Assembly: GCA_026984935.1 (NCBI GenBank)
Contig: JALSRD010000037.1
Span: forward strand, 1 to 63,437
Source: Desulfobacterales bacterium
Lineage (GTDB): Bacteria; Desulfobacterota; Desulfobacteria; Desulfobacterales; JALSRD01
Direction of reading: 5' to 3'
Length of the DNA stretch: 63,437 bases
Notes under the pieces: generated by a model
The model's database searches: none
What the model saw: the letters and a program-made list of their open reading frames with translations, nothing else
Told to the model about the DNA's origin: nothing
Made by a program: the position numbers and the translations under genes
Part shown: one piece after another, positions 1 to 63,437 of the stretch
Numbering within the stretch: the first letter of the stretch is position 1
How the letters are laid out: each line of letters opens with the position of its first letter

Positions 1-1
1 G

Positions 2-199
2 GGTGACACGGATGCCGGCCACGGGCATGGTGGCGGCAACACCGGCAGCGGCGGAATGGGTGGCCATGGCGGCGATGATGCCGGTCCGGGTCCAGGTGGC
101 GGCTCCGGCGGTGGTGGTGGCTCCGGCGGCGGTGGTGGCTCCGGTGGTGGCTCCGGTGGTGGCTCCGGTGGCGGCTGCGGTGGCGGCGGCAGCCGCTAG
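2..199 (+). CDS. C-terminal end of a glycine/serine-rich protein (5' truncated)
   Basis: Reading from base 2 gives 65 codons that end in TAG at 197-199. The peptide is almost only Gly, Ser, His, Asp and Asn. Its last 40 residues are runs of three to five Gly separated by single Ser or Cys. The N-terminus lies outside the window. The tail could be a flexible linker-like extension of a secreted or membrane protein, but nothing in it identifies a family. An alternative reading from base 3 gives an Ala/Val-rich peptide that is a product of the GGC/GGT repeat; the Gly frame is preferred because it ends cleanly after the repeat. Confidence 0.55.
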   Translation, partial: GDTDAGHGHGGGNTGSGGMGGHGGDDAGPGPGGGSGGGGGSGGGGGSGGGSGGGSGGGCGGGGSR

Positions 200-235
200 A
201 TCTGGGACGCGCAATGCCGGGTTATACGCTGTCTA

Positions 236-290
236 TGGGTTTGGGGTCTGAGGAGGCCAGAAATGGTTTGGCCCACAGATCCCAAACCCA
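236..290. terminator. Long stem-loop after the Gly-rich gene
   Basis: TGGGTTTGGGGTCTG (236-250) pairs with CAGATCCCAAACCCA (276-290) with one mismatch. The loop holds a smaller GGCCA/TGGCC stem. It lies between two converging genes, so it may terminate both. There is no clear T-tract on either side, so intrinsic termination is only inferred. Confidence 0.4.
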
Positions 291-299
291 CATCCGAGG

Positions 300-566
300 T
301 CAACGGGCGACCTCTTCCCAGGTGCCTCTTTGTCCGAAATTCAGGGAACGGTAAACGCTGGAACCATCCGTTGCATATACGTACTTCCCATCACTGCTGC
401 AGGTGATGCTGCTACCGACACGAGCGCCAAAACTTACATCCTGGGCAAGGCCCTCGGCAACAGCCTCCGGTGCGAGAACGGATGATATCGGGTGGTATAA
501 CAAGTTGAGGAGTAAAAGTGCTGCAATCGCGACCAACATCCTGCGAATAAACCTGTCATTCATCAT
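300..566 (-). CDS. Small membrane-anchored hypothetical protein
   Basis: Eighty-eight residues. Residues 8-28 form one strongly hydrophobic segment (signal anchor or signal peptide) after a basic MNDRFIRR start. The rest is a soluble, probably periplasmic tail with a YVYATDGSSVYRS stretch that resembles a single beta-propeller or BNR-like blade. A Shine-Dalgarno AGGAAAGG lies about 8 bases upstream of ATG-ATG. I do not recognise a family and give no function. It ends just before the stem-loop at 236-290. Confidence 0.5.
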   Translation of the reverse strand: MMNDRFIRRMLVAIAALLLLNLLYHPISSVLAPEAVAEGLAQDVSFGARVGSSITCSSDGKYVYATDGSSVYRSLNFGQRGTWEEVAR

Positions 567-617
567 CGCAAACTTTCCTTTCCTTCTATGGTGAATCCGT
601 TTGGCAAAGAGTTAATT

Positions 618-752
618 CCTGAATTTTGCAAGCGTCGCGTTTGCCGCCTATACAAGGCGCAGGGCATGCAGCTGTCGTATACAGACGCAAATGCCCTGCA
701 TCACAGTAGATGCGGTAAAATCGGCGCTCCCGCAGGGCAGACAATTCTGTCC
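618..752 (-). repeat. Partial copy D of the 254-259 bp structured repeat
   Basis: This stretch is the reverse complement of the right-hand half of the repeat seen complete at 9032-9285 and 27874-28132. It starts with the terminal CCTGAATTTTGCA, carries the GCAGGGCAT/ATGCCCTGC segments, and stops at the internal CAGACAATT motif. The left half with the other terminal repeat is missing, so this copy is truncated or decayed. Confidence 0.8.
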
Positions 753-930
753 CGATAGACCCATACCGCCCGCCGGTGCCGTGACGCAAGCAAAAACGTA
801 AAAAACGCCGGTCAGTCACCAGAGACCGCCTACCCCAGCTGATAACCCTTCAAAACGTCCCGGCAAAGCCTTTGGCCCTGGCCCGGGATACGCCCGGGCC
901 GGCCACGAAGTCATGCAGCATTGCGCGTCG

Positions 931-2844
931 CTATTTATCGTCAAGACACCTTACCGCACCGCCCGTACGCAGCCCGTTGGCCACAGCCAGCAGTTCCGAA
1001 GCTTCGTGGACAAATACCGCCACGGTCACGGTCATGATCCCGAGCAGTGCCGTGGGAATCAGCACGGTCAGCACCGCCAGGGAAAAAAAGATATTCTGGA
1101 GGCTGACCCGGCGTGCCAGTTTTCCCAGGTTCAGCGCATAAACCACCTTGGAAAGGTCGTCCCCCATGAGGGCCGTGTCAGCCGCCTCGATGGCGGCATC
1201 CGTACCGGCGGCGCCCATGGCCATACCCACGGAGGCCCGCGCCAGGGCCGGAGCATCGTTGATGCCGTCGCCCACCATGGCTACCGCGCTGTATTCTTCT
1301 TCAAGCTGCTCGATGTTCCGGATCTTGTCTTCCGGCTTCAAGTCCGCCCGCACATCGTCGATCCCCAGGTCGGCGGCCAGGGCTTCGGCCGTGCGCCGGT
1401 TGTCCCCGGTAAGCATGATCACGTGGATCCCCATCCGCCGCAGGTTCCTGACGACCGCCCCGGCCCGGGGCCGAACCTGGTCACGGATGGCAATCACCCC
1501 CAGAATTTTATTGCCGGTTCCCACCAGGATGACCGTCTTGCCCTGCCCCCTTAGGTTTTCAATCTGACCTGTCGGCAGCTCCCCGCGGCCGACGTCAAAC
1601 ATAGCGTGATTCCCGACGAAGACCTCCTGGCCGGCAATCACGGCCCGGGCACCGTGACCGGCCACGGCTTGAAAATCCGAAGCCGGCTGCAATGCCAGGC
1701 CCTGATTTTCGGCCTCGCCGGTGACGGCGTGTGCCAGGGGATGCTCGGACAGCTTCTCCACGCTGGCGGCCATTATGAGCAGTGCGTCCTCGTCACCGTC
1801 CAAAGCCAGAACATCGGTTACCACCGGCTTGCCGACAGTCAGGGTTCCGGTCTTGTCGAAGGCCAACGCCCGTATCTTCCCCAGGTTCTCCAGGCTGACG
1901 CCACCTTTGATGAGCACCCCGTTTTTGCCGGCCTGTCCGATTCCGGCCGCAATGGCCACCGGCATCGACATGATCAGGGCACAGGGCGCCGCCGCCACCA
2001 GCAACACCACCGCCCGTATGGCCCAGGGACCCGGGGGCAGGTCCAGCAGGTAGGGCAATACCAGCAGCAACAGGGACGTGAAAAGCACCAGCGGTGTATA
2101 GCGGCGGCCGAACCGCTCGATAAAAGCCTGGGTTTTACCTTTCTGTTCCTGGGCTTGTTCCACCAGGTGAATCAACTTGGACAACGTATTGTCCTTGAAA
2201 GCCGCGGTGGTTTCGATTTCCAGGGTGCCCTGCTGATTCAAGGTGGCGGCAAAAACCCGCATCCCCTCGCCCTTTTCCACCGGTATGGATTCCCCGGTGA
2301 CAGCCGCCTCGTTGACGCTGGATTTGCCTTTCATGATGATGCCGTCCGTGGCGATGGATTCTCCGGGCTTGACGATAAATACATCGCCCACTTGGAGCGC
2401 CTCGGCCGGCAGGGTCACCTCCCGGCCTTCCCGGATGACCACGGCTTCTTTGGGCGCCAGATCCAGAAGCTTGCGGATGGAAGCCCGCGTGCGCGCGTAG
2501 GTATACTCCTCCAGCCCTTCTGCGGCACCGTAAAGGAAAACCAGAAAGGCGGCTTCATCCCACAAACCCAGCCAAATGGACCCGGCCGTGGCGGCGATCA
2601 TCAGCACATCGATGCCGATTTTTCTTTCTTTGAGCAATTCTTCGATGCCCTCGCGAGCCCAGTGATACCCGCCAATGGCAATGGCCGCGATATACATGCC
2701 GATCTCGATGCGGTTCGCAACCAGTTGCAGGTGCGCCAACGCAAAGGCAACTCCGGCAATCACACCCGAAATCAGCGCATTGCGCATGGGTGGATGGGCA
2801 TACCACTTGCCGTCGAAACCGATCTCAGGTTCTTTTTCTGACAT
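931..2844 (-). CDS. P1B-type heavy-metal-exporting ATPase
   Basis: About 637 residues. It exports a divalent transition metal across the inner membrane at the cost of ATP. Visible landmarks are the TGES actuator motif (about residue 183), the phosphorylated Asp in DKTGTLT (about 330), GDGxNDAPAL near the C-terminus, and eight or so membrane segments. The membrane metal motif is Ala-Pro-Cys (286-288) rather than CPC or SPC, and the last membrane helix has HEASE. Together these fit a P1B-4-like or unassigned divalent-metal subtype rather than a copper pump. There is no N-terminal HMA domain. The start at 2844 (MSEKEP) is preferred over ATG 2868 because only it has an upstream GGAAAG. It follows the ArsR gene in the same operon, which has a zinc-type sensor site, so Zn/Cd/Co/Ni are the likely substrates. 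Confidence 0.9.
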   Translation of the reverse strand: MSEKEPEIGFDGKWYAHPPMRNALISGVIAGVAFALAHLQLVANRIEIGMYIAAIAIGGYHWAREGIEELLKERKIGIDVLMIAATAGSIWLGLWDEAAFLVFLYGAAEGLEEYTYARTRASIRKLLDLAPKEAVVIREGREVTLPAEALQVGDVFIVKPGESIATDGIIMKGKSSVNEAAVTGESIPVEKGEGMRVFAATLNQQGTLEIETTAAFKDNTLSKLIHLVEQAQEQKGKTQAFIERFGRRYTPLVLFTSLLLLVLPYLLDLPPGPWAIRAVVLLVAAAPCALIMSMPVAIAAGIGQAGKNGVLIKGGVSLENLGKIRALAFDKTGTLTVGKPVVTDVLALDGDEDALLIMAASVEKLSEHPLAHAVTGEAENQGLALQPASDFQAVAGHGARAVIAGQEVFVGNHAMFDVGRGELPTGQIENLRGQGKTVILVGTGNKILGVIAIRDQVRPRAGAVVRNLRRMGIHVIMLTGDNRRTAEALAADLGIDDVRADLKPEDKIRNIEQLEEEYSAVAMVGDGINDAPALARASVGMAMGAAGTDAAIEAADTALMGDDLSKVVYALNLGKLARRVSLQNIFFSLAVLTVLIPTALLGIMTVTVAVFVHEASELLAVANGLRTGGAVRCLDDK

Positions 2845-2900
2845 GGTCACACATCTTTCCGCAAACATTTGAGCATATTTTCAATCTACAGGCCAAAAAA

Positions 2901-3260
2901 TTATTCACGCACATGGCTGGCAGCCGCATGGATCAGATCGATGACGTGATCGTCATCCAGGCGGTAGTACACCTGTTTGCCCTGCTTGCGAAAAACCACC
3001 AGTTTGCGTCCTTTCAGCAGCCGCAACTGGTGGGACACGGCCGAAATCGAAAGCTTGACCACCGTGGCCAGGTCGCAAACACAAAGCTCTTCCATGGACA
3101 GGGCCAATACGATACGCAGACGTGTGGGGTCCGACAGCACCTTGAAAGTTTCAGCCAGGTCGGTGATATGCCGGTTTCCCGGCAGGCGTTCGTTGACGCG
3201 GCCGACTTTGCGATGATCGACAACGGTTACCTGGCAAGTTTCGACGTTCGTTTTCTTCAT
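2901..3260 (-). CDS. ArsR/SmtB-family metal-sensing repressor (copy 1)
   Basis: One hundred and nineteen residues with a winged-helix ArsR fold. Two known metal sites of the family are visible. ELCVCDL (Cys60, Cys62) is the alpha-3 site, and an N-terminal Cys9/His16 pair could complete it. At the C-terminus Asp103-x-His105, His116 and Glu119 reproduce the spacing of the SmtB alpha-5 zinc site. It is the first gene of a two-gene operon with the P1B ATPase (56-base gap) and should repress that operon until zinc or a similar ion binds. A candidate operator sits just upstream of its own start. Confidence 0.9.
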   Translation of the reverse strand: MKKTNVETCQVTVVDHRKVGRVNERLPGNRHITDLAETFKVLSDPTRLRIVLALSMEELCVCDLATVVKLSISAVSHQLRLLKGRKLVVFRKQGKQVYYRLDDDHVIDLIHAAASHVRE

Positions 3261-3281
3261 TGGGCACCTAAAGGTTACAAT

Positions 3282-3328
3282 TGATCATGCGTTCAACTAT
3301 AATATAAGCCTCACCGCCATAAAATCAA
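3282..3328 (-). promoter_or_regulatory. Promoter and ArsR operator of the metal-ATPase operon
   Basis: On the minus strand TTGATT (3323-3328) and TATATT (3301-3306) are separated by 16 bases, a plausible sigma-70 promoter. Just downstream, TGATCA-TG-CGTTCA (3282-3295) is an imperfect 6-2-6 dyad of the TGAaCA/TGtTCA type bound by ArsR/SmtB repressors. The same arrangement recurs upstream of the second ArsR gene. Confidence 0.5.
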
Positions 3329-3446
3329 CCCGCTTTCGGCCGTCGGAACGCGTTTTTTGTTTCTCCCGCAACGAAAGCCGGCGGAACGTTCTGGAGAGCG
3401 CACGCAATGCGCAGCGAGGCCTGCGGCCAGGATGCGGTTTCCGGCA

Positions 3447-5819
3447 CTAAAAAAGGATGCGCAGGCCGCCGCCGAAACCGTAGTCCGAGTGCCACTGGCC
3501 GATGAGCGTAAAATTCTTGTGAACCATGTAGGACAGACCCACGCGGCTCTCCCAGCGGTCGTGCGTATCGTACTGGGCATCTCCGAAAAGCGCCAGGCGC
3601 GGTGTCAGTTCAAGAGATTTTGCCAGGATGAAGCGCGCGCCGCCGTCCGTATCGATCCAGGCCCGGGATTCCAGGTTGAGCGGCAGCAGGTAGCGGATGC
3701 CGAACACACCGCGCGAATCCTCGGTGTCGCCGTCCACACCCAGCAGATCGGCGCCGCCGAACACCGTGAAAAACCGGTTGATGTAACGATTCCAGCTAAA
3801 GAGGGTTTCCCATTCGGTGCCGTCCACCTCCTGCCAGCCCACCTCCCACTCGGCGGTCAGGATGTTGCGGATATCGGCCAGCGCCAGAAAGCCTTCGGTC
3901 ATGTTGCTCAGAGCGTCGGCCTGGCCTGAAAAATACCACGTGTCCCGGTAAAGCGCCGGCCTGACCGCCGCCAGCTTGGGATCGAGGCCGAAGCCCTCGT
4001 AATGCACCACACGGGCCATGCCGTTTTTCATGTGGTAGAGCAGATGGCAGTGGAAAAACCAGTCGCCGAACTCGTCGGCCTTAAACTCGATGACGGTGGT
4101 GGACATGGGCGCCACATCGACGGTATGCTTCAGCGGCGCGTAGGCACCCTGACCGTTGATGACGCGAAAGAAATGGCCGTGCAGGTGCATGGGGTGGTGC
4201 ATCATGGTGCGGTTGATCATGATAAAACGCACGATCTCGCCGCGACGGATACGGATCATATCGCTTTCCGAAAGCGCCCGGTTGTTGAGAAACCAGACGT
4301 AGCGCTCCATGTCGCCGTCCAGGGTGAGGCGGATTATGCGCATCGGCTTGCCGGCTGCAAAACCGGTGGGCTTGACAGCCCGCAGTCTGGCATAGGGCGC
4401 CCAGGGGCGGCGGGCATCCACGCCGTCTGCGGCAAGATCGCCGGAGGAGGCGACATCGGCTGCCAGCCAGCCGAAATCCGCCGCGTATTTTTTGCCGCTG
4501 CGCGCGTTTGGATCCGGCATCGGCCGCGCCGGGCTGCCGTGGCCGGCCTCGCCGGATCCCGACGGAGGCGGCATGGACATGCCGCCGGCTTTGCCCGCCC
4601 GGCCTTCGGGAAACGCGGGCTTCATCTTCATCTTCGCACCGGCATGCGAACGCGCCATTTTCCGCATGCCCGGCATACCACCCATTTTCATGCCGGCCAT
4701 GCCGGGCTTATCGAAGTCCCCGGCCTGCACCCTGGCATCGCTCATGCCCATGCTGCCGGCCGGCGTTGCAGCAAAGACACGTGCAAAGCTCAGCTTTCCC
4801 ATGGTATGATAGAGGTTGGGCCGGGGCACATCCGGAGCCGGGTGACGCTTTCCGGAGCCGATCCAGACCGATGCATAGCCGGAACCGTCATGGGCCGTGG
4901 CCCGCAATTCGTAGGCCCCGCCGGCGGGAACGCGGATGGACACATCGTAAGTCTCGGCGACGCTGATGAGAAAGCGCTTGGCCGCCACCGGCTTGACGTC
5001 CTGGCCGTCGGCGGAAATGATGGTCATCGGCCCGCCGGCGAACTCGACGTAAAAATAGGTCGTGGCAGAACCGTCCACCAGACGCAGGCGCAGACGCTCA
5101 CCGGCTTTGGCGGACAGCATCAGCTGCGGCCGGCCGTTGGCCAGGAAACGGTCGTAAGCGACGTCGGCGATGTCCATGGGCGGCATGCGCTGAAGTTCGC
5201 GCTTGAAGTAGTCGCCGAGCATCCCCAGGCGGGCGGCGCCCAGAATGCTCTGGCGGCTGCCCTTTTCCAGCGCATACCACTCGCTGCCGCGCCTGAGGGT
5301 TCGATTGACTTCGTAGGGGTCCTCGTTGGTCCAGTCCGAGAAGAGCACCACCTGGTCCTGGTCGAACTTTGCCGTCTTGCGGCGCGGCTGGATCACAATG
5401 GCGCCGTAAACGCCGCTTTGCTCCTGCAAACTGGTGTGGGAGTGATACCAGTAGGTCCCGCGCTGGCGGATGGGAAATTCATAGGTGAAGGTCGTGCCGG
5501 CCGCGATGGGCGGAAAGCTGACATAGGGGACGCCGTCCATGCCGGGGGGCACCAAGATACCGTGCCAGTGAATGGATGTCGATACCGACATCTTGTTATG
5601 GACACGGATGCGGGCCGTATCGCCCTCTCGAAAGCGCAGTGTGGGGCCCGGAATCGTGCCGTTGATGGTCATGCCCGGCACCGCTTTGCCGGTGATGTCG
5701 ACCTTTTGCCGGGCAATGGTCAGGTCGTAGGCAACCGTTGCCGCACGGGCGGGCGTCAGGAACAAAGACAGCGTAAAAAGCAGGCCTGTGAATAACACGA
5801 TGGCGGCACGTATGCGCAT
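3447..5819 (-). CDS. copA: Multicopper oxidase (CopA-type) fused to a CopB-like outer-membrane barrel
   Basis: Seven hundred and ninety residues, longer than CopA (about 600). A Sec signal peptide spans residues 1-26. The copper sites are all present: HWHG (His84, His86), WYHSH (His126, His128), HPMHLHGH (542-549) and HCHLLYHM with Cys591, His596 and a likely axial Met601. Residues about 355-430 form a Met/His/Gly-rich linker like the copper-binding insert of CopA/PcoA. After residue about 625 the sequence changes to amphipathic strands resembling CopB/PcoB and ends in LRILF, with the C-terminal Phe typical of outer-membrane barrels. In most bacteria CopA and CopB are separate. The fusion should tether a periplasmic cuprous oxidase to the outer membrane. 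A strong AAGGAGGAAG site precedes the ATG. It lies 37 bases after the response regulator in the same operon. Confidence 0.9.
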   Translation of the reverse strand: MRIRAAIVLFTGLLFTLSLFLTPARAATVAYDLTIARQKVDITGKAVPGMTINGTIPGPTLRFREGDTARIRVHNKMSVSTSIHWHGILVPPGMDGVPYVSFPPIAAGTTFTYEFPIRQRGTYWYHSHTSLQEQSGVYGAIVIQPRRKTAKFDQDQVVLFSDWTNEDPYEVNRTLRRGSEWYALEKGSRQSILGAARLGMLGDYFKRELQRMPPMDIADVAYDRFLANGRPQLMLSAKAGERLRLRLVDGSATTYFYVEFAGGPMTIISADGQDVKPVAAKRFLISVAETYDVSIRVPAGGAYELRATAHDGSGYASVWIGSGKRHPAPDVPRPNLYHTMGKLSFARVFAATPAGSMGMSDARVQAGDFDKPGMAGMKMGGMPGMRKMARSHAGAKMKMKPAFPEGRAGKAGGMSMPPPSGSGEAGHGSPARPMPDPNARSGKKYAADFGWLAADVASSGDLAADGVDARRPWAPYARLRAVKPTGFAAGKPMRIIRLTLDGDMERYVWFLNNRALSESDMIRIRRGEIVRFIMINRTMMHHPMHLHGHFFRVINGQGAYAPLKHTVDVAPMSTTVIEFKADEFGDWFFHCHLLYHMKNGMARVVHYEGFGLDPKLAAVRPALYRDTWYFSGQADALSNMTEGFLALADIRNILTAEWEVGWQEVDGTEWETLFSWNRYINRFFTVFGGADLLGVDGDTEDSRGVFGIRYLLPLNLESRAWIDTDGGARFILAKSLELTPRLALFGDAQYDTHDRWESRVGLSYMVHKNFTLIGQWHSDYGFGGGLRILF

Positions 5820-5856
5820 GTTGCTTCCTCCTTGCCGGGATTCAGCGCCCGGCTCT

Positions 5857-7212
5857 TCAGCTGATGTCGTACGATTTCAGCTTCAATTGTAGCGTACGGC
5901 GGCTGATGCCCAGAATGCGGGCCGCGTGCGTACGGTTGCCGCCGGTTTCCTCCAGCGTGCGCATGATCAGCTCTCTTTCCATTTCTTTGAGGGATGTGGC
6001 CGGCGGCAGCGAAATCGCATCACGGCCCTCCTTTCCGTCCCTTACGTTCAGCGGTGGCGGAAACTCGGCCGGCGTGATCATGTCACCGCGCGACAGGATG
6101 ACGGCGCGCTCCAGCAGGTTTTCCAGCTCGCGCACGTTGCCGGGCCAGTCGTGGCGCATGAGAATGTCCAGCGCCCGCGGGGTAAAGCCCTTGATCATGA
6201 CACGGTTCTTGCGGGCGAATTTCTTTAAGAAAAAATCCGCCAGCAGAGGGATGTCCTCACGCCGCTGCCGTAGGGGCGGCACCTCCAGGTGCACCACATT
6301 GAGCCGGTAATAGAGGTCCTGACGAAAGCGTCCGGCTGCGATTTCCCTTTCAAGGTTTTTGTTGGTAGCCGCAATGATGCGCGTATCGATGCGGATCGTG
6401 CGCGAACTTCCCAGCGGCTCGATCTCGCGCTCCTGGATCGCCCGCAGGATTTTGGCCTGGGTGGCCGGCGCCATCTCGCCGATTTCGTCCAGGAAAATGG
6501 TGGAGCGGTCGGCCAGCTGGAAACGTCCCCGGCGCACCCGTTCGGCTCCGGTGAAAGCACCCTTGGCGTGCCCGAAAAGCTCGCTTTCCAGTAAGGTGTC
6601 GGGGAGAGCAGCGCAGTTCACTTTGACCATGGGGCGCTCGTTACGGGGGCTGTTCTGATGGATGGCGCCGGCCACCAGTTCCTTGCCGGTGCCGCTTTCC
6701 CCGCTGATCAGTACGGTGGCTTCGCTGGGCGCCACCATGGCCACTTTTTCGAAGAGCTGCTGCATGGGCCGGCTGGCGGCGATGATGTTGCCGGCTTCGA
6801 AGCGCTCGGCCAGATGCTGCCGCAATTCACGGTTGTCCTGCTTGATGCGCTGATGCTCCAGGGCCCGGGCAACCAGAATTTTGAGTTCGTCGATATCCAG
6901 GGGTTTGGTCAGGTAGTCGAAAGCTCCTGATTTCAGGGCCCGGCGGGCCGTATCCACCGAAGCGTAGGCGGTCATGATGATCACGGGAATCCCGGGGCTT
7001 AAGGCACTGATCTGCTGCTGGGCCTCGATGCCGCTCAAACCGGCCATGCGAATGTCCATGAGCACCAGATCATAGAACTGCTTTTCCACGGCGGCAACAG
7101 CACTTTGCCCGTCCGCCGCCTGCACGACCGTGTAACCTTCGGCCGAGAGAACGGCTTCCAGCATCTGCCGATGCGCCGTATCATCGTCTACCACCAGTAT
7201 TTTTGCGCGCAT
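5857..7212 (-). CDS. Sigma-54-dependent NtrC-family response regulator (ZraR/HydG-like)
   Basis: Four hundred and fifty-one residues. The receiver domain has the phosphoacceptor Asp53 in LVLMDIRM. The AAA+ domain carries Walker A GESGTGKE and the sigma-54-contacting GAFTGA loop. A Fis-type helix-turn-helix ends the protein (GGNRTHAARILGISRRTL). It should activate sigma-54 promoters when phosphorylated by the adjacent kinase, 33 bases upstream. The likely targets in the window are the near-consensus sigma-54 promoter at 10213 and perhaps that at 22786. By analogy with ZraSR it may answer zinc, copper or envelope stress; the downstream multicopper oxidase favours copper. Confidence 0.93.
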   Translation of the reverse strand: MRAKILVVDDDTAHRQMLEAVLSAEGYTVVQAADGQSAVAAVEKQFYDLVLMDIRMAGLSGIEAQQQISALSPGIPVIIMTAYASVDTARRALKSGAFDYLTKPLDIDELKILVARALEHQRIKQDNRELRQHLAERFEAGNIIAASRPMQQLFEKVAMVAPSEATVLISGESGTGKELVAGAIHQNSPRNERPMVKVNCAALPDTLLESELFGHAKGAFTGAERVRRGRFQLADRSTIFLDEIGEMAPATQAKILRAIQEREIEPLGSSRTIRIDTRIIAATNKNLEREIAAGRFRQDLYYRLNVVHLEVPPLRQRREDIPLLADFFLKKFARKNRVMIKGFTPRALDILMRHDWPGNVRELENLLERAVILSRGDMITPAEFPPPLNVRDGKEGRDAISLPPATSLKEMERELIMRTLEETGGNRTHAARILGISRRTLQLKLKSYDIS

Positions 7213-7245
7213 GCAGGTTCCCCCATGTAAATCCTATGTAAGCAT

Positions 7246-9012
7246 TCAGACACTCAGCAGTTTTTCTTCCAGCGTCCCGGGGGCCGGGTTGCCGGCCGGC
7301 AGCACCAGCGTGATGCGGCAGCCGCGGGTCCGGCCTTCCGGCGGGCTGTCGATAATGATCTCCCCGTGGTGGTTCTCCACGATCTTGTGCACGATGGCCA
7401 ATCCCAGGCCGGTGCCGCCGGCGCGGGTCGTATAAAAGGGGTCGAACACTTTTTCGCGGTCGGCCTGCGCAATCCCCGGTCCGTCGTCTTCGACCCACAG
7501 CTGCAGGCTGCGTCCGTTGGCCGTCGGGGCGGCGCCAATTTCCACACGGCCGGCGGCGGCAACGGCCTTAAGCGAATTCAACAGCAGATTCAGCAGCGCC
7601 TGGGTGATCTGGGCGCCGTCGAGGGGAAAGGCGCCCGTGTGCCCGTCAACCCGCGATTTCAGCAGTGCCCCCACTGCGGCTGCGTCCGATTCCACCAGGC
7701 GCACGGTGTGGGCCACCAGTTCGGCGATGTCCGTGGGCTGCGTCTTGAGCACAACCGGCCGCGCAAAGGTCAACAGGTCGCTCACCACACGGTTGATGCG
7801 GTCCATCTCCTTGATGATGACATCCGCGTACTGCTGCTCTTTGGGCCGGTCGGCCAGGCTGTGGCTCAGATAGCGTGCAAAGCCGCGGATGGAACTCAAG
7901 GGGTTGCGGATCTCATGCGCCACGCCGGCGGCCAGCCGGCCCACCGCGGCTAGGCGTTCGTTGCGGCGCACCTTTTCCTCCAGTTGCCGGATTTCGCGCA
8001 GGTCCCTGATCACCAGCACGGCACCGTTGCACAGGCCGTCCTCGGTCACTATCGGGGAAATGGAAAGGCCCATGGGGATCGGCTGTCCGTCCCTTCTGAC
8101 ATGCAGGATCTCACGATCCGGAACCCGGCGGCACTGCAGCAGCGCACGGTCGACACCGGCGGCTTCGACGTCCAGGACATCCGCCAGTTTTTTCCTGCGC
8201 ACGTCCTCTTCGGCGGAAAGACCGAGCAATTCACGGCCCAGCGGATTGCAGGAAGTAATCCGCCCATCGGGGTCCACACTGAGCAGTCCGTTGGCCATGC
8301 TGCTGACCACTTGCCGGGTATAGTCACGGGTTTCAATCAGGGTGCGGTTCACCAAGTAGTAATTCTGGATCACGAAAAGGAAAAACAGAGCCCCCGAGCC
8401 GAGCACCAACAGTATCGCCGCCATGATCATGGCATGCTGCAGGTCCTGGCGCCGGGCGGTTTCGAAAAAGGTCATCTTCATCCCCAGCACCACGATGGCA
8501 CCGCTGTGCAGGTGGGGCCACTTGATGGCAGGGTTCCCGGAAGGACGCAGGTGCGGCGGCAGAGACCGAAAGGGGGCAAACAGCTTGGCCAGTTCGTAGA
8601 TCTGCGTGCCGTCGGGCAGTTTCCGGATGCGGGACATCACCTGGCGCTCGTCATCCAGCCGCGGCAACCACCGTGCGTGCCGGCCCAGCCGCGTGGGGTT
8701 CGAAGCGTGAATGATGATGCCCTTCGAGTCGACCATGTAGATATAAGCGACATCCTCGTTTCTGGCCATCTCCCGGATGAGCGTACCCACCGAGTCGCTG
8801 GCCCAATGCCGCATGATGATGCCGGAACGCGCACCGGCCTCCAGTGATTTGAGGAGCGTGGCCCCCTGGTGGTGGATAAACGCCAACGCCCGCTGTTTCT
8901 GGCGGTCCAGGTTGCGGTAGGTGGATATACCGATGAGCACCAGCAGCACAACCACCGCCGCGATAATGAAAACCGCCGGCAGGTAAAGCCCGCGGCGCTT
9001 TGCGAAACGCAT
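7246..9012 (-). CDS. Membrane sensor histidine kinase (ZraS-like) with PAS domain
   Basis: Five hundred and eighty-eight residues. Membrane helices at about 11-30 and 195-215 flank a periplasmic sensor domain of roughly 160 residues. A PAS domain follows (about 229-340), then the H-box HEIRNPLSS with His366, and an HATPase domain with N, G1 (DDGPGI) and G2 (GTGLGLA) boxes. The periplasmic part contains His-rich stretches such as PPHLRPSG and WPHLHSG that could bind metal. Its order with the regulator and the multicopper oxidase indicates one operon. A GGAGGGG ribosome site precedes the ATG. The upstream DNA is not a normal promoter region: a copy of the structured repeat ends 20 bases before the start codon. 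Confidence 0.92.
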   Translation of the reverse strand: MRFAKRRGLYLPAVFIIAAVVVLLVLIGISTYRNLDRQKQRALAFIHHQGATLLKSLEAGARSGIIMRHWASDSVGTLIREMARNEDVAYIYMVDSKGIIIHASNPTRLGRHARWLPRLDDERQVMSRIRKLPDGTQIYELAKLFAPFRSLPPHLRPSGNPAIKWPHLHSGAIVVLGMKMTFFETARRQDLQHAMIMAAILLVLGSGALFFLFVIQNYYLVNRTLIETRDYTRQVVSSMANGLLSVDPDGRITSCNPLGRELLGLSAEEDVRRKKLADVLDVEAAGVDRALLQCRRVPDREILHVRRDGQPIPMGLSISPIVTEDGLCNGAVLVIRDLREIRQLEEKVRRNERLAAVGRLAAGVAHEIRNPLSSIRGFARYLSHSLADRPKEQQYADVIIKEMDRINRVVSDLLTFARPVVLKTQPTDIAELVAHTVRLVESDAAAVGALLKSRVDGHTGAFPLDGAQITQALLNLLLNSLKAVAAAGRVEIGAAPTANGRSLQLWVEDDGPGIAQADREKVFDPFYTTRAGGTGLGLAIVHKIVENHHGEIIIDSPPEGRTRGCRITLVLPAGNPAPGTLEEKLLSV

Positions 9013-9031
9013 ATCCCCTCCGGCAGGTGAA

Positions 9032-9285
9032 ACCTGAATCTTGCACAGACAATTTTGAAAACTTATAAAATTATAATCCCATGGTTGTCTATGGATGAGG
9101 CTCGATATTTTTTAGCGTCATTGGAATGTTCGGAAACCTTCCCTTTTGACTTCAAAATTGTCTGCCCTGCGGGAGCGCCGATTTTACCGCCTCTACTGTG
9201 TCGCAGGGCATTTGCGTCTGTATACTACAGCTGCATGCCCTGCGCCTTGTATAGGCGGCAAACGCGACGCTTGCAAAATTCAGGT
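9032..9285 (+). repeat. Structured repeat, complete copy A (254 bp)
   Basis: It is bounded by ACCTGAATCTTGCA and the complementary TGCAAAATTCAGGT (13 of 14 pairs). Inside, CAGACAATTTTGAA (9046-9059) pairs perfectly with TTCAAAATTGTCTG (9151-9164). CGCAGGGCAT (9202-9211) can pair either with GCCCTGCG (9164-9171) or with ATGCCCTGCG (9235-9244). No transposase is encoded, so it behaves like a MITE or a mobile structured repeat. It lies between the kinase gene and the RseC-like gene, where the promoter of the two-component operon would be expected. Compared with copy B it lacks about five bases near 9072. Confidence 0.88.
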
Positions 9286-9392
9286 GAAAAAAAGCGGTTG
9301 ATTCTGGCACTGCTTCTATCACTGTCGGGGAGCAAAAGCAAATCCATCCGGTCGGGGAGTGAAATCAGATCCGCCCGGCCGGCTGACGATAC

Positions 9393-9860
9393 TTATGGAC
9401 AATGCGGGCATGCGGCACCTGCGACGGCACGGCGACGCACCCGGTGCACCACGGGATTCAAGGCATTTCTGGCGGCCAGGCGGCCGGCGAAACGGCGCAT
9501 CAGCAGGTAGGCCAGCGCAAGACCGGTCAGCGAAAAAAGCGGCATCCCCAATTTCACGCTGATGCCCAGCAGCCTCGAGAGGCTGTCGGCTGCAAAAGCG
9601 CCAATCATCAGCCCGAACACCGGCAGGACATAGATCATGAAAATGCACTTGTAGCGCGTTTTGGAATCCAGGTAGAGCTCCACCTCGTCTCCGATACCGG
9701 CCCGCACGCGATTTTCAGCCTTGACCACCATCTGGTCACTGCCGGCAACAATCTCACAGTGGCTCTTGTTGCCGCAGTGGGCGCATGCGCCGCTGCGCCG
9801 GGTCTTGACCCAGGCCCAGGTGTCATCCACATTCTCAACGATTCCGTATTCCGTGGCCAT
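9393..9860 (-). CDS. rseC: SoxR-reducing system / RseC-family membrane protein
   Basis: One hundred and fifty-five residues counted from ATG 9860, chosen because GGAGGG lies seven bases upstream; a longer frame reaches 9983 without support. The N-terminal cytoplasmic part has four cysteines in a CAHCGNKSHC-like arrangement (a redox or Fe-S site typical of RseC). Two membrane helices follow, then a short basic cytoplasmic tail. In E. coli RseC works with Rsx/Rnf electron transport to reduce SoxR; no rnf genes are in the window. It sits upstream of the copper kinase operon on the same strand, separated by the repeat copy. Confidence 0.82.
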   Translation of the reverse strand: MATEYGIVENVDDTWAWVKTRRSGACAHCGNKSHCEIVAGSDQMVVKAENRVRAGIGDEVELYLDSKTRYKCIFMIYVLPVFGLMIGAFAADSLSRLLGISVKLGMPLFSLTGLALAYLLMRRFAGRLAARNALNPVVHRVRRRAVAGAACPHCP

Positions 9861-10015
9861 CCTGCAGCCCTCCTTTTCCTTTTTCACCAGTGCCATTGCG
9901 GCACATAAAGCACCAGCCGCCTCTGCCGGCTGACGTACCGTGTGGTCATAAAAAGAGCAATCGGCATGCCAACATGCATCCAAGCCGGCCTGTCAGGTGT
10001 AAACAGCAGATGCAA

Positions 10016-10029
10016 AACGGTGTACCGTT
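10016..10029. promoter_or_regulatory. Perfect 6-2-6 palindrome, possible enhancer site
   Basis: AACGGT-GT-ACCGTT is a perfect inverted repeat about 185 bases upstream of the sigma-54 promoter at 10213. That distance is usual for binding sites of NtrC-type activators. It is the only clean palindrome I saw in the 429-base gap 9861-10289. The link to the window's response regulator is inferred. Confidence 0.3.
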
Positions 10030-10212
10030 CTGACGACGGCGTTTTTTACGACCAGGCAAGATGGGGGTACCCGCCGAGGGCCGTTTACATGCGAAAATAT
10101 TGCACACATCGAAGGCGCCGCTGCCTAAAAACGCGTAAAAACCGCGCGCTCGCCGGGCTGAAAACCCGCCACAGGGGCTTGAGCACAATGCGGATCCGGA
10201 TACTTTCCATGC

Positions 10213-10228
10213 TGGCACGGCCTTTGCT
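10213..10228 (+). promoter_or_regulatory. Sigma-54 (-24/-12) promoter
   Basis: TGGCAC-GGCCT-TTGCT matches the sigma-54 consensus TGGCAC-N5-TTGCA except for the last base, with exact GG to GC spacing. Transcription would start near 10240, about 50 bases before the first gene of the operon at 10290. A ZraR-like activator is encoded nearby on the other strand, as in zraP-zraSR loci. Confidence 0.75.
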
Positions 10229-10289
10229 GCCAATGGTTGACAATTTTACGATTTCATCCCGATCTTTGAAAGACCGCAAGGAGGCTCAA

Positions 10290-10649
10290 ATGAAACCCCC
10301 ACGAAAGTCGAAGATAAAAAATACCGCCCTGTTCGTTGTTCCTCTGCTGCTGATCGTGGCAACGGCCGCTCCCCTTTTGGCCCACGGCGGCAAGGATCAC
10401 GCTGCAGCTTTCACGGCCGTAAAGGCCCTGGAAAAGGCCACCGCCCTGTACAATCGTCTGCTGCACGCTAAAAAGCTGGACGAAAGCTGGGAAACCGGCC
10501 TTGAAAACGTGTCGATTGCGGCACCTCAAAATTCCGGCAATAAGGAATACGTGGTCGCCTTCCGCCGCAGCGCAGGAAGCCCACAAAGCGTCTTTTTCTT
10601 TTTCACCCAGACGGGCAAATACGCCGGATCCAACTTCACCGGCCCCTGA
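10290..10649 (+). CDS. Small exported protein, DUF6488-like
   Basis: One hundred and nineteen residues. Residues 1-32 form a signal peptide ending near LLAHG. The mature part begins with HGGKDHAAAF and contains the WETG...EYVVAFRR...VFFFFTQTGKY pattern of small DUF6488 proteins that often sit with metal-resistance genes. It is the first gene behind the sigma-54 promoter, in the place that zraP takes in the E. coli locus, but it is not a ZraP homologue by sequence. AAGGAGG lies eight bases before the ATG. A longer open frame upstream is ignored because it would cover the promoter. Confidence 0.75.
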   Translation: MKPPRKSKIKNTALFVVPLLLIVATAAPLLAHGGKDHAAAFTAVKALEKATALYNRLLHAKKLDESWETGLENVSIAAPQNSGNKEYVVAFRRSAGSPQSVFFFFTQTGKYAGSNFTGP

Positions 10650-10675
10650 TATCAATAATAAAGGAGGAATCCGAC

Positions 10676-11359
10676 ATGGCCAAAGCACCTTCCTCGAGTC
10701 AGCCATACAACTGGCCCGTACTGGCACAGATGCCGGCACCTGCAAAAGCGCTGGCCACCATGGTGATCGTCATCATGAGCATCGCCATGGCCGGGGCCCT
10801 GGCGCAGATTATCGTGCACGACATCATTCCCACCTTTTTTGCGGCCGGGAGAAATCATGGCGGGGCAATGTCGGCGGCACCTGCTACCGTTGCGCCGCCG
10901 GAGGCGGCCGCGCGGGGGGATCTTTTCAGCGATACGCCGGCCGCCGGCCAGCAGGGGAGTCACCGCGGCGATCTTTTGGGTGAACTGCCCGCCGCCGGAA
11001 CCGGCCGGCCCGCCATGCTGATGGACGACAAGCAGTTCGTATGGCTGCTCAAGTGGACCCACATCCACCTGTTCGGCATGAGTATGATTTTCATGTTCAT
11101 GGGCGCCGTTAGCGTATTTCTGGACACGTCGGCAAGAACCCGTGTCTGGCTGGTGGTGCTGCCCTTCGTCGGGGTACTGGTGGATATCGGCGCCATGTGG
11201 CTCAAAACCTATGTTTCGCCGGCCTTTTTCTGGCTCCACATTCCCGGCGGCGGACTATTCGGCGCTGTTTTTGTCTGGGTAGCGCTGGCGTCCCTGATGC
11301 AGATGTGGCTGCCGCGCGCACGCAAGCGGCCATCCGGTCCGGAAGAGAATGCCCCATGA
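10676..11359 (+). CDS. Multispanning membrane protein with conserved histidines
   Basis: Two hundred and twenty-seven residues. One membrane helix lies at about 20-45, then an Ala/Gly/Pro-rich periplasmic stretch to about 115, then three or four helices. The first of these opens with the WTHIHLFGMSMIFMF motif, whose two His and several Met could bind a metal or haem; this is a suggestion only. I do not recognise a named family. It lies 26 bases after the DUF6488-like gene and overlaps the phosphatase gene by four bases (ATGA), so the three genes form an operon under the sigma-54 promoter. AAAGGAGG precedes its ATG. Confidence 0.7.
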   Translation: MAKAPSSSQPYNWPVLAQMPAPAKALATMVIVIMSIAMAGALAQIIVHDIIPTFFAAGRNHGGAMSAAPATVAPPEAAARGDLFSDTPAAGQQGSHRGDLLGELPAAGTGRPAMLMDDKQFVWLLKWTHIHLFGMSMIFMFMGAVSVFLDTSARTRVWLVVLPFVGVLVDIGAMWLKTYVSPAFFWLHIPGGGLFGAVFVWVALASLMQMWLPRARKRPSGPEENAP

Positions 11360-13188
11360 TCCGTCCGAAAAGCATGCAGCAGCGGCTGGCCCTTTTCGTG
11401 CTGCTGCCGGTGGCACTGCTGCTGGCCGCCATGGGTTTGGCCGGATTCATCTATGCCCGTAAAAACCTCCTGATCCAGTGGCGCGAGACCGCCACGCTCA
11501 TGCTGCAGCGCGCCGCTAACCTCGTCGACACGCGCCTGGCGCGCCCCAAGGAGCTGCTGGCGCTGATTCACCAGTTGGACGGCGGTCCCGACAGCACGCA
11601 GGTCCGGCAGCTGGTGCTGCAGCAGATCCAGCGCCAGAAAGGCGTCGCGCATGCCACGCTGACCTGGAAAAAAGGTGCCCGCAAAGGCAACTGGAAGGGT
11701 ATGCGCGGCCGGCCGATGGGCATGACCGGGGAGATGTCGGTACAGACGCAAAACCAAATGGGCATGATGGCTTACCGCATGGCCGACAGGATCGCCTTCG
11801 CCCTGCCGCACTACGATCCGGATGCGGGGGGTGAAACCGTCGCACTGATATCGGACATCAAAGACAGCAGCGGCCGGACCACCGGCCGCCTGCAGGTACA
11901 CCTGCGCTTCGACTACCTGATGGACACCATCGAAGCCACCGGGTGGTGGCACCGCCACAAGGCCTTTCTGGTCAATGCCGACGGCATCATCCTGGCAAGC
12001 ACCCTGCCCCGCAAACACAACAAGCTGGCTCAGAGCGGCGACGAACTCGAAAAGCAGACCCTGGAAAAGATGAAGGACAATCCCCACGGTACGATTTTCG
12101 GGAGAGGATTTCCACCTGCGGAAATCGCCAGCTTCTACAAACTGCGGGAGGCTCCCTGGGCGCTTGTGATCATCGCCCCGGGACGTGACGTACTGGCCTC
12201 CATTCTGCATTTTCGCGGCCATTACTTCACATCCGGGATCATCTTTATCCTCATCATTTTGCTGCTTATCCGGCAGAGTATGCGGCACACGGTCGCATCG
12301 GTAAAAGAGGTTTCACACGCTGCCGAAAAAGTCGCCAAAGGCCATTACGGCATCCGCCTGCCGGTAAAAACCCGCGACGAAGTCGGCGAACTCATTCACA
12401 GCTTCAACCGCATGGTCATCCAGCTGGAGGAGCGCGCCAAAATGAAAACCGCCCTCAACCTGGCCATGGACCTGCAGCGCAGCCTGCTGCCGCGTGAAAC
12501 ACGGCGCATCGGTCCTTTTGAGATCGCCGGCAAAAGCCTCTTCTGCGATGAAACCGGCGGGGACTATTACGACTTTCTGCAATTTCCGGAACTGGGTTCC
12601 GACAAGATCGGCCTTGCCGTGGGCGACGTTTCGGGGCACGGTATCGCCGCCGCCCTGCTGATGACCACCGCCCGGGCGCTGGTGCGCAGTCGCATCATAC
12701 AGGACGAGGATCTGTCGGTCACGGTCGGCCATGTCAACCGTCTCCTATGCCAGGACACCGTCGCCAACGGCGATTTCATGACCCTCTTTCTGGCCATGGT
12801 CGATATTGCGGCCGGCGAAATCCGGTGGGTGCGGGCCGGGCATGACCCCGCCGTGCTTTACGATCCGGCAAATGATAAGTTCATCGAACTGGCCGGCAAA
12901 GGTATGGCACTGGGAATCGATGAAAATCACCGGTTTGTGGAAAACCGGTACGGCGGGTGGGATCCGGGTCAGATTTTACTGATCAGCACCGACGGTCTTT
13001 GGGAGACTGAAAATCCCGGCGGTGAGCGCTTCGGCAAAAAACGGCTGCAAACGGTGCTTTCCGCGCACCGCGACGACTCAGCCGAACAGATCATTGGCGC
13101 GATCACTAGGGAGGTGGACCGCTTCCGGGGGCATCCTGCCCGCGAAGACGACCTGACCCTGGTGGTCATGAAACGCACGGACAAATAG
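11356..13188 (+). CDS. Membrane-bound SpoIIE/RsbU-type PP2C phosphatase with sensor and HAMP domains
   Basis: Six hundred and ten residues from ATG 11356. Helix at about 15-35, a periplasmic sensor region of about 250 residues with a Met-rich patch (GMTGEMSVQTQNQMGMM), a second helix near 290-310, a HAMP linker, and a C-terminal PP2C phosphatase with GGDYYDF, GDVSGHG and a final EDDLTLVV. Such proteins dephosphorylate anti-sigma antagonists or related STAS partners. No partner switch is encoded in the window, so its target is unknown. Met-rich periplasmic patches often bind copper, which fits the surrounding copper genes but is inference. It is the last gene of the sigma-54-driven operon. Confidence 0.85.
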   Translation: MIRPKSMQQRLALFVLLPVALLLAAMGLAGFIYARKNLLIQWRETATLMLQRAANLVDTRLARPKELLALIHQLDGGPDSTQVRQLVLQQIQRQKGVAHATLTWKKGARKGNWKGMRGRPMGMTGEMSVQTQNQMGMMAYRMADRIAFALPHYDPDAGGETVALISDIKDSSGRTTGRLQVHLRFDYLMDTIEATGWWHRHKAFLVNADGIILASTLPRKHNKLAQSGDELEKQTLEKMKDNPHGTIFGRGFPPAEIASFYKLREAPWALVIIAPGRDVLASILHFRGHYFTSGIIFILIILLLIRQSMRHTVASVKEVSHAAEKVAKGHYGIRLPVKTRDEVGELIHSFNRMVIQLEERAKMKTALNLAMDLQRSLLPRETRRIGPFEIAGKSLFCDETGGDYYDFLQFPELGSDKIGLAVGDVSGHGIAAALLMTTARALVRSRIIQDEDLSVTVGHVNRLLCQDTVANGDFMTLFLAMVDIAAGEIRWVRAGHDPAVLYDPANDKFIELAGKGMALGIDENHRFVENRYGGWDPGQILLISTDGLWETENPGGERFGKKRLQTVLSAHRDDSAEQIIGAITREVDRFRGHPAREDDLTLVVMKRTDK

Positions 13189-13230
13189 GACGCGGACTCT
13201 CGGCTCCCGCCGGTGTCGGCTGCGAACCTG

Positions 13231-14475
13231 CTATTCGGATGGCCGGTCAGATGCACCTGCGGCAAAGCCATTGCAGTCCCCGCCGCTGCAGCCGCAGGCC
13301 GCCAGTGGTTTTATTTCGGACAAAACAGGCTGTGGATCCGTACTGCAGGCCCCGAACGCACACCCGCAGTCGCCCGGTGTGCGCCGCCCCAGCCGGTGCC
13401 GCAGCCCGCTTGCCAGCGGCCGGATGCCGAGGGCCAGCAGGACGACGGCGCCTGTCGTTTTGAGCGCCGCGGGCAGCACTTCGGCAGCCTGGCCGACGGC
13501 GGCATGCAGTTGGATTCCGAACCCTGCATAGACCCGGTCTAAAGCCAGCCCGCACAGCACGCTGACCACGGCGATGGCGGTCAGGTAGATCCCGGTGGCC
13601 CGTTTGCCCAGGATGCGCAACAGCACCGCCAGCGAGGTGATGTTGGTGGCCGGCCCCACCAGCAGAAACACCAGCGCGGCACCCGGGCTGACGCCTTTCA
13701 GAATGAGGGCGGCGGCGATGGGGGTAGACGCCGTCGCGCAGATGTAAAGTGGAATGCCGAAGGCCAGCATCAACAGCATGGCGCCGATCCCGCCGCCCAG
13801 GTAAGCGCTGATGAGCCTATCGGGTACCAGCACGGTAATCACGCCGGCAATCAGCAGCCCGCTGAAGAACCAGGTCGCCAGGTCGCCCCAAAGGTCGCCC
13901 ACGGCATAACGCATGCCGCTTACGATCTTTTTCCACAGGAGCCGACGGCGGGAAACGTTTCCCGACGGACCCGGCGTACCGGGGAGGCAGTTCATTGGAA
14001 AACCCGGATCGGGTTGCAGCGGCTGCGGGGGATCCACCAGGTTTTCGCTGATGCCGGCCACAAAAGCGGTCAGAAAGGCGGCCAGGGGCCGGGCCACGGT
14101 CATCAGCGGATCCAGCAGGGCATAGGTGATGGAGATGGAATCCACCCCTGATTCGGGGGTCGCAATCAGAAAGGCCGTCGTAGCGCCGGTATTGGCGCCC
14201 TGCTTTTTCAGCGCCGCCGCCGCCGGCAGCACCCCGCAGGAGCACAGCGGGATGGGGATGCCCAGCAGGGCCGCCTTGAAGACCGAAAGCAACTTTCCGC
14301 TGCCCAGATGCCGGGCCACCGCATCCGCCGAAAGGAACGCCTTGAGGAGGCCTCCCACCAGCAGCCCGAAGAGCATGTACACCGATGCCTCGCGCAGCAG
14401 ATACCACGCTTCCTGAAAAACGCTGGTTGCAAAAGTCACTGCCGTTAGCATGTTCGTCATCCGCGTTTGCCGCAT
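13231..14475 (-). CDS. SO_0444-family metal efflux permease
   Basis: About 414 residues with eight to ten membrane helices in two related halves. The family motif is clear: GIPIPLCSCGVLPAAAALKKQGA in the first half and FGIPLYICATASTPIAAALI in the second. The C-terminal tail is Cys-rich (DCGCAFGAC and ACGCSGGDC), probably a cytoplasmic metal-binding tail. Members act in copper or zinc efflux. It follows the second ArsR gene (131-base gap), which should control it. The start is uncertain: in-frame TTG, GTG and ATG codons occur between 14496 and 14451 and none has a strong ribosome site. Confidence 0.85.
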   Translation of the reverse strand: MRQTRMTNMLTAVTFATSVFQEAWYLLREASVYMLFGLLVGGLLKAFLSADAVARHLGSGKLLSVFKAALLGIPIPLCSCGVLPAAAALKKQGANTGATTAFLIATPESGVDSISITYALLDPLMTVARPLAAFLTAFVAGISENLVDPPQPLQPDPGFPMNCLPGTPGPSGNVSRRRLLWKKIVSGMRYAVGDLWGDLATWFFSGLLIAGVITVLVPDRLISAYLGGGIGAMLLMLAFGIPLYICATASTPIAAALILKGVSPGAALVFLLVGPATNITSLAVLLRILGKRATGIYLTAIAVVSVLCGLALDRVYAGFGIQLHAAVGQAAEVLPAALKTTGAVVLLALGIRPLASGLRHRLGRRTPGDCGCAFGACSTDPQPVLSEIKPLAACGCSGGDCNGFAAGASDRPSE

Positions 14476-14606
14476 CTTCACGGTCTTATCCAACAAATTC
14501 TACATGTGCGCCGGCCTTCCGGTTTCACCGCCGATGCCAACCCAGGCGCCGCTGGGGCGTCTGCTGCGCCCCGTTGGCGACAGGAAATCGCAGCTGAAGA
14601 TACGGA

Positions 14607-14972
14607 TCATTCCCGGATATGCTCCAGTGCAGTACGAAAAAGCCGTTGGACATGCGCATCGTCCAGACGGTAGTACAATACCGGACCGCAGCGCCGGTTG
14701 GCCACCAGGCGCAGTTGCCTGAGCAGGCGCAGTTGATGGCTGACCGCCGATTCCGTCAGTTCCAGAAAAGCCGCCAGGTCACAGACGCACATCTCATCAT
14801 TGGCCAGTGCCCACAGAACCTTGAGGCGCGTGGGATCCCCGAGCGCTTTGAACACCTGCGCCAGCTGTGCGGTTTCCTTTTCCGGCAGTGCCTTCCGCCG
14901 GGCACCGGCAACCCGCTCGGCATGGATGATGCGGCACCGGCAGCGATCCGCACTGTCGGTCGGACTTGCCAT
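14607..14972 (-). CDS. ArsR/SmtB-family metal-sensing repressor (copy 2)
   Basis: One hundred and twenty-one residues. It has the MCVCDLA alpha-3 site (Cys62, Cys64), an N-terminal CRCRIIH cluster, and an SmtB-type alpha-5 site (Asp105-x-His107, His118, Glu121). The sensing residues are the same as in the first ArsR, yet the two proteins differ widely elsewhere. The start at 14972 is chosen because GGAGG, which overlaps an upstream ATG at 14984, is correctly placed for it. It should repress itself and the downstream permease. Confidence 0.9.
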   Translation of the reverse strand: MASPTDSADRCRCRIIHAERVAGARRKALPEKETAQLAQVFKALGDPTRLKVLWALANDEMCVCDLAAFLELTESAVSHQLRLLRQLRLVANRRCGPVLYYRLDDAHVQRLFRTALEHIRE

Positions 14973-14992
14973 TGGCTCCTCCATGTATCATC

Positions 14993-15033
14993 TGAACATA
15001 TGCTCATATACACAGAATGGACACTGCCGTCAA
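14993..15033 (-). promoter_or_regulatory. Promoter and ArsR operator of the permease operon
   Basis: On the minus strand TTGACG (15028-15033), 17 bases, TATATG (15005-15010). The operator TGAACA-TA-TGCTCA (14993-15006) overlaps the -10 box. It is a 6-2-6 dyad with one mismatch, like the site at 3282, and repression by steric block is expected. Confidence 0.6.
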
Positions 15034-15102
15034 CCCCTGTTGGCGGTCAATACGCGACGGGCGATTTTTTTTGCCGCCTAGTTCCGCAGGAAACGAGGCT
15101 GC

Positions 15103-17526
15103 TCACCCCAGGATCCTAAGACGCCGGGGGTCGTAAAGGGCGCGCGGAACCGCCCGCCGCGCCGGATAGCGCGTCTGGTAGGCTTCGATTTCAAATCCGT
15201 CCTGCGGTTTGGCATCGGCAGCCGCCAGGTAGCCGTAGCAGATCGTTCTTCCCACCGTGTGGCCGAAACCGCTGCTGGTCGTCACCCCGACCACCTTGCC
15301 GCCAAAGAGAATCGGCGCGCTGGTATGCACCATCACCGGCTCTTCGGTCTCCAATGTAAAGCTGCACAGCTGCCAGCGGGGCCCTTTTTCGCGGACCGCC
15401 GCCAGCGCCTTTTGGCCGATGAAATCCGCCTTCGCCAAGTCCACGCAGCGCCCCAGGCCGGCATCATAGGGGGTGTATTCGGGCGTCAGCTCGCTACCCC
15501 AGTCCGCGTATCCCTTTTCCAGGTGCATAGATGCGATGGCGCGGTAGCCGGCATCCACAACCCCCAGGTCCCGGCCGGCCTGCCGCAGCGTGTCATACAC
15601 ATGCACGGCAAACTCCGCTGGAATATAGAGTTCGTACCCCAGTTCACCCACGTAGGTGATCCGCATGGCCGTGACCGGCGCGCAGCCGATGGTCACCCGG
15701 CGGCAGGTGCTGAAGGGGAAAGCGGCCGAAGCCAGATCGACGGACGTGCAGCGGCGCAGCAGATCGCGCGAACGCGGACCGGCTACATTGATCACGGCAT
15801 AGGTGGAAGTCACCTCGCGCAGGGTCACCGATCCGTCGCCCGGCAGGTGGCGGTTTATCCACCAGGCCGACCGGCGCGCAAAGGCCGTGCCCACCACCAG
15901 CAGAAACGCCTGGGGAGCCGTGCGTGCCACGGTCAGGTCGCATTCGATGGTGCCGCGCTGATTGCACATCTGGGTGTAGATTACGCTGCCCACCGGCCGG
16001 TCGATCTGGTTGGCGCACAAGCGGTTGAGAAAGGCCAGTGCACCGGCGCCGCACACTTCGAACTTGCCGAAGGAAGACTGGTCGATAAGGGCCACTTTTT
16101 CGCGTACCGCCCGATGCTCAGCAGCCACGTGGGTAAACCAGTTGGGGATCCCGAATGTCGGCTCATCCTGTGGTTCCACCCCTTGGGGGGCGAACCAGTT
16201 GGGCCGTTCCCAGCCGTATTTCTGGCCGAAAACCGCTCCTTGGGCCGCCAGTCGGTCGTAGAGCGGACTTTTGCGGATGCCGCGCACGCTGCGGTGTTCT
16301 TCGTGGGGCCAGTGAATCGTGTAGTGCTTGCCGTAGAGCTCGGTCGTACGCTGCACACAGTAATGCCGGCTTGTGTGATGGGGCCCGAAGCGCCGGATGT
16401 CCAGCGGCCAGATGTCCAGGCTGGGTGCACCGTCCACGATCCATTCGGCCAGCATGCGGCCGGCACCGCCGGCGGCGGCGATGCCGAAGGCGTTGAAACC
16501 GGCGGCCACGAAGCAGTTGTCCAGCTCCGGTGCCGGCCCCATGATGGGATCGCCATCCGGGGTAAACCCCTCGGGGCCGTTGACCAAGCGGGCGATACCC
16601 GCTTTTTCCAGGCACGGCGTACGGGCCATGGCCGGTTCGGAAAGCGACTGGAAATGGTCGAAATCCGGCTGCAGCAGACGGCCTGTAAAATCGTTGGCCA
16701 CGCCGTCCACGGACCAGGCGATGCCGTCGCGTTCATACCCGCCCATGACCAGGCCGCTGACTTCCTTCTTGTAGTAGAGCAGATTGTCCTTGTCGCGCAC
16801 CGTGGGCAGGTTCTCCGGCATGCCCCCGATGGCGTGGGTCACCAGGAACTGGTGCTGGAAGGGGACCACGGGTGTTTCCACCCCCAGCAGGCGGCCCACC
16901 TGCCAGGCCCACATCCCGGTGCAGTTCACCACGGTTTCGCAGTTGATGTCGCCCCGGCTGGTTTTTACCTGCCGCACCCGCCGGCTCCGGATGTCGAAGC
17001 CGGTCACCAGCGTATCCTCGTAGATCCGGCAGCCCCGGCTGCGGGCGCCCTTGGCCAGCGACTGAGTGATGCCCGAAGGGTCAGCCTGCCCGTCGGTGGG
17101 CATGAAAGCCGCACCCACCAAGTCATCCGCCTGCATCAGTGGAAACAGTTCTTTGGCCTCTGCCGGCGTGATCAGGTGCATGTCCAGGCCGAAGCTGCGT
17201 GCCACGCTGGCGCCTTTTTTCAGCTCCATCAGGCGGGCAGCGGTCTTGGCCAGGTGCAGGCAGCCGGTCTGCTTCCAGCCCGTGGCCAGCCCGGTCTCTT
17301 CCTCCAGGCGCCCATAGAGCGCCACGCTGTACTGCAGCATGCGCGTGACGTTTCTCTCGGCCCGCAACTGCCCCACCAGGCCGGCCGCGTGCCAGGTGGA
17401 CCCGGAGGTCAGCTGGCCCTTTTCTACGATCACCACGTCGGTGCACCCCATGCGTGTCAAATGATAGGCGATGCTGCAGCCCACGATCCCGCCGCCGACA
17501 ATCACCACCTGCGCGTAGCGTTCCAT
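15103..17526 (-). CDS. FAD oxidoreductase-GcvT fusion (dimethylglycine/sarcosine dehydrogenase-like)
   Basis: Eight hundred and seven residues. An N-terminal DAO-type FAD domain shows VVIVGGGIVGCSIAYHL and the GSTWHAAG flavin-attachment region, where a His next to the flavin is typical of covalently bound FAD. The C-terminal half is a GcvT/FAO aminomethyltransferase domain pair with NVAGPRSRDLL and GELGYELYIP. Such enzymes demethylate N-methylglycines and pass the one-carbon unit to tetrahydrofolate. The true substrate cannot be read from the sequence. ATG 17526 has AGGAAAGG upstream and is preferred over 17562. It follows the DeoR gene by 28 bases in one operon. Confidence 0.88.
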   Translation of the reverse strand: MERYAQVVIVGGGIVGCSIAYHLTRMGCTDVVIVEKGQLTSGSTWHAAGLVGQLRAERNVTRMLQYSVALYGRLEEETGLATGWKQTGCLHLAKTAARLMELKKGASVARSFGLDMHLITPAEAKELFPLMQADDLVGAAFMPTDGQADPSGITQSLAKGARSRGCRIYEDTLVTGFDIRSRRVRQVKTSRGDINCETVVNCTGMWAWQVGRLLGVETPVVPFQHQFLVTHAIGGMPENLPTVRDKDNLLYYKKEVSGLVMGGYERDGIAWSVDGVANDFTGRLLQPDFDHFQSLSEPAMARTPCLEKAGIARLVNGPEGFTPDGDPIMGPAPELDNCFVAAGFNAFGIAAAGGAGRMLAEWIVDGAPSLDIWPLDIRRFGPHHTSRHYCVQRTTELYGKHYTIHWPHEEHRSVRGIRKSPLYDRLAAQGAVFGQKYGWERPNWFAPQGVEPQDEPTFGIPNWFTHVAAEHRAVREKVALIDQSSFGKFEVCGAGALAFLNRLCANQIDRPVGSVIYTQMCNQRGTIECDLTVARTAPQAFLLVVGTAFARRSAWWINRHLPGDGSVTLREVTSTYAVINVAGPRSRDLLRRCTSVDLASAAFPFSTCRRVTIGCAPVTAMRITYVGELGYELYIPAEFAVHVYDTLRQAGRDLGVVDAGYRAIASMHLEKGYADWGSELTPEYTPYDAGLGRCVDLAKADFIGQKALAAVREKGPRWQLCSFTLETEEPVMVHTSAPILFGGKVVGVTTSSGFGHTVGRTICYGYLAAADAKPQDGFEIEAYQTRYPARRAVPRALYDPRRLRILG

Positions 17527-17554
17527 TGTCTTTCCTTTCCTGAGTTTCAGGTGC

Positions 17555-18337
17555 TCAGGCAATCACCACCTGGACACCCATGGATTCCAAATCTTTTGTC
17601 AAATCACCGGGCATGCGGCTGTCGGTGATCAGCACATCGATGCGCTCGATGGGCGCAATGGAAACCGCCGCCACCATGCCCAGCTTGCTGTGGGCCGCCA
17701 TGACGACCACCTCACCGCGCGTTTGTGCAATCATGCTGCGCTCGACGGCCCCGATTTCCAGGTTGGGCGTAGAGAGGCCCGCACTGCGGCTGATGCCGTC
17801 AGCCCCCAGAAATACGCGATTGGCATTCAGGCGCGCAATCATCTCCAGCGTCAGCGGACCGGCCAGGGCGTGGGTCGCCGGGTTATAGGTTCCGCCCAGC
17901 AGAATGAGTTCCGCCGCCTTGTGCGCCATTTCAGAAATGACGCCCAGGTTGTTGGTCACCACGGTAAACGGCAGGCGCGGGTCCGCGTGGCGGATCACCT
18001 GCGCACAGCTGGTGCCTTCGCCCACGTAGAGGGTGTCATGGGCCTGAATCCTGGCGGCCGCACAGCGGGCGATGCGCTGTTTTTCCTGCGGGTTTTCATC
18101 CATGGCACGCCGATAACGGAATTTGTCCGCCACCCGCTGGCGGCGCAACACCGCCCCGCCGTGGGTTCTCTCGAGCAGTCCGCGCCGTTCCAGAGTTTCC
18201 AGATCCCGCCGAATGGTCATCTCCGATACGCTGAAGTGCTGCGAGAGGTCTGTAACCCGCAGGGTCAACGCCTCCTGCAACAGGTCGAGAATCTGCTGCT
18301 GCCGACGGGCCGGCAGCAGAGGGGCTTTTGTTTTCAT
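17555..18337 (-). CDS. DeoR-family transcriptional regulator
   Basis: About 260 residues. The N-terminal winged helix has the DeoR signature (VSEMTIRRDLETLERRGLLERTHGGAV). The C-terminal DeoRC sensor domain has the GTSCAQVIRH and LGADGIS motifs of the sugar-phosphate-type effector fold. It probably regulates its own operon with the FAD-GcvT enzyme and perhaps the divergent ferredoxin-oxidoreductase operon. Several in-frame ATGs (18355, 18382, 18406) compete and none has a clear ribosome site; 18337 gives the length typical of the family. Confidence 0.88.
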   Translation of the reverse strand: MKTKAPLLPARRQQQILDLLQEALTLRVTDLSQHFSVSEMTIRRDLETLERRGLLERTHGGAVLRRQRVADKFRYRRAMDENPQEKQRIARCAAARIQAHDTLYVGEGTSCAQVIRHADPRLPFTVVTNNLGVISEMAHKAAELILLGGTYNPATHALAGPLTLEMIARLNANRVFLGADGISRSAGLSTPNLEIGAVERSMIAQTRGEVVVMAAHSKLGMVAAVSIAPIERIDVLITDSRMPGDLTKDLESMGVQVVIA

Positions 18338-18384
18338 GGTTTTTCTGGTATGCATGACAGAAATATTTTTTAACCGCACATACA

Positions 18385-18426
18385 TGATGTTCGTTTTTGT
18401 TGTCAAGTGTTAATTATCGAACATCA
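18385..18426. promoter_or_regulatory. Inverted repeat, probable DeoR operator
   Basis: TGATGTTCG (18385-18393) and CGAACATCA (18418-18426) are perfect inverted repeats 24 bases apart in the AT-rich gap between the divergent operons. The inner TTCGTTTTTGTTGTC resembles the TTTCGTTTTT elements of AgaR/GatR-like DeoR sites. Position and symmetry suggest control of both operons. Confidence 0.5.
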
Positions 18427-18495
18427 CGGCTCCTTTGCTTTTCCCCTTGCCGGCCGGTTTCGGCAGCATCTCCGAACCGGCTCACAGGAGGCGCT

Positions 18496-18945
18496 ATGAA
18501 ACCCGTCAAAATCCTGACCACGCCGCGCATGGAGCGCTGCATCGGCTGCCACTCCTGTTCGCTGGCCTGTGCCCGGCTGGTCCACAAACGCCTGTCGTGG
18601 GACACGGCCGGCATCCGTATTATCTCCTCCGGAGGGCTCTCCACAGGCTTTGAGGCACGCAGCTGCCTGGCCTGCGACCCGGCGCCCTGTGCGACCGCCT
18701 GCCCCACCGGCGCTTTCAAACAGCGCCCGGGCGGCGGCGTGCGGGTGAAAAAGAGCCTGTGTATCCGCTGTGAAAAGTGTGCCGCCGCCTGTCCGGTGGA
18801 TGCCATTTACCTGCAGCCGGACGGCGAGCCTTTCGTGTGCATCCACTGCGGACAGTGCGTGGCGTTCTGCCCCCACGACTGCCTGGAGCTTGCCGCCCGG
18901 CCGTTGGAAACGGCTCCAGCAACCCAAACCGGGGAGGCTGCCTGA
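18496..18945 (+). CDS. Polyferredoxin with four 4Fe-4S cluster motifs
   Basis: One hundred and forty-nine residues. Four Cys clusters are visible: CIGCHSCSLAC (15-25), CLACDPAPCATACP, CIRCEKCAAACP and CIHCGQCVAFCP. The layout is that of electron-transfer subunits of the DMSO-reductase-B/HycB type that often accompany aldehyde ferredoxin oxidoreductases. A CAGGAGG site precedes the ATG, and its stop overlaps the start of the next gene (TGATG). It should carry electrons to or from the oxidoreductase in the cytoplasm. Confidence 0.92.
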   Translation: MKPVKILTTPRMERCIGCHSCSLACARLVHKRLSWDTAGIRIISSGGLSTGFEARSCLACDPAPCATACPTGAFKQRPGGGVRVKKSLCIRCEKCAAACPVDAIYLQPDGEPFVCIHCGQCVAFCPHDCLELAARPLETAPATQTGEAA

Positions 18946-20699
18946 TGATCCGGGATCACTTCAGAGTACTGATCGTGGACCTTGCCGCAGGCAAGGGAAG
19001 CATTGTTAAAATAGACGGCCGCGACACCGACGCCGGCGGCAGCGGCCTGGCCGCGCGGCTTTTTAACGAATACGGCGACGTCACGCGGCCCTGGAACGAT
19101 CCGGCGCAGCCGCTCATTTTCGCCATCGGCCCGCTGACCGGCTATTTCCCGTTGATGAGCAAGACTGTCTGCGCCTTCAAGTCGCCCTATCACGACCAGT
19201 ACAGCGAAAGCCACGCCGGCGGCCGCTCGGCACTCAGCCTGCGCTTCGCCGATCTCGACGCACTGGTGGTCACCGCCAGGGCGCCCCGGCTGAGCTGCCT
19301 GCTGGTGGGCGCACGCCACATCGAAATCAAGGACGTACATTTTCTGCGCAACATGCCGGTGGACAAGGCCGGCAAGCGGCTGCGGCGAATTTCGTCGGGT
19401 TCCGGGCACCGTAGCATCCTGCGCATCGGGCCGGCCGGTGAAGCCGGTTCGGCCATGGCCTGCATCAACGTGGACACCTACCGCCATTTCGGCCGGCTGG
19501 GGGGCGGTGCCGTCATGGGTGCCAAAAATCTGAAGGCCATCGTCATCCAGGGCGACGGCATTTTCGGCCTTCCCGGCGGCGCGGACTATGCCAAGCTGTT
19601 TAAAACCGTCTACCGGCAGCTGACGACCACCGACATGATGGACAAGTACCACAACCTGGGCACACCGGTGAACGTGGCGGTTTTAAACAAACTGCAGGCG
19701 CTTCCCTGCCGCAACCTGCAGCGCACCAGCGATGCGAATATCGACGGCATCACCGGAGAGCGCTTCGCCGACGACACGCTGCTGCGTAACATGGCCTGTT
19801 CGGGATGCCCGGTGGGCTGCATCCACGTGGGATTCGTGCGCGAAAAATTCATGGCGCCCAACCAGTACCTCTACCGCCAGGTTTCCTACGACCACGAACC
19901 GATCTTTGCCACCGGCTCCATGCTCGGCATGACCAACGCCTTCGATGTACTGGGCATCATCGACAGCGCCGAGAAGATGGGCCTGGACGTCATGTCGGCC
20001 GGCGTGGCCCTGGCCTGGGCCACCGAGGCCCTGGAAAAGGGTGTCATTTCCGAAACACACACCAAAGTGCCGCTGCAATTCGGCCGGGCCGCCGGCTACC
20101 GCCAGGCCATGGTGCACCTGGGGCTGGGCGTTAACGATTTCTACCGCCGGCTGGCCCGGGGCACGCTGAAAGCCGCGGCACATTACGGCGGAGCGGATTT
20201 CGCCTGTGTGTTGGGCCAGGAGATGGCCGGCTATGCCACGGGGGAAGTCTTTTTCGCGGCCCAGGCGCTGGGCTTTCGCCACTCGCACTTAGACACCGGC
20301 GGCTACAGCTACGATCAGAAGCACGCCGACAAGAACGTGGACGCCGCCGTCGACTTCCTGGTTCACGACGAACAGGAGCGTTTGATTTTGACCGCCATGG
20401 TGGCCTGCCTGTTCGCGCGCAAGGTTTACACCCGTGAACTGCTGGGCGACTGCCTGAATGTCGTGGGCTACCGCACACTGGCGGAAAATCTGGATTCCGT
20501 CGGTGCCCGCATCCAGCACCGGCGCTGGCGGCTGCGCATGGACAGCGGTTTCGATCCGGCGGGTGTTGAAATCCCGAAACGCTTCACCGAAATCACCAAC
20601 TGGAAGGGTCCGTTGGATGCAAAAGTTTTGCAGACGCTCGTCGACGGCTATGCGAAAAAGATTATCTCGATGGCGGCGCCCGCGGGAAAAAGCGAATGA
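18945..20699 (+). CDS. Aldehyde:ferredoxin oxidoreductase-family tungsten/molybdenum enzyme
   Basis: Five hundred and eighty-four residues, close to the family length of about 600. The N-terminal pterin-binding domain has IGPLTGYFPLMSKT and the HAGGRSA region. The cubane ligands are CSGCPVGC (Cys285, Cys288, Cys292) with a likely fourth Cys in the GDCLNV stretch. Members oxidise aldehydes or reduce acids with ferredoxin, using a bis-pterin W or Mo cofactor; the exact substrate is not evident. Translational coupling to the polyferredoxin supports a two-component enzyme. The DsrE-like gene follows 55 bases later. Confidence 0.92.
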   Translation: MIRDHFRVLIVDLAAGKGSIVKIDGRDTDAGGSGLAARLFNEYGDVTRPWNDPAQPLIFAIGPLTGYFPLMSKTVCAFKSPYHDQYSESHAGGRSALSLRFADLDALVVTARAPRLSCLLVGARHIEIKDVHFLRNMPVDKAGKRLRRISSGSGHRSILRIGPAGEAGSAMACINVDTYRHFGRLGGGAVMGAKNLKAIVIQGDGIFGLPGGADYAKLFKTVYRQLTTTDMMDKYHNLGTPVNVAVLNKLQALPCRNLQRTSDANIDGITGERFADDTLLRNMACSGCPVGCIHVGFVREKFMAPNQYLYRQVSYDHEPIFATGSMLGMTNAFDVLGIIDSAEKMGLDVMSAGVALAWATEALEKGVISETHTKVPLQFGRAAGYRQAMVHLGLGVNDFYRRLARGTLKAAAHYGGADFACVLGQEMAGYATGEVFFAAQALGFRHSHLDTGGYSYDQKHADKNVDAAVDFLVHDEQERLILTAMVACLFARKVYTRELLGDCLNVVGYRTLAENLDSVGARIQHRRWRLRMDSGFDPAGVEIPKRFTEITNWKGPLDAKVLQTLVDGYAKKIISMAAPAGKSE

Positions 20700-20754
20700 T
20701 GCCGGGAAACCGGCGCATGGTACAGCAGCGGAAGCCACGGAAAGGAGGGAAATC

Positions 20755-21105
20755 ATGGCGAACTTTTTATTCGTGCTGGGCAAAGATGACAACGAGGCCG
20801 CCACGCGCTGTTTCCAGTTCGCGAAAATCGCCCATGGCAAGGGGCATCACGTGGATCTGTTTTTCATCGACGGCGGTGTCAGGTGGGCCGACCGCAAGCG
20901 CAACCTGGCCACCAAAACCACCACCGGGGACTGTCCCGCGGACTACCTGCCGTACCTGGTGGAAAATGAAGTCAAAATCGGCATCTGCACCCCCTGCGCC
21001 CAAAACCGCGGTCTGGACGAAACCGGCTTCTTTGACAACATGCAGTTGGACGGCGGACCGCACCTGATCGACATGGCGGCAGACGCCAAGGTTTTTAATT
21101 TCTAA
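20755..21105 (+). CDS. DsrE-like cytoplasmic sulfur/redox protein
   Basis: One hundred and sixteen residues with a DsrE/TusD-like fold start (FLFVLGKDDNEAATRCFQFA) and two Cys in CTPCAQNRG where DsrE proteins carry their sulfur-relay cysteine. It may transfer sulfur, for instance to the W/Mo cofactor of the preceding enzyme, which needs sulfur; this is inference from position. AAAGGAGGGA precedes the ATG. It is the last gene of the oxidoreductase operon. Confidence 0.82.
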   Translation: MANFLFVLGKDDNEAATRCFQFAKIAHGKGHHVDLFFIDGGVRWADRKRNLATKTTTGDCPADYLPYLVENEVKIGICTPCAQNRGLDETGFFDNMQLDGGPHLIDMAADAKVFNF

Positions 21106-21187
21106 TTCTTGCGGCACCCACACTTTTATTTTGGCGGGTGGACGGGCCTCAGCTGATGAGTGCCAGGGCAGGCGAAGGCTGCGGGTT

Positions 21188-21433
21188 TTACAGCATCTCC
21201 AGTTTTTTCATCTTGCGGTAGAGCAATGTGCGATGAATCCCCAAAGCCCGGGCCGCCTTGGTCCTGGAGCCATCGGCATCGTCGAGAGCGGCCTGGATGG
21301 CATGCGCAAACAGCTCTTTGCCTGTGCCGGACTCGCCGGTCAGCAAAACGGGCAGATCGTTGGTGGCCGCCTTGATGGCCTCGGCACGTGTTTTCTGCAT
21401 TGCCGGGCTGCTGCCGATGATGTCCTCAAGCAC
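21188..21433 (-). pseudogene. Internally deleted sigma-54-dependent regulator remnant
   Basis: Eighty-one codons join the start of an NtrC-type AAA+ domain (IIGSSPAMQ to Walker A GESGTGKELFAHAIQ) directly to a Fis-type C-terminus (GSRTKAARALGIHRTLLYRK). About 200 residues of the AAA+ core, including the GAFTGA loop, are missing, and so is any N-terminal sensor domain. The frame is still open, so a recent in-frame deletion is likely. It cannot work as an activator. Its 5' end abuts a truncated TRAP permease gene on the other strand. Confidence 0.8.
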
Positions 21434-22110
21434 GTCCTACCGCCGGCGCTGCTCATCCTTGCGGTGCTGGGGTCCATATTTGCCGGCATCGCCACGGTGA
21501 CCGAGGCCAGCGGCGTGGGCGCCCTGATGACCACTCTCCTGGCCATCGCCTATAAAAAATTCAACCTGCAGGTTCTCAAAGGGGTTCTACACGCCACCTT
21601 CAACACCAACGCCTATATTTTCGGCATCCTGATCGGCGCCACCAGTTTTGCGCTGGTACTGCGGGGCCTGGGCGGCGATGAGTTCATCGAGCGCGCTCTG
21701 ACCGGCCTGCCATTCGGACCCTACGGCGTCATCGGCTTTATCCTGTTTTGCGTCTTTGTGCTCGGATTTTTTCTCGACTGGGTGGAAATCACGCTGATCA
21801 TCCTGCCCTGGTGGCGCCGGTGGTGGGCAAGCTGGGCATCCACATCCAGGGCTACGGGGCGGTGGAAAATCCTACCCTGGTGTGGTTCGTGCTGCTGATC
21901 GCCGTGACGCTGCAGACGTCCTTTCTCACACCGCCGGTGGGGTTTGCGCTGTTCTACCTTAAAGGCGTGGTTCCCAAGGAAATCACCCTTTCCGACATCT
22001 ACCGCGGCGTGATCCCCTTTGTCCTGCTTCAGATTGCCGGCATGCTGATGGTCGCCTGCTGGCCGGCCCTCGTCACCTGGCTGCCAGCGGTGGTGTACGG
22101 CGGCCACTGA
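21434..22110 (+). pseudogene. Truncated and frameshifted TRAP transporter large permease (DctM)
   Basis: From 21434 the plus strand encodes the C-terminal half of DctM (LGSIFAGIATVTEASGVGAL, DWVEITLIILP). Near 21807 one base is missing: the expected ILPLVAPVV reads on in the next frame (VAPVVGKLGIHIQGYG to the stop at 22110). The N-terminal half and any start codon are absent. Both faults mark it as dead. Intact TRAP systems take up C4-dicarboxylates or similar acids, often under sigma-54 regulators, so this and the neighbouring remnant may come from one lost locus. Confidence 0.85.
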
Positions 22111-22201
22111 GCCGGCACGGCCGGGTTCCATTTCAGTCGTCGCCATCGACGGCTTGTGGTACCGGCGCACCTTTAACACGGATAGGCAAAATTCAACAAG
22201 C

Positions 22202-22235
22202 AAGACCACACCGCCTGCCAAAGCGGTGTGGTCTT
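22202..22235 (-). terminator. Strong stem-loop, probable terminator
   Basis: AAGACCACACCGC and GCGGTGTGGTCTT form a perfect 13-base stem with an 8-base loop. It lies 40 bases after the stop of the Cache gene (minus strand) and about 90 bases after the DctM remnant (plus strand), so it may act in both directions. T-richness downstream is modest. Confidence 0.75.
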
Positions 22236-22274
22236 TAGGGGGGATAGTATAGCCCCGTCTGCACCGGCGGCCGG

Positions 22275-22658
22275 CTATTCGGAATAGCCGCTACCCACGA
22301 TCAAGCCGTTATGGGTCTTGCGGACGTAGGAATGCTTCTGCTTGCCTTTCCACTGGTAATCGACCCAGGTGCCCGTCGGGGTGGCCTTGAGCAGGGCCTT
22401 GTATACCGGAGCGGCCTTCGCCCCGAGGTTCTTCCCGGCCAGAGAGGGATGCACCAGCAGCATGCCGCCGGGCTCCATGATAAAAACATACGGTTTATAG
22501 TCATTGGCCTTGAAATCCGTGGGTTTTTTGCCGCCGTCGATGCCGGCCACGATCCCGTCGACGTTCTTCTTGATGGCGGCCCGGTCGGCGGCAACCGCCT
22601 CCAGGACGAAGAAAAGGGAAATTACGGTTGCCATGAAAACCAAGAGTGCTTTTCTCAT
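22275..22658 (-). CDS. Exported single Cache-domain protein
   Basis: One hundred and twenty-seven residues. Residues 1-24 are a signal peptide (LLVFMATVISLFFVLEAVAA). The rest is one small Cache-like ligand domain (YVFIMEPGGMLLVHPSLAGKNLG, then WVDYQWKGKQKHSYV and GLIVGSGY). There is no kinase, chemotaxis or cyclase output, so it is a stand-alone periplasmic ligand binder. AAGGAGGACAGC sits before ATG 22658; the longer frame to 22721 is ignored. It has its own sigma-54-like promoter. Confidence 0.8.
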   Translation of the reverse strand: MRKALLVFMATVISLFFVLEAVAADRAAIKKNVDGIVAGIDGGKKPTDFKANDYKPYVFIMEPGGMLLVHPSLAGKNLGAKAAPVYKALLKATPTGTWVDYQWKGKQKHSYVRKTHNGLIVGSGYSE

Positions 22659-22785
22659 GCTGTCCTCCTTTGCATTCGGTTGTGCTACATTTTCACCATA
22701 CTGTACTTCTCTTTCACCCACGCTGGTTTGCGCGCGGAAAGGCGCGTGCGAACCTTGTGAAGCAGCTGCTTGTCGCTGAAACTAG

Positions 22786-22801
22786 AGCAAAATTCGGGCC
22801 A
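22786..22801 (-). promoter_or_regulatory. Sigma-54-like promoter of the Cache gene
   Basis: On the minus strand TGGCCC-GAATT-TTGCT has the GG and GC doublets at the exact sigma-54 spacing. Predicted start near 22774 leaves a leader of about 115 bases. An imperfect palindrome, ATAATA-N11-TATTAT at 22810-22832, lies right behind the -24 box, closer than usual enhancer sites. Confidence 0.55.
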
Positions 22802-22832
22802 GCTGTCCCATAATACGATATTCGCATATTAT

Positions 22833-23026
22833 TCCGGTTAGTTGTATGTAGAATCGGCGGAAGGGTTATCCGGGAAAGAACGAAAACCGCACACCTGCGG
22901 GTAAAAATGGAGCGCAGCTGCAAAGCGGTCCTATGGGAGGAATCCGGCCTCCGGTGACGGGAGATGGCGCCGAAGGATGCGCACAGGCGCGCAACCGAAA
23001 TACGCATTGTGCGTGGCTACCGGACT
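22833..23026. other. GC-rich intergenic block with short inverted repeats
   Basis: Between the methyltransferase stop and the Cache promoter. GGAGG-AATCCGG-CCTCC and several GCGC-rich stretches can fold, but I could not match the block to a known riboswitch or small RNA. No credible reading frame was found in it. Confidence 0.25.
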
Positions 23027-23611
23027 TTATGGAACACACACGGCCGCCGACCGCGCATACAATGCAAAATAAAGGTATTTCCCGAGATCTTCTTTGTGAT
23101 GCGGCCGGAAACCGTGCGGCCGAAGCAGCGCATCCAGTTCGTGCCGGTCGAGACGGATGGCTGTGGGCGGACCCGGCGGGGCGGATATTTTCTTGAATTC
23201 GACCACCGCCAGTCTGCCATCGGGTTTCAGTACCCGGCAAACCTCCCGCAGTGCCCCCTGATCAGTGCCGTCCACCACCAGATCGTGCAGCACGGTGGCC
23301 GCAAGACAGATGTTCACGCTTTGGTCATCAATGGGAATCTTCCGGCTGATATCGGCGCAATGCACATGGATGTTGGCCAACTCCCGCTCTGCAGCCGCCT
23401 GCCGGAGCAGGTCGAGCCCCTCTCGCCAGAGGTCCACAGCATGCACGGTGATGTCCGGCCGGCGTGATGCCAGCGCAAGGGCGTATGCGCCCCGGCCGCA
23501 GGCGACATCCAGGATGACAGCTTCAGCCCCGATGTCCAAGGCATTAAAAAGTTTCTTTGCATCGACCAGATCGAAGCTGCTCTTTCCAGCGGCAATGGGT
23601 TTTGCGGTCAT
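23027..23611 (-). CDS. Class I SAM-dependent methyltransferase
   Basis: One hundred and ninety-four residues from ATG 23611, preceded by GGGAAGG. Motif I is ILDVACGRGAYALALA, followed by an acidic VHAVDLW strand end and CADISRKIPIDDQSVN with the NICLAATVLHDL motif. The fold is that of UbiE/Methyltransf_11-type enzymes. The substrate is unknown. It lies 130 bases after the MacB-type permease on the same strand. The longer frame to 23935 runs into the permease gene and is not used. Confidence 0.85.
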   Translation of the reverse strand: MTAKPIAAGKSSFDLVDAKKLFNALDIGAEAVILDVACGRGAYALALASRRPDITVHAVDLWREGLDLLRQAAAERELANIHVHCADISRKIPIDDQSVNICLAATVLHDLVVDGTDQGALREVCRVLKPDGRLAVVEFKKISAPPGPPTAIRLDRHELDALLRPHGFRPHHKEDLGKYLYFALYARSAAVCVP

Positions 23612-23741
23612 GGTTTTTCCTTCCCTTTGCAATCTTGTGTGCGCCCGATATTCTTTACCGTTAAATGTATTCGGATCGCATCCCGGGCGTTGTACGCACA
23701 GCCGGCCCATTGGACGAAAAATGCCGCCGGCCATGGGTGTT

Positions 23742-24947
23742 TCACTCGTGCCGCAGCGCTTCGATGGGATCCAGGCGGGCCGCGTTGCGCGCCGGAAAAT
23801 ATCCAAAAAACACGCCGATGGCCGCTGAAAAGCCGAAGGCCAGCACAATGATGCCGGGCTGCAGCACCAGCGGCACCAGCAGCAGCCGGGCCAAGCCGGC
23901 GGAGGCGACCAGCGCCAGGGCGATCCCAACGGCACCGCCCAGCGAAGACAGCACCACCGCTTCGACCAGAAACTGCAGCAAAACCTCGCGGGCCAGGGCG
24001 CCGATGGCCAGACGGGTGCCGATCTCGCGGGTGCGCTCGGTGACCGCCACCAGCATGATGTTCATGATGCCGATGCCGCCCACCAGCAGGCTCACCGCCG
24101 CGATGGCGCCCAGCAGGGCGGTGAGCACCTGCGTGGTCCCGGAGAGTATGGTGGAAATCTCCCGCATATCGCGGATGAAAAAATCATCGTCCTGGCCGTC
24201 GCGGATATGGCGCCGCTCGCGCATCAGCCGGGTAATCTGAGCTTTGACACGATCGATGGAAAATCCGTCTAACACCGAAATGTACACACGCGTGACGTCG
24301 GTGCTGCCGGCAATGCGCCGCTGCAGCGTGCGAATGGGAACCAGGATAAAATCGTCCCGATCCCTGCCAAAGGAAGATTCACCCTTGGAGCTCAGCACGC
24401 CGATGACCGTAAAAGCCAGTTTTTTCACACGGATGACATCACCGACAGGATCCTCGGCGCCGAAGAGCTCCCGGGCAACCGTGCTTCCCAGCAGACAGAC
24501 CGCTCTTCCGGCGCGCAGCTCTCCGGGGGTAAACGCGCGGCCCTGGCGGACCGGCCAGTCGCGGGCTGCCATAAAGCCGTTGGTGCTGCCGGTAATGCTG
24601 GTCGACCAGTTGCGGTTGCCGGAAATGGCCTGGGCGGAAAGTCCGACAATCGGCGCCACGGCCTCGATACCGGCGATCTCACGGCGGATGGCCTCCGCAT
24701 CGGCCAGCTTAAAGGCCGGCGCCGCCGTCCGCACGCCCCCGTGATAGTCCTGCCCGCTGCGCAGCTGCAGCAGATTGGCGCCAAGGCTGGCAATCTGAGC
24801 CTTTATCTTGGCGGTGGCGCCGTTTCCCAAAGTCACCATGGTGATGACCGCCGCCACTCCGATAATGATGCCCAGAGAGGTCAGAAAGGACCTTAGAATA
24901 TTGCGGCGGATCTCCCGCAGGGCCAGCAGCAGGGCGTTTAAAAACAT
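23742..24947 (-). CDS. MacB-type ABC transporter permease (FtsX family)
   Basis: Four hundred and one residues. One N-terminal membrane helix, a large periplasmic domain (about 45-270) and three C-terminal helices carrying the FtsX motif ([27 protein letters not shown]). Its start overlaps the end of the ATPase gene by one base. With the ATPase and the adaptor it forms a tripartite MacAB-like exporter of peptides, macrolides or siderophores; the cargo is unknown. Confidence 0.92.
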
Positions 24948-25663
24948 CAGCCCCCCTTTCCACCGCGGGTTTCGCCGGCCACCAGGCCGTCCCGGAATAG
25001 CACGCTGCGGCCGGCAAAAGCCGCCATTTCCGATTCGTGCGTCACCATCACGATGGTCTGGCCGCGCTCACCGTTGAGATTGGCCAGCAGGGCGATGATT
25101 TCACGGCTGCGCGCACTGTCCAGATTGCCGGTGGGTTCGTCGGCCAGCAACACCTCGGGATCGGTCACGATGGCCCGGGCGATGGCCACGCGCTGCTGCT
25201 GACCGCCCGAGAGCTCTGCCGGCGTGTGTTTTTCCCAGCCGGCCAGCCCGACGGCCGCCAGAGCCCGACGCGCTCTGCTGCGTCGGTGGTTCGCGGCCAT
25301 ACCGCGGTAAATCAGGGGCAATTCCACATTTTCAAGCGCCGAGGTGCGGTCCAGCAGATTGTACCCCTGAAATACGAAACCGAGGTAGTGTCGCCGCAAG
25401 AGCGCCCGCTGGTTGCGCGAAAGTCTGCCGACGTCGACCCCCTGAAAATGGTAGGTGCCGGCAGTCGGCGTATCCAGGCAGCCGAGTATGTTCAAGCAGG
25501 TGGACTTGCCCGAACCGGAGGCGCCCATGACTGCAACGAAATCACCCCGCTCGACGGTCAGGTCGACCCCCCGCAGGGCCTGCATGGCCGCCTGGCCGCG
25601 TCCGTAAACACGGGTTACAGCCCGCATTTCAATAAAAGGCCTGTGACCACTGCCGGCGGTCAT
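24947..25663 (-). CDS. MacB/LolD-type ABC transporter ATPase
   Basis: Two hundred and thirty-eight residues with Walker [10 protein letters not shown], the Q-loop, signature [14 protein letters not shown], Walker B VLLADEP and the H-loop VTHE. In typical MacB the ATPase and permease are one chain; here they are separate genes. It overlaps the adaptor gene by four bases and the permease by one. Confidence 0.93.
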
Positions 25664-26952
25664 TTCTCGGCCTGCAATATGCCGGTCAGGACCTGCTGCC
25701 CCAATGCGATATCTCCGGCGCGCACTTCCGTCCAGCGGCCATCGGTTTCGCCTACCTTAAGGGGAACGGAAAACGGTTTGCCGTCCCGCAACACCCATAC
25801 CGAGCGAATTTTTTCACCGGCCGACCGCTTTTTGCGTTTGTCGGCCGCCGAAGGGCGCCTGCGATGGGGCAGCAGGGCCCCGAGCAGGCCGCGATTTTTT
25901 TTGGATGCGGGGCGGTGGCGGGGCGGGGCAAAGCGCAGCGCCGCGTTGGGCACCAGCAGGACATCTTGGATGTGTCTGACGACGATGTCGGCCGTGGCGG
26001 TCATGCCGGGCATCAAGGCCAGGTCCCTGTTGTCGACGCTGAGCACCGTTTCATAGGTCACCACACCCGCCACGGTCTTGGGCGCAAAACGCAACTGGAC
26101 GACGCGGGCGGTGAAACGGCGCCGCGGGTAGGCATCCACACCAAAGGTCGCTTTCTGTCCCACCCGGACCCGGCCTACATCGGCTTCGTCCACGTCCACG
26201 TGCAGATCCATTTTTCGCAAATCTTCGGCAAGGGTAAACAGCACCGGCGTCTGCAGGGAGGCCGCCACGGTCTGGCCGGGGTCCACGTGGCGCACCAGAA
26301 CGATGCCGTCGATGGGCGAACGGATGATGGCCTTGGACAGATTGGTCTGGTTGAACTCGAGTTCGGCCGAAGCTTTGGCGATATCGGCCCGGGCAATGGC
26401 GGTGTCGGCGTTGGCGCGGGCAAGTGCCGCCTCGGCGGCATCCATTTCAACCTGCGAAGGTACGCGGCCGCCGGAAGAACGGCGCGCCCGGCGAAACTGC
26501 GCCAGCTTCAATTGGGCCTGCTTGACATCGGCCTGCGCCCTGGCCTCCCGGGCGCGGGCGGCTTCCCGGGCGGCCCGGCTCTGCAGAACCTGTGCGGAAA
26601 GTTTAGACGTGTCCAAGCGCGCCAGTACCTGCCCCTTTCGGACCTGGACGTTATAGTCCACATCGACGGTCTTGATGGTACCGGAGACCTCGACCCCCAC
26701 ATCCACCTGGTTGGTCGGCTCCAGCGTGCCGGTGGCCGTCACCGTGATGGTCAGGTCACCTTTCTCAACTGCCTGCCGGCGGTAGGCGACATCAGCGGCC
26801 GTGTCCCGCCCCAGGAGAAAAAAAGCACCGCCGGCCAGTGCCAGCAGCAGCGCCGCGACAGCGGCCCAGGCGCCCATCCGCCGGTTGCGCTCCGCGGCGC
26901 GGTCCAGTCCCAGCACCTGCGCGAGGGGTTTTTGTGGTTGTGGTTTCGTCAC
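25660..26952 (-). CDS. MacA/HlyD-type periplasmic adaptor
   Basis: Four hundred and thirty residues starting at GTG 26952, chosen because GGGAGGAG lies just upstream. A signal anchor spans about 27-45. A barrel/lipoyl domain (TLEPTNQVDVGVEVSGTI) and an Ala/Arg-rich alpha-helical hairpin (about 105-175) follow. The C-terminal part contains a basic, Lys/Arg-rich insertion (KKNRGLL to DKRKKRS, about 335-370) that is unusual for the family. It links the inner-membrane MacB pair to an outer-membrane factor, not encoded in this operon. Confidence 0.9.
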   Translation of the reverse strand: MTKPQPQKPLAQVLGLDRAAERNRRMGAWAAVAALLLALAGGAFFLLGRDTAADVAYRRQAVEKGDLTITVTATGTLEPTNQVDVGVEVSGTIKTVDVDYNVQVRKGQVLARLDTSKLSAQVLQSRAAREAARAREARAQADVKQAQLKLAQFRRARRSSGGRVPSQVEMDAAEAALARANADTAIARADIAKASAELEFNQTNLSKAIIRSPIDGIVLVRHVDPGQTVAASLQTPVLFTLAEDLRKMDLHVDVDEADVGRVRVGQKATFGVDAYPRRRFTARVVQLRFAPKTVAGVVTYETVLSVDNRDLALMPGMTATADIVVRHIQDVLLVPNAALRFAPPRHRPASKKNRGLLGALLPHRRRPSAADKRKKRSAGEKIRSVWVLRDGKPFSVPLKVGETDGRWTEVRAGDIALGQQVLTGILQAEK

Positions 26953-27294
26953 GGATTCTCCTCCCGCCCCCGGCGGCCCTTCAAACCATCGCGGTGTACA
27001 CACCGGCTCTTTGCATGTACAGTCCGATCGTTCATTCCAGCACGCACTTTTCCCATCATGCGCTATTCAACTTGAAGATATTTGTCAAGGTCATCCAAAA
27101 TCGCAGACGCCCCCTCCCCCCTGGTGTCTTTTTTTCGTACTCCTGCCAGCCAACGCCGCCGTTGCCCCCCTGTTTTAAAGGCCCGTCGGCAAGCCGAATC
27201 CGCGCATGGCGCTGGTAACCACCGGGCGATGCAGATTGCAAAACCGTGGGTCATGCGCCCACGAATCTCCCGCTTGCTCTTTTGACAATAAATT
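26953..27294. other. Intergenic region between macA-like gene and enolase remnant
   Basis: No reading frame here has coding character. A C-rich stretch near 27111-27122 and a GC-rich block near 27165-27215 stand out. The minus-strand side must hold the promoter of the MacAB-type operon, but I could not pick convincing boxes. Confidence 0.4.
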
Positions 27295-27872
27295 ATGACA
27301 TATCTACAACGTATTTACGATACCCTATCTGATTTTCCGGGTATGAAGGGGGCCTATGACCTCAAATGGTCAGGCGGCGGCCCCTGCAAAGTAACGACCT
27401 GGTCGCACTGGCCGAAACGTGGGTCTCCAAATTCCCGATTGTGCTCCGGGAAGACCCCCTGGCCGAAGGCGACTGGAACGGCTTTAAACGCTTTGCGGAC
27501 CAGCTGGGGAAAAAGATCGAAGTGGTGGATGACGACATTTTCGTGACCAATACGCGCTACATTGCCCGGGGGATCGCAGAAGGCACGGCCAATTCAGCAC
27601 TGATCAAGCTCAACCAGCTCGGTACGGCAAAAGAAACCATCGAAGCCGTGCGCATGCGCCGGGATGCGGGCTGGCGCTATTTCATATCCCATCGTTCGGG
27701 CGAGACGGCAGATGCCTTTCTGGCGGATTTCGCGGTGGCCATGGATGGCGGACACCTGAAAACCGGATCGGCCAGCTGCAGCGAGCGCATTGCAAAATAC
27801 AACCGCCCGCTGGAAATTGAGCAGGAACTTGGGGAAACGGCATTGTATTACTGGAAACAGCTGCGGATTTAA
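27295..27872 (+). pseudogene. Enolase C-terminal fragment, N-truncated and frameshifted
   Basis: The frame ending at 27872 encodes the last third of enolase: PIVLREDPLAEGDWNGF, DDIFVTNTRYIARGI, SALIKLNQLGT (catalytic Lys), ISHRSGET and KTGSASCSERIAKYN. Just upstream, GAYDLKWSGGG is in a different frame (ATG 27295), so a one-base shift lies near 27375. About 60 percent of the protein is missing. Repeat copy B begins two bases after the stop codon. A functional enolase must be encoded elsewhere. Confidence 0.88.
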
Positions 27873-27873
27873 A

Positions 27874-28132
27874 ACCTGAATCTTGCACAGACAATTTTGA
27901 AAACTTATAAAATTGAAATGTTATCGCATGGTTGTCTATGGATGCAGCACGATATTTTATAGCGTCATTGGTATGTTCGGAAACCTTCCCTTTTGACTTC
28001 AAAATTGTCTGCCCTGCGGGAGCGCCGATTTTACCGCCTCTACTGTGTTGCAGGGCATTTGCGTCTGTATACGACAGCTGCATGCCCTGCGCCTTGTATA
28101 GGCGGCAAACGCGACGCTTGCAAAATTCAGGT
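27874..28132 (+). repeat. Structured repeat, complete copy B (259 bp)
   Basis: It is collinear with copy A, with the same ends (ACCTGAATCTTGCA and TGCAAAATTCAGGT), the CAGACAATTTTGAA/TTCAAAATTGTCTG internal pair and the GCCCTGCG segments. Differences from copy A are scattered substitutions plus about five extra bases near 27914. Short reading frames inside it are shared by copies but contain no recognisable domain. Confidence 0.88.
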
Positions 28133-28288
28133 AAAAATACGCTGCGCCCCGCAGCGGGCGACGCCGCATTTGGGTCGCCTGAACACGGACCATTGCCCGG
28201 TTGCACAACCGTCAGGCCATTCGGAAATGATTCCGACGACGACAACCGGCCGTGCCGTGGGGGACGCAGCCGTCCATCATGGCCGAGG

Positions 28289-29791
28289 CTACTTCGCGTA
28301 CCCCGCGGATTTTCCCGGCCGGCCGCCGGGCTTCTCGGCCGCGGCGGATGTCCACCCACCACCCAGTGCTTTGTAGAGACGCACCAGGTTGGCGGTGACC
28401 TTGCCTTCGCTCTGGGCCCGCTCGTCTTCCAGAAGCACGAGTGCACGCTGGGCGTCCAGCACATTGTTGAACGGCACCAGACCGGAATTGTACTGGTCCT
28501 TGGCCAGCATATCGGCCTGCTTGGCGGCCGCCTCGGCCTTGATGAGCGATTCGCGCCGTCGCTGCTCTTTGATGTAGGCCACCAAGGCGTTTTCCACCTC
28601 CTCCAGGGCGTTCAACACGGTGGCTTCGTAGCGTACCAGGGCCTGTTCCTGACGGGCGTCCTGCACCTTGATGTTCTGCCGGATGGCGCCGGCATCGAAG
28701 ATATTCCAGGATACCGACGGACCGATGTGCCAGGTACGGCTGGCCCATTCCAGCCACTTGCCGCTGTCGACGGACTCGAGGCCGATACTGCCAAAAAGCC
28801 GGAATTTGGGGTAGAGATCGGCGGTGGCTACCCCGATGCGCGCGGTCTGGGCGGCCAGCTCACGCTCGGCACGGCGGATATCGGGGCGGCGGCGCAGGGC
28901 CTCGGCCGGCACACCCACGGAAATCGCCACCGGCGGCACCGGAATGGGGCGCCTTGCCGCCAGTTCCGGGTGCAACGTGCCGGGTTTGTCCCCCAATAGT
29001 ACGGCCAGCCGGTTTTTGGCCGCCTCCAGGCCCGTCTCCAGCCCCGGGATCACGGCCCGTGAACTCTCCAGGACGCGCAGGGATTCCTGTACGGCCAGCG
29101 CATCGATGAGCCCGGCCTGGTAGCGCGAACGGTTCAGCTCGTATGTTTCCTGTTGCGCGGCGACATTCTTTCTGACTGCCACCAGGCGGGCCTGAAAAGT
29201 GCGCACATCCAGATAGTTCAGGGCCACTTCGGCCATGAGGCTGACGAGCACGTCGTGCAGGTTTTCACGGCTGGCCTCCAGGTTCGCCTGCGCGGCCTCC
29301 ACGGCGCGGCGCAGGCCGCCGAAAACATCCAGCTCCCATCCAGCGTCAAATCCGGCCTGGTAAAGATCACTCTCTCTGCCGGTCCCGCTGTTTTCACTGC
29401 TGCGCTGTCTGGAGACTGCAACATTGGCATCCAGCGTGGGAAATAGTTGCGCCCGGCTGATGCCCCGCAGCGCACGCGCTTCGCGCACCCGCGCGCGGGC
29501 CTCTTTCAGGCTGAGGCTGCCGGCAACGGCGCGCATCTCGAGCGTCTCCAGCTGCGGATCGTTAAAGACCTTCCACCAGCGCGCCAGGGTTTCGGGGGCC
29601 GGCGGTCCGGCAACCAGGCCGCCAGCCAATTTCGTGTGCCAGGCGTCGGGCGCATCAGGGGCTACCGGGCTGTAATCGGGGCCTACCATGGCGCATCCGG
29701 ACAGGACCAGAAGAACCGCCGCGGCGGCCAGAGAGCGCGCTCGGCCGGCGGTCAACCAACCACGGGAAAAATCGAAAAAAATGGATCTCAT
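28289..29791 (-). CDS. RND efflux outer-membrane lipoprotein (NodT/OprM family)
   Basis: Five hundred residues. A signal peptide ends in a lipobox (LVLSGC), so it is a lipoprotein. Two OEP repeats follow with long amphipathic helices and the family motifs DAWHTKLAGG and GWELDVFGGLRRAVEA. It forms the trimeric TolC-like exit duct for the RND pump encoded just upstream (11-base gap). Confidence 0.93.
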   Translation of the reverse strand: MRSIFFDFSRGWLTAGRARSLAAAAVLLVLSGCAMVGPDYSPVAPDAPDAWHTKLAGGLVAGPPAPETLARWWKVFNDPQLETLEMRAVAGSLSLKEARARVREARALRGISRAQLFPTLDANVAVSRQRSSENSGTGRESDLYQAGFDAGWELDVFGGLRRAVEAAQANLEASRENLHDVLVSLMAEVALNYLDVRTFQARLVAVRKNVAAQQETYELNRSRYQAGLIDALAVQESLRVLESSRAVIPGLETGLEAAKNRLAVLLGDKPGTLHPELAARRPIPVPPVAISVGVPAEALRRRPDIRRAERELAAQTARIGVATADLYPKFRLFGSIGLESVDSGKWLEWASRTWHIGPSVSWNIFDAGAIRQNIKVQDARQEQALVRYEATVLNALEEVENALVAYIKEQRRRESLIKAEAAAKQADMLAKDQYNSGLVPFNNVLDAQRALVLLEDERAQSEGKVTANLVRLYKALGGGWTSAAAEKPGGRPGKSAGYAK

Positions 29792-29802
29792 TACAGCTTT
29801 AC

Positions 29803-32800
29803 CTATCCATCGTCTGGGTCGGCGGCGTCGGTAGCAGTGCCTGACCGGCGGTGCCGCCAGGCATGGCCTTTTTCGCCCGCCATCTGGAAGATATAATAGA
29901 GCGCCGGAATCAGGAAAATGCCGAACATGGTCGTCACCAGCATGCCTGAAAAAACCGTGGTACCGATGGCCCGCCGGCTACCGGCCCCGGCTCCGGTGGC
30001 CACTACCATGGGCAGTACGCCGAGAATGAAGGTAAAGGCGGTCATCAGCACGGGCCGGAAACGGATCCTGGCGCCATCCACCGCAGCCTCGGCAATCGAC
30101 AGGCCCTCGTCACGCCGCTCACGGGAAAACTCCACGATCAGGATGGCGTTCTTGGCTGCCAGCCCCACCAGCAGCACCAGCCCGATCTGGGCATAGATGG
30201 AAAGCGGCATGCGCAAAAGCCACAGGCCGGCCAGAGCCCCCAACGTGGCCACAGGAATGGAAAAAATAATGGCCAGCGGGATGTTCCAGCTTTCGTACTG
30301 GCCCACCAGAAAGAGATAGCCGAACAGCAGTGCCAGGGCAAAGAGCCCCGTCACCTGACCGCCGGCCTTGCGCTCCTGATAAGACATGGCGGACCAGTCA
30401 TAGCCAAATCCCGACGGCAGGATCTTCGCCGCCAGCCGCTCCATGGCGGCCATGGCCTGACCCGAGGAAAAGCCCGGTGCCGCCGAACCGCTGAAATGGG
30501 CGCTGGTAAACTGGTTGTAGCGTTTGATAATCTGTGGGCCGACAATCGTTGATAGGCGCAACAGGCTGTCCATGGGGACCATCTTGCCGTTGTCGCTGCG
30601 TACGTAGAGCCGTTTGATGTCTGAAGTGGTCTCGCGATAGGGCGCCTGGGCCTGCACTTTCACCTGGTAAGTGCGGCCCTTGAGATTGAAATCGTTCACA
30701 TAGGCGGATCCCAGCTGGGCCTGCAGGGTTGTAAAAATACGGCTGACCGGCACTTTCATGTATTCGGCCCGGGTACGGTCGACGTTCAAAAAAATCTGGG
30801 GGGTGTTGGCCGTGTAAGTGGTGAATACGCGCTTGAGCACCGGGTTCTGATTGGCGGCTATCATCAGGGACATGGCCACACCGAAAAGCGCCTGGGGGCT
30901 CTGTCCCTCGCGGGCCTGCAGGCGGAAATCGAAACCGCCGCTGGTCCCCAGCCCCAGGATGGGCGGCGGCGCGAAGGCAAAGCTGTTGGCCTCGGCGATG
31001 GCGGCCAGCTTGCGCTGGGCCTGTCCGACGATGGCACCGATCTTCAAGTCGGGACGTTTGCGCTGGTCCCAGGGCTTGAGGATGACAACACCGAAGCCGA
31101 CGTTGTCGGCGTTGCCGGACAGCAGACTGAAGCCGGCGACTCCGATAACATCCCCGACACCACCTATGGATTTGATATCGTCGGTCACACGCTGCATGAC
31201 GCTGTTGGTCCGGGACAGCGATGCCCCTTCGGGAAGCTGGATGTTCATGAAAAAGTACCCCTGATCCTCCCGGGGCAGAAAACTGGTGGGACTGTGCCGA
31301 AAAATGTACGTCGCCGCACCGAAAACCGCTGCCAGGATGAGAAATGCCACTGCCAGCCGCCGGATCAGCCAGGCGGAACCGCCCACGTACCCCCTTCGGA
31401 CCATCTCGAGAAAACGGTTGAACCAGCCGAAAGGACCCCGGCGATAGGGACGGTGCGGCCGGAGCACCGTGGCGCACATGGCGGGGCTGAGCGACAACGC
31501 ACAGATGGCCGAAATCAGCACCGACGTGCACATGGTAACGGCAAACTGTTTGTAAAGCTGACCGGTAATGCCGGGCATGAAGCCCACCGGCACAAAAACC
31601 GCAAAAAGCACCAGGGTGGTGGCCACGATGGGTCCGGTGACCTGGCGCATGGCACGCAGGGTCGCCTCTTTCGGAGGCAGGTTCTCTTCTTCTGCGACAC
31701 GGTAGACGTTTTCCACGACCACGATGGCGTCATCCACCACCAGGCCGATGGCCATGATCAGAGCAAACAAAGAGATGGTGTTGGCACTGTAACCCAGGGC
31801 CAGCAGTACCCCGAAGGTGCCGATAAGCGACACGGGAATGGTCACCGCCGGAATGAGCGTCGCCCGCCAGTCCTGCAGAAAGACAAAGACCACCAGAATG
31901 ACCAGCAGGGCGGTCAGGGCCAGCGTCAGGATAATCTCATGGATAGCCGCCGAGACGTACTTGGTGGTGTCGAGGATTATCTGATAGCGGATATCACTGG
32001 GCATGCGCTGCCCCAGCTTCTTCAGCTCGGCGCGTACCGCTTTCATGGTGTCCAAAGCATTGGCACCGGCGGAACGGTAGACCGCGATGGTTGCAGCGGG
32101 TTTGCCGTTTAACGCCGACTGGTGGCTGTATGTCCTGGCGGCCAGTTCCACACGCGCAATATCACGCACCCGCACCAGTCCACCCTGGTTGTTGGCACGT
32201 ATGATAATGTTTTTGAAGTCATCGACATTGGTAAGCCGGCCCTTGGCCCGCAGGGTGTACTGCACCTGCTGGGTCGCGGCCATGGGCTCCCGGCCCACCG
32301 CCCCCACCGCCGCCTGGATGTTCTGGTTGCGGATGGCGCCGACAACGTCATCGGCGGTCAGGCCCAGGGCTGTCAGGCGTTCAGGATCCATCCAGATACG
32401 AATGCTGTATTCTTTTTCTCCGAAGATGAAAACGTCGCTGACACCCCTCAGGCGCACCAGGTCGTCCTTGACGTTGTTGCTGACGTAGTTGCTCAAAAAG
32501 AGCATGTTCCGGCTGCCCTTGGGGGAATAAAAACTGATGGCCGCCATGATGTTGGATGAACGCTTGCGGATGTCGATCCCCTGGGCCACGACCGCCCGGG
32601 GCAGCTTGGAAGTCGCCAGCTGCACCCGGTTTTGCAGGTTGACCTGGTCGATATCCGGATCGGTGCCGACGGCGAAGGTCACACTCAGGGTATAGATGCC
32701 GGCGTTGGAAGAGGACGACGACATGTAGAGCATGTTGTCCACGCCGTTGACTTCCTTTTCGATGGGCGCAGCCACGGTGTCGGCGATCACCTTGGCGCTG

Positions 32801-32958
32801 GCTCCCGGATAAACAGCCGTCACACGGATCTCGGGCGGGGTAATCTGAGGATACTGCGCCACCGGGATGTTGAAAAGCGCGATCAGGCCGGCCACGGTGA
32901 TCACGATGGACACCACCGCCGCCAGGCGTGGGCGACTGATGAAGACCTGTGAAATCAT
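29803..32958 (-). CDS. RND efflux pump inner-membrane transporter (HAE1/AcrB family)
   Basis: One thousand and fifty-one residues, the usual length. Twelve membrane helices and two large periplasmic loops are visible. The proton-relay Asp pair is in GLVVDDAIVVVENVYR (helix 4). The start MISQVFISRPRLAAVVSI is typical. It exports hydrophobic or amphiphilic compounds with proton antiport. It overlaps the adaptor gene by four bases. Confidence 0.95.
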   Translation of the reverse strand: MISQVFISRPRLAAVVSIVITVAGLIALFNIPVAQYPQITPPEIRVTAVYPGASAKVIADTVAAPIEKEVNGVDNMLYMSSSSSNAGIYTLSVTFAVGTDPDIDQVNLQNRVQLATSKLPRAVVAQGIDIRKRSSNIMAAISFYSPKGSRNMLFLSNYVSNNVKDDLVRLRGVSDVFIFGEKEYSIRIWMDPERLTALGLTADDVVGAIRNQNIQAAVGAVGREPMAATQQVQYTLRAKGRLTNVDDFKNIIIRANNQGGLVRVRDIARVELAARTYSHQSALNGKPAATIAVYRSAGANALDTMKAVRAELKKLGQRMPSDIRYQIILDTTKYVSAAIHEIILTLALTALLVILVVFVFLQDWRATLIPAVTIPVSLIGTFGVLLALGYSANTISLFALIMAIGLVVDDAIVVVENVYRVAEEENLPPKEATLRAMRQVTGPIVATTLVLFAVFVPVGFMPGITGQLYKQFAVTMCTSVLISAICALSLSPAMCATVLRPHRPYRRGPFGWFNRFLEMVRRGYVGGSAWLIRRLAVAFLILAAVFGAATYIFRHSPTSFLPREDQGYFFMNIQLPEGASLSRTNSVMQRVTDDIKSIGGVGDVIGVAGFSLLSGNADNVGFGVVILKPWDQRKRPDLKIGAIVGQAQRKLAAIAEANSFAFAPPPILGLGTSGGFDFRLQAREGQSPQALFGVAMSLMIAANQNPVLKRVFTTYTANTPQIFLNVDRTRAEYMKVPVSRIFTTLQAQLGSAYVNDFNLKGRTYQVKVQAQAPYRETTSDIKRLYVRSDNGKMVPMDSLLRLSTIVGPQIIKRYNQFTSAHFSGSAAPGFSSGQAMAAMERLAAKILPSGFGYDWSAMSYQERKAGGQVTGLFALALLFGYLFLVGQYESWNIPLAIIFSIPVATLGALAGLWLLRMPLSIYAQIGLVLLVGLAAKNAILIVEFSRERRDEGLSIAEAAVDGARIRFRPVLMTAFTFILGVLPMVVATGAGAGSRRAIGTTVFSGMLVTTMFGIFLIPALYYIFQMAGEKGHAWRHRRSGTATDAADPDDG

Positions 32959-34187
32959 GATTTGTTTCCCGGGGGGCGAAGCCGGCGCACGCGTACCGGT
33001 TGGCCGGGGCGTACCTTCTGGATGCCACGTACGATGATCACTTCGCCGACCTTGAGGCCTGATTCCACCGCCCAGTAAATGCCGGTGGCCGGGCCGATGG
33101 TGACTGGTCGCACCACCACCCGGTTTTGATCATCGACCATCAGCACAAAACGGCCCTGCCGGTTGACCAGGACCGCCGCCTGGGGCACCACCGGCATGAT
33201 GCGCGACGCACTTGCTTTGACCAACACCGTGACGTACTGGCCCGGAATGAGAATTCCGTCGGGATTTTTAAAGCGTGCCCGCACCGCAATGGTGCCGGTA
33301 TTCGGATCCACCTGGTTGTCCACGAAGGAAATGCGGCCGGTGATTTTGAGAGTCCTGCCGTCGGCCAGCCTGAGCTGCGGCGCCAGCAGGCGTTTTTGTC
33401 CATGTTCGGCATCATGCAGGGCCGCTTGAACGGCAGCCAGGTCATTTTCGCTGACGGAGTAGACCACACGGATGGGATCCACCTGGACGATGCGCGCCAG
33501 AGATCCCGAACCCGGTCCCACAAGATTTCCGCGTGTGAAAGCGGTACGTCCGATACGGCCGGAAATCGGCGCTTTGATGGTGGTATAGCCCAGATCGAGC
33601 TCAGAGCGTGCCAGGATGGCGCGGGCTTCGGCCAATTTGGCTTTCGCGGCCAGCCCATGGGCCACGGCATTGTCCATGTCGGTGGCCGAGATGCTCTCTT
33701 TGCGGGCAGCCTGCAGCCGCCGCAAATGCTGATCGGCGCGCACTACTTCGGCCTGGGCCTCCCGTACACGGGCCATGTCGGCGTCCACCTTGGCCTGATA
33801 GGGCGCCTGTTCGATGACGTAGAGCAGCGTTCCGGCCCGCACAAAATCGCCCTCTTTGAAATTGATCTTTTCCAGAAAACCTTCGACGCGCGCGCGCAGA
33901 TCGACCGCCTGGATGGCCTCCACATGGCCCACGTATTCGGTGGCCGGCACGATGTCTTTTTCGCCTACCGGTGCCACGATCACCACGGGCGGCGGACCCC
34001 GATGACCGGCAGGGGCGGCACCTGCAAGCCCCGGAAGGATCAGCAGCAGCAGACTCCAGAACAGCGGCCACGTGCGGCGGGCAATGCCGGAGAAGCCCAG
34101 CGGCGGTTCCCGGCGCCGGGACTTCCGACCGACGGGAACTTCGGGAGAGGGCAAACGCAAACGTTTTGGCGTGACACGGCATGGCAT
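32955..34187 (-). CDS. RND efflux periplasmic adaptor (AcrA/MexE family)
   Basis: Four hundred and ten residues from ATG 34187, chosen because GGAGGA lies eight bases upstream; the frame is open to 34235. Signal sequence at about 35-58, lipoyl halves (VGHVEAIQAVDLRARVEGFL and TIKAPISGRIG) around an alpha hairpin, then beta-barrel and membrane-proximal domains. It is the first gene of the adaptor-pump-duct operon and is divergent from the TetR gene. Confidence 0.93.
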   Translation of the reverse strand: MPCRVTPKRLRLPSPEVPVGRKSRRREPPLGFSGIARRTWPLFWSLLLLILPGLAGAAPAGHRGPPPVVIVAPVGEKDIVPATEYVGHVEAIQAVDLRARVEGFLEKINFKEGDFVRAGTLLYVIEQAPYQAKVDADMARVREAQAEVVRADQHLRRLQAARKESISATDMDNAVAHGLAAKAKLAEARAILARSELDLGYTTIKAPISGRIGRTAFTRGNLVGPGSGSLARIVQVDPIRVVYSVSENDLAAVQAALHDAEHGQKRLLAPQLRLADGRTLKITGRISFVDNQVDPNTGTIAVRARFKNPDGILIPGQYVTVLVKASASRIMPVVPQAAVLVNRQGRFVLMVDDQNRVVVRPVTIGPATGIYWAVESGLKVGEVIIVRGIQKVRPGQPVRVRRLRPPGNKS

Positions 34188-34257
34188 ATCGGCAATCCTC
34201 CGCATTCCGTAAATGAAACGGCCTGCGAAGCCCATAACAGAAACCGCTTGACAAAGT

Positions 34258-34284
34258 CAAATGAATATTTCAAACATTCATTTG
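34258..34284. promoter_or_regulatory. TetR operator between efflux operon and its regulator
   Basis: CAAATGAAT and ATTCATTTG are perfect 9-base inverted repeats separated by 9 bases, in the 181-base gap between the divergent genes. A TTGACA box (34248-34253) lies just before it on the plus strand. The position suits control of both directions by the adjacent TetR protein. Confidence 0.65.
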
Positions 34285-34368
34285 GAAAAAGGAAAAATTC
34301 CAACGGACATCCGATTCAAATCAAAAAAAGCCTGCCTGTGCTTCCGGGCAGGGAACGGAGAACGTTAC

Positions 34369-35058
34369 ATGTCCGCTCGAGAAGATGGCCGGGAAACCCG
34401 CCACCGGCTGCTGAACGCAGCCTGTGAGGTGTTTGCTGAAAAGGGCTTTCATAACGCCCGCGTGGCAGAAATCTGCCGACGGGCGGGGGCTAACGTGGCG
34501 GCGGTCAACTACTATTTCGGCGACAAGGGCCGCCTGTACGCCGAGACTTGGCGCCATGCCTTCAATGCCTGTGCCGAGCCCGCCACACTTGAAGCGCCCC
34601 ACGATCCACCGGAAAAGAGGCTGCGGATCTATGTACACAACCTGATCAAGAACTTCACTGACCAGGACACCCGGGGACAGTTCACGCGCCTGTACCTGAT
34701 GGAGCTGGCCAACCCCACCGGCTTGATCCAGGATATCTGGCACGATCTGATCGAACCGCGCCGGCAGCGGCTTTTGTCCATCATCCGCCAACTGCTGGGA
34801 CCGAAATGCGATGAAGAAATGGTATGTTTCTGCGAACTTAGCATCATCAGCCAGTGCCGCGCCCTCCTGACCATCCGTCGCAGTGACCTGGAGTACCTGC
34901 TGGGTAAACCTTTGTCCCCGGATCTGGTCCAACGCTTGGTGAATCATATCACCCGCTTTTCGCTGGCGGGCATTCAGGTCGCCGCCAGACGGAGACAAAC
35001 CGCAGACGGCCTGCCGGACATCGCATTGCCGCCGAACGGGGGAGAAGCGGGTCCATGA
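34369..35058 (+). CDS. TetR-family regulator of the RND efflux operon
   Basis: Two hundred and twenty-nine residues. The N-terminal helix-turn-helix is clear (RHRLLNAACEVFAEKGFHNARVAEICRRAGANVAAVNYYFGDKGRLY). The C-terminal part resembles the CerR/DUF1956 ligand domain. ATG 34369 has GGAGA upstream, while the frame open from 34261 would start inside the operator. It is expected to repress the divergent pump until a drug-like ligand binds. It overlaps the next small gene by four bases. Confidence 0.92.
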   Translation: MSAREDGRETRHRLLNAACEVFAEKGFHNARVAEICRRAGANVAAVNYYFGDKGRLYAETWRHAFNACAEPATLEAPHDPPEKRLRIYVHNLIKNFTDQDTRGQFTRLYLMELANPTGLIQDIWHDLIEPRRQRLLSIIRQLLGPKCDEEMVCFCELSIISQCRALLTIRRSDLEYLLGKPLSPDLVQRLVNHITRFSLAGIQVAARRRQTADGLPDIALPPNGGEAGP

Positions 35059-35270
35059 CTTACAATTTCGATCCCGACCGCTGGTATGAAAATGAACTGG
35101 CCGTGCTACGCGCAGCCCGCCGTCAGGGCAAGCTCACCCGAAAGGCCTTTGAAAAATCCGTCGATGACCTGGAGGAGCGGCTTGCCGAGATGTGGCGGCG
35201 TCTGGACGGATCTTACCAGGTGCTCGACCCCCCTTTGCCAGGGGACACCGGCGAAGATCATCCCACGTGA
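35055..35270 (+). CDS. Small charged hypothetical protein
   Basis: Seventy-one residues, rich in Arg, Glu and Asp, predicted to form two helices (ENELAVLRAARRQGKLTRKAFEKSVDDLEERLAEMWRRLDG) with short-coiled-coil character. No membrane segment and no known domain. It overlaps the TetR gene by four bases (ATGA), so it is translationally coupled. It is followed 12 bases later by the acyl-CoA ligase remnant, hence TetR, this gene and the ligase were probably one operon. Confidence 0.65.
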   Translation: MTYNFDPDRWYENELAVLRAARRQGKLTRKAFEKSVDDLEERLAEMWRRLDGSYQVLDPPLPGDTGEDHPT

Positions 35271-35282
35271 AAGGAGCCTGAC

Positions 35283-35475
35283 GTGAACCTCGCCGTTTCA
35301 CTCGACAAAGCTGCACGCCTGTATCCGGGGAAAAACCGGCGTGGTGTGCGGTAACCGTCGTTTTACTCACCGCCAGGCGGCATCCCACGTCCAGTGCAGG
35401 GCCGCAGTGCTGGCCGACCAGGGAATTGAAAAGGACGCGCGCATCGCCATCGTACACCAGAGCCGTCCCTGTTCC
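35283..35475 (+). pseudogene. Acyl-CoA synthetase N-terminal fragment with frameshift
   Basis: GTG 35283, after AAAGGAGCC, starts NLAVSLDKAARLYPGK, the usual opening of long-chain acyl-CoA ligases. A run of A at 35332-35336 has one base too many; the next frame continues as VVCGNRRFTHRQAASHVQ and GIEKDARIAIVHQSRP. After about 65 residues homology stops, so some 450 residues of the enzyme are gone. It is a dead remnant. Confidence 0.75.
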
Positions 35476-35545
35476 CCAGTTTGGATCAAAACGCCAGGGG
35501 TATTCAAAGAGCCTCGTGCCGGAAAATCTGTCAAACGCAAATAAA

Positions 35546-35908
35546 TCAGCCCATCGATTTGTGATGGTGCCTGCCTTTCAACTCTTCCACCACCTGGCGG
35601 ACATCCGCCAGGCATCAGCGGCCTTTTGGATTTTTAGCTGCACAATCACACCGCCCGCCCTTCTTCCCAGTCGCAATTGCGGCCATTATCGTTGATTTGC
35701 CGTTGTCCAGATAATCCTGCTCGATTTCCTTCCGGGTATGTTCAAAGCAAAAACAGACCAAGTCGTCACTTTTGAATTTAACTCCGCCCCTTGGCTGATC
35801 AGTTTGCGAACGGTCTGCTCCCTTGTCAACCATCTTCAAAAAATTGTCCCGATCCATCTCTATTTTTCCTATGTTTGATTTGTTTTGATAAAAGCGATTC
35901 ATTTTCAT
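35546..35908 (-). CDS. CopZ N-terminal-type [2Fe-2S] protein, probable selenoprotein read through UGA
   Basis: The frame runs from ATG 35908 (TGATG overlap with the previous gene; ATG 35857 with AGGA upstream is an alternative). VCFCFEHTRKEIEQD and GGRCDCAAKNPKGR match the BFD-like [2Fe-2S] domain of CopZ and the Csac_0668 family. The family normally continues NPxGR-Cys-Cys. Here the first of these codons is TGA (35615-35617), the next is TGC for Cys, and the same frame continues LADVRQVVEELKGRHHHKSMG to a TGA at 35546-35548. The extra 22 residues look like the normal family C-terminus. A perfect hairpin lies just after the TGA. I therefore read it as selenocysteine. A plain stop would leave a protein lacking one conserved Cys pair. 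It ends the mer-like operon. Confidence 0.75.
35593..35612 (-). promoter_or_regulatory. SECIS-like hairpin directly after the in-frame UGA
   Basis: In RNA sense CCUGGCGG-AUGU-CCGCCAGG forms an 8-base perfect stem with a 4-base loop containing GU. It begins two bases after the UGA. Bacterial SECIS elements are coding hairpins just after UGA, but the loop is usually some 15 or more bases away, so this one is close. A second weaker stem (GGUGGUG with CACCAUC) lies further down. Confidence 0.45.
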
Positions 35909-36441
35909 CAATACGCCATATAATAATCAGCCGCGATTCTTAGTTCAACCATCTCCTTCAAGGTAACCGGTTTAAAGAATTTGGCGGAGACTTTTTTCAG
36001 TGGATTATCCGGCGTGCCGATTTTCGAAACAATCAAGTAGCCGGTGTTAATATAAAATTTCACGCCCCGGTCTTTTAGCATATTCAGAAAAGCGCCATAC
36101 GTCTGCGGAACTTTGCCGAGGTCGACACCAAACTGTTTTGACATTGCCTGACGCAGGTTTGGCGGGATTTTGTATCCCTGGATATCATCTTTGCCGCTCC
36201 AGCCGACCTTGTAAGTGTTAATGGCATCGGCGTCGACCAGGACGTTTACCTTGTAACCGGATTCCAGTGCCGCCCACATGATATTATAGGCCACGCATAT
36301 CTGGGCGTCATCTTTTTTCAACCCGGTTTTCAAATGGACCATAAACGTCTTTTTGCCTTCACCGGCCAAAGACGCCAATGGGACAGACAAAACGCAGATA
36401 ACGGTAAATAGCGCGCTAAAAGCCATCATATTTTTTCTCAT
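35908..36441 (-). CDS. Exported DsrE-like protein
   Basis: One hundred and seventy-seven residues. Signal peptide at 1-26 (ending PLASLAG). The mature part has a DsrE/peroxiredoxin-like start (FMVHLKTGLKKDDAQICVAYNIMWAALESG) and VNVLVDADAI. The single Cys in AQICVAYN is the only thiol in the mature chain. It lies 66 bases after merA and overlaps the [2Fe-2S] protein gene. A role in periplasmic sulfur or mercury handling is inferred from position. AAGGAGAAC precedes the ATG. Confidence 0.8.
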   Translation of the reverse strand: MRKNMMAFSALFTVICVLSVPLASLAGEGKKTFMVHLKTGLKKDDAQICVAYNIMWAALESGYKVNVLVDADAINTYKVGWSGKDDIQGYKIPPNLRQAMSKQFGVDLGKVPQTYGAFLNMLKDRGVKFYINTGYLIVSKIGTPDNPLKKVSAKFFKPVTLKEMVELRIAADYYMAY

Positions 36442-36507
36442 GGCCGTTCTCCTTATCTTATGAATATCAATCCGGTTTTACGCAGATTGCAAAAACAATT
36501 GATTCGC

Positions 36508-37911
36508 TTAAACACAGCAACTCAGCCTGGATACGTCTTTCTTGAAGGAAAGCGCCGCTATTTTTAAGGACTCCGCCAGGGTCGGAAACATGGGCAAGGA
36601 GTTGATCACATCATCTAGGGTGTTTTTGTTTTTCACCAGCATCATGGCCTCGGCAATCAGCTCCCCGGCATCCGGTGCCAGGATATGAACCCCCATGATT
36701 GCTTCGGTCAAAGGATGAACGGTCATGTTGATCAGTCCCTCGGATCTGTTCATCAGAATGGCCCGCGGAAGGCTTTCAAAGGAAACCGTGCGGCAGTTGC
36801 AGGTGCCCAACCGCTGCATCTGGTCCGCTTCCGTCAGCCCGACACCGGCCAGCTGAGGGTCGGTAAAAACCGTAAACGGCACCGTATCGTAATCGATGCT
36901 GTCCGTGGAACCGTTCAGCGCGTTGCCGGCGGCCAGGGTACCTTCTCTGCCGGCCGTTGGCTCAAAACGGGCTGGTTGGTTGGTGACATCTCCAATGGCA
37001 AAAATATGCGCCTGAGAAGTCTGAAAGGTTTCGTTGACCACAACTGCCTGTCTTGCGTTGACCTCGACCCCGGCAACATCGAGCCCCAGGCCCTCGGTAT
37101 TGGGATTTCTGCCGGTGGCCAAAAGAATTTCGTCGGCGGTGACCGTGAGCTCTTGGCCATCAACGGAGATGGCCAGCGTCTTCTTCCCGTTTTGCATTCG
37201 CGCATGCCGGAATGCTTCGGCGGTGATGATGTCAATACCCTCGGCCTTCAGCACCACCGCCAGGCGGCGGGTCAGTTCCGGCTCGGCAAACCGCAAAATT
37301 CCGGGGCTCCTTTTAACCACCGTCACCCTGCTGCCGAAACGGGCAAACATCTGAGCGAATTCGATGCCGACCGGACCCGCACCGATAACCATCAGTTCTG
37401 TGGGCAGGTGCCGGAGTTCCAAGGCTTCGACATGCGTAATATACCCGGTTTCCCGGATGCCTTTAATGGGCGGCACCACAGCCTTGGAGCCCGTGGCGAT
37501 AATAACCTTATCAGCCCGGAAGGTTTCACTGTTCACCCGAACTTCAGTGTCTGAGGTAAAACTTGCGAAGCCTTCTGTAAATCTGACTTTTTCAAGTCTA
37601 CCCAGCACTTTGGCATACTTCTCTCGCCGCATGCGCTCGACCAGGGCCAGCGCATCTTCCATGAGTGCTCTAAAGTCAAATTTTTCAACTTCAAACTCTA
37701 TTCCCGGCATCCTATGGTTTTGTGCCAGATGCAAAAGTTCGCCGGCCCGCAGCAACCGCTTGGAAGGTACACAGCCCACATTGACACAGGTGCCACCCAA
37801 TGGCAGTCCGGCATTAATCATAACTGTCCTGGCTTTCAGTTCATTGGCCCGAATGGCGGCGGCGAAACCGCCAGCCCCACCACCGATGATAATCATGTCA
37901 TAGGTTTGCAT
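36508..37911 (-). CDS. merA: Mercuric reductase-type flavoprotein
   Basis: Four hundred and sixty-seven residues from ATG 37911 (AAGGAG upstream). FAD motif IIIGGGAGGFAAAIRA, the redox pair GTCVNVGCVPSK (Cys42, Cys47), an NADPH motif MVIGAGPVGIEFAQ, and the C-terminal vicinal pair Cys465-Cys466 that is diagnostic of MerA among disulfide reductases. It reduces Hg(II) to volatile Hg(0) in the cytoplasm with NADPH. No N-terminal HMA (NmerA) domain is present. It is divergent from the sigma/anti-sigma/MerTP operon. Confidence 0.92.
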   Translation of the reverse strand: MQTYDMIIIGGGAGGFAAAIRANELKARTVMINAGLPLGGTCVNVGCVPSKRLLRAGELLHLAQNHRMPGIEFEVEKFDFRALMEDALALVERMRREKYAKVLGRLEKVRFTEGFASFTSDTEVRVNSETFRADKVIIATGSKAVVPPIKGIRETGYITHVEALELRHLPTELMVIGAGPVGIEFAQMFARFGSRVTVVKRSPGILRFAEPELTRRLAVVLKAEGIDIITAEAFRHARMQNGKKTLAISVDGQELTVTADEILLATGRNPNTEGLGLDVAGVEVNARQAVVVNETFQTSQAHIFAIGDVTNQPARFEPTAGREGTLAAGNALNGSTDSIDYDTVPFTVFTDPQLAGVGLTEADQMQRLGTCNCRTVSFESLPRAILMNRSEGLINMTVHPLTEAIMGVHILAPDAGELIAEAMMLVKNKNTLDDVINSLPMFPTLAESLKIAALSFKKDVSRLSCCV

Positions 37912-37945
37912 GTGTTGCTCCTTCTTCCTTTCCGGGCGTACACTG

Positions 37946-37973
37946 ATTATACGATTCTCAACGGCAATCGTAA
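37946..37973 (-). promoter_or_regulatory. Probable promoter of merA operon
   Basis: On the minus strand TTACGA (37968-37973), 16 bases, TATAAT (37946-37951). The -10 is perfect and the -35 moderate. No MerR-type 19-base spacer dyad is seen. On the plus strand toward the sigma gene I could not choose between several AT-rich boxes. Confidence 0.4.
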
Positions 37974-38058
37974 CGTTTTTTATATTGCCATATACCCCTA
38001 GCGGCGCATAGGATGCCGCTGACGGCCGGACCGGACACCTTTTAGCGAGAATACAGTC

Positions 38059-38622
38059 ATGCAAAACGTCTTCAGGCCCACCGATGAGCAGCTCATGCTC
38101 GCTCTTAAAGCAGGAGACATAGCCGCTTTTGAAACCCTTTACGACCGCTATAACAAACGCCTGTTTCGTTATATCCTGCGGTTTGTAACCCAAAGGGAAG
38201 TCGCTGAAGATATTTTGCAGGAGACTTTTTTACGGATCCTGAAGCACCGAAAAGTTTATTTGGAAAAGTCCCGCTTTTCGACCTACCTGTTCACCATCGC
38301 CCGAAACCTCTGTTTTGACAATTTAAAATCCTGGCAGGTCAGACATCTGAATGCAAACCAGGCAGACACAATCGAGCGCACTGGTGATGCCTATCAAGAT
38401 TCCCATAAGTCACTGGAAGACCGTGAAATGGGGAAAATCCTCCAAAAAGCCATCGACAATCTTCCGGCAGATCAAAGAGAGATACTCACGTTGAGTAAAT
38501 TCAGCGGGCTGTCCTACGAGGAGATCGCGCAGATTGTGGGATGCACACCTGCCGCGGCAAAGCAAAAAGCATACAGGGCGCTGCTCGGCCTGAAACGGGA
38601 CCTGAAAAGTTTTAAAACCTAA
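38059..38622 (+). CDS. ECF-type RNA polymerase sigma factor
   Basis: One hundred and eighty-seven residues. Region 2 is clear (AFETLYDRYNKRLFRYILRFVTQREVAEDILQETFLRI), as is region 4 (LPADQREILTLSKFSGLSYEEIAQIVGCTPAAAKQKAYRAL). It precedes its anti-sigma factor by 56 bases. It probably transcribes this operon and perhaps the divergent merA operon. No MerR regulator is present in the locus. Confidence 0.92.
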   Translation: MQNVFRPTDEQLMLALKAGDIAAFETLYDRYNKRLFRYILRFVTQREVAEDILQETFLRILKHRKVYLEKSRFSTYLFTIARNLCFDNLKSWQVRHLNANQADTIERTGDAYQDSHKSLEDREMGKILQKAIDNLPADQREILTLSKFSGLSYEEIAQIVGCTPAAAKQKAYRALLGLKRDLKSFKT

Positions 38623-38678
38623 AAATACCTCCGTTACTTTTTGGCCGCAGGATCGTATAAATGGCAAAGGGGTGGCCC

Positions 38679-39356
38679 ATGGACTGTGAATCCCTAAAAA
38701 ACTATATTCCGTCAATCTTGTCCGGCGATGTTTCCGAGGATGAGCATCGTCGGGCAGCGCATCACCTGCAGACGTGCCGCCAGTGCCGCCATGCAGAAGC
38801 GGAAATGGCGCACATCTGGTCGCTGCTGGATCGTGTCGGAAGTCAGGAGCCGTCGAAAGCGGTGAAATCCCGCCTGATGGCAGCAGCCCAAGTGGAATTG
38901 GGGAATATGCCCCCTGCTTGGTGGAAAATGCTGCTACGGCCATCCTTTTTTAGAACCGTTTCGTCGGCGCTGGGGCTGTCGTTAATCATCAGCCTGATTT
39001 TTCCATATGACAGGGCCGTGGCGCTGTGTGAACAGAACATCTTGAATGGTGGTATCTTTGCCTTCCTGCCGCAAGACCTTGTGTATTTTTTGCTGGGCGT
39101 GCTTTACGGCCTGGTTCCCGTGGCGCTTGCCGAATTTTTCTGCTCAAAGACCATTATGGATCGCCCCGGTGTGATGGGATTCGGTGCCGGGCTGGTTACG
39201 GCGGCCTTTCTGATTCCGTTTTTCGTCGTCCAGTGCCCGCAGTTTACATTCAGCCTGGTTCTGACCATGGTTTTGGGAATCACCGCCGGGGCAATGGCAG
39301 GAGGCCTGGGGACATCAATGGCCCTGAACAGGTTAAAAAGAGTGACTTCCCGGTGA
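38679..39356 (+). CDS. Zinc-finger anti-sigma factor with membrane domain
   Basis: Two hundred and twenty-five residues from ATG 38679, which has AAAGGGG upstream (ATG 38661 is less likely). The N-terminal ZAS motif is HHLQTCRQC (His-x3-Cys-x2-Cys). Residues 85-225 form four or five membrane helices. It should hold the ECF sigma factor at the membrane until a signal, perhaps thiol or metal stress, releases it; a zinc-thiol finger is a natural target for Hg(II). This trigger is inference. Confidence 0.85.
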   Translation: MDCESLKNYIPSILSGDVSEDEHRRAAHHLQTCRQCRHAEAEMAHIWSLLDRVGSQEPSKAVKSRLMAAAQVELGNMPPAWWKMLLRPSFFRTVSSALGLSLIISLIFPYDRAVALCEQNILNGGIFAFLPQDLVYFLLGVLYGLVPVALAEFFCSKTIMDRPGVMGFGAGLVTAAFLIPFFVVQCPQFTFSLVLTMVLGITAGAMAGGLGTSMALNRLKRVTSR

Positions 39357-39424
39357 TTCGGCATTTGCCGACGCGCTTTGTTTTTTCTACATACCCTGTT
39401 TCTTATGGTTGAGGAGCTGAAAAA

Positions 39425-40039
39425 ATGAAAAAAATAAACGCATCAAATTCAAAGGGGAACATAGGCCTGCTCGGCGCGGGCATAGCCGCCTTTTTTGCCT
39501 CCATATGCTGTGTCGGGCCGCTGGTGCTCCTGTCTTTGGGAATAAGCGGCGCCTGGATAGGAAACTTCAGTGCCCTGGAAGCCTACCGGCCGCTGTTTAT
39601 GGCCATCACGCTAGCCTTTCTGGGATTCGCCTTTTATCAGGTTTACCAAAGGCCTGGGGCAATGCTGATCGATGGCGACGAGGATTGCGGATGTCCGACG
39701 AATAAAAGAAGAAGCAAGTTTATGCTCTGGGGCGTAACCATCTTCATTGCAGCCCTGTTTGCTTTTCCTTATCTGTCTCCAGTCGTACTGGCCGACAATC
39801 CCGATAACGGTGAGATGCGCCTCGAAAGGGCGGTATTAGACATTGATAATATGACCTGTTCTTCTTGCACTGTAACGGTAAACAGAAGTTTAACCAGGAT
39901 AGACGGCGTCAAAGAGGCCAAGGTTACTCTTAAACCGCCGGTGGCCGTCGTTTTCTTTGATCCATCAAAAGTCTCCCAACAAGTGCTCGTAACCGCAACA
40001 ACCAATGCCGGATATCCATCTTCGGTGCGAAAAAAATGA
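39425..40039 (+). CDS. Mercury transporter MerT-MerP fusion
   Basis: Two hundred and four residues. The MerT part has SICCVGPLV (Cys28-Cys29) in helix 1, and a cytoplasmic DCGCP pair (Cys88, Cys90). After a third helix the chain continues into an HMA domain with MTCSSC (Cys145, Cys148), as in MerP. MerTP fusions import Hg(II) for reduction by MerA. GAGGAGCTG precedes the ATG. It is the last gene of the sigma/anti-sigma operon. Confidence 0.9.
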   Translation: MKKINASNSKGNIGLLGAGIAAFFASICCVGPLVLLSLGISGAWIGNFSALEAYRPLFMAITLAFLGFAFYQVYQRPGAMLIDGDEDCGCPTNKRRSKFMLWGVTIFIAALFAFPYLSPVVLADNPDNGEMRLERAVLDIDNMTCSSCTVTVNRSLTRIDGVKEAKVTLKPPVAVVFFDPSKVSQQVLVTATTNAGYPSSVRKK

Positions 40040-40052
40040 GATATTGTGCAAT

Positions 40053-40076
40053 CCCAACTTCTAGCGAGTTGTTGGG
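40053..40076 (+). terminator. Weak stem-loop after merTP
   Basis: CCCAAC and GTTGGG flank 12 bases that include AACT/AGTT, 13 bases after the merTP stop. The T-tract is poor (TTAAGGTTT), so termination here is uncertain. Confidence 0.35.
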
Positions 40077-40245
40077 TTAAGGTTTGGCCAAAAGGAGCGG
40101 ATTGTTCGATCTTGCGCTGTCTTGGTTTCAGATGTGCATTGACAAATAGGGAAAACCAGATGGCATCTAGGGCATGACAATGCCCGCCCGCATAACCTAT
40201 ATGTGGTGGGCGCCATCTCCCGGAAACGATGCGGCCGGTTTGAAA

Positions 40246-41988
40246 TCATATGATCAGCCGCACACCGCCCAGGTCTTCGATGCGGTAGGGAAAGTGATCG
40301 CCGGGAGAGCCGATGAACATGAAATTGATGGGGATATTCCATTTTTTGGACAGTTCGCGCACCAGTGCGGGTCCGAAAGTCCCCTCGCGTTTGACGAACT
40401 CGATCTCGATTTCCGGGTACTGACGGTTGAGCACGTCCAGATCATTCAAAAAGCTGTCCGGGACATCGGCGTCATCTTCGAGGATGGTGACGATCTTCAA
40501 CCGGTTGGTCTGCTCGTTTTTTTTGATGTAGAGCATCACCTTGTTGAGCGTCGCCACGTCGTCGCCCTTGGTGAAAAAGACGAATTCCTGGGAGTTGATC
40601 TTGTCGATCAGGTCCAGAATTTTCGAATTGGTCGTCAGTACGAACCTGCGAATGGGGTCGAACAGGTGCCGGATCAGTGAAAACAGGAACCTCAGGATGG
40701 CCGTGCGCTTGAGCATCACCACGACCACCAGGATGGTCGGGATGAAGTACTGGAAAAAGACGACCAGGTAGGGCGGGTTCATGACGGCGTTGCCGACGAT
40801 GGCCGCGCCCACCGCCATAACCGCAATCAAAAGCGCCGGCCAGGAGGCCTTTTCAGGCCTGGGCAGCTTGGCGCGCTTGATTTTGAGCAGGATATTGCCG
40901 ACGGCGAAGAGCACCATCACCGACAGGAAGGAGATCGTGTAGACGCCGGCCAGCGCCCCCAGCCGGCCGCCGGTGATAAAGAGGATCGAGCTGCTCAGCA
41001 GAAAGAACATGATCATGATGCGGTACGAGCTGCCGCGGCGGTTTTTTTTGAGCAAAAACTGCGGCATCACCCGGTCCAACGTCATGCGTTCGATGAGCCC
41101 GCCGACCCCGACGTAGGACGTCAGTACGGCGCCGCTCAGCACCAGCGCGGCGTCCACGGAGATGAGCACCGACAGCCAGGGTCCGCCGGCGATGGCGCCC
41201 ATGTAGGACAAAAGAGCCTCCTGATGCCCCGGCACGTCGCCGCTGGCGATCACGCAAAGCGCCAGAAAGGCCATCAGGGGGTTGAAGAAGCTGACCACCA
41301 CCCACATGTTGCGCAGCGTTTTGGGAAACACGCCGCGCTCCTGCTCCTCAACGAAATTGGCCGAACTTTCAAACCCCGAGATGCCCAGCATGGCGGCCGA
41401 AAAGCCGAAAAACAGGGCCTTCGAGAAGCTGCCGTGAAGCGGCGCGGCGTAATTGCTGCGCAAAATATCCAGGCCGTGGCCGAGGATGAAAACACCGGCA
41501 GCGGCAGCCAGAACGGTCAAGGAGAGCAGGTGGGTGATGAAAATGGCCACCGCCGCCCTGGAGGACTCGCCGATGCCCAGGATCGTCAGGCCCATGAAAG
41601 CCGCCAGCAGCGCCACCGTGGCCGGTATCACCGGCAGTCCGCTCCAGAGGCCGTGCGCGTAGTGCATGGCTTCGGAGGCCGAGATGACCGCCGTGGCCAT
41701 GTAGGACAAAAGGGTCAGGGTGGCGGCCAGCGAGGCTGTGGCCTTGCTGGTGGTATTGAGCAGCGCGTTGTAGGCGCCGCCGTTTAACGGCAGGGCACCG
41801 ACGACTTCGCCGTAAATGCTGCGGAACAGAAACAGTACGAAGGCCACGATGAGCAGCGCCAGCCAGGCGTACTGCCCGGCGTAGAGGATCGCCAGCGCCG
41901 AAACGTACAGGCAGGAGGAACTGATGTCGTTGCCGCAGATGGCCGTGGCCGGCAGCTCTTTGAGTTTCTGGATGGGCCTGTGGTCCAT
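40246..41988 (-). CDS. APC-superfamily permease with C-terminal cytoplasmic domain
   Basis: Five hundred and eighty residues from ATG 41988; an upstream frame to 42060 would overlap the UbiA gene. Twelve membrane helices fill residues 15-435, with the APC pattern (SSSCLYVSALAI, GFESSANFVEEQERGVFPKTLRNM). A soluble C-terminal domain of about 140 residues (from TNSKILDLIDKIN) ends in a USP-like alternating pattern. Similar transporters carry amino acids or potassium; the cargo is unknown. It may be cotranscribed with UbiA (52-base gap). Confidence 0.85.
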   Translation of the reverse strand: MDHRPIQKLKELPATAICGNDISSSCLYVSALAILYAGQYAWLALLIVAFVLFLFRSIYGEVVGALPLNGGAYNALLNTTSKATASLAATLTLLSYMATAVISASEAMHYAHGLWSGLPVIPATVALLAAFMGLTILGIGESSRAAVAIFITHLLSLTVLAAAAGVFILGHGLDILRSNYAAPLHGSFSKALFFGFSAAMLGISGFESSANFVEEQERGVFPKTLRNMWVVVSFFNPLMAFLALCVIASGDVPGHQEALLSYMGAIAGGPWLSVLISVDAALVLSGAVLTSYVGVGGLIERMTLDRVMPQFLLKKNRRGSSYRIMIMFFLLSSSILFITGGRLGALAGVYTISFLSVMVLFAVGNILLKIKRAKLPRPEKASWPALLIAVMAVGAAIVGNAVMNPPYLVVFFQYFIPTILVVVVMLKRTAILRFLFSLIRHLFDPIRRFVLTTNSKILDLIDKINSQEFVFFTKGDDVATLNKVMLYIKKNEQTNRLKIVTILEDDADVPDSFLNDLDVLNRQYPEIEIEFVKREGTFGPALVRELSKKWNIPINFMFIGSPGDHFPYRIEDLGGVRLII

Positions 41989-42040
41989 GATGCTCGCTTC
42001 GTTTATGCGCCGCAGCGGCGGCTGAAATTTCTGCAATCCG

Positions 42041-42970
42041 TCAGGAAACCATCCGTACAACGACGATCAGCAACAGCGCCGCCGGGTAGTAACTGGCGCG
42101 GTTGAACAGTTTAAGGGCGCGGGCGCGCGTGCGCACGCGCAGCAGCCGGACGGACGGCCATATGAGCAGCGGCACACCGACGGCGGCGGCCGCGGCAACA
42201 TCCGCCATGCCGCGGGCGGCCGGTGCCAACCAGAACAACACCGCGCTTTCGGCAACGGCCAGAAACAAAAAGACGACGATGAGCACCGCCGCACGTTCCG
42301 GGCCGATGCGCACCGGCAGGGTGCAGGCGTCCTGGCAGCGGTCTTCCTCCACATCCGACCAGTCATTGGGGATGTTCTGCCCGCCGATTTCCCAAAAGAA
42401 CAAGCACATGCCAAGGGCTCCTAAAAAGGACGGCGAGGGATGCGGGTCCACGGCAAAAACCGCGGCCAGCGCACCCAGGGTCTTGACCACTCCGCTGACA
42501 AAGACCCGCAGCCAGCTGAAATGCAAAAGCAGGCAATAAAACGCCTCCAGCAGACAGCCGGCGGCAAAAATCAGCGCACAGACCGGATTCAGCAGGTAGG
42601 CACCGGCCAGCGCCACCAGGGCCCATCCCAGCGCCCAGATCAGCCCGGACCGCAAGCTGAGCAGCCCCCGGGCCATGGGATGGCGCACCAGCAGCGCATC
42701 GATATCCTGGCCGCGGCATACATCCGGCTCCCGGCAAAGCTGGGCGCGGTCGCTGCGCAGGTCGACGATGTCGTTCAGCGCATAAACCGCCGTGTAGCCG
42801 GCGAAAGCGGTGATCAGGCCCAGGAGCGCCACCGGTGCCGGCGGCAGGCCGCCCAGCCACAGCAGGGCCGCAAAAACCGGGGTGGTCATGTCGATCAGCC
42901 CGTGGGGCGTGCGTGACATGGCCAGGAAGAGCTTCAGCTGTTTTCCAGCATCCGTGCGGGTTAAATTCAT
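42041..42970 (-). CDS. UbiA-family membrane prenyltransferase
   Basis: About 309 residues and nine membrane helices. The two Asp-rich motifs are NDIVDLRSD (helix 2-3 loop) and NDWSDVEED (helix 6-7 loop). Such enzymes attach a prenyl chain to quinone, haem or lipid precursors. The acceptor is not evident; a menaquinone or unusual lipid route is possible. The start at 42970 is chosen for family length, with an open frame to 43045. Confidence 0.85.
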   Translation of the reverse strand: MNLTRTDAGKQLKLFLAMSRTPHGLIDMTTPVFAALLWLGGLPPAPVALLGLITAFAGYTAVYALNDIVDLRSDRAQLCREPDVCRGQDIDALLVRHPMARGLLSLRSGLIWALGWALVALAGAYLLNPVCALIFAAGCLLEAFYCLLLHFSWLRVFVSGVVKTLGALAAVFAVDPHPSPSFLGALGMCLFFWEIGGQNIPNDWSDVEEDRCQDACTLPVRIGPERAAVLIVVFLFLAVAESAVLFWLAPAARGMADVAAAAAVGVPLLIWPSVRLLRVRTRARALKLFNRASYYPAALLLIVVVRMVS

Positions 42971-43235
42971 CGCCAGCTGCACGTTAAATCCTGCCGTGTT
43001 GCCAAACGGCAAAGCGCAAGTTTCCAGAAAGCGGAGCCGAAACACATATGGCGCGGCTGGAACGCAACTTTTTGCGAATCGGCCCGCCAGGGTTTACAGC
43101 CCTTTCGCAAACGGGTATATGTTGGCGGTCTGCTGCGGCCGGGCGTACACGTTCCGGCCGGATCGGCATCATCCGGACGGCCGCGTTAAATACCGCGTTC
43201 GCGCCAAAACCGACAACCATCGAAGTGCCACGGCC

Positions 43236-43922
43236 ATGCCCCGACCCGATCTGTATCCCATGTTCCTGCTGGGCCTGCTGGGCAGCGGGCACTGCATCGG
43301 CATGTGCGGCCCGCTGGTGTTCGCTTTTCCGGCACGCACCGGGAAGTTCTTGGCGCACCTGCTCTACCACACAGGGCGCATCTGCACCTATGTACTCATC
43401 GGCGCCGTGGTGGGCGCCATCGGCGCCGGCCTGACCGCCGCAGGGCCGCTAGATCCTGCGGCCGTGCAGCGCCTCAACGCCATGCGTGCCGGACTGAACA
43501 TCATCGCCGCCTTGTTTCTGGCCGGATTCGGTTTATCGCGTCTGGGCCTTTTGCCCGAACCGGCATGGATGGCCTTGGCCGCGCCCAGCCGGATTCCTGG
43601 CTTTCGCAAAGTGGCGACTGCCGCCGTGGACCATAAATCTCCGCCGGCGATCTTCGTTCTGGGGCTCCTGCTCGGTTTGCTGCCCTGCGGCCTCTCCTGG
43701 GCCGCTTTCGCGCGCGTACTGCCCTGCGGCAGCGGGTTGGCGGGCGGCATCCTGCTGCTGGCCTTCGGGCTGGGAACGCTGCCCGGCCTGTTGCTGCTGG
43801 GCACCGGCGCCTCCGCCGTCGTGCGCCGCTACCGGCGCACTTCGGACATTCTGGCCGGCCTGCTGATGCTCGCCATGGCCGTTAAAATCGGCATCCGGCT
43901 TGCCGTGCAGCTAAGCGCATAG
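43236..43922 (+). CDS. TauE/SafE-like (DsbD_2) six-helix membrane protein
   Basis: Two hundred and twenty-eight residues with six or seven helices. The motif LLGSGHCIGMCGPLV and the second-half GLLLGLLPCGLSWAAFA are those of the sulfite exporter-like/urease-accessory-like family PF13386. The Cys in each half could shuttle electrons or metal. A link with copper delivery is known for relatives but is not shown here. It is divergent from UbiA. Confidence 0.82.
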   Translation: MPRPDLYPMFLLGLLGSGHCIGMCGPLVFAFPARTGKFLAHLLYHTGRICTYVLIGAVVGAIGAGLTAAGPLDPAAVQRLNAMRAGLNIIAALFLAGFGLSRLGLLPEPAWMALAAPSRIPGFRKVATAAVDHKSPPAIFVLGLLLGLLPCGLSWAAFARVLPCGSGLAGGILLLAFGLGTLPGLLLLGTGASAVVRRYRRTSDILAGLLMLAMAVKIGIRLAVQLSA

Positions 43923-43954
43923 CCGGCGGCGGCCGCTGCATCCTCGAACGGCTG

Positions 43955-44164
43955 CTACTCCTTCATGCGGCACGCCTTGTCCCACTCGGGGCAGGCGTCC
44001 TTCATCTGGGTGTCGAAATGCGCCAGACACTCGCTGCATTCCATTTCGACGTTGGGTACGTCACCGTAACGTTTTTTCATCTCCTCGGCGGAAAGCACCG
44101 TCACGCCGCTGCAGCCGCACTGGGGACAGGCGGTTTTAATGGTGTACTTTTTCTTTTCAGTCAT
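43955..44164 (-). CDS. Small zinc-ribbon protein
   Basis: Sixty-nine residues. Two Cys pairs, CPQCGC and CSEC, about 25 residues apart, make a zinc ribbon. The C-terminus adds two more Cys. GGGAGGGAA precedes ATG 44164. It may bind nucleic acid or act as a metal adaptor; no name is warranted. Confidence 0.7.
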   Translation of the reverse strand: MTEKKKYTIKTACPQCGCSGVTVLSAEEMKKRYGDVPNVEMECSECLAHFDTQMKDACPEWDKACRMKE

Positions 44165-44258
44165 GGGTTTCCCTCCCACTGGTGGTTTGGGTTTATGGGG
44201 CTATGGGACCTCACGGATGACCGCCGCCGTGCCGGTTCACCGACCTCCGGCCAAGTGC

Positions 44259-45620
44259 TCAAAAAAGTTTCTCAATCTCTTCGGCGCTGAGAATCTTTTC
44301 GTCAAGCAGGACTTCCCGGATGGTACGGCCCGAACGGTGGGCCGCCTTGGCGATGGCCGCCGCTGCATCGTAGCCCATGGCGGGCACCAGCGCAGTCACC
44401 AGTGCCAGACTCTTTTCCAGGTAGGCCGCGCAGGTTTCGCGATCGGCCGTGATGCCGCGTACGCACTTTTCGGCGAAATGCCTGACCGCCGATGCGGTAA
44501 GCGCAATTGACTGCAGTAAATTGTGGGCGATTACCGGCATCATGACGTTGAGTTCGAAGTTTCCCGACTGCCCGCCGAGCATGATGGCCGTATCGTTGCC
44601 CATCACCTGGGCCGCCACCTGCAGCAGTGCTTCCGGAATCACCGGGTTGATCTTGCCCGGCATGATCGAGGATCCGGGCTGCAGCGCCGGCAGGCGAATC
44701 TCCCCGATGCCACAGCGCGGGCCCGATGACAGCCAGCGAATGTCGTTGGCGATTTTGGTCAGGCTGACGGCCAGGGTCCTGAGCGCGCCGCTGGCCGCCA
44801 CAGCCGCATCGCGGGCGGCCTGGGCCTCGAAATGATTGCGCGCCTCGCTAAAAGGCAGCCCCGTCCATCGGCACAGGCAATCGATGGCCATTTTCGCAAA
44901 CTGCGGGTGGGCGTTCAGACCACTGCCCACGGCGGTGCCCCCCAGGGCCAGTTCGGCCAGTTGCGGCACCACGTTTTTCAACCGTTGCATGCCCTGCTCG
45001 ATCTGGCGGGCGTATCCGGAGAACTCGTCACCCAGGGTCATGGGTACCGCGTCCTGCAGATGCGTGCGGCCGATCTTGCGCACATCGGCAAACGCCCTGC
45101 TCTTGGCCGCCAGTTCACGGTGCAGGGTCTGCAGAGCCGGCAGCAGGGGGTCCTCGATGCGCATCCGGGCGGCGACGTGTATGGCCGAGGGGATGACGTC
45201 GTTGCTCGACTGGCCCATGTTCACATGGTCGTTGGGGTGCACCGGTTTTCTGGTGTGTCTGACGCCGCTTAGAATTTCGTTGGCGCGGGCGGCCAGGACT
45301 TCGTTCATGTTCATATTGGTCGAAGTCCCGGATCCGGTCTGGAACACATCGACGACGAACTGGTCCTGCAGCCGGCCGGCCAGTACCTCGTCACAGGCCT
45401 GTACGACGGCATCCGCCAGGGGTTTTGCCAGCAGCCCGAGGCTGCGGTTGGCCCGGGCGGCCGCCTTTTTCAGCAACGCCAGTGCGCTGGTGAACTCCGG
45501 CGGCAGCCTCAGGCCGCTGATGCCGAAGTTTTCAACCGCCCGCTGGGTCTGCGGCCCGTAGTAAGCCGTTGCCGGCACTTTTACCGTACCCATGGTATCC
45601 TGTTCCTGCCGGTATTGCAT
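44259..45620 (-). CDS. fumC: Fumarate hydratase class II
   Basis: Four hundred and fifty-three residues. The start (RQEQDTMGTVKVPATAYYGPQTQRAVENF) and the signature GSSIMPGKINPV are those of class II fumarases, as are QTGSGTSTNMNMNEV, the HPNDHVNMGQSSND stretch and GRTHLQDAVP. It interconverts fumarate and malate without an Fe-S cluster. With the 2-oxoglutarate dehydrogenase operon next door it belongs to the citric acid cycle. Confidence 0.95.
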   Translation of the reverse strand: MQYRQEQDTMGTVKVPATAYYGPQTQRAVENFGISGLRLPPEFTSALALLKKAAARANRSLGLLAKPLADAVVQACDEVLAGRLQDQFVVDVFQTGSGTSTNMNMNEVLAARANEILSGVRHTRKPVHPNDHVNMGQSSNDVIPSAIHVAARMRIEDPLLPALQTLHRELAAKSRAFADVRKIGRTHLQDAVPMTLGDEFSGYARQIEQGMQRLKNVVPQLAELALGGTAVGSGLNAHPQFAKMAIDCLCRWTGLPFSEARNHFEAQAARDAAVAASGALRTLAVSLTKIANDIRWLSSGPRCGIGEIRLPALQPGSSIMPGKINPVIPEALLQVAAQVMGNDTAIMLGGQSGNFELNVMMPVIAHNLLQSIALTASAVRHFAEKCVRGITADRETCAAYLEKSLALVTALVPAMGYDAAAAIAKAAHRSGRTIREVLLDEKILSAEEIEKLF

Positions 45621-45662
45621 GGTTCAATCCGTTCTACGGCCGATGCCCGGCTACACACATTA

Positions 45663-45955
45663 TCACTTGTCAACCGCCCCCAGCTGAGCAATTGCGATGC
45701 CCAGGACCACGCATTTTTTTCGTTCAGGCAGCTCTTCCACGTCCGCCGCCCCAAGGTAGCGTCTGTATTCGCGCTGGCGGCTTTTCAGATGCACCATCGG
45801 GGCCTGCTGCGCATCGTCGTAGCAGATGTCGAGGCCGATGACGCCGGCATCGATGTCCGGACAGCGCGCGCGGATTTCCGCATTAGCCGTCCTTTTGCAA
45901 GTTTCACTGTATCCATGTTCTGTAATACTCCCCCATCGGAGCCCAAGAACTTCAT
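45663..45955 (-). pseudogene. Small unidentified gene with one frameshift
   Basis: ATG 45955 starts MKFLGSDGGVLQNMDTVKLAKGRL, then the frame breaks near CGGCTAATGCGG. One base added there joins it to a frame reading NAEIRARCPDIDAGVIGLDI, then CYDDAQQAPMVHLKSRQREY and VEELPERKKCVVLGIAIAQL, to TGA 45663. The corrected protein is about 97 residues and looks like a real cytoplasmic protein. I do not recognise the family. The break may be a real mutation or a sequencing fault. Confidence 0.5.
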
Positions 45956-46122
45956 AAAACTTTAGTATGCCTCAAAGTCGGGGCGCGGACAAGGGAAAAA
46001 ATCACGCCTGGGTGGCATGCAAGCATCCGGGCCGAATACCCCCCGGCACGCCACATAAGTGCGGCGGCGGCTCACAGCACCGCCCCAACCGACCATTTGC
46101 GGACAATCCCCGTAGTTGGCGG

Positions 46123-46152
46123 TTGACAACGGTTCGCACATGCCGCTAAAAT
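46123..46152 (+). promoter_or_regulatory. Sigma-70 promoter of the hydrolase-sucABlpd operon
   Basis: TTGACA (46123-46128), 18 bases, TAAAAT (46147-46152). The -35 is perfect and the -10 close to consensus. Start near 46159, 28 bases before the first gene. Confidence 0.65.
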
Positions 46153-46186
46153 GGCGTACACTGCGTCAGCCGCCGAAAGGTCATCC

Positions 46187-46978
46187 ATGCAAGAAACGGT
46201 TTACTTTGCCAATTCGCGGGGAGAAAAACTTTCCGCCACCCTGCACTACGACGCAGCCGGCAACGCGCCCGCCGTGATCCTGGGGCATTGCTTCACCTGC
46301 TCGCGCCATACCGGCATCCTGCGACAGACGGCCCAGGAGCTGGCGGCATCCGGATTTTCGGCCCTGCGCTTCGACTTCTCGGGAAACGGCCAGAGCCAGG
46401 GCAATTTTGCCGATGCCAGCTATTCCAAGTACATTACCGAACTGCAATCCGCCGTGCGCTTCATGACCGCCCGGGGCGCTTCCTGGATCGGGCTGGCGGG
46501 CCACAGCATGGGGGCCGCCATCGCCCTGTTGACGGCGGTGTCGACCCGGGAAGTACACGCGCTCTGCATGCTGGCCGGGCGGGTGTCAGTCATCAAGACC
46601 ACGCACTTTCTAAGCGACCGCCAGCGTGCTGAATTGCAGCGTCATGGCCAAGTGTCTTTTACCAGCCGGGGACGCAGCCTTACACTTAAAAAGCACTTTT
46701 TCGCCGACGCCGAGAGCTTCAGCATTCCCGATGCCCTGCAGCACCTTAAAATCCCCCTGCTGGTGGTGCATGGCGAAAACGATACCATCATCCCGGCCGA
46801 CGATGCACGCACCGCCAAGCGCCTGAAGCCAGAGCAAACCGAGCTGATGGTCGTTCCCGGCGGCGACCATATGTTTTCAAACCCCGCCCACCGGCAGCAG
46901 GTGGCTGCCGGCGTGCGGCGCTGGTTTGGGGCCCAGTACCGCTTGCAGACCGGCAGCAACGCCACGCAACCCGCATAG
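46187..46978 (+). CDS. Alpha/beta-hydrolase (serine hydrolase)
   Basis: Two hundred and sixty-three residues from ATG 46187, with GAAAGG upstream. The nucleophile elbow is GHSMG, the acid is in HGENDTIIP and the His in GGDHMF, a full triad. LGHCFTCSRHTG carries an oxyanion-type region and two Cys. It resembles cytoplasmic esterase/dienelactone-type hydrolases related to YqiA or OsmC-linked hydrolases. It lies 17 bases upstream of sucA, so it shares the promoter, though its link to the citric acid cycle is unknown. Confidence 0.85.
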   Translation: MQETVYFANSRGEKLSATLHYDAAGNAPAVILGHCFTCSRHTGILRQTAQELAASGFSALRFDFSGNGQSQGNFADASYSKYITELQSAVRFMTARGASWIGLAGHSMGAAIALLTAVSTREVHALCMLAGRVSVIKTTHFLSDRQRAELQRHGQVSFTSRGRSLTLKKHFFADAESFSIPDALQHLKIPLLVVHGENDTIIPADDARTAKRLKPEQTELMVVPGGDHMFSNPAHRQQVAAGVRRWFGAQYRLQTGSNATQPA

Positions 46979-46995
46979 AGAAAGACCCTGCAGAC

Positions 46996-49725
46996 ATGGA
47001 CATCAGCGAGCCCCTGAACGCCGCGTACATCGATGCGCAGTACATCCGCTGGAAAGACGCCCCCGATGCCCTTTCACGGGATTGGCAGTTTTTTTTCGAA
47101 GGCTTTGAACGCGGCCGCAGCTCCGCGTCGAGACAAATGCCGCCGGCTGAAGACACGCGCGTACTGAAACAGGCCCGGGTCCAGAACCTCATCGACCGCT
47201 ACCGCAGCCTGGGCCATCTGCTGGCCTGCCTGGATCCGCTGACGGCCTGCCCCAGCAGCCACCCCCTGCTGGAGCTGACGGCCTTGGGTCTGACGCCCGA
47301 TGACCTGAAAACCGTCTTTTTCACCCCCGATTTCGGCGACCGCACCCAGGCCCCGCTGGGGGACATCGTGGCTGCCCTGAAAGAGACCTACTGCCGCGCC
47401 ATCGGGGTGGAGTACATGCACCTGCAGGACCCCGACGAGCGGCGCTGGCTCCAGGAACGTATGGAACCGACCCGCAACCGGCCCCGGATCGACACTGCCG
47501 ACCGGCTGCGCATCCTCACCAAACTCCACCAGTCGGTAATCTTCGAACAGTTTCTGAACCGCAAGTACATCGGCCAGACACGCTTTTCGCTGGAGGGCGC
47601 CGACGTGCTGATCCCCATGCTGGATGCCCTGGTCGAGCATGCGGCCCACAGCGGCGTTTGCGAACTTATTCTGGGAATGGCGCACCGCGGCCGGCTGAAC
47701 GTACAGGCCAACATCCTGGCAAAGCCCGTGGCCGATATCTTCGGCGAATTCGAAACCTGCTACAATCCGGACAGCCTGACCGGTGCCGGCGACGTAAAGT
47801 ACCACAACGGCTACCTGGCGGACATCGAAACCGCCGACGGGCACCCCCTGCGCTGCTTTCTGGTCAACAACCCCAGCCATCTCGAATCCGTCGATCCGGT
47901 GGTCGAGGGCGTCGCCCGTGCCCGCCAGGAGGTTCGGCAGGATGCGCACGGCGCAAAGGTCCTGCCGCTTCTGATCCACGGCGACGCAGCCTTTGCGGGT
48001 CAGGGCATCGTGGCCGAAACGCTCAACCTGTCGCAGCTGGCCGGCTATGCCACCGGCGGCAGCATCCATGTGGTGATCAACAACCAGATCGGATACACCA
48101 CCCTGCCCGAAGATGCCCGCTCCACACGCTACGCCACCGATGTGGCCAAGATGCTGATGGTACCCATTTTCCACGTACACGGCGAAAATCCCGAAGCCGC
48201 CGTGCACGTGATACGGCTGGCCGCCGCCTACCGGCGGCGCTTCGGCAAGGACGTGGTTATCGACCTGGTCTGCTACCGCCGCTACGGCCACAACGAAGGC
48301 GACGAGCCATACTTCACACAGCCGTTGATGTACAGCCGGATCAAAGAGCGTCCGCCGGTCAGCCAGCTCTACACCGACAAGCTGGTGTCAGAGGGTCTCG
48401 TGCAGCCCGACAGCGTCCGGCAGATTTCCGAAAATATCCTTGCCACGCTGGAAGAAACTTATAACGAAGTCCACGGATCGGCCTGTCCGTTTCCGTTCTA
48501 CTCCTTTTACGAAGCCTGGGAACCTTACGAAAATGCCCCCAGGGGCCAGGCGGTCAAAACCGCCGTGAGCCGCACGCGGCTCAGCCGTCTGGCCGAAAAA
48601 CTCGCCACGCTGCCCGAAGGTTTTGCACTGCACCCCAAGCTCCAGACCCTTATGCAAAAACGCCTGCAGTGCATCCGCCAAGGTTCGGGCATCGACTGGG
48701 CCAATGCCGAGCAGCTGGCCTTCGCTACCCTGCTGGCCGAAGGCACCCCGGTGCGCCTAAGCGGCCAGGACAGCCAGCGCGGCACCTTCAGCCAGCGACA
48801 CAGCGTGCTGGTCGACACCGGCAGCGGAAACACCTATACCCCACTGAACCACCTGGCGGACGGCCAGGCAATATTCAGTGTGCACAACAGCATGCTGGCC
48901 GAAATCAGCGTCTTGAGTTTCGAGTACGGCTACGCCATGGTGCGGCCCGAGACCCTGGTCATGTGGGAGGCCCAGTTCGGCGATTTCGTCAATAACGCGC
49001 AGTCGGCCATCGACCTGTACATCGCCAGCGGAGAAGAAAAATGGCAGCGCAAGAACGGACTCGTCATGCTGTTGCCCCACGGTCTGGAAGGGCTGGGACC
49101 GGAGCATTCCAGTGCGCGTCCGGAGCGTTTTCTGCAGCTTTGCGCGGCGCAAAACATGCAGGTCTGCAACCCCACCACACCGGCGCAGTACTTCCATCTG
49201 CTGCGTCGCCAGATAAAACGGCCGCTGCGCAAACCGCTGGTGGTGTTGACCCCCAAGAGCCTTTTGCGCCATCCGCTGGCGGTTTCGGCTATCGAGGACC
49301 TTTCCCAGGGCACTTTTCAGCCGGTGATAGACGAACCTAAACCTGCGCACAGCATCCGGCGGGTCCTTTTGTGCAGCGGCAAGATCTACTACGAACTCCA
49401 CCGCCGGCGACAGGAGCTGCAGGATGACCGCATGGCCATCGTACGCATCGAAGAGCTCTACCCTTTTCCGGAAAACGAGCTGAGATCCCTGCAGCAGCGC
49501 TACCCCAAAGCCGCCTGGTGCTGGGTGCAGGAAGAGCCGCGCAACATGGGGGCCTGGCATTTTATGGCCCTTCGGCTGCAGCGCCTGGGATTCGGGAATA
49601 TCGACTGCATCTCACGGCCGGCATCGCCCAGCCCGGCCTCCGGATTTCCCAACAAGTACCGGCTGGAGCAGGCCGCGATCCTGGATGCCGCGGTGGGCAA
49701 AAGACCCGACGGCTCCATCAGCTGA
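46996..49725 (+). CDS. sucA: 2-oxoglutarate dehydrogenase E1 component
   Basis: Nine hundred and nine residues, the family length. Thiamine-diphosphate and substrate motifs include GMAHRGRLNV, HGDAAFAGQGIV, NNQIGYTT and a GHNEGDEP stretch. It decarboxylates 2-oxoglutarate and transfers the succinyl group to the lipoyl arm of E2. The start residues DISEPLNAAYIDAQYIRWKDAP match the E1 N-terminal docking region. It is followed by E2 after a 76-base gap. Confidence 0.96.
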   Translation: MDISEPLNAAYIDAQYIRWKDAPDALSRDWQFFFEGFERGRSSASRQMPPAEDTRVLKQARVQNLIDRYRSLGHLLACLDPLTACPSSHPLLELTALGLTPDDLKTVFFTPDFGDRTQAPLGDIVAALKETYCRAIGVEYMHLQDPDERRWLQERMEPTRNRPRIDTADRLRILTKLHQSVIFEQFLNRKYIGQTRFSLEGADVLIPMLDALVEHAAHSGVCELILGMAHRGRLNVQANILAKPVADIFGEFETCYNPDSLTGAGDVKYHNGYLADIETADGHPLRCFLVNNPSHLESVDPVVEGVARARQEVRQDAHGAKVLPLLIHGDAAFAGQGIVAETLNLSQLAGYATGGSIHVVINNQIGYTTLPEDARSTRYATDVAKMLMVPIFHVHGENPEAAVHVIRLAAAYRRRFGKDVVIDLVCYRRYGHNEGDEPYFTQPLMYSRIKERPPVSQLYTDKLVSEGLVQPDSVRQISENILATLEETYNEVHGSACPFPFYSFYEAWEPYENAPRGQAVKTAVSRTRLSRLAEKLATLPEGFALHPKLQTLMQKRLQCIRQGSGIDWANAEQLAFATLLAEGTPVRLSGQDSQRGTFSQRHSVLVDTGSGNTYTPLNHLADGQAIFSVHNSMLAEISVLSFEYGYAMVRPETLVMWEAQFGDFVNNAQSAIDLYIASGEEKWQRKNGLVMLLPHGLEGLGPEHSSARPERFLQLCAAQNMQVCNPTTPAQYFHLLRRQIKRPLRKPLVVLTPKSLLRHPLAVSAIEDLSQGTFQPVIDEPKPAHSIRRVLLCSGKIYYELHRRRQELQDDRMAIVRIEELYPFPENELRSLQQRYPKAAWCWVQEEPRNMGAWHFMALRLQRLGFGNIDCISRPASPSPASGFPNKYRLEQAAILDAAVGKRPDGSIS

Positions 49726-49801
49726 ACGCCGCACAGCCGGACGGACCGGACCGGCGGCCGTCCCAATGATGAACCGGGCTACGAAATGTCAAGGAGCAGG
49801 C

Positions 49802-51103
49802 ATGCAAATCGAGATCAAAATCCCCAGTGTCGGTGAATCGGTCCAGGAAGCGGTTCTGGCCCAGTGGTACAAAAACGACGGCGACGCGGTTTTGAAGGAT
49901 GAGCCCCTGTTTGTCATCGAAACCGACAAGGTCACCCTGGAAGTGACCGCCGAAGCAGCCGGCGTGCTGCACATCAGCGTGGCCGAGGGCCAGACGGTCC
50001 CCATCGGGGCCGTGGTAGGTACCCTCGACACCGCAGCGGCCGAAGCGCCGGCAGGCCCGCCGGCCGAAGAAAAAACCGCAGCCCCGTCACCAGCCCCAGA
50101 GCCCGGCACCGGCACACCCCCGGCCACCGCCCCCCAAGCCCCGCCAGCCGAGGCCACATCTCCGGCTCCTGCCGCACCGCAACCTGAAAGCACATCCCGG
50201 CCGGACACCGCCGCCGGCCAGCTGCCGCCTTCGGTGCGACGTCTGGCGGCCGAAAGACAGCTGGATGTGTCCGCCATCCCGGGAAGCGGCCCCGGCGGCC
50301 GTGTGACCAAGGGAGACGTACTGCTCTATCTGGAGCAGGGCGGTGCCCAACCGTTGCCGGCGGCATCCGCCGGTGACGCCGGCCCGGTTGCTCCGGCGGC
50401 TGTGCCGGGCATCCGGCGCGAGAGCATGAGCCCCATCCGCCGGCGCATCGCCGAACGCCTCTTGGAGGCCAGACGCAACACCGCCATGCTGACGACCTTC
50501 AACGAAATCGACATGCAAAACGTGATGACCATGCGCGCCCGCTACAAGGAGGCCTTTGCCAAGAAGCACGGTGTCTCACTGGGGTTCATGTCCTTTTTTA
50601 TCAAAGCCAGCATCGAGGCGCTGAAAGCTTTTCCGGCCATCAACGCCTTCATCGAGGATCACGAGATCGTCTATCACGACTACTGCCACATCGGTGTGGC
50701 CGTGGGCTCCGAGCGCGGGCTGGTGGTGCCGGTCATCCACCATGCCGAAACGCTGAGTTTTGCCCAGATCGAACGGGCCATCGTCGATCTTGTACAAAAG
50801 ATCAAAGCCAACCGCCTGACGTTAAGCGATCTGGAAGGGGGCACCTTTACCATCAGCAACGGCGGAGTCTACGGCTCTCTGTTGAGCACGCCCATACTGA
50901 ATACGCCCCAGAGCGGTATTCTGGGAATGCACAAAATTGAAAAGCGGCCTGTGGTGGACGGCGATGAAATTGTAATCCGGCCCATGATGTACGTGGCGCT
51001 GAGCTACGATCACCGCATCGTGGACGGTCGCGAGGCGGTCAGCTGCCTGAAGCACATCAAGGAACTCGTCGAAAATCCCGAACGCATCATGATGGAGATC
51101 TGA
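49802..51103 (+). CDS. sucB: Dihydrolipoyl succinyltransferase, E2 of 2-oxoglutarate dehydrogenase
   Basis: Four hundred and thirty-three residues from ATG 49802 (AAGGAGCAGGC upstream; an open frame from 49685 is ignored). One lipoyl domain with Lys43 in ETDKVTLEV, an Ala/Pro linker (about 80-145), an E3-binding domain with LPPSVRRLAAERQL, and a catalytic domain with YDHRIVDGREAV holding the His/Asp pair. It builds the 24-mer core. Confidence 0.95.
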   Translation: MQIEIKIPSVGESVQEAVLAQWYKNDGDAVLKDEPLFVIETDKVTLEVTAEAAGVLHISVAEGQTVPIGAVVGTLDTAAAEAPAGPPAEEKTAAPSPAPEPGTGTPPATAPQAPPAEATSPAPAAPQPESTSRPDTAAGQLPPSVRRLAAERQLDVSAIPGSGPGGRVTKGDVLLYLEQGGAQPLPAASAGDAGPVAPAAVPGIRRESMSPIRRRIAERLLEARRNTAMLTTFNEIDMQNVMTMRARYKEAFAKKHGVSLGFMSFFIKASIEALKAFPAINAFIEDHEIVYHDYCHIGVAVGSERGLVVPVIHHAETLSFAQIERAIVDLVQKIKANRLTLSDLEGGTFTISNGGVYGSLLSTPILNTPQSGILGMHKIEKRPVVDGDEIVIRPMMYVALSYDHRIVDGREAVSCLKHIKELVENPERIMMEI

Positions 51104-51105
51104 AC

Positions 51106-52530
51106 ATGGCAATCCAAGAGCGTTTCGACCTCATCGTAATCGGCTCCGGTCCCGGCGGATACGTCGCAGCGGTGCGCGCCGCCCAGCTGGGAATGAAGGT
51201 GGCGTGCATCGAAAAAGCGCCGCGCCTGGGCGGCGTTTGCCTGAACGTGGGCTGCATCCCCAGCAAAGCGCTGCTGGACTCCAGCGAATACTACCATCTG
51301 GCCAGGGAGCATTTCGCCGAGCATGGCATTCTGACCGGCCAGATCCGTCTTGACCTGAAAACCATGATGGCCCGAAAGGACCAGGTGGTCCGGGACCTCA
51401 CCGACAGCGTGCGGCAGCTTCTGGAGAACAACAAGATCGCGGTCACCTTCGGCCATGCACGGCTGTCAGCGCCCGATCGGGTGGCCGTCACGCCGGCCGA
51501 GGCCGGACCCCAAGACCGGCCGCTGGAGCTGGAAGGCCACGCCATCCTGCTGGCCACCGGCAGCGTGCCCCTGCAGGTGCCCGGACTCGAATTCGACGGC
51601 CGGCGCATCGTCGATTCCACCCAGGCCCTGTCTTTTCCGTCCGTTCCCCGGCGCCTGGGTGTGGTGGGCGGCGGGTATATCGGGCTCGAATTGGGATCGG
51701 TATGGCAGCGTCTGGGTTCCCGGGTCACGGTGATCGAGATGCTTCCCAAAATTGCCGCCAACTTGGACGGACAGGTGGGCAGGGCCCTGGACCGCATCCT
51801 GCGCCAACAAAAAATCGTCTTTCACCTGAATACGCGCGTCAGCCGCGCCGAGACGCTGACCCGCAGCGTGCGCGTTACGCTGGAGAAGGGGGCTGAGCAG
51901 ACGCGGGCGACCTTTGACCGCCTGCTGGTTTCGGTGGGCCGGCGCCCCAATACAGCGGATTTGGGCCTCGAGGCACTGGGCATCCGTACCGAGGCGCGCA
52001 GCGGCCGGATCCAGGTTGACGCGCGCTACCGCACCAGCGTGCCTTCGGTGTACGCCATCGGGGATCTGATCGCCGGGCCCATGCTGGCCCACAAAGCCTC
52101 GGCGGAAGGCGTGGCCGCCGTGGAAAACATGGCCGGTCTTGCCGGCGAAGTCAATTATGACGCCATCCCGTCAGTGGTCTACACCTGGCCCGAGGTGGCC
52201 AGCGTGGGCCTGACCGAGGAACAGGTCCGCGAGCGCAAAATTCCCTTTTGTACCGGCAGCTTTCCCTTTGCCGGCACCGGCCGTGCGCGCTGCATGGGTG
52301 AAAAGGATGGATTCGTCAAGCTGATCAGCCACGCCAAGAGCGATCGTATTCTGGGCGTGCACATCATCGGACCGCGGGCCGCCGATATGATCGCCGAATG
52401 CGTACTGGCCATGGAGTTCGGCGCCAGCTCGGAAGACATCGCCCGCACGGTGCACGGCCATCCGACCTTTTCCGAAGCGCTGCAGGAAGCGGCCCTGACG
52501 TCACAGAAATGCTCGATATATACCACCTGA
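51106..52530 (+). CDS. lpdA: Dihydrolipoyl dehydrogenase (E3)
   Basis: Four hundred and seventy-four residues. FAD motif IGSGPGGYVAAVRAAQLG, disulfide GGVCLNVGCIPSK (Cys45, Cys50), NAD motif GVVGGGYIGLELG, and the C-terminal active His in HGHPTFSE. It reoxidises the lipoyl arm with NAD+. It starts two bases after the sucB stop, so the complete complex is encoded in one operon. Confidence 0.95.
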   Translation: MAIQERFDLIVIGSGPGGYVAAVRAAQLGMKVACIEKAPRLGGVCLNVGCIPSKALLDSSEYYHLAREHFAEHGILTGQIRLDLKTMMARKDQVVRDLTDSVRQLLENNKIAVTFGHARLSAPDRVAVTPAEAGPQDRPLELEGHAILLATGSVPLQVPGLEFDGRRIVDSTQALSFPSVPRRLGVVGGGYIGLELGSVWQRLGSRVTVIEMLPKIAANLDGQVGRALDRILRQQKIVFHLNTRVSRAETLTRSVRVTLEKGAEQTRATFDRLLVSVGRRPNTADLGLEALGIRTEARSGRIQVDARYRTSVPSVYAIGDLIAGPMLAHKASAEGVAAVENMAGLAGEVNYDAIPSVVYTWPEVASVGLTEEQVRERKIPFCTGSFPFAGTGRARCMGEKDGFVKLISHAKSDRILGVHIIGPRAADMIAECVLAMEFGASSEDIARTVHGHPTFSEALQEAALTSQKCSIYTT

Positions 52531-52693
52531 TGGCACCGCGGTCCCTTTTGCCCGCCGATGCAGCGGAAAAACCAGGAAAGGCTTCGGCAAAGCACGCCCG
52601 CCGGGTACAGATCCGGAAAAGTGCATCGGTTTAGCGGGACAGCTCAGGGGGGCAGTCAAGAAGGTTGGTTGAAAATTTGACCGGCCCCGCTTG

Positions 52694-53143
52694 TCAGCCG
52701 GCGGAGGGTCCAGACGGCTCGATGGAAATGGCATCGCCGCTGCGGATTCTGCCGCCGGTGAGCACCCGCGCAAAGACGCCTTCGCGCGGCATGATGCAGT
52801 CGCCGGCCTGGTAGTAGATGGCGCATTTCTTGTGGCACTCTTTGCCGATCTGCGTGATCTCCACCAGCGCACTGGGTCCCAGCCGAACGCGCGTTCCAAG
52901 CGGCAGGTTTTTCCAATCGATGCCGGTGGTGGCGATGTTTTCGGCAAAATCGCCAAAGGTCACCTCCAGCCCTGAGGCCCGGGCGCCGGCGATACTCTCA
53001 GCGGACAGGAAACTGACCTGCCGGTGCCATTTGCCGGCGTGCGCATCTCCCTCGAGCCCGTGATCTGCGATCAGGCGAGTTTCCGCCACCGGCACCTTGC
53101 GGGTGCCTTTGCGCCGGCTGATGGCAATGGATACGATTTTCAT
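52694..53143 (-). CDS. MOSC-domain protein
   Basis: One hundred and forty-nine residues. The MOSC pattern is seen in HGLEGDAHAGKWHRQVSFL, FGDFAENIATTGI, LPLGTRVRLG and IGKECHKKCAIYYQAGDCIMPREGVFA, with a conserved Cys that in relatives carries or accepts sulfur for the molybdenum cofactor. It may serve the aldehyde oxidoreductase or other Mo/W enzymes. It overlaps the HTH/two-CW gene by four bases. Confidence 0.88.
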   Translation of the reverse strand: MKIVSIAISRRKGTRKVPVAETRLIADHGLEGDAHAGKWHRQVSFLSAESIAGARASGLEVTFGDFAENIATTGIDWKNLPLGTRVRLGPSALVEITQIGKECHKKCAIYYQAGDCIMPREGVFARVLTGGRIRSGDAISIEPSGPSAG

Positions 53144-53550
53144 GGTGCAGTGCTTTCCTGTTGGTCGTGTGCCTGGGGCCGGGCAAAGGTTCTCTTGAAC
53201 ACCTCGCAGGTCCGGCAGCGTGCCATTTTTTCTTTCCAGGTGCTCTGAGCCGCCCCCTCACAGACGGTGCCATTGATAAACCAGCACAGTTCGCCGAGAT
53301 TAAACTCGCGGGCCGGGCACTGGCTGTCATCCTCCACGTGGCAGTTCACGACTTCCCAGCACGGAGGCCGCTGCCGGGAGAGCTTCTGGGCCACCAGAAA
53401 CAGGATCTGGCGCTCGGCGTGTGGCGGGATGGACCGCCAGCCCTGCTCGTAGCTGTGAATGGCTTTGATCGAAGTGCCCAACAGTTGGGCCATCTGGCGC
53501 TGGGTTTTTTCCAGCCTCTTGCGCAATACTTTAAATTCAGCAGCATCCAT
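53140..53550 (-). CDS. HTH regulator with two-CW cysteine domain
   Basis: One hundred and thirty-six residues. Residues 1-62 form a Cro/XRE-type HTH (LRKRLEKTQRQMAQLLGTSIKAIHSYEQGWRSIP). The rest is a Cys/Trp domain: CWEVVNC, CPAREF, ELCWFINGTVCEG, WKEKMARCRTCEVF, the two-CW pattern that probably binds a metal or Fe-S cluster. A redox or metal switch for DNA binding is possible. It is coupled to the MOSC gene, so it may regulate molybdenum-cofactor use; this is inference. Confidence 0.8.
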   Translation of the reverse strand: MDAAEFKVLRKRLEKTQRQMAQLLGTSIKAIHSYEQGWRSIPPHAERQILFLVAQKLSRQRPPCWEVVNCHVEDDSQCPAREFNLGELCWFINGTVCEGAAQSTWKEKMARCRTCEVFKRTFARPQAHDQQESTAP

Positions 53551-53653
53551 GGGAAACCTTTCGTAACCGGCATCTACCCTGATACGACGTGGTACTCAAC
53601 TTCGTCAGAAAATGCAAGCAAAAAAACGGGCGCTGTCAAAGTCGCCTGGAATC

Positions 53654-53680
53654 TTGACGCCGGCCGCCATTGGTTATAGA
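53654..53680 (+). promoter_or_regulatory. Possible promoter of the hopanoid operon
   Basis: TTGACG (53654-53659) and TATAGA (53675-53680) with a short 15-base spacer, 63 bases before hpnA. The short spacer lowers confidence. Confidence 0.3.
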
Positions 53681-53742
53681 AAAAGAAGCAGTTGCACGTT
53701 TTAGATTTAGGGCCCGTGCACCACCAAGATGGGGAGCTTGCA

Positions 53743-54732
53743 ATGAAGATTCTGGTGACCGGCGCATCAGGCTTTATCGGTTATCACGTGGCCCGGCTGC
53801 TTGGTGAAAAAGGCCATCGGGTCCGCGCGCTGGTCCGCAAAACCAGCCGGGTGGACAGATTGAAGGCCCTGGGAGCGGAGCTGTCATACGGCGACCTGAG
53901 GAATGCCGATGCCGTCCGCCGGAGCATGCGCGGCTGCGACCAGGTCTACCACGTGGCCGCAGACTACCGCCTGTGGGTCCCCGATCCGCCGAACATGTAC
54001 CGGGTCAATGTCGGCGGCACCGAAAATGTCATGCGGGCAGCCCTTGACCTGGGCATCGCCAAAGTGGTGCACACCGGGTCCGTGGGCACGCTGGCCGCCA
54101 GCCGCAACGGGCGGCCGGCCGATGAAATGACGCCGGTTTCGCTGAACGACATGGTGGGCCACTACAAACGCTCCAAGTTTCTGGCGCTGCGCGTAGTCGA
54201 GCGGTATGTCCGCAGGGGGCTTCCAGCGGTGATCGTGCACCCTTCGACGCCGATAGGGCCTGTGGACACCAAGCCGACGCCCACCGGCCAGATGATCGTG
54301 GATTTTTTGCGCGGCCGCATGCCGGCCTACCTGGACACGGGCCTCAACTTCGCAGGGGTGTCCGATGTGGCCGCCGGCCACTGGCTGGCGGCCCAGCACG
54401 GCCGTGTGGGCCGGGCCTATATCCTGGGTGGCCGCAACCTGACGTTGTGCCGCTTTTTCGAAATGCTGGCGCGCATCACCGGGCGTACGCCTCCGCGACT
54501 GAAACTGCCCTTTTTCCCAGTGCTGGCGGCCGCCGGCATCAACGAGGTGCTGTCGCGCTGGATCACCCGCAAACCGCCCATGATTCCACTGACCGGCGTC
54601 ATGATGGCCCGCAAGTACATGTATTTCGACTGCCACCGGGCCGTGCGTGAACTGGGACTGCCGCAACATCCCGTCGAAGACGCCCTGGCAGCGGCCGTCG
54701 ACTGGTTCCAGGCTCACGGCTATGGGTGCTGA
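53743..54732 (+). CDS. hpnA: Hopanoid-associated NAD-dependent epimerase/sugar dehydratase (HpnA)
   Basis: Three hundred and twenty-nine residues from ATG 53743 with GGGGAG upstream. A Rossmann fold starts GASGFIGYHVARLLGEKGHRVRALVR; the SDR site is YKRSKFLA. It matches HpnA, an extended SDR proposed to act on the C35 ribosyl side chain. It opens the hpnA-hpnL-shc-hpnG operon. Confidence 0.9.
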   Translation: MKILVTGASGFIGYHVARLLGEKGHRVRALVRKTSRVDRLKALGAELSYGDLRNADAVRRSMRGCDQVYHVAADYRLWVPDPPNMYRVNVGGTENVMRAALDLGIAKVVHTGSVGTLAASRNGRPADEMTPVSLNDMVGHYKRSKFLALRVVERYVRRGLPAVIVHPSTPIGPVDTKPTPTGQMIVDFLRGRMPAYLDTGLNFAGVSDVAAGHWLAAQHGRVGRAYILGGRNLTLCRFFEMLARITGRTPPRLKLPFFPVLAAAGINEVLSRWITRKPPMIPLTGVMMARKYMYFDCHRAVRELGLPQHPVEDALAAAVDWFQAHGYGC

Positions 54733-54816
54733 AAAAATATTCGAGACAGCGAAACGGTCTTCCACTGTTCTTCCCCTGTGTCGCGAGGTCTCTTCCAGCG
54801 GCAACTGCCGGTGGCC

Positions 54817-55794
54817 ATGAAAAAATTTCACACGCTTTCGGTGCTGCTGGGCAGCGGCCTGCTGGTCTACCTGTTGCATCACATCGGTTTGGGTCCCTTG
54901 TGGCAGCAGCTGCAGCTGTTGGGATGGTGGCTGCTGCCGTTGATCGCCATCCAGGCCGTCGCCGAAGGCCTGCACGTCCTGGGCTGGCGACGCTGCCTGG
55001 CACGCGACCACCAGCAGCTTTCCCTCTGGCATATCTTCCAGATCCACATGGCCGGCTTTGCCCTGAACTACCTGACTCCCACGGCCCAGGTGGGAGGCGA
55101 GGTGACCAAGGGAACGCTTCTGTCGCTGCCCGGCAGCGGCACCCAGGCGGCCTCGGGGGTCATCATCGGGAAACTGGCGGATGCCCTGTCCTTTCTGCTG
55201 TTCGTGTCGGCCGGGTCGATTTTAACGCTGGTGCATACCCGGCTGCCGCGTGGCCTGTTGGCCGCGCTTATGGTTGGCAGCGGCCTGCTGGCCGCCGGCA
55301 TCTGCGGCTTTCTGTGGCTGCAACGCCACGGAAAGCTGGGCGGCCTCGTGCGCTGGCTGGGTGACCGGCACGTCGGCGGACGGCGCCTGTTGCACGCCAG
55401 CCGTTACCTGAGCCAGATCGACACGGAGCTGAAACACTTTTACCACCAGCGCCCCGGCGATCTGCTGATCGCCATCGGCTGGCACATGGCCGCCAGCACG
55501 ATCGGCCTCGTGCAGACGACAATCTTTGTCTATGCCCTGAAAGGGCGGATCATGCTGGTCGCCGCCTGCGGCGCCTGGTTTCTGGCCAGCTGGTTCGACC
55601 TGCTGGCCTTCGCCGTTCCGATGCGTATCGGCATCAGTGAGGGCGCGCGCCTGGTAGCCTTCAAGGCCGTTGGCCTGGAGGCGGTCATGGGGCTGACCTA
55701 CGGCGTCACACTGCGGCTGGAACAAATTTTCTGGGCGCTCTTCGGCTTGGCCAGCTACGCACTGCTGATCCGGTCAAAACGGCCAACACAATAA
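54817..55794 (+). CDS. HpnL-like flippase/LPG-synthase-type membrane protein
   Basis: Three hundred and twenty-five residues with seven or eight helices of the lysylphosphatidylglycerol synthase transmembrane family. NYLTPTAQVGGEVTKG is the conserved core. Members near hopanoid genes (HpnL, TIGR03476-like) have been proposed to move hopanoids. The start 54817 (MKKFHT) is preferred; GTG 54778 is also open. Confidence 0.82.
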   Translation: MKKFHTLSVLLGSGLLVYLLHHIGLGPLWQQLQLLGWWLLPLIAIQAVAEGLHVLGWRRCLARDHQQLSLWHIFQIHMAGFALNYLTPTAQVGGEVTKGTLLSLPGSGTQAASGVIIGKLADALSFLLFVSAGSILTLVHTRLPRGLLAALMVGSGLLAAGICGFLWLQRHGKLGGLVRWLGDRHVGGRRLLHASRYLSQIDTELKHFYHQRPGDLLIAIGWHMAASTIGLVQTTIFVYALKGRIMLVAACGAWFLASWFDLLAFAVPMRIGISEGARLVAFKAVGLEAVMGLTYGVTLRLEQIFWALFGLASYALLIRSKRPTQ

Positions 55795-55846
55795 TTTCCG
55801 TTGTCCGGCCGCGTATTGGCGGGTGCTGGCACAGGTTCGAGTTGAC

Positions 55847-57901
55847 ATGCCTTGCCGAGACGTTTATCTACGATACCATTTGCAATCCGAAACGCAACCC
55901 GAGGTCCGTGTGAAACCGGATATCCGCCGCCTGAAAACCTGTATCACCGATGCCGTTGCCTGGTCAGACCGGCACCAGAACGAGGATGGGTTCTGGATGG
56001 GGGACCTGCAGTCCAACTCCTGCATGGAAGCCCAGTGGATCCTGGCCATGCACTTTCTGGGCATAGAGAACGATCCCAAATACCCGGGGGTTGTACAGGC
56101 TATTTTGAACGAACAGCGGGCGGACGGCTCGTGGGAGGTGTACTACGATGCCCCCGCAGGGGATATCAACACCACCGTCGAGTGCTACGCGGCCCTGCGG
56201 GCCGCCGGCTACGCACCGCAAAGCCGGGTGCTCTCCCGGGCCCGCCGCTGGATTATGGACCACGGCGGCCTCGCGAACATCCGGGTGTTCACGCGCTACT
56301 GGCTGGCGCTTTTGGGGGAATGGCCCTGGGAGCACACGCCGGCCCTGCCGCCCGAAATGATCCTCTTGCCCACCTGGGCGCCTTTCAATATCTACCGCTT
56401 CTCCTCGTGGGCGCGCGCCACCCTGCTGCCACTGGCATTGCTCTCGTCCCGGCGGCCTGTGCGCCCGATGGCAGCCGACCGGCGCCTGGACGAACTCTTC
56501 CCGCACGGCCGTAAAAACTTCGACTACCGCCTGCCACGCGACCACAAAGGGATGGGCTGGGAATGGTTCTTCTTTAAAATGGACCGCCTGCTCAACCGTT
56601 ACGTGACGTGGCCGGTACATCCGGGCCGCCGCCTGGCGCGCCGCCTGTGCGTGGAATGGATCGTGCGGCACCAGGACGCGGACGGCGTGTGGGGCGGCAT
56701 CCAGCCGCCCTTTATCTACTCCCTGATGGCACTCAATGCCGAAGGCTACGCCGTGACGCACCCCGTGCTGGCGGCGGGTCTGAATGCTTTCGGCCGGCAC
56801 TGGTCCCATGAAAAAAACGGTGGCATCTACATCCACGCCAGCGAATCCCCGGTGTGGGACACGCTGCTGACCATGCTGGCGCAGCTGGACTGCGGGGTGT
56901 GTTTCGAGACCTCGGCAGTGCTGCAGAGGGCCCTGGCGTGGATCATGGGGAAATTCGTGACCGCTCCGGGCGACTGGCAGGTCACCGTACGCGGCGTGGC
57001 CCCCGGCGCCTGGGCATTCGAACGCGCCAACACCTGGTACCCGGACGTGGATGACACCGCCGTGGCGCTGATCCTGCTGGCCAAGCTGCGCCGCTGCGCG
57101 GTCCGCCTGCCCGCTGCCATCGAAATCGGGCGGGCGCTGGCGCTGGCCACCCGTTGGACACTGGCCATGCAGAGTAAAAACGGCGGATGGGGGGCCTTTG
57201 ACCGGGACAACACCAGTCTGCTGGTTACCCGGATTCCCTTTGCCGACTTCGGGGAAACGCTGGATCCGCCCAGCGTCGATGTGACCGCGCACGTGGTTGA
57301 AGCGCTGGGCTTGCTGGGGTACAGCCGCCGGAGTCCGGCCATTCGCAGGGCACTTGCGTATATCAAGAGCGAACAGGAAGCCGACGGCAGCTGGTTCGGC
57401 CGCTGGGGCGTCAATTACATTTACGGTACGGCGGCCGTTCTACCGGCTTTGAAAGCCGTGGGTGAGGACATGCAGGCCGCCTACATCCGCCGGGCGGCCG
57501 ACTGGATCGCCGCCAGGCAGAAAAAAGACGGCAGCTGGGGTGAAAGCTGCGCTTCCTACATGGATGACCGTTACCGCGGTAGGGGGCCGAGCACCGCTTC
57601 CCAGACCGCCTGGGCCCTCATCGCCCTGCTGGCCGTGGGCCTGCACTATTACGACGACACGCTGGCGCGCGGCGTCGACTGGCTGCTGGACAACCAGCAT
57701 GGCGGCACCTGGGATGAACCCTATTACACCGGTACCGGCTTTCCGGGATACGCGGTGGGCCAACGCATCAACCTGGCGAAAAACGGAGAAAACCTCGCCC
57801 AGGGCATCGAATTGTCCCGCGCCTTCATGATCAACTACAACCTCTACCGCCACTATTTTCCGCTGATGGCCCTGGGCCGGGCCGCCCAGCACTTTTCCTG
57901 A
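55847..57901 (+). CDS. shc: Squalene-hopene cyclase
   Basis: About 684 residues. The catalytic DVDD motif (about residue 400) is intact in WYPDVDDTAVAL. Several QW repeats are visible (QEADGSWFGRWG, QKKDGSWGESC, QSKNGGWGAFD). It cyclises squalene to hopene and hopanol at the membrane. Start choice is open: GTG 55823, ATG 55847 and GTG 55910 are all in frame and none has a strong ribosome site. It is followed four bases later by hpnG. Confidence 0.94.
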   Translation: MPCRDVYLRYHLQSETQPEVRVKPDIRRLKTCITDAVAWSDRHQNEDGFWMGDLQSNSCMEAQWILAMHFLGIENDPKYPGVVQAILNEQRADGSWEVYYDAPAGDINTTVECYAALRAAGYAPQSRVLSRARRWIMDHGGLANIRVFTRYWLALLGEWPWEHTPALPPEMILLPTWAPFNIYRFSSWARATLLPLALLSSRRPVRPMAADRRLDELFPHGRKNFDYRLPRDHKGMGWEWFFFKMDRLLNRYVTWPVHPGRRLARRLCVEWIVRHQDADGVWGGIQPPFIYSLMALNAEGYAVTHPVLAAGLNAFGRHWSHEKNGGIYIHASESPVWDTLLTMLAQLDCGVCFETSAVLQRALAWIMGKFVTAPGDWQVTVRGVAPGAWAFERANTWYPDVDDTAVALILLAKLRRCAVRLPAAIEIGRALALATRWTLAMQSKNGGWGAFDRDNTSLLVTRIPFADFGETLDPPSVDVTAHVVEALGLLGYSRRSPAIRRALAYIKSEQEADGSWFGRWGVNYIYGTAAVLPALKAVGEDMQAAYIRRAADWIAARQKKDGSWGESCASYMDDRYRGRGPSTASQTAWALIALLAVGLHYYDDTLARGVDWLLDNQHGGTWDEPYYTGTGFPGYAVGQRINLAKNGENLAQGIELSRAFMINYNLYRHYFPLMALGRAAQHFS

Positions 57902-57905
57902 TGCC

Positions 57906-58655
57906 ATGAAAGCTTTAGGCTCCCCAACCGGCCTGGTCGTGCCCATGTTTTCCGAAGCTGCAGCACTTTTCGGCCGCCGCGGATGGTCCGTCACAAACGG
58001 CCGCCGGGTTCGGTGGCACGCAACCCCGGGCGGCGGGCTCTTGATCTGTACAGTGTCACAGCCGGGTCCGCAAAACGCGCGCGCGGCGGCCCGCTGGCTG
58101 GTACGCCGCGGCGTGCGGCGGTTGGCCGTCTGCGGCGTGGCCGGCGGCCTGCATCCCGCCCTTAGGGCCGGAGACCTGGTTGTCGCGGATTTGCTGGCGG
58201 ATCTGGAGGCCTCGCCCCCTGCCATGATTCCTGGAACCGAAGGGCCATGCGCCGTCCGTGTGCAAGAAAAACTATCGGCCGGCGGTCTGCGTATCTTCTG
58301 CGGTACCATCGCCAGCAGCCCGACAATCGTTCCGGCAAAGAACGATAAAGCGCGTCTATACCGGCACTGGCGGGCATTGGCGGTTGACATGGAAAGCGCC
58401 GCCGTGGCCGCCGTGGCCGCCCAAAACGGTCTGCCGGCGCTGGTGCTGCGCGCGGTTTGCGACCCGCAGCGGCACACCCTGCCCAAAGACCTCATCGACG
58501 CCCTGGATGCACACGGCCGGATCATGCCCGCCCGCATGGCAATCCGCCTGCTGCGCCGACCGCAGCTGGCCGGTGATCTGCTGCAGCTGGGCTGCAGCTT
58601 TGTCCATGCCGCACGGACGCTGCAACGTGCCTGGAATGCAATAGAGGGAATTTAA
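57906..58655 (+). CDS. hpnG: Hopanoid phosphorylase HpnG (nucleoside phosphorylase family)
   Basis: Two hundred and forty-nine residues. The MTA/SAH-nucleosidase-type fold shows AVCGVAGGLHPALRAGDLVVAD and AVDMESAAVAAVAAQNGLP, where Asp/Glu bind ribose and base. HpnG removes adenine from adenosylhopane to give ribosylhopane. It is translationally close to shc. Confidence 0.88.
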   Translation: MKALGSPTGLVVPMFSEAAALFGRRGWSVTNGRRVRWHATPGGGLLICTVSQPGPQNARAAARWLVRRGVRRLAVCGVAGGLHPALRAGDLVVADLLADLEASPPAMIPGTEGPCAVRVQEKLSAGGLRIFCGTIASSPTIVPAKNDKARLYRHWRALAVDMESAAVAAVAAQNGLPALVLRAVCDPQRHTLPKDLIDALDAHGRIMPARMAIRLLRRPQLAGDLLQLGCSFVHAARTLQRAWNAIEGI

Positions 58656-58887
58656 AAGGACGGACTCGTAAAAAATCGGTGCCTGGCGGGTTTCAAGACT
58701 TTTCGCCGAAAACGCTTGCAGGCTTGAGTGTAAAAATCTCCGGATGCTTGAAGAGCAAAGCGATCCGTTTCCGGGATTTGGCGCAGCGGCGCACAGCGCC
58801 CGCAAAGGCTTGCGCAAGCGAACGATCCGGACTCTTTACAAAATCATCAAAAAGAGGTGCCCGGCGCCTTTGAACCGGGCGGCGACT
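58656..58887. other. Intergenic region between converging hpnG and hpnH
   Basis: Two similar segments, CGGACTCGTAAAAAATC near 58663 and CGGACTCTTTACAAAATC near 58831, flank about 150 bases. A GCGCAGCGGCGC block and a CCCGGCGCCTTTGAACCGGG stem near 58859 could end transcription on either side. No reading frame is convincing. Confidence 0.35.
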
Positions 58888-59940
58888 TCAGCTTCCGGCC
58901 GCCTGCCTGAGGGCCAGCGTCAGCAGTTTCCACGGCCGGACCACCGCATCGATCACCGCGCTGGGCTCAAATCCGCAATGCACCATGCAATCGGCACAGC
59001 GCGGATCACGGCCCACTCCGTAGCGTTGCCAGTCGGTATCCGCCATCAGCTCTGCAAAACTTAAAGCGTACCCGTCATCGAGCAGGTAGCAGGGACGCTG
59101 CCAGCCGAAAATGTTGCGTGTGGGGTTGCCCCAGGGTGTGCACGCGTAAGGCTGGTTTCCGGCGAGAAAATCGAGATACAGCGGGCTGTGGTTAAACCGC
59201 CAGCCCCGCTTGGGGGCCAGTTTCAAAATACCCCGAAACAACGCCTGGGTGCGTGCACGCCCCAGGAAAATGTCCTGACTGGCGGCCGCCGCATAGCTGA
59301 ACCCAGGCGCCACGGTCATGCCCTCCACACCCAGCGAGGTGAGAAAGTCAAAAAAACGCGCGGCGCTTGCAGGCGTTTCGTCGCCAAAAAAAGTGGTGTT
59401 GGTGGTCACGCGGAAACCACGTGCCACCAACAGACGGATGGCGGCCACGGCGGTGTCGAAAACGCCCCGGCGGCAGACCCCGGCGTCGTGGCGCTCCCGC
59501 AGGCCGTCCAGGTGCACGTTGAAAGTCAGGTAGACGGAAGGTGCAAAAGCGGCGATTTTTTCTTTCACCAACAGTCCGTTGGTGCACAGGTAGACAAAGC
59601 GCCGCCGATCGGTCAGGCCGCGTACGATGCGCGGCATGCCGGCATGCAGCAGGGGTTCGCCGCCGGCGATGGACACCACCGGTGCACCGCATTCGTCGGC
59701 GGCGTCCAGGCACTCGGCCACCGTCATCTGGCGGCGCATGATTTCAGCCGGATGGGCCAGCTTGCCGCACCCGCGGCAGTGCAAGTTGCAGCGAAACAGC
59801 GGCTCGAGCATCAGCACCAGCGGGAAGCGGCGATCCGACCTCAACATGCGGCCCAAAATGTAAACGGCAATACGCACCTGCTGAATCACCGGAATTCCCA
59901 AATCGACAGCTCCCTTTGCCATGCGGGCCGGATTCGCCAT
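58888..59940 (-). CDS. hpnH: Adenosyl-hopene transferase, radical SAM (HpnH)
   Basis: Three hundred and fifty residues. CNLHCRGCGK (Cys51, Cys55, Cys58) binds the radical SAM cluster; GGEPLLH is the SAM motif. C-terminal cysteines in RCADCMVHCGFEPS form the SPASM-like part usual for HpnH. It joins an adenosyl radical to hopene, the first step of C35 hopanoid side-chain synthesis. The start may also be ATG 59922. It lies 36 bases after ispA. Confidence 0.92.
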   Translation of the reverse strand: MANPARMAKGAVDLGIPVIQQVRIAVYILGRMLRSDRRFPLVLMLEPLFRCNLHCRGCGKLAHPAEIMRRQMTVAECLDAADECGAPVVSIAGGEPLLHAGMPRIVRGLTDRRRFVYLCTNGLLVKEKIAAFAPSVYLTFNVHLDGLRERHDAGVCRRGVFDTAVAAIRLLVARGFRVTTNTTFFGDETPASAARFFDFLTSLGVEGMTVAPGFSYAAAASQDIFLGRARTQALFRGILKLAPKRGWRFNHSPLYLDFLAGNQPYACTPWGNPTRNIFGWQRPCYLLDDGYALSFAELMADTDWQRYGVGRDPRCADCMVHCGFEPSAVIDAVVRPWKLLTLALRQAAGS

Positions 59941-59976
59941 GCAAAAGCATCCCCGACGCGCGCGGTTGTTGCCAGG

Positions 59977-60867
59977 TTAGTGTTTCCGCTTCAGAATGTA
60001 CTCGGCAATGGCCGCCAGCGGAGCGGCCCGCTCGCCGAAAGGCGCCAATGCCCGACGGGCCTCGTCCACCAGCTGGCCGGCAAAGGTCTTGGATGCCGCA
60101 AGCCCCATAAGACCGGGATAGGTGCTCTTGCAGCGGGCTGCGTCAGTGCCCACGGCCTTGCCCATGAGCTGCGGGTCGCCCTCGACGTTCAGAATGTCAT
60201 CGGTCACCTGGAAGGCCAAACCGATGTTACGGGCATAAGCGTGCAGATGTTCGACCTGACGCTCATCCGCACCCCCCAGAACGGCTCCGCTGGTGGCTGC
60301 AGCTTCGATGAGCGCACCGGTTTTCAGGGCGTGCATGCGCCGCAGTTGGTCCAGCGCCAGCGGCGTCTCTTCGGCCGCCATATCCTGCATCTGGCCCTCC
60401 ACCATCCCCCGGCAGCCCGATGCCCGGGCGATGTCCATGCCGGCACTCAACCACTGCCGGGCCCGGCGTGGCTGACGAACCCCGGCGGACAGCAGCGTAT
60501 CGAAGGCCAGCGTCAGCAGCGCATCCCCGGCCAGAATAGCCGTGGCCTCATCAAAGGCCACGTGGCAGGTTGGCTTCCCCCGGCGCAGGGCATCATCATC
60601 CATGGCCGGCAGATCATCGTGAATCAGTGAATAGGTGTGAATCATCTCCAGGGCGCAGGCGGCCCCGATGGCATCGGCAGCACAGCCGCCCACGGTTTCG
60701 GCCGCTGCCAGACAAAGCACCGGCCGCAGCCGTTTGCCGCCGGCCATCAGGGAGTAGTGCATGGCGTCATGGAGCCGGCCGGCCGGTGCCGCGCGCTGCA
60801 GCATCTCTTCCAGCGACCGGTTGACCAGACGTCGCCGGTCGTCGAGGTAAAGCTTCAGATCGAACAT
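59977..60867 (-). CDS. ispA: Polyprenyl (farnesyl/geranylgeranyl) diphosphate synthase
   Basis: Two hundred and ninety-six residues. First Asp-rich motif DDLPAMDDD with the two-residue insertion typical of bacterial FPP synthases; second DDILN. Also GGKRLRPVL and the LKTGALIEAA stretch. It makes the C15/C20 prenyl precursor of squalene and of quinones. It sits beside hpnH, so it belongs to hopanoid supply. Confidence 0.93.
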   Translation of the reverse strand: MFDLKLYLDDRRRLVNRSLEEMLQRAAPAGRLHDAMHYSLMAGGKRLRPVLCLAAAETVGGCAADAIGAACALEMIHTYSLIHDDLPAMDDDALRRGKPTCHVAFDEATAILAGDALLTLAFDTLLSAGVRQPRRARQWLSAGMDIARASGCRGMVEGQMQDMAAEETPLALDQLRRMHALKTGALIEAAATSGAVLGGADERQVEHLHAYARNIGLAFQVTDDILNVEGDPQLMGKAVGTDAARCKSTYPGLMGLAASKTFAGQLVDEARRALAPFGERAAPLAAIAEYILKRKH

Positions 60868-60944
60868 GGATATTCCCTGCAGCTACCTGCCAAAAGGAAA
60901 GGAGCCATCCTGTATGCGGCGGGAAAGCTCCTTTATGGGTTTCC

Positions 60945-61031
60945 TGGTGCCGGGGGCGGGAATCGAACCCGCATGGGCTTGCGCCCGGAGGATTTTGAGT
61001 CCTCTGCGTCTACCAGTTTCACCACCCCGGC
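60945..61031 (-). tRNA. tRNA-Leu (anticodon CAA)
   Basis: An 87-base cloverleaf read on the minus strand. Acceptor GCCGGGG pairs with CCCCGGC. The anticodon stem GAGGA/TCCTC holds loop CTCAAAA, so the anticodon is CAA (codon UUG). The T arm reads GGGTTCGATTCCC and there is a long variable arm. The 3' CCA is encoded. Confidence 0.95.
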
Positions 61032-61100
61032 ATCTTCCCGCTTTATAGGGAAATTCGGGTGGCTTGTCAACACGGCTGGAGGCACAGCAGCGTCATGGTA

Positions 61101-61760
61101 TCACCATATCGCCGGCAGCCGGGTTGTTTCGAGAACCAACCGTTTCGCCACGCATCCCTGCCGCAGAACCATGGGCGGATGCACCGTGACATCCACCACC
61201 GTGGACCCCGGGCCGCCGGCCAGCGGACCGGCGTCCAGAATCAAATCGAGTCGTGCCGCCACCTCAGGGTCCAGGTCTTCTATACGCGCCACCCCCGGAC
61301 GTCCTGCAAGGTTGGCGGAAGTCGCCGTCAACGGCCCGTCGAGCTGTTCGACCAGTGTCCGTGCCACCGGATGCGCCGCCATGCGCACACCGATCTTTCC
61401 GCTGCCGGCGGTCAGGCCCGGTGGGAGTCCCCCGCGGGCCTGAAAAACCAGGGTCAGCTGTCCGGGCCAGAAGCGCTGTATGAGCTTATCCGCAATGTCC
61501 GGAACATCTTGAGCCAGCGTGTAAAGCTCACGGCGGTGGGCGATGAGCACCAGAATGGGGTGCTTGCGGGAGCGGTGCTTGACGGCAAATATTCTGTCGA
61601 CAGCAGCGGGATCCAGGGCGTCGGCCCCGATGCCGTACAGGCAGCGCGTGGGGAATCCCACCAGCCCGCCGGCGGCAATCCGCTGCACCGCGCGGCGCAC
61701 GGCTGCAGGTTCCGGTGCCAGTGGGTCGATGCGGCAGAAACGGCTATCCGGCGGCTTCAA
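61101..61760 (-). CDS. tsaC: Threonylcarbamoyl-AMP synthase (TsaC/Sua5/YrdC family)
   Basis: About 219 residues. The motifs [46 protein letters not shown] and [11 protein letters not shown] are those of YrdC. It makes L-threonylcarbamoyl-AMP for t6A tRNA modification. It overlaps purE by 17 bases. The start is unsure: TTG 61760 fits the family length, and no ATG lies in a suitable place. The long frame to 61991 is antisense-like within purE. Confidence 0.85.
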
Positions 61761-62250
61761 TGCGTCGGGCTTTTTCTTCAACCTGATCGGCCATTTTCTG
61801 TTTGAAATCCGCCAGCCTGGCGGCAACCTGACGGTCACCTGCAGCAATGATCTGCGCCGCCAGAATGCCGGCATTGGCCGCGCCCGGCTTGCCGATGGCC
61901 ATGGTGGCCACCGGGATGCCCGGAGGCATCTGCACCGTGGCCAGCAGCGCGTCCATACCCTGCAGGCAGGAAGAATCGATGGGCACGCCAATCACCGGCA
62001 AAATGGTATGGGCGGCCAGTACACCGGCCAGATGGGCGGCATGGCCGGCACCGGCGATGATCACCCGGATGCCGCGCTGGCGGGCGGAAGCGGCCAGCTG
62101 TGCGGCCTTTGACGGGCTGCGATGCGCCGAGGCCACCGTCATTTCATAGGCGATGCCGAATTGCTGGAGCATTTCCGTGGCCTTTTGCATCACTGCCAGA
62201 TCTGAGTCGCTGCCCATTACAATGGCAACCTGCGGCTGATCCTGTCCCAT
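61744..62250 (-). CDS. purE: N5-carboxyaminoimidazole ribonucleotide mutase (class I PurE)
   Basis: One hundred and sixty-eight residues. [17 protein letters not shown] and [11 protein letters not shown] are the CAIR-site motifs of class I PurE, as is the [22 protein letters not shown] stretch. It catalyses N5-CAIR to CAIR in purine synthesis. No PurK is in the window. Confidence 0.95.
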
Positions 62251-62289
62251 TTTGAAATCCTCTTTACATCAGCTTCGTGATCCACGATG

Positions 62290-63228
62290 TCAGCCCCGGT
62301 GCAGCTCCACTCCAAGTGCAATCAGGCGATCCATCAGCTTTCCGAAAGGCATGCCCGCGACTTTGGCGGCCTGGGGAAACAGGCTGGTTTCGGTCATGCC
62401 GGGGATGGTGTTGGTTTCCAGAACGTAAATCTCGCCTTGGGCGAAAATCATGTCCGTGCGGCTGTAGCCGTCACAGAACAGGGCCCGGTGGGCCATTTTT
62501 GCATACCGCTGCGCCTTAGCGGTCAAATCCGCATCGATGCGCGCCGGACAGATTTCGTTGGTGGCGCCCGGCTTGTACTTGGCCTCGTAGTCAAAAAAAT
62601 CGTAGCCTGCCTGCGGGACGATCTCGATGAGCGGCAGGGCCTCCAGCTCGGCATTGCCGATCACGCCGGCGGTAAGCTCGGTGCCGTCGATGAACTTTTC
62701 CACCATCACCGTGCGATCGTGGACAAATGCTTTCTCCAACGCCGGTCCAAGCTGCTGGGCATCCCGGACAATCGACATACCAATACTCGATCCGGCGGAT
62801 ACCGGCTTGATTACCAGCGGCAGGCCGAGGTGCGCCACCGCCGATCCGGCCGGCGACGCGTCGCCCTGGCTGACGACCGCATAAGGCGGCACCGGTATGC
62901 CCGCCTTTTCGTAGAGCTGCTTGGATATCAGCTTGTTCATGGCCACGGCACTGCCCAGCACGCCGGAGCCCTGGTAGGGAATCCGGAGCAGATCGAGCAG
63001 CCCCTGTACGGTGCCGTCCTCACCAAATGGACCGTGCAGGATAATCAGGGCCGCATCCAGCCGCCCGGCATCGCGTACCAGCTGCGGCAGGTCGCTTTGC
63101 GGATCGTAGCGGTGGATCTCGTAACGCGTCTTGTCCAGGGCCGCGTAAACCTGATCTCCACTTTTCAGGGAAACTTCGCGCTCCGATGAAACCCCTCCTG
63201 AAATGAGTGCCAGCCTCATTTTCCCCAT
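62290..63228 (-). CDS. ddl: D-alanine-D-alanine ligase
   Basis: Three hundred and twelve residues with the ATP-grasp fold. ALISGGVSSEREVSL, LHGPFGEDGTVQGLLD, KPVSAGSSIGM and ETNTIPGMTETSLFP are the Ddl landmarks. It makes the D-Ala-D-Ala end of peptidoglycan. AAAGAGG precedes ATG 63228. It heads a ddl-purE-tsaC operon. Confidence 0.95.
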   Translation of the reverse strand: MGKMRLALISGGVSSEREVSLKSGDQVYAALDKTRYEIHRYDPQSDLPQLVRDAGRLDAALIILHGPFGEDGTVQGLLDLLRIPYQGSGVLGSAVAMNKLISKQLYEKAGIPVPPYAVVSQGDASPAGSAVAHLGLPLVIKPVSAGSSIGMSIVRDAQQLGPALEKAFVHDRTVMVEKFIDGTELTAGVIGNAELEALPLIEIVPQAGYDFFDYEAKYKPGATNEICPARIDADLTAKAQRYAKMAHRALFCDGYSRTDMIFAQGEIYVLETNTIPGMTETSLFPQAAKVAGMPFGKLMDRLIALGVELHRG

Positions 63229-63316
63229 GATCTGCCTCTTTCGTATGTCGCATTTAAGTGTTTTGGAAAGTCACTTCGGCGCAATAGTTGCCTTGTTGCC
63301 GGGTAATGGATGTATA

Positions 63317-63437
63317 ACCTGAATCTTGCACAGACAATTTTGAAAACTTATAAAATTGTAATGTTATCTCATGGTTGTCTATGGATGCAGCGCGATATTT
63401 TTTAGCGTCATTGGTATGTTCGGAAACCTTCCATTTT
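63317..63437 (+). repeat. Structured repeat, copy C (cut by window end)
   Basis: ACCTGAATCTTGCACAGAC starts at 63317 and matches copies A and B for 120 bases to the window edge. Near 63358 it follows the longer form of copy B. It lies 88 bases upstream of ddl on the opposite orientation. Confidence 0.88.

Follow-up and report, generated by a model that had tools for sequence, protein, structure and literature searches.

The available parts of two reviews (PMC13188914, PMC9312934) list CopZ-family (2Fe-2S) selenoproteins in two forms: form 1 (WP_245779778.1, cd10141), for which PMC13188914 gives the motif GxUC, and form 2, the CU form represented by Csac_0668. The form 1 table entries in these sources give neither a function nor a gene neighbourhood. 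The reviews cite Zhang and Gladyshev 2008 (PMC2398784) for form 1; neither CopZ nor 2Fe-2S occurs in the accessible portion of its main text. CopZ terms were not found in the accessible part of PMC12013277, nor CopZ-related terms in PMC5029168, and the available part of PMC4510573 offers a hydrogen-related guess for Csac_0668. Our literature search, which lay mostly outside subscription papers and leaves absence unproven, found no paper on neighbourhoods, SECIS conservation or MerA fusion.

The locus described here lies in a 63,437-nucleotide stretch of a Desulfobacterales genome (contig JALSRD010000037.1), hereafter called the window. On comparative evidence, the gene very probably encodes a small BFD/CopZ-type [2Fe-2S] selenoprotein of about 100 residues, in which UGA would be recoded as selenocysteine (Sec) through a bacterial SECIS element (bSECIS). 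As a CopZ-type GxUC selenoprotein it is of a kind already known. The present analysis adds the covariation of the SECIS, a form that stands alone and lacks the zinc domain of CopZ, another subfamily with UGA, and the mer or ArsP neighbours at some loci. Its GRUC matches the GxUC motif and the domain type of form 1, a likeness of name and motif only, as far as the available descriptions of that form go. The initial annotation had called the protein CopZ-type and related it to Csac_0668. The relation of the domains stands (22.3 bits to NF045877 CopZ_Nterm_CU, over positions 98–157 of 161), but the score lies under that model's cut-off of 190 and, whereas Sec is second of the pair in Csac_0668 as the available sources present it (CU), the window protein carries Sec first (UC). 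NF047645 CopZ_Nterm_CC aligns over its C-terminal part, including NPxGR-C-C; it is a Cys-Cys family by name, in contrast to the U-C of the window protein, and its cut-off was missed as well. Pfam gives the window protein no match to the zinc domain zf_CopZ (PF18423) at E ≤ 1 and no HMA match, and Fer2_BFD (PF04324) stays under its gathering threshold of 26, at 13.9 bits for the read-through protein and 16.5 for the frame before the UGA.

The gene occupies the minus strand, on which the initial annotation was silent; translation of plus-strand frame 1 over 35546–35908 yields nothing comparable. The frame runs from an ATG at 35908 to a final TGA at 35548–35546, and directly behind NPKGR it holds an in-frame TGA, followed by TGC and 21 sense codons, LADVRQVVEELKGRHHHKSMG. 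The ATG at 35908 shares bases with the stop codon of the gene before it (TGATG). Translation may just as well, or more probably, begin at the internal ATG at 35857, which stands behind AGGAAAAAT; Sec is residue 98 from the first start and 81 from the second. The open reading frame ending at the UGA has 98 residues. With read-through the NF047645 score climbs to 53.9 bits, from 37.3, and the peptide behind the UGA is conserved in dozens of genomes, so the frame is more than chance. Since the UGA would pass for a stop and the window member scores under every NCBIfam cut-off, this conserved protein is at risk of appearing in genome annotations of the phylum as a truncated hypothetical.

Features of the locus, with positions in the window
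Feature	Position	Strand	Basis
Selenoprotein gene	35546..35908	-	translation with TGA = U; 47 of 146 genomes, counting the window's own, have a UGA member
In-frame UGA coding for Sec, the U of NPxGR-U-C	35615..35617	-	translation, sequence, alignment
bSECIS upper stem-loop, columns 16–22 with 27–33 of A1, apical loop AGGU at 35595–35592	35585..35602	-	alignment, covariation, bSECIS model
8-bp perfect hairpin, CCTGGCGG-ATGT-CCGCCAGG	35593..35612	-	present in sequence; overlaps the SECIS
Upstream gene, 177 aa, signal-peptide-like start	35908..36441	-	unmatched in Pfam and NCBIfam
merA-type mercury(II) reductase, C-terminal ...LSCCV, inferred start ~37911	36508..37911	-	TIGR02053, 514.5 bits (cut-off 454.45)
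ECF sigma factor, divergent from merA	38059..38622	+	Pfam Sigma70_r2, Sigma70_r4_2
Putative anti-sigma factor	38661..39356	+	weak: zf-HC2, 21.0 bits (cut-off 22.2); NF052375, 23.9 (cut-off 100)
MerT-HMA mercury transport protein	39425..40039	+	PF02411, 106.9 bits; PF00403, 34.3; NF045683 MerT_CopZ_Se, 150.1, under cut-off 375

Profile searches revealed a family spread across the phylum. A locus search with the single window protein had returned two loci only, and NF047645, searched over 146 related genomes, gave 50 match rows in 48 genomes. In 48 of these rows (47 genomes) the protein is short and TGA stands in the NPxxR-U-C column; the other two, L104 and L105, are of greater length and read Cys-Cys. 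A profile of 47 members, from an alignment hereafter called A2, was scanned over 395 genomes of the phylum and matched 74, with a TGA member in 57 of them at E ≤ 2.3e-10; seven of the 57 are same-order genomes, so the two samples overlap. Five more genomes carry weaker UGA members, four of another subfamily (G139, G341, G246, G108) and one a fragment (G377). Ten weak rows (positions 2–46 of 70, frames of 147–297 aa) were set aside, as they resemble NifU or other proteins. The second subfamily (L145, L146, L147, L148) has a TGAC or TGVC segment, and its UGA too stands in the NPRGR/SPRGR-U-C column. Among the members outside the order, counted as a 52-member set, L145 and L148 are not included, being same-order, nor is L152 (G466), a UGA member with CDG in place of CxC that escaped our search motif. 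L178 duplicates the gene of L129, and L110, L111, L113, L115, L118, L121 and L125 duplicate genes of order-level loci.

The alignment column and the codons around it behave as a recoded position would. Cys takes the place of Sec in seven homologues (L139, L140, L141, L142, L056, L104, L105), as the initial annotation expected in placing the UGA at a conserved Cys, and Ser or Thr does so in L143 and L144, where the next Cys and the remaining four Cys are kept. The extension of 22 residues proposed behind the UGA is conserved in homologues, with the peptide CLxDVRxVVD recurring across the phylum sample, and the Cys next to Sec is kept in 16 of 16 compared sequences. By codon position, variability behind the UGA is highest at the third (1.10 bits, vs 0.80 at the first and 0.67 at the second). 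An inner TGA in all 102 members is built into the search motif; the independent evidence is the inner-stop record of both profile searches, in which no match row with inner stops carries TAA or TAG without TGA inside the frame. Final stops of the 102 members are mixed (46 TGA, 41 TAA, 15 TAG).

The window's own genome, 99.45% complete, encodes the machinery for Sec. It holds selC (tRNA-Sec; 76.1 bits, cut-off 47), for which ARAGORN agrees with a tRNA-SeC of anticodon tca, selB (387.2 bits, cut-off 242.25), selA (613.6 bits, cut-off 267.9) and selD (362.3 bits, cut-off 125, with one in-frame TGA). With all four genes present and the read-through peptide conserved, the initial reading of UGA as Sec is borne out. 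Genome-wide recoding of UGA is not needed: the upstream gene and the selenoprotein gene both end in TGA, and selA, selB, selC and selD are there. The selD of this genome (G000:C42:48155-49078, L021) is itself a selenoprotein gene, with its in-frame TGA in ...TCGUAAK.... Across the phylum, selA occurs in all 62 genomes with a UGA member (listings compared by eye; P 0.0007 if genomes are independent), which is weak support for the Sec reading because selA is already in 355 of the 395 genomes. The Cys forms L139–L142 likewise stand in selA-positive genomes.

A conserved hairpin follows the UGA at the distance expected of a bSECIS. In a 48-row alignment of the region downstream of the UGA (A1), the stem has a loop that mostly reads AGGU. 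Its cells are paired at 93.6% vs 89.7% in shuffles, two-sided changes fill 11 cells vs 2.7, and the covariation score is 0.220 vs 0.147; none of 500 shuffles reached the pairing, the two-sided-cell count or the covariation score. Two weaker measures, pairs with a two-sided change and further pair types, were reached by 118 and 102 of the 500. Compensation appears at columns 18/31, where C-G becomes U-A in six rows, and at 22/27, where C-G becomes A-U in four. RNAalifold alone recovers only four of the stem pairs.

The hairpin also agrees with a general model of these elements. According to the available part of PMC13188914, a bSECIS has a loop of 3–9 nt with G in the first two places, a stem of 4–16 bp, a distance of 16–37 nt from the UGA and a minimum free energy of −7.5 or below. 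With the stem required to be contiguous over 4 bp or more, this model fits 44 of the 48 order members (40 with the loop at 18–19 nt), compared with 5–14 in 20 synonymous shuffles; among 52 out-of-order members, which were not used to find the stem, it fits 48, compared with 5–17, and places the loop at 18–19 nt in 45, compared with 1–7, all these members being related and so not independent draws. Most out-of-order members thus have the SECIS in the same place. Four of the 48 and four of the 52 fail at −7.5 kcal/mol, and four of the 44 fits use another loop. Two of three Cys homologues do not fit; the third, L056, fits with a loop 35 nt away. The bSECIS check suggested by the initial annotation came out positively for the window, with the AGGU loop 19 nt after the UGA on a 6-bp stem whose basal G-A pair is open, at −9.7 kcal/mol. 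Read by SelB with tRNA-Sec, this hairpin right behind the UGA would turn the codon into Sec.

The initial annotation had pointed to a different hairpin. Its perfect 8-bp stem exists, but it is not the conserved structure: over 48 homologues it pairs at 70.5%, no better than the shuffled mean of 70.0%, and we rejected it as the SECIS in favour of the stem with the AGGU loop at 19 nt. It looks like an accident of local codons. Within the window this hairpin may win over the SECIS: as a 9-bp rival it reaches −18.6 kcal/mol for 41 nt, vs −9.7 for the SECIS, and foldings of 41 and 82 nt yield the rival, that of 69 nt the SECIS. The 5' arm of the rival begins 2–3 nt after the UGA and would probably lie inside the ribosome at decoding.

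In structural comparison the protein comes nearest to bacterioferritin-associated ferredoxin (Bfd), at a level that may be chance. An AlphaFold2 model built with Cys for Sec has a pLDDT of 90.9 over 74 residues. Foldseek found no significant match to it in the PDB; among the matches listed, Bfd (4e6k, 6e6r) is the nearest solved fold, at E values of 4.0, the best, and 5.1. VIA-align gives Bfd 4e6k a Z of 5.7 (rmsd 2.5 over 53 residues) vs 3.1 for the next unrelated row, where a Z under 8 can reflect a chance arrangement. The model is consistent with a Bfd-like fold; we know of no UC or CC pair in Bfd. PDB 2hu9, which we take to be the N-terminal domain of Archaeoglobus fulgidus CopZ, is titled 'Mercuric transport protein periplasmic component'. 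Its CYC...C...NPSGRCC aligns with the window protein at an E of only 0.018, and it differs in having Cys for Sec and no Cys at position 41.

Numbered along the 74-residue core in A2, Cys6, Cys8, Cys43 and Cys53 are common to 16 hand-chosen sequences, whose Sec column holds U, C, S or T. We propose that these four hold a [2Fe-2S] cluster, because they stay in the two homologues that have Ser or Thr where Sec would be. The CDG of L152 in place of CxC argues against this arrangement. Sec52 would then be a free selenol/thiol site beside the cluster, possibly together with Cys41, an additional Cys of the short form. Cys41 is invariant in 47 A2 rows; L154, itself a UGA member, and several of the Cys homologues lack it, which makes the Cys41–Sec52 pair a guess.

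The mercury setting of the window gene is real. The mercury operon named in the initial annotation was recovered, with merA as the second gene upstream, on the strand of the selenoprotein gene, and MerT-HMA divergent; the 177-aa gene in between is presumably DsrE-like. On the other side, at 35284–35480 (plus), lies an 87-aa frame without a Pfam match, which looks like a 5' remnant of a gene for an AMP-binding acyl-CoA ligase. Searched by tblastn with the window's genes, loci L055–L178 together with the window gave MerA or MerTP matches at six of 102 UGA loci (the window, L062, L098, L155, L169, L171), three of them (L155, L169, L171) in one GTDB family (f149), and also beside the Cys forms L139 and L140. 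The other 96 loci, including same-genus L057 (4.5 kb), had no such match within the stretch at hand. The ECF sigma and anti-sigma pair is not recurrent, with one ECF match (L163) among loci L055–L178. In L139 a Cys form, made up of zf_CopZ (31.5 bits, cut-off 28.4) and a BFD-like Cys-Cys domain, is fused ahead of MerA (TIGR02053, 568.1 bits); this fusion lies at 1433–3559 (minus), with MerTP matches on either side. In L098 a frame between merA and the UGA gene (4400–5045, plus) carries an in-frame TGA too, within the motif PTUGIC, and is possibly a further selenoprotein in a mer operon. In L090 the open frame just upstream of the UGA gene has, by eye, a MerR-like N-terminus, suggestive of a truncated regulator gene.

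Beyond mercury, the gene's neighbours are varied. From 86 neighbouring frames we dropped seven as likely spurious, by eye, and scanned the remaining 79, each close to a UGA gene and on its strand. The Pfam family that recurs most often is ArsP_1 (nine, with SaoE and SO_0444 models too), ahead of TauE (5), FeS (4), DsbD_2, FMN_red and Flavin_Reduct (3 each), and cation efflux and LMWPc (2 each); flavodoxin models match two, and NCBIfam adds arsenate reductase (2) and ArsG (2). The nine ArsP_1 neighbours were told by similar starts, with only L133 scanned singly, and six of the nine loci belong to one GTDB family (f146). Of the 79 neighbours, the majority match no metal family. When the 48 order-level loci were compared with one another by BLAST, no cluster of neighbours spanned more than five loci, save two of six loci each that fall on the gene itself and comprise the protein and the opposite-strand frames overlapping it. 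The common thread that we see in these neighbourhoods is soft metals and metalloids.

In one rival reading the UGA is an ordinary stop, with the gene ending at NPKGR and the downstream frame a leftover. A 98-residue open reading frame does exist, and an automatic gene caller is expected to end there, yet CLxDVRxVVD is conserved behind the UGA with third codon positions the most variable, inner stops are never TAA or TAG without TGA while gene ends are mixed, and termination would lose a Cys kept in every compared sequence; we regard this reading as extremely improbable. A canonical CopZ N-terminal metallochaperone for copper is also improbable, if less drastically so. The best NCBIfam match, NF047645 at 53.9 bits, speaks for it; against it, that score is under the cut-off of 100 and covers only positions 80–137 of 138, and neither zf_CopZ nor HMA is found by Pfam.

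The function of the Sec residue is less settled than its presence. It may well be, at not quite an even chance, that the Sec site is where soft metals or metalloids, Hg at this locus and As or Cu at others, become bound or reduced, and that it hands them or electrons to a partner, for which MerA or an efflux permease would be candidates. There is also a considerable chance, itself short of even, that Sec is made but serves as a cluster ligand or structural residue, the protein being a general electron carrier like the ferredoxin Bfd and its mer and ars neighbours incidental. Bfd as nearest library fold (VIA Z 5.7) fits a carrier, as do the FMN reductases (3), flavin reductases (3) and flavodoxins (2) among the 79 neighbours, most of which lack a metal family, and the confinement of ArsP and mer loci to few GTDB families. 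Set against it are the Ser or Thr that L143 and L144 tolerate in the Sec column with the other four Cys kept, the fusion of a Cys form to MerA, and the lead of ArsP_1 among neighbouring Pfam families. More tentatively still, this minimal selenoprotein half of CopZ might be a detachable module for detoxifying thiophilic metals and metalloids, with a metal- or redox-active Sec52/Cys41 site by the [2Fe-2S] cluster, and might work with MerA, MerT or permeases of the ArsP/SaoE type.

Together, the covarying SECIS and the phylum-wide set of members make this a firm selenoprotein family. From the MerA fusion and the mer and ArsP neighbourhoods at some loci comes a first function open to testing, in which selenium chemistry beside an iron-sulfur cluster would take part in the handling of mercury or arsenic.
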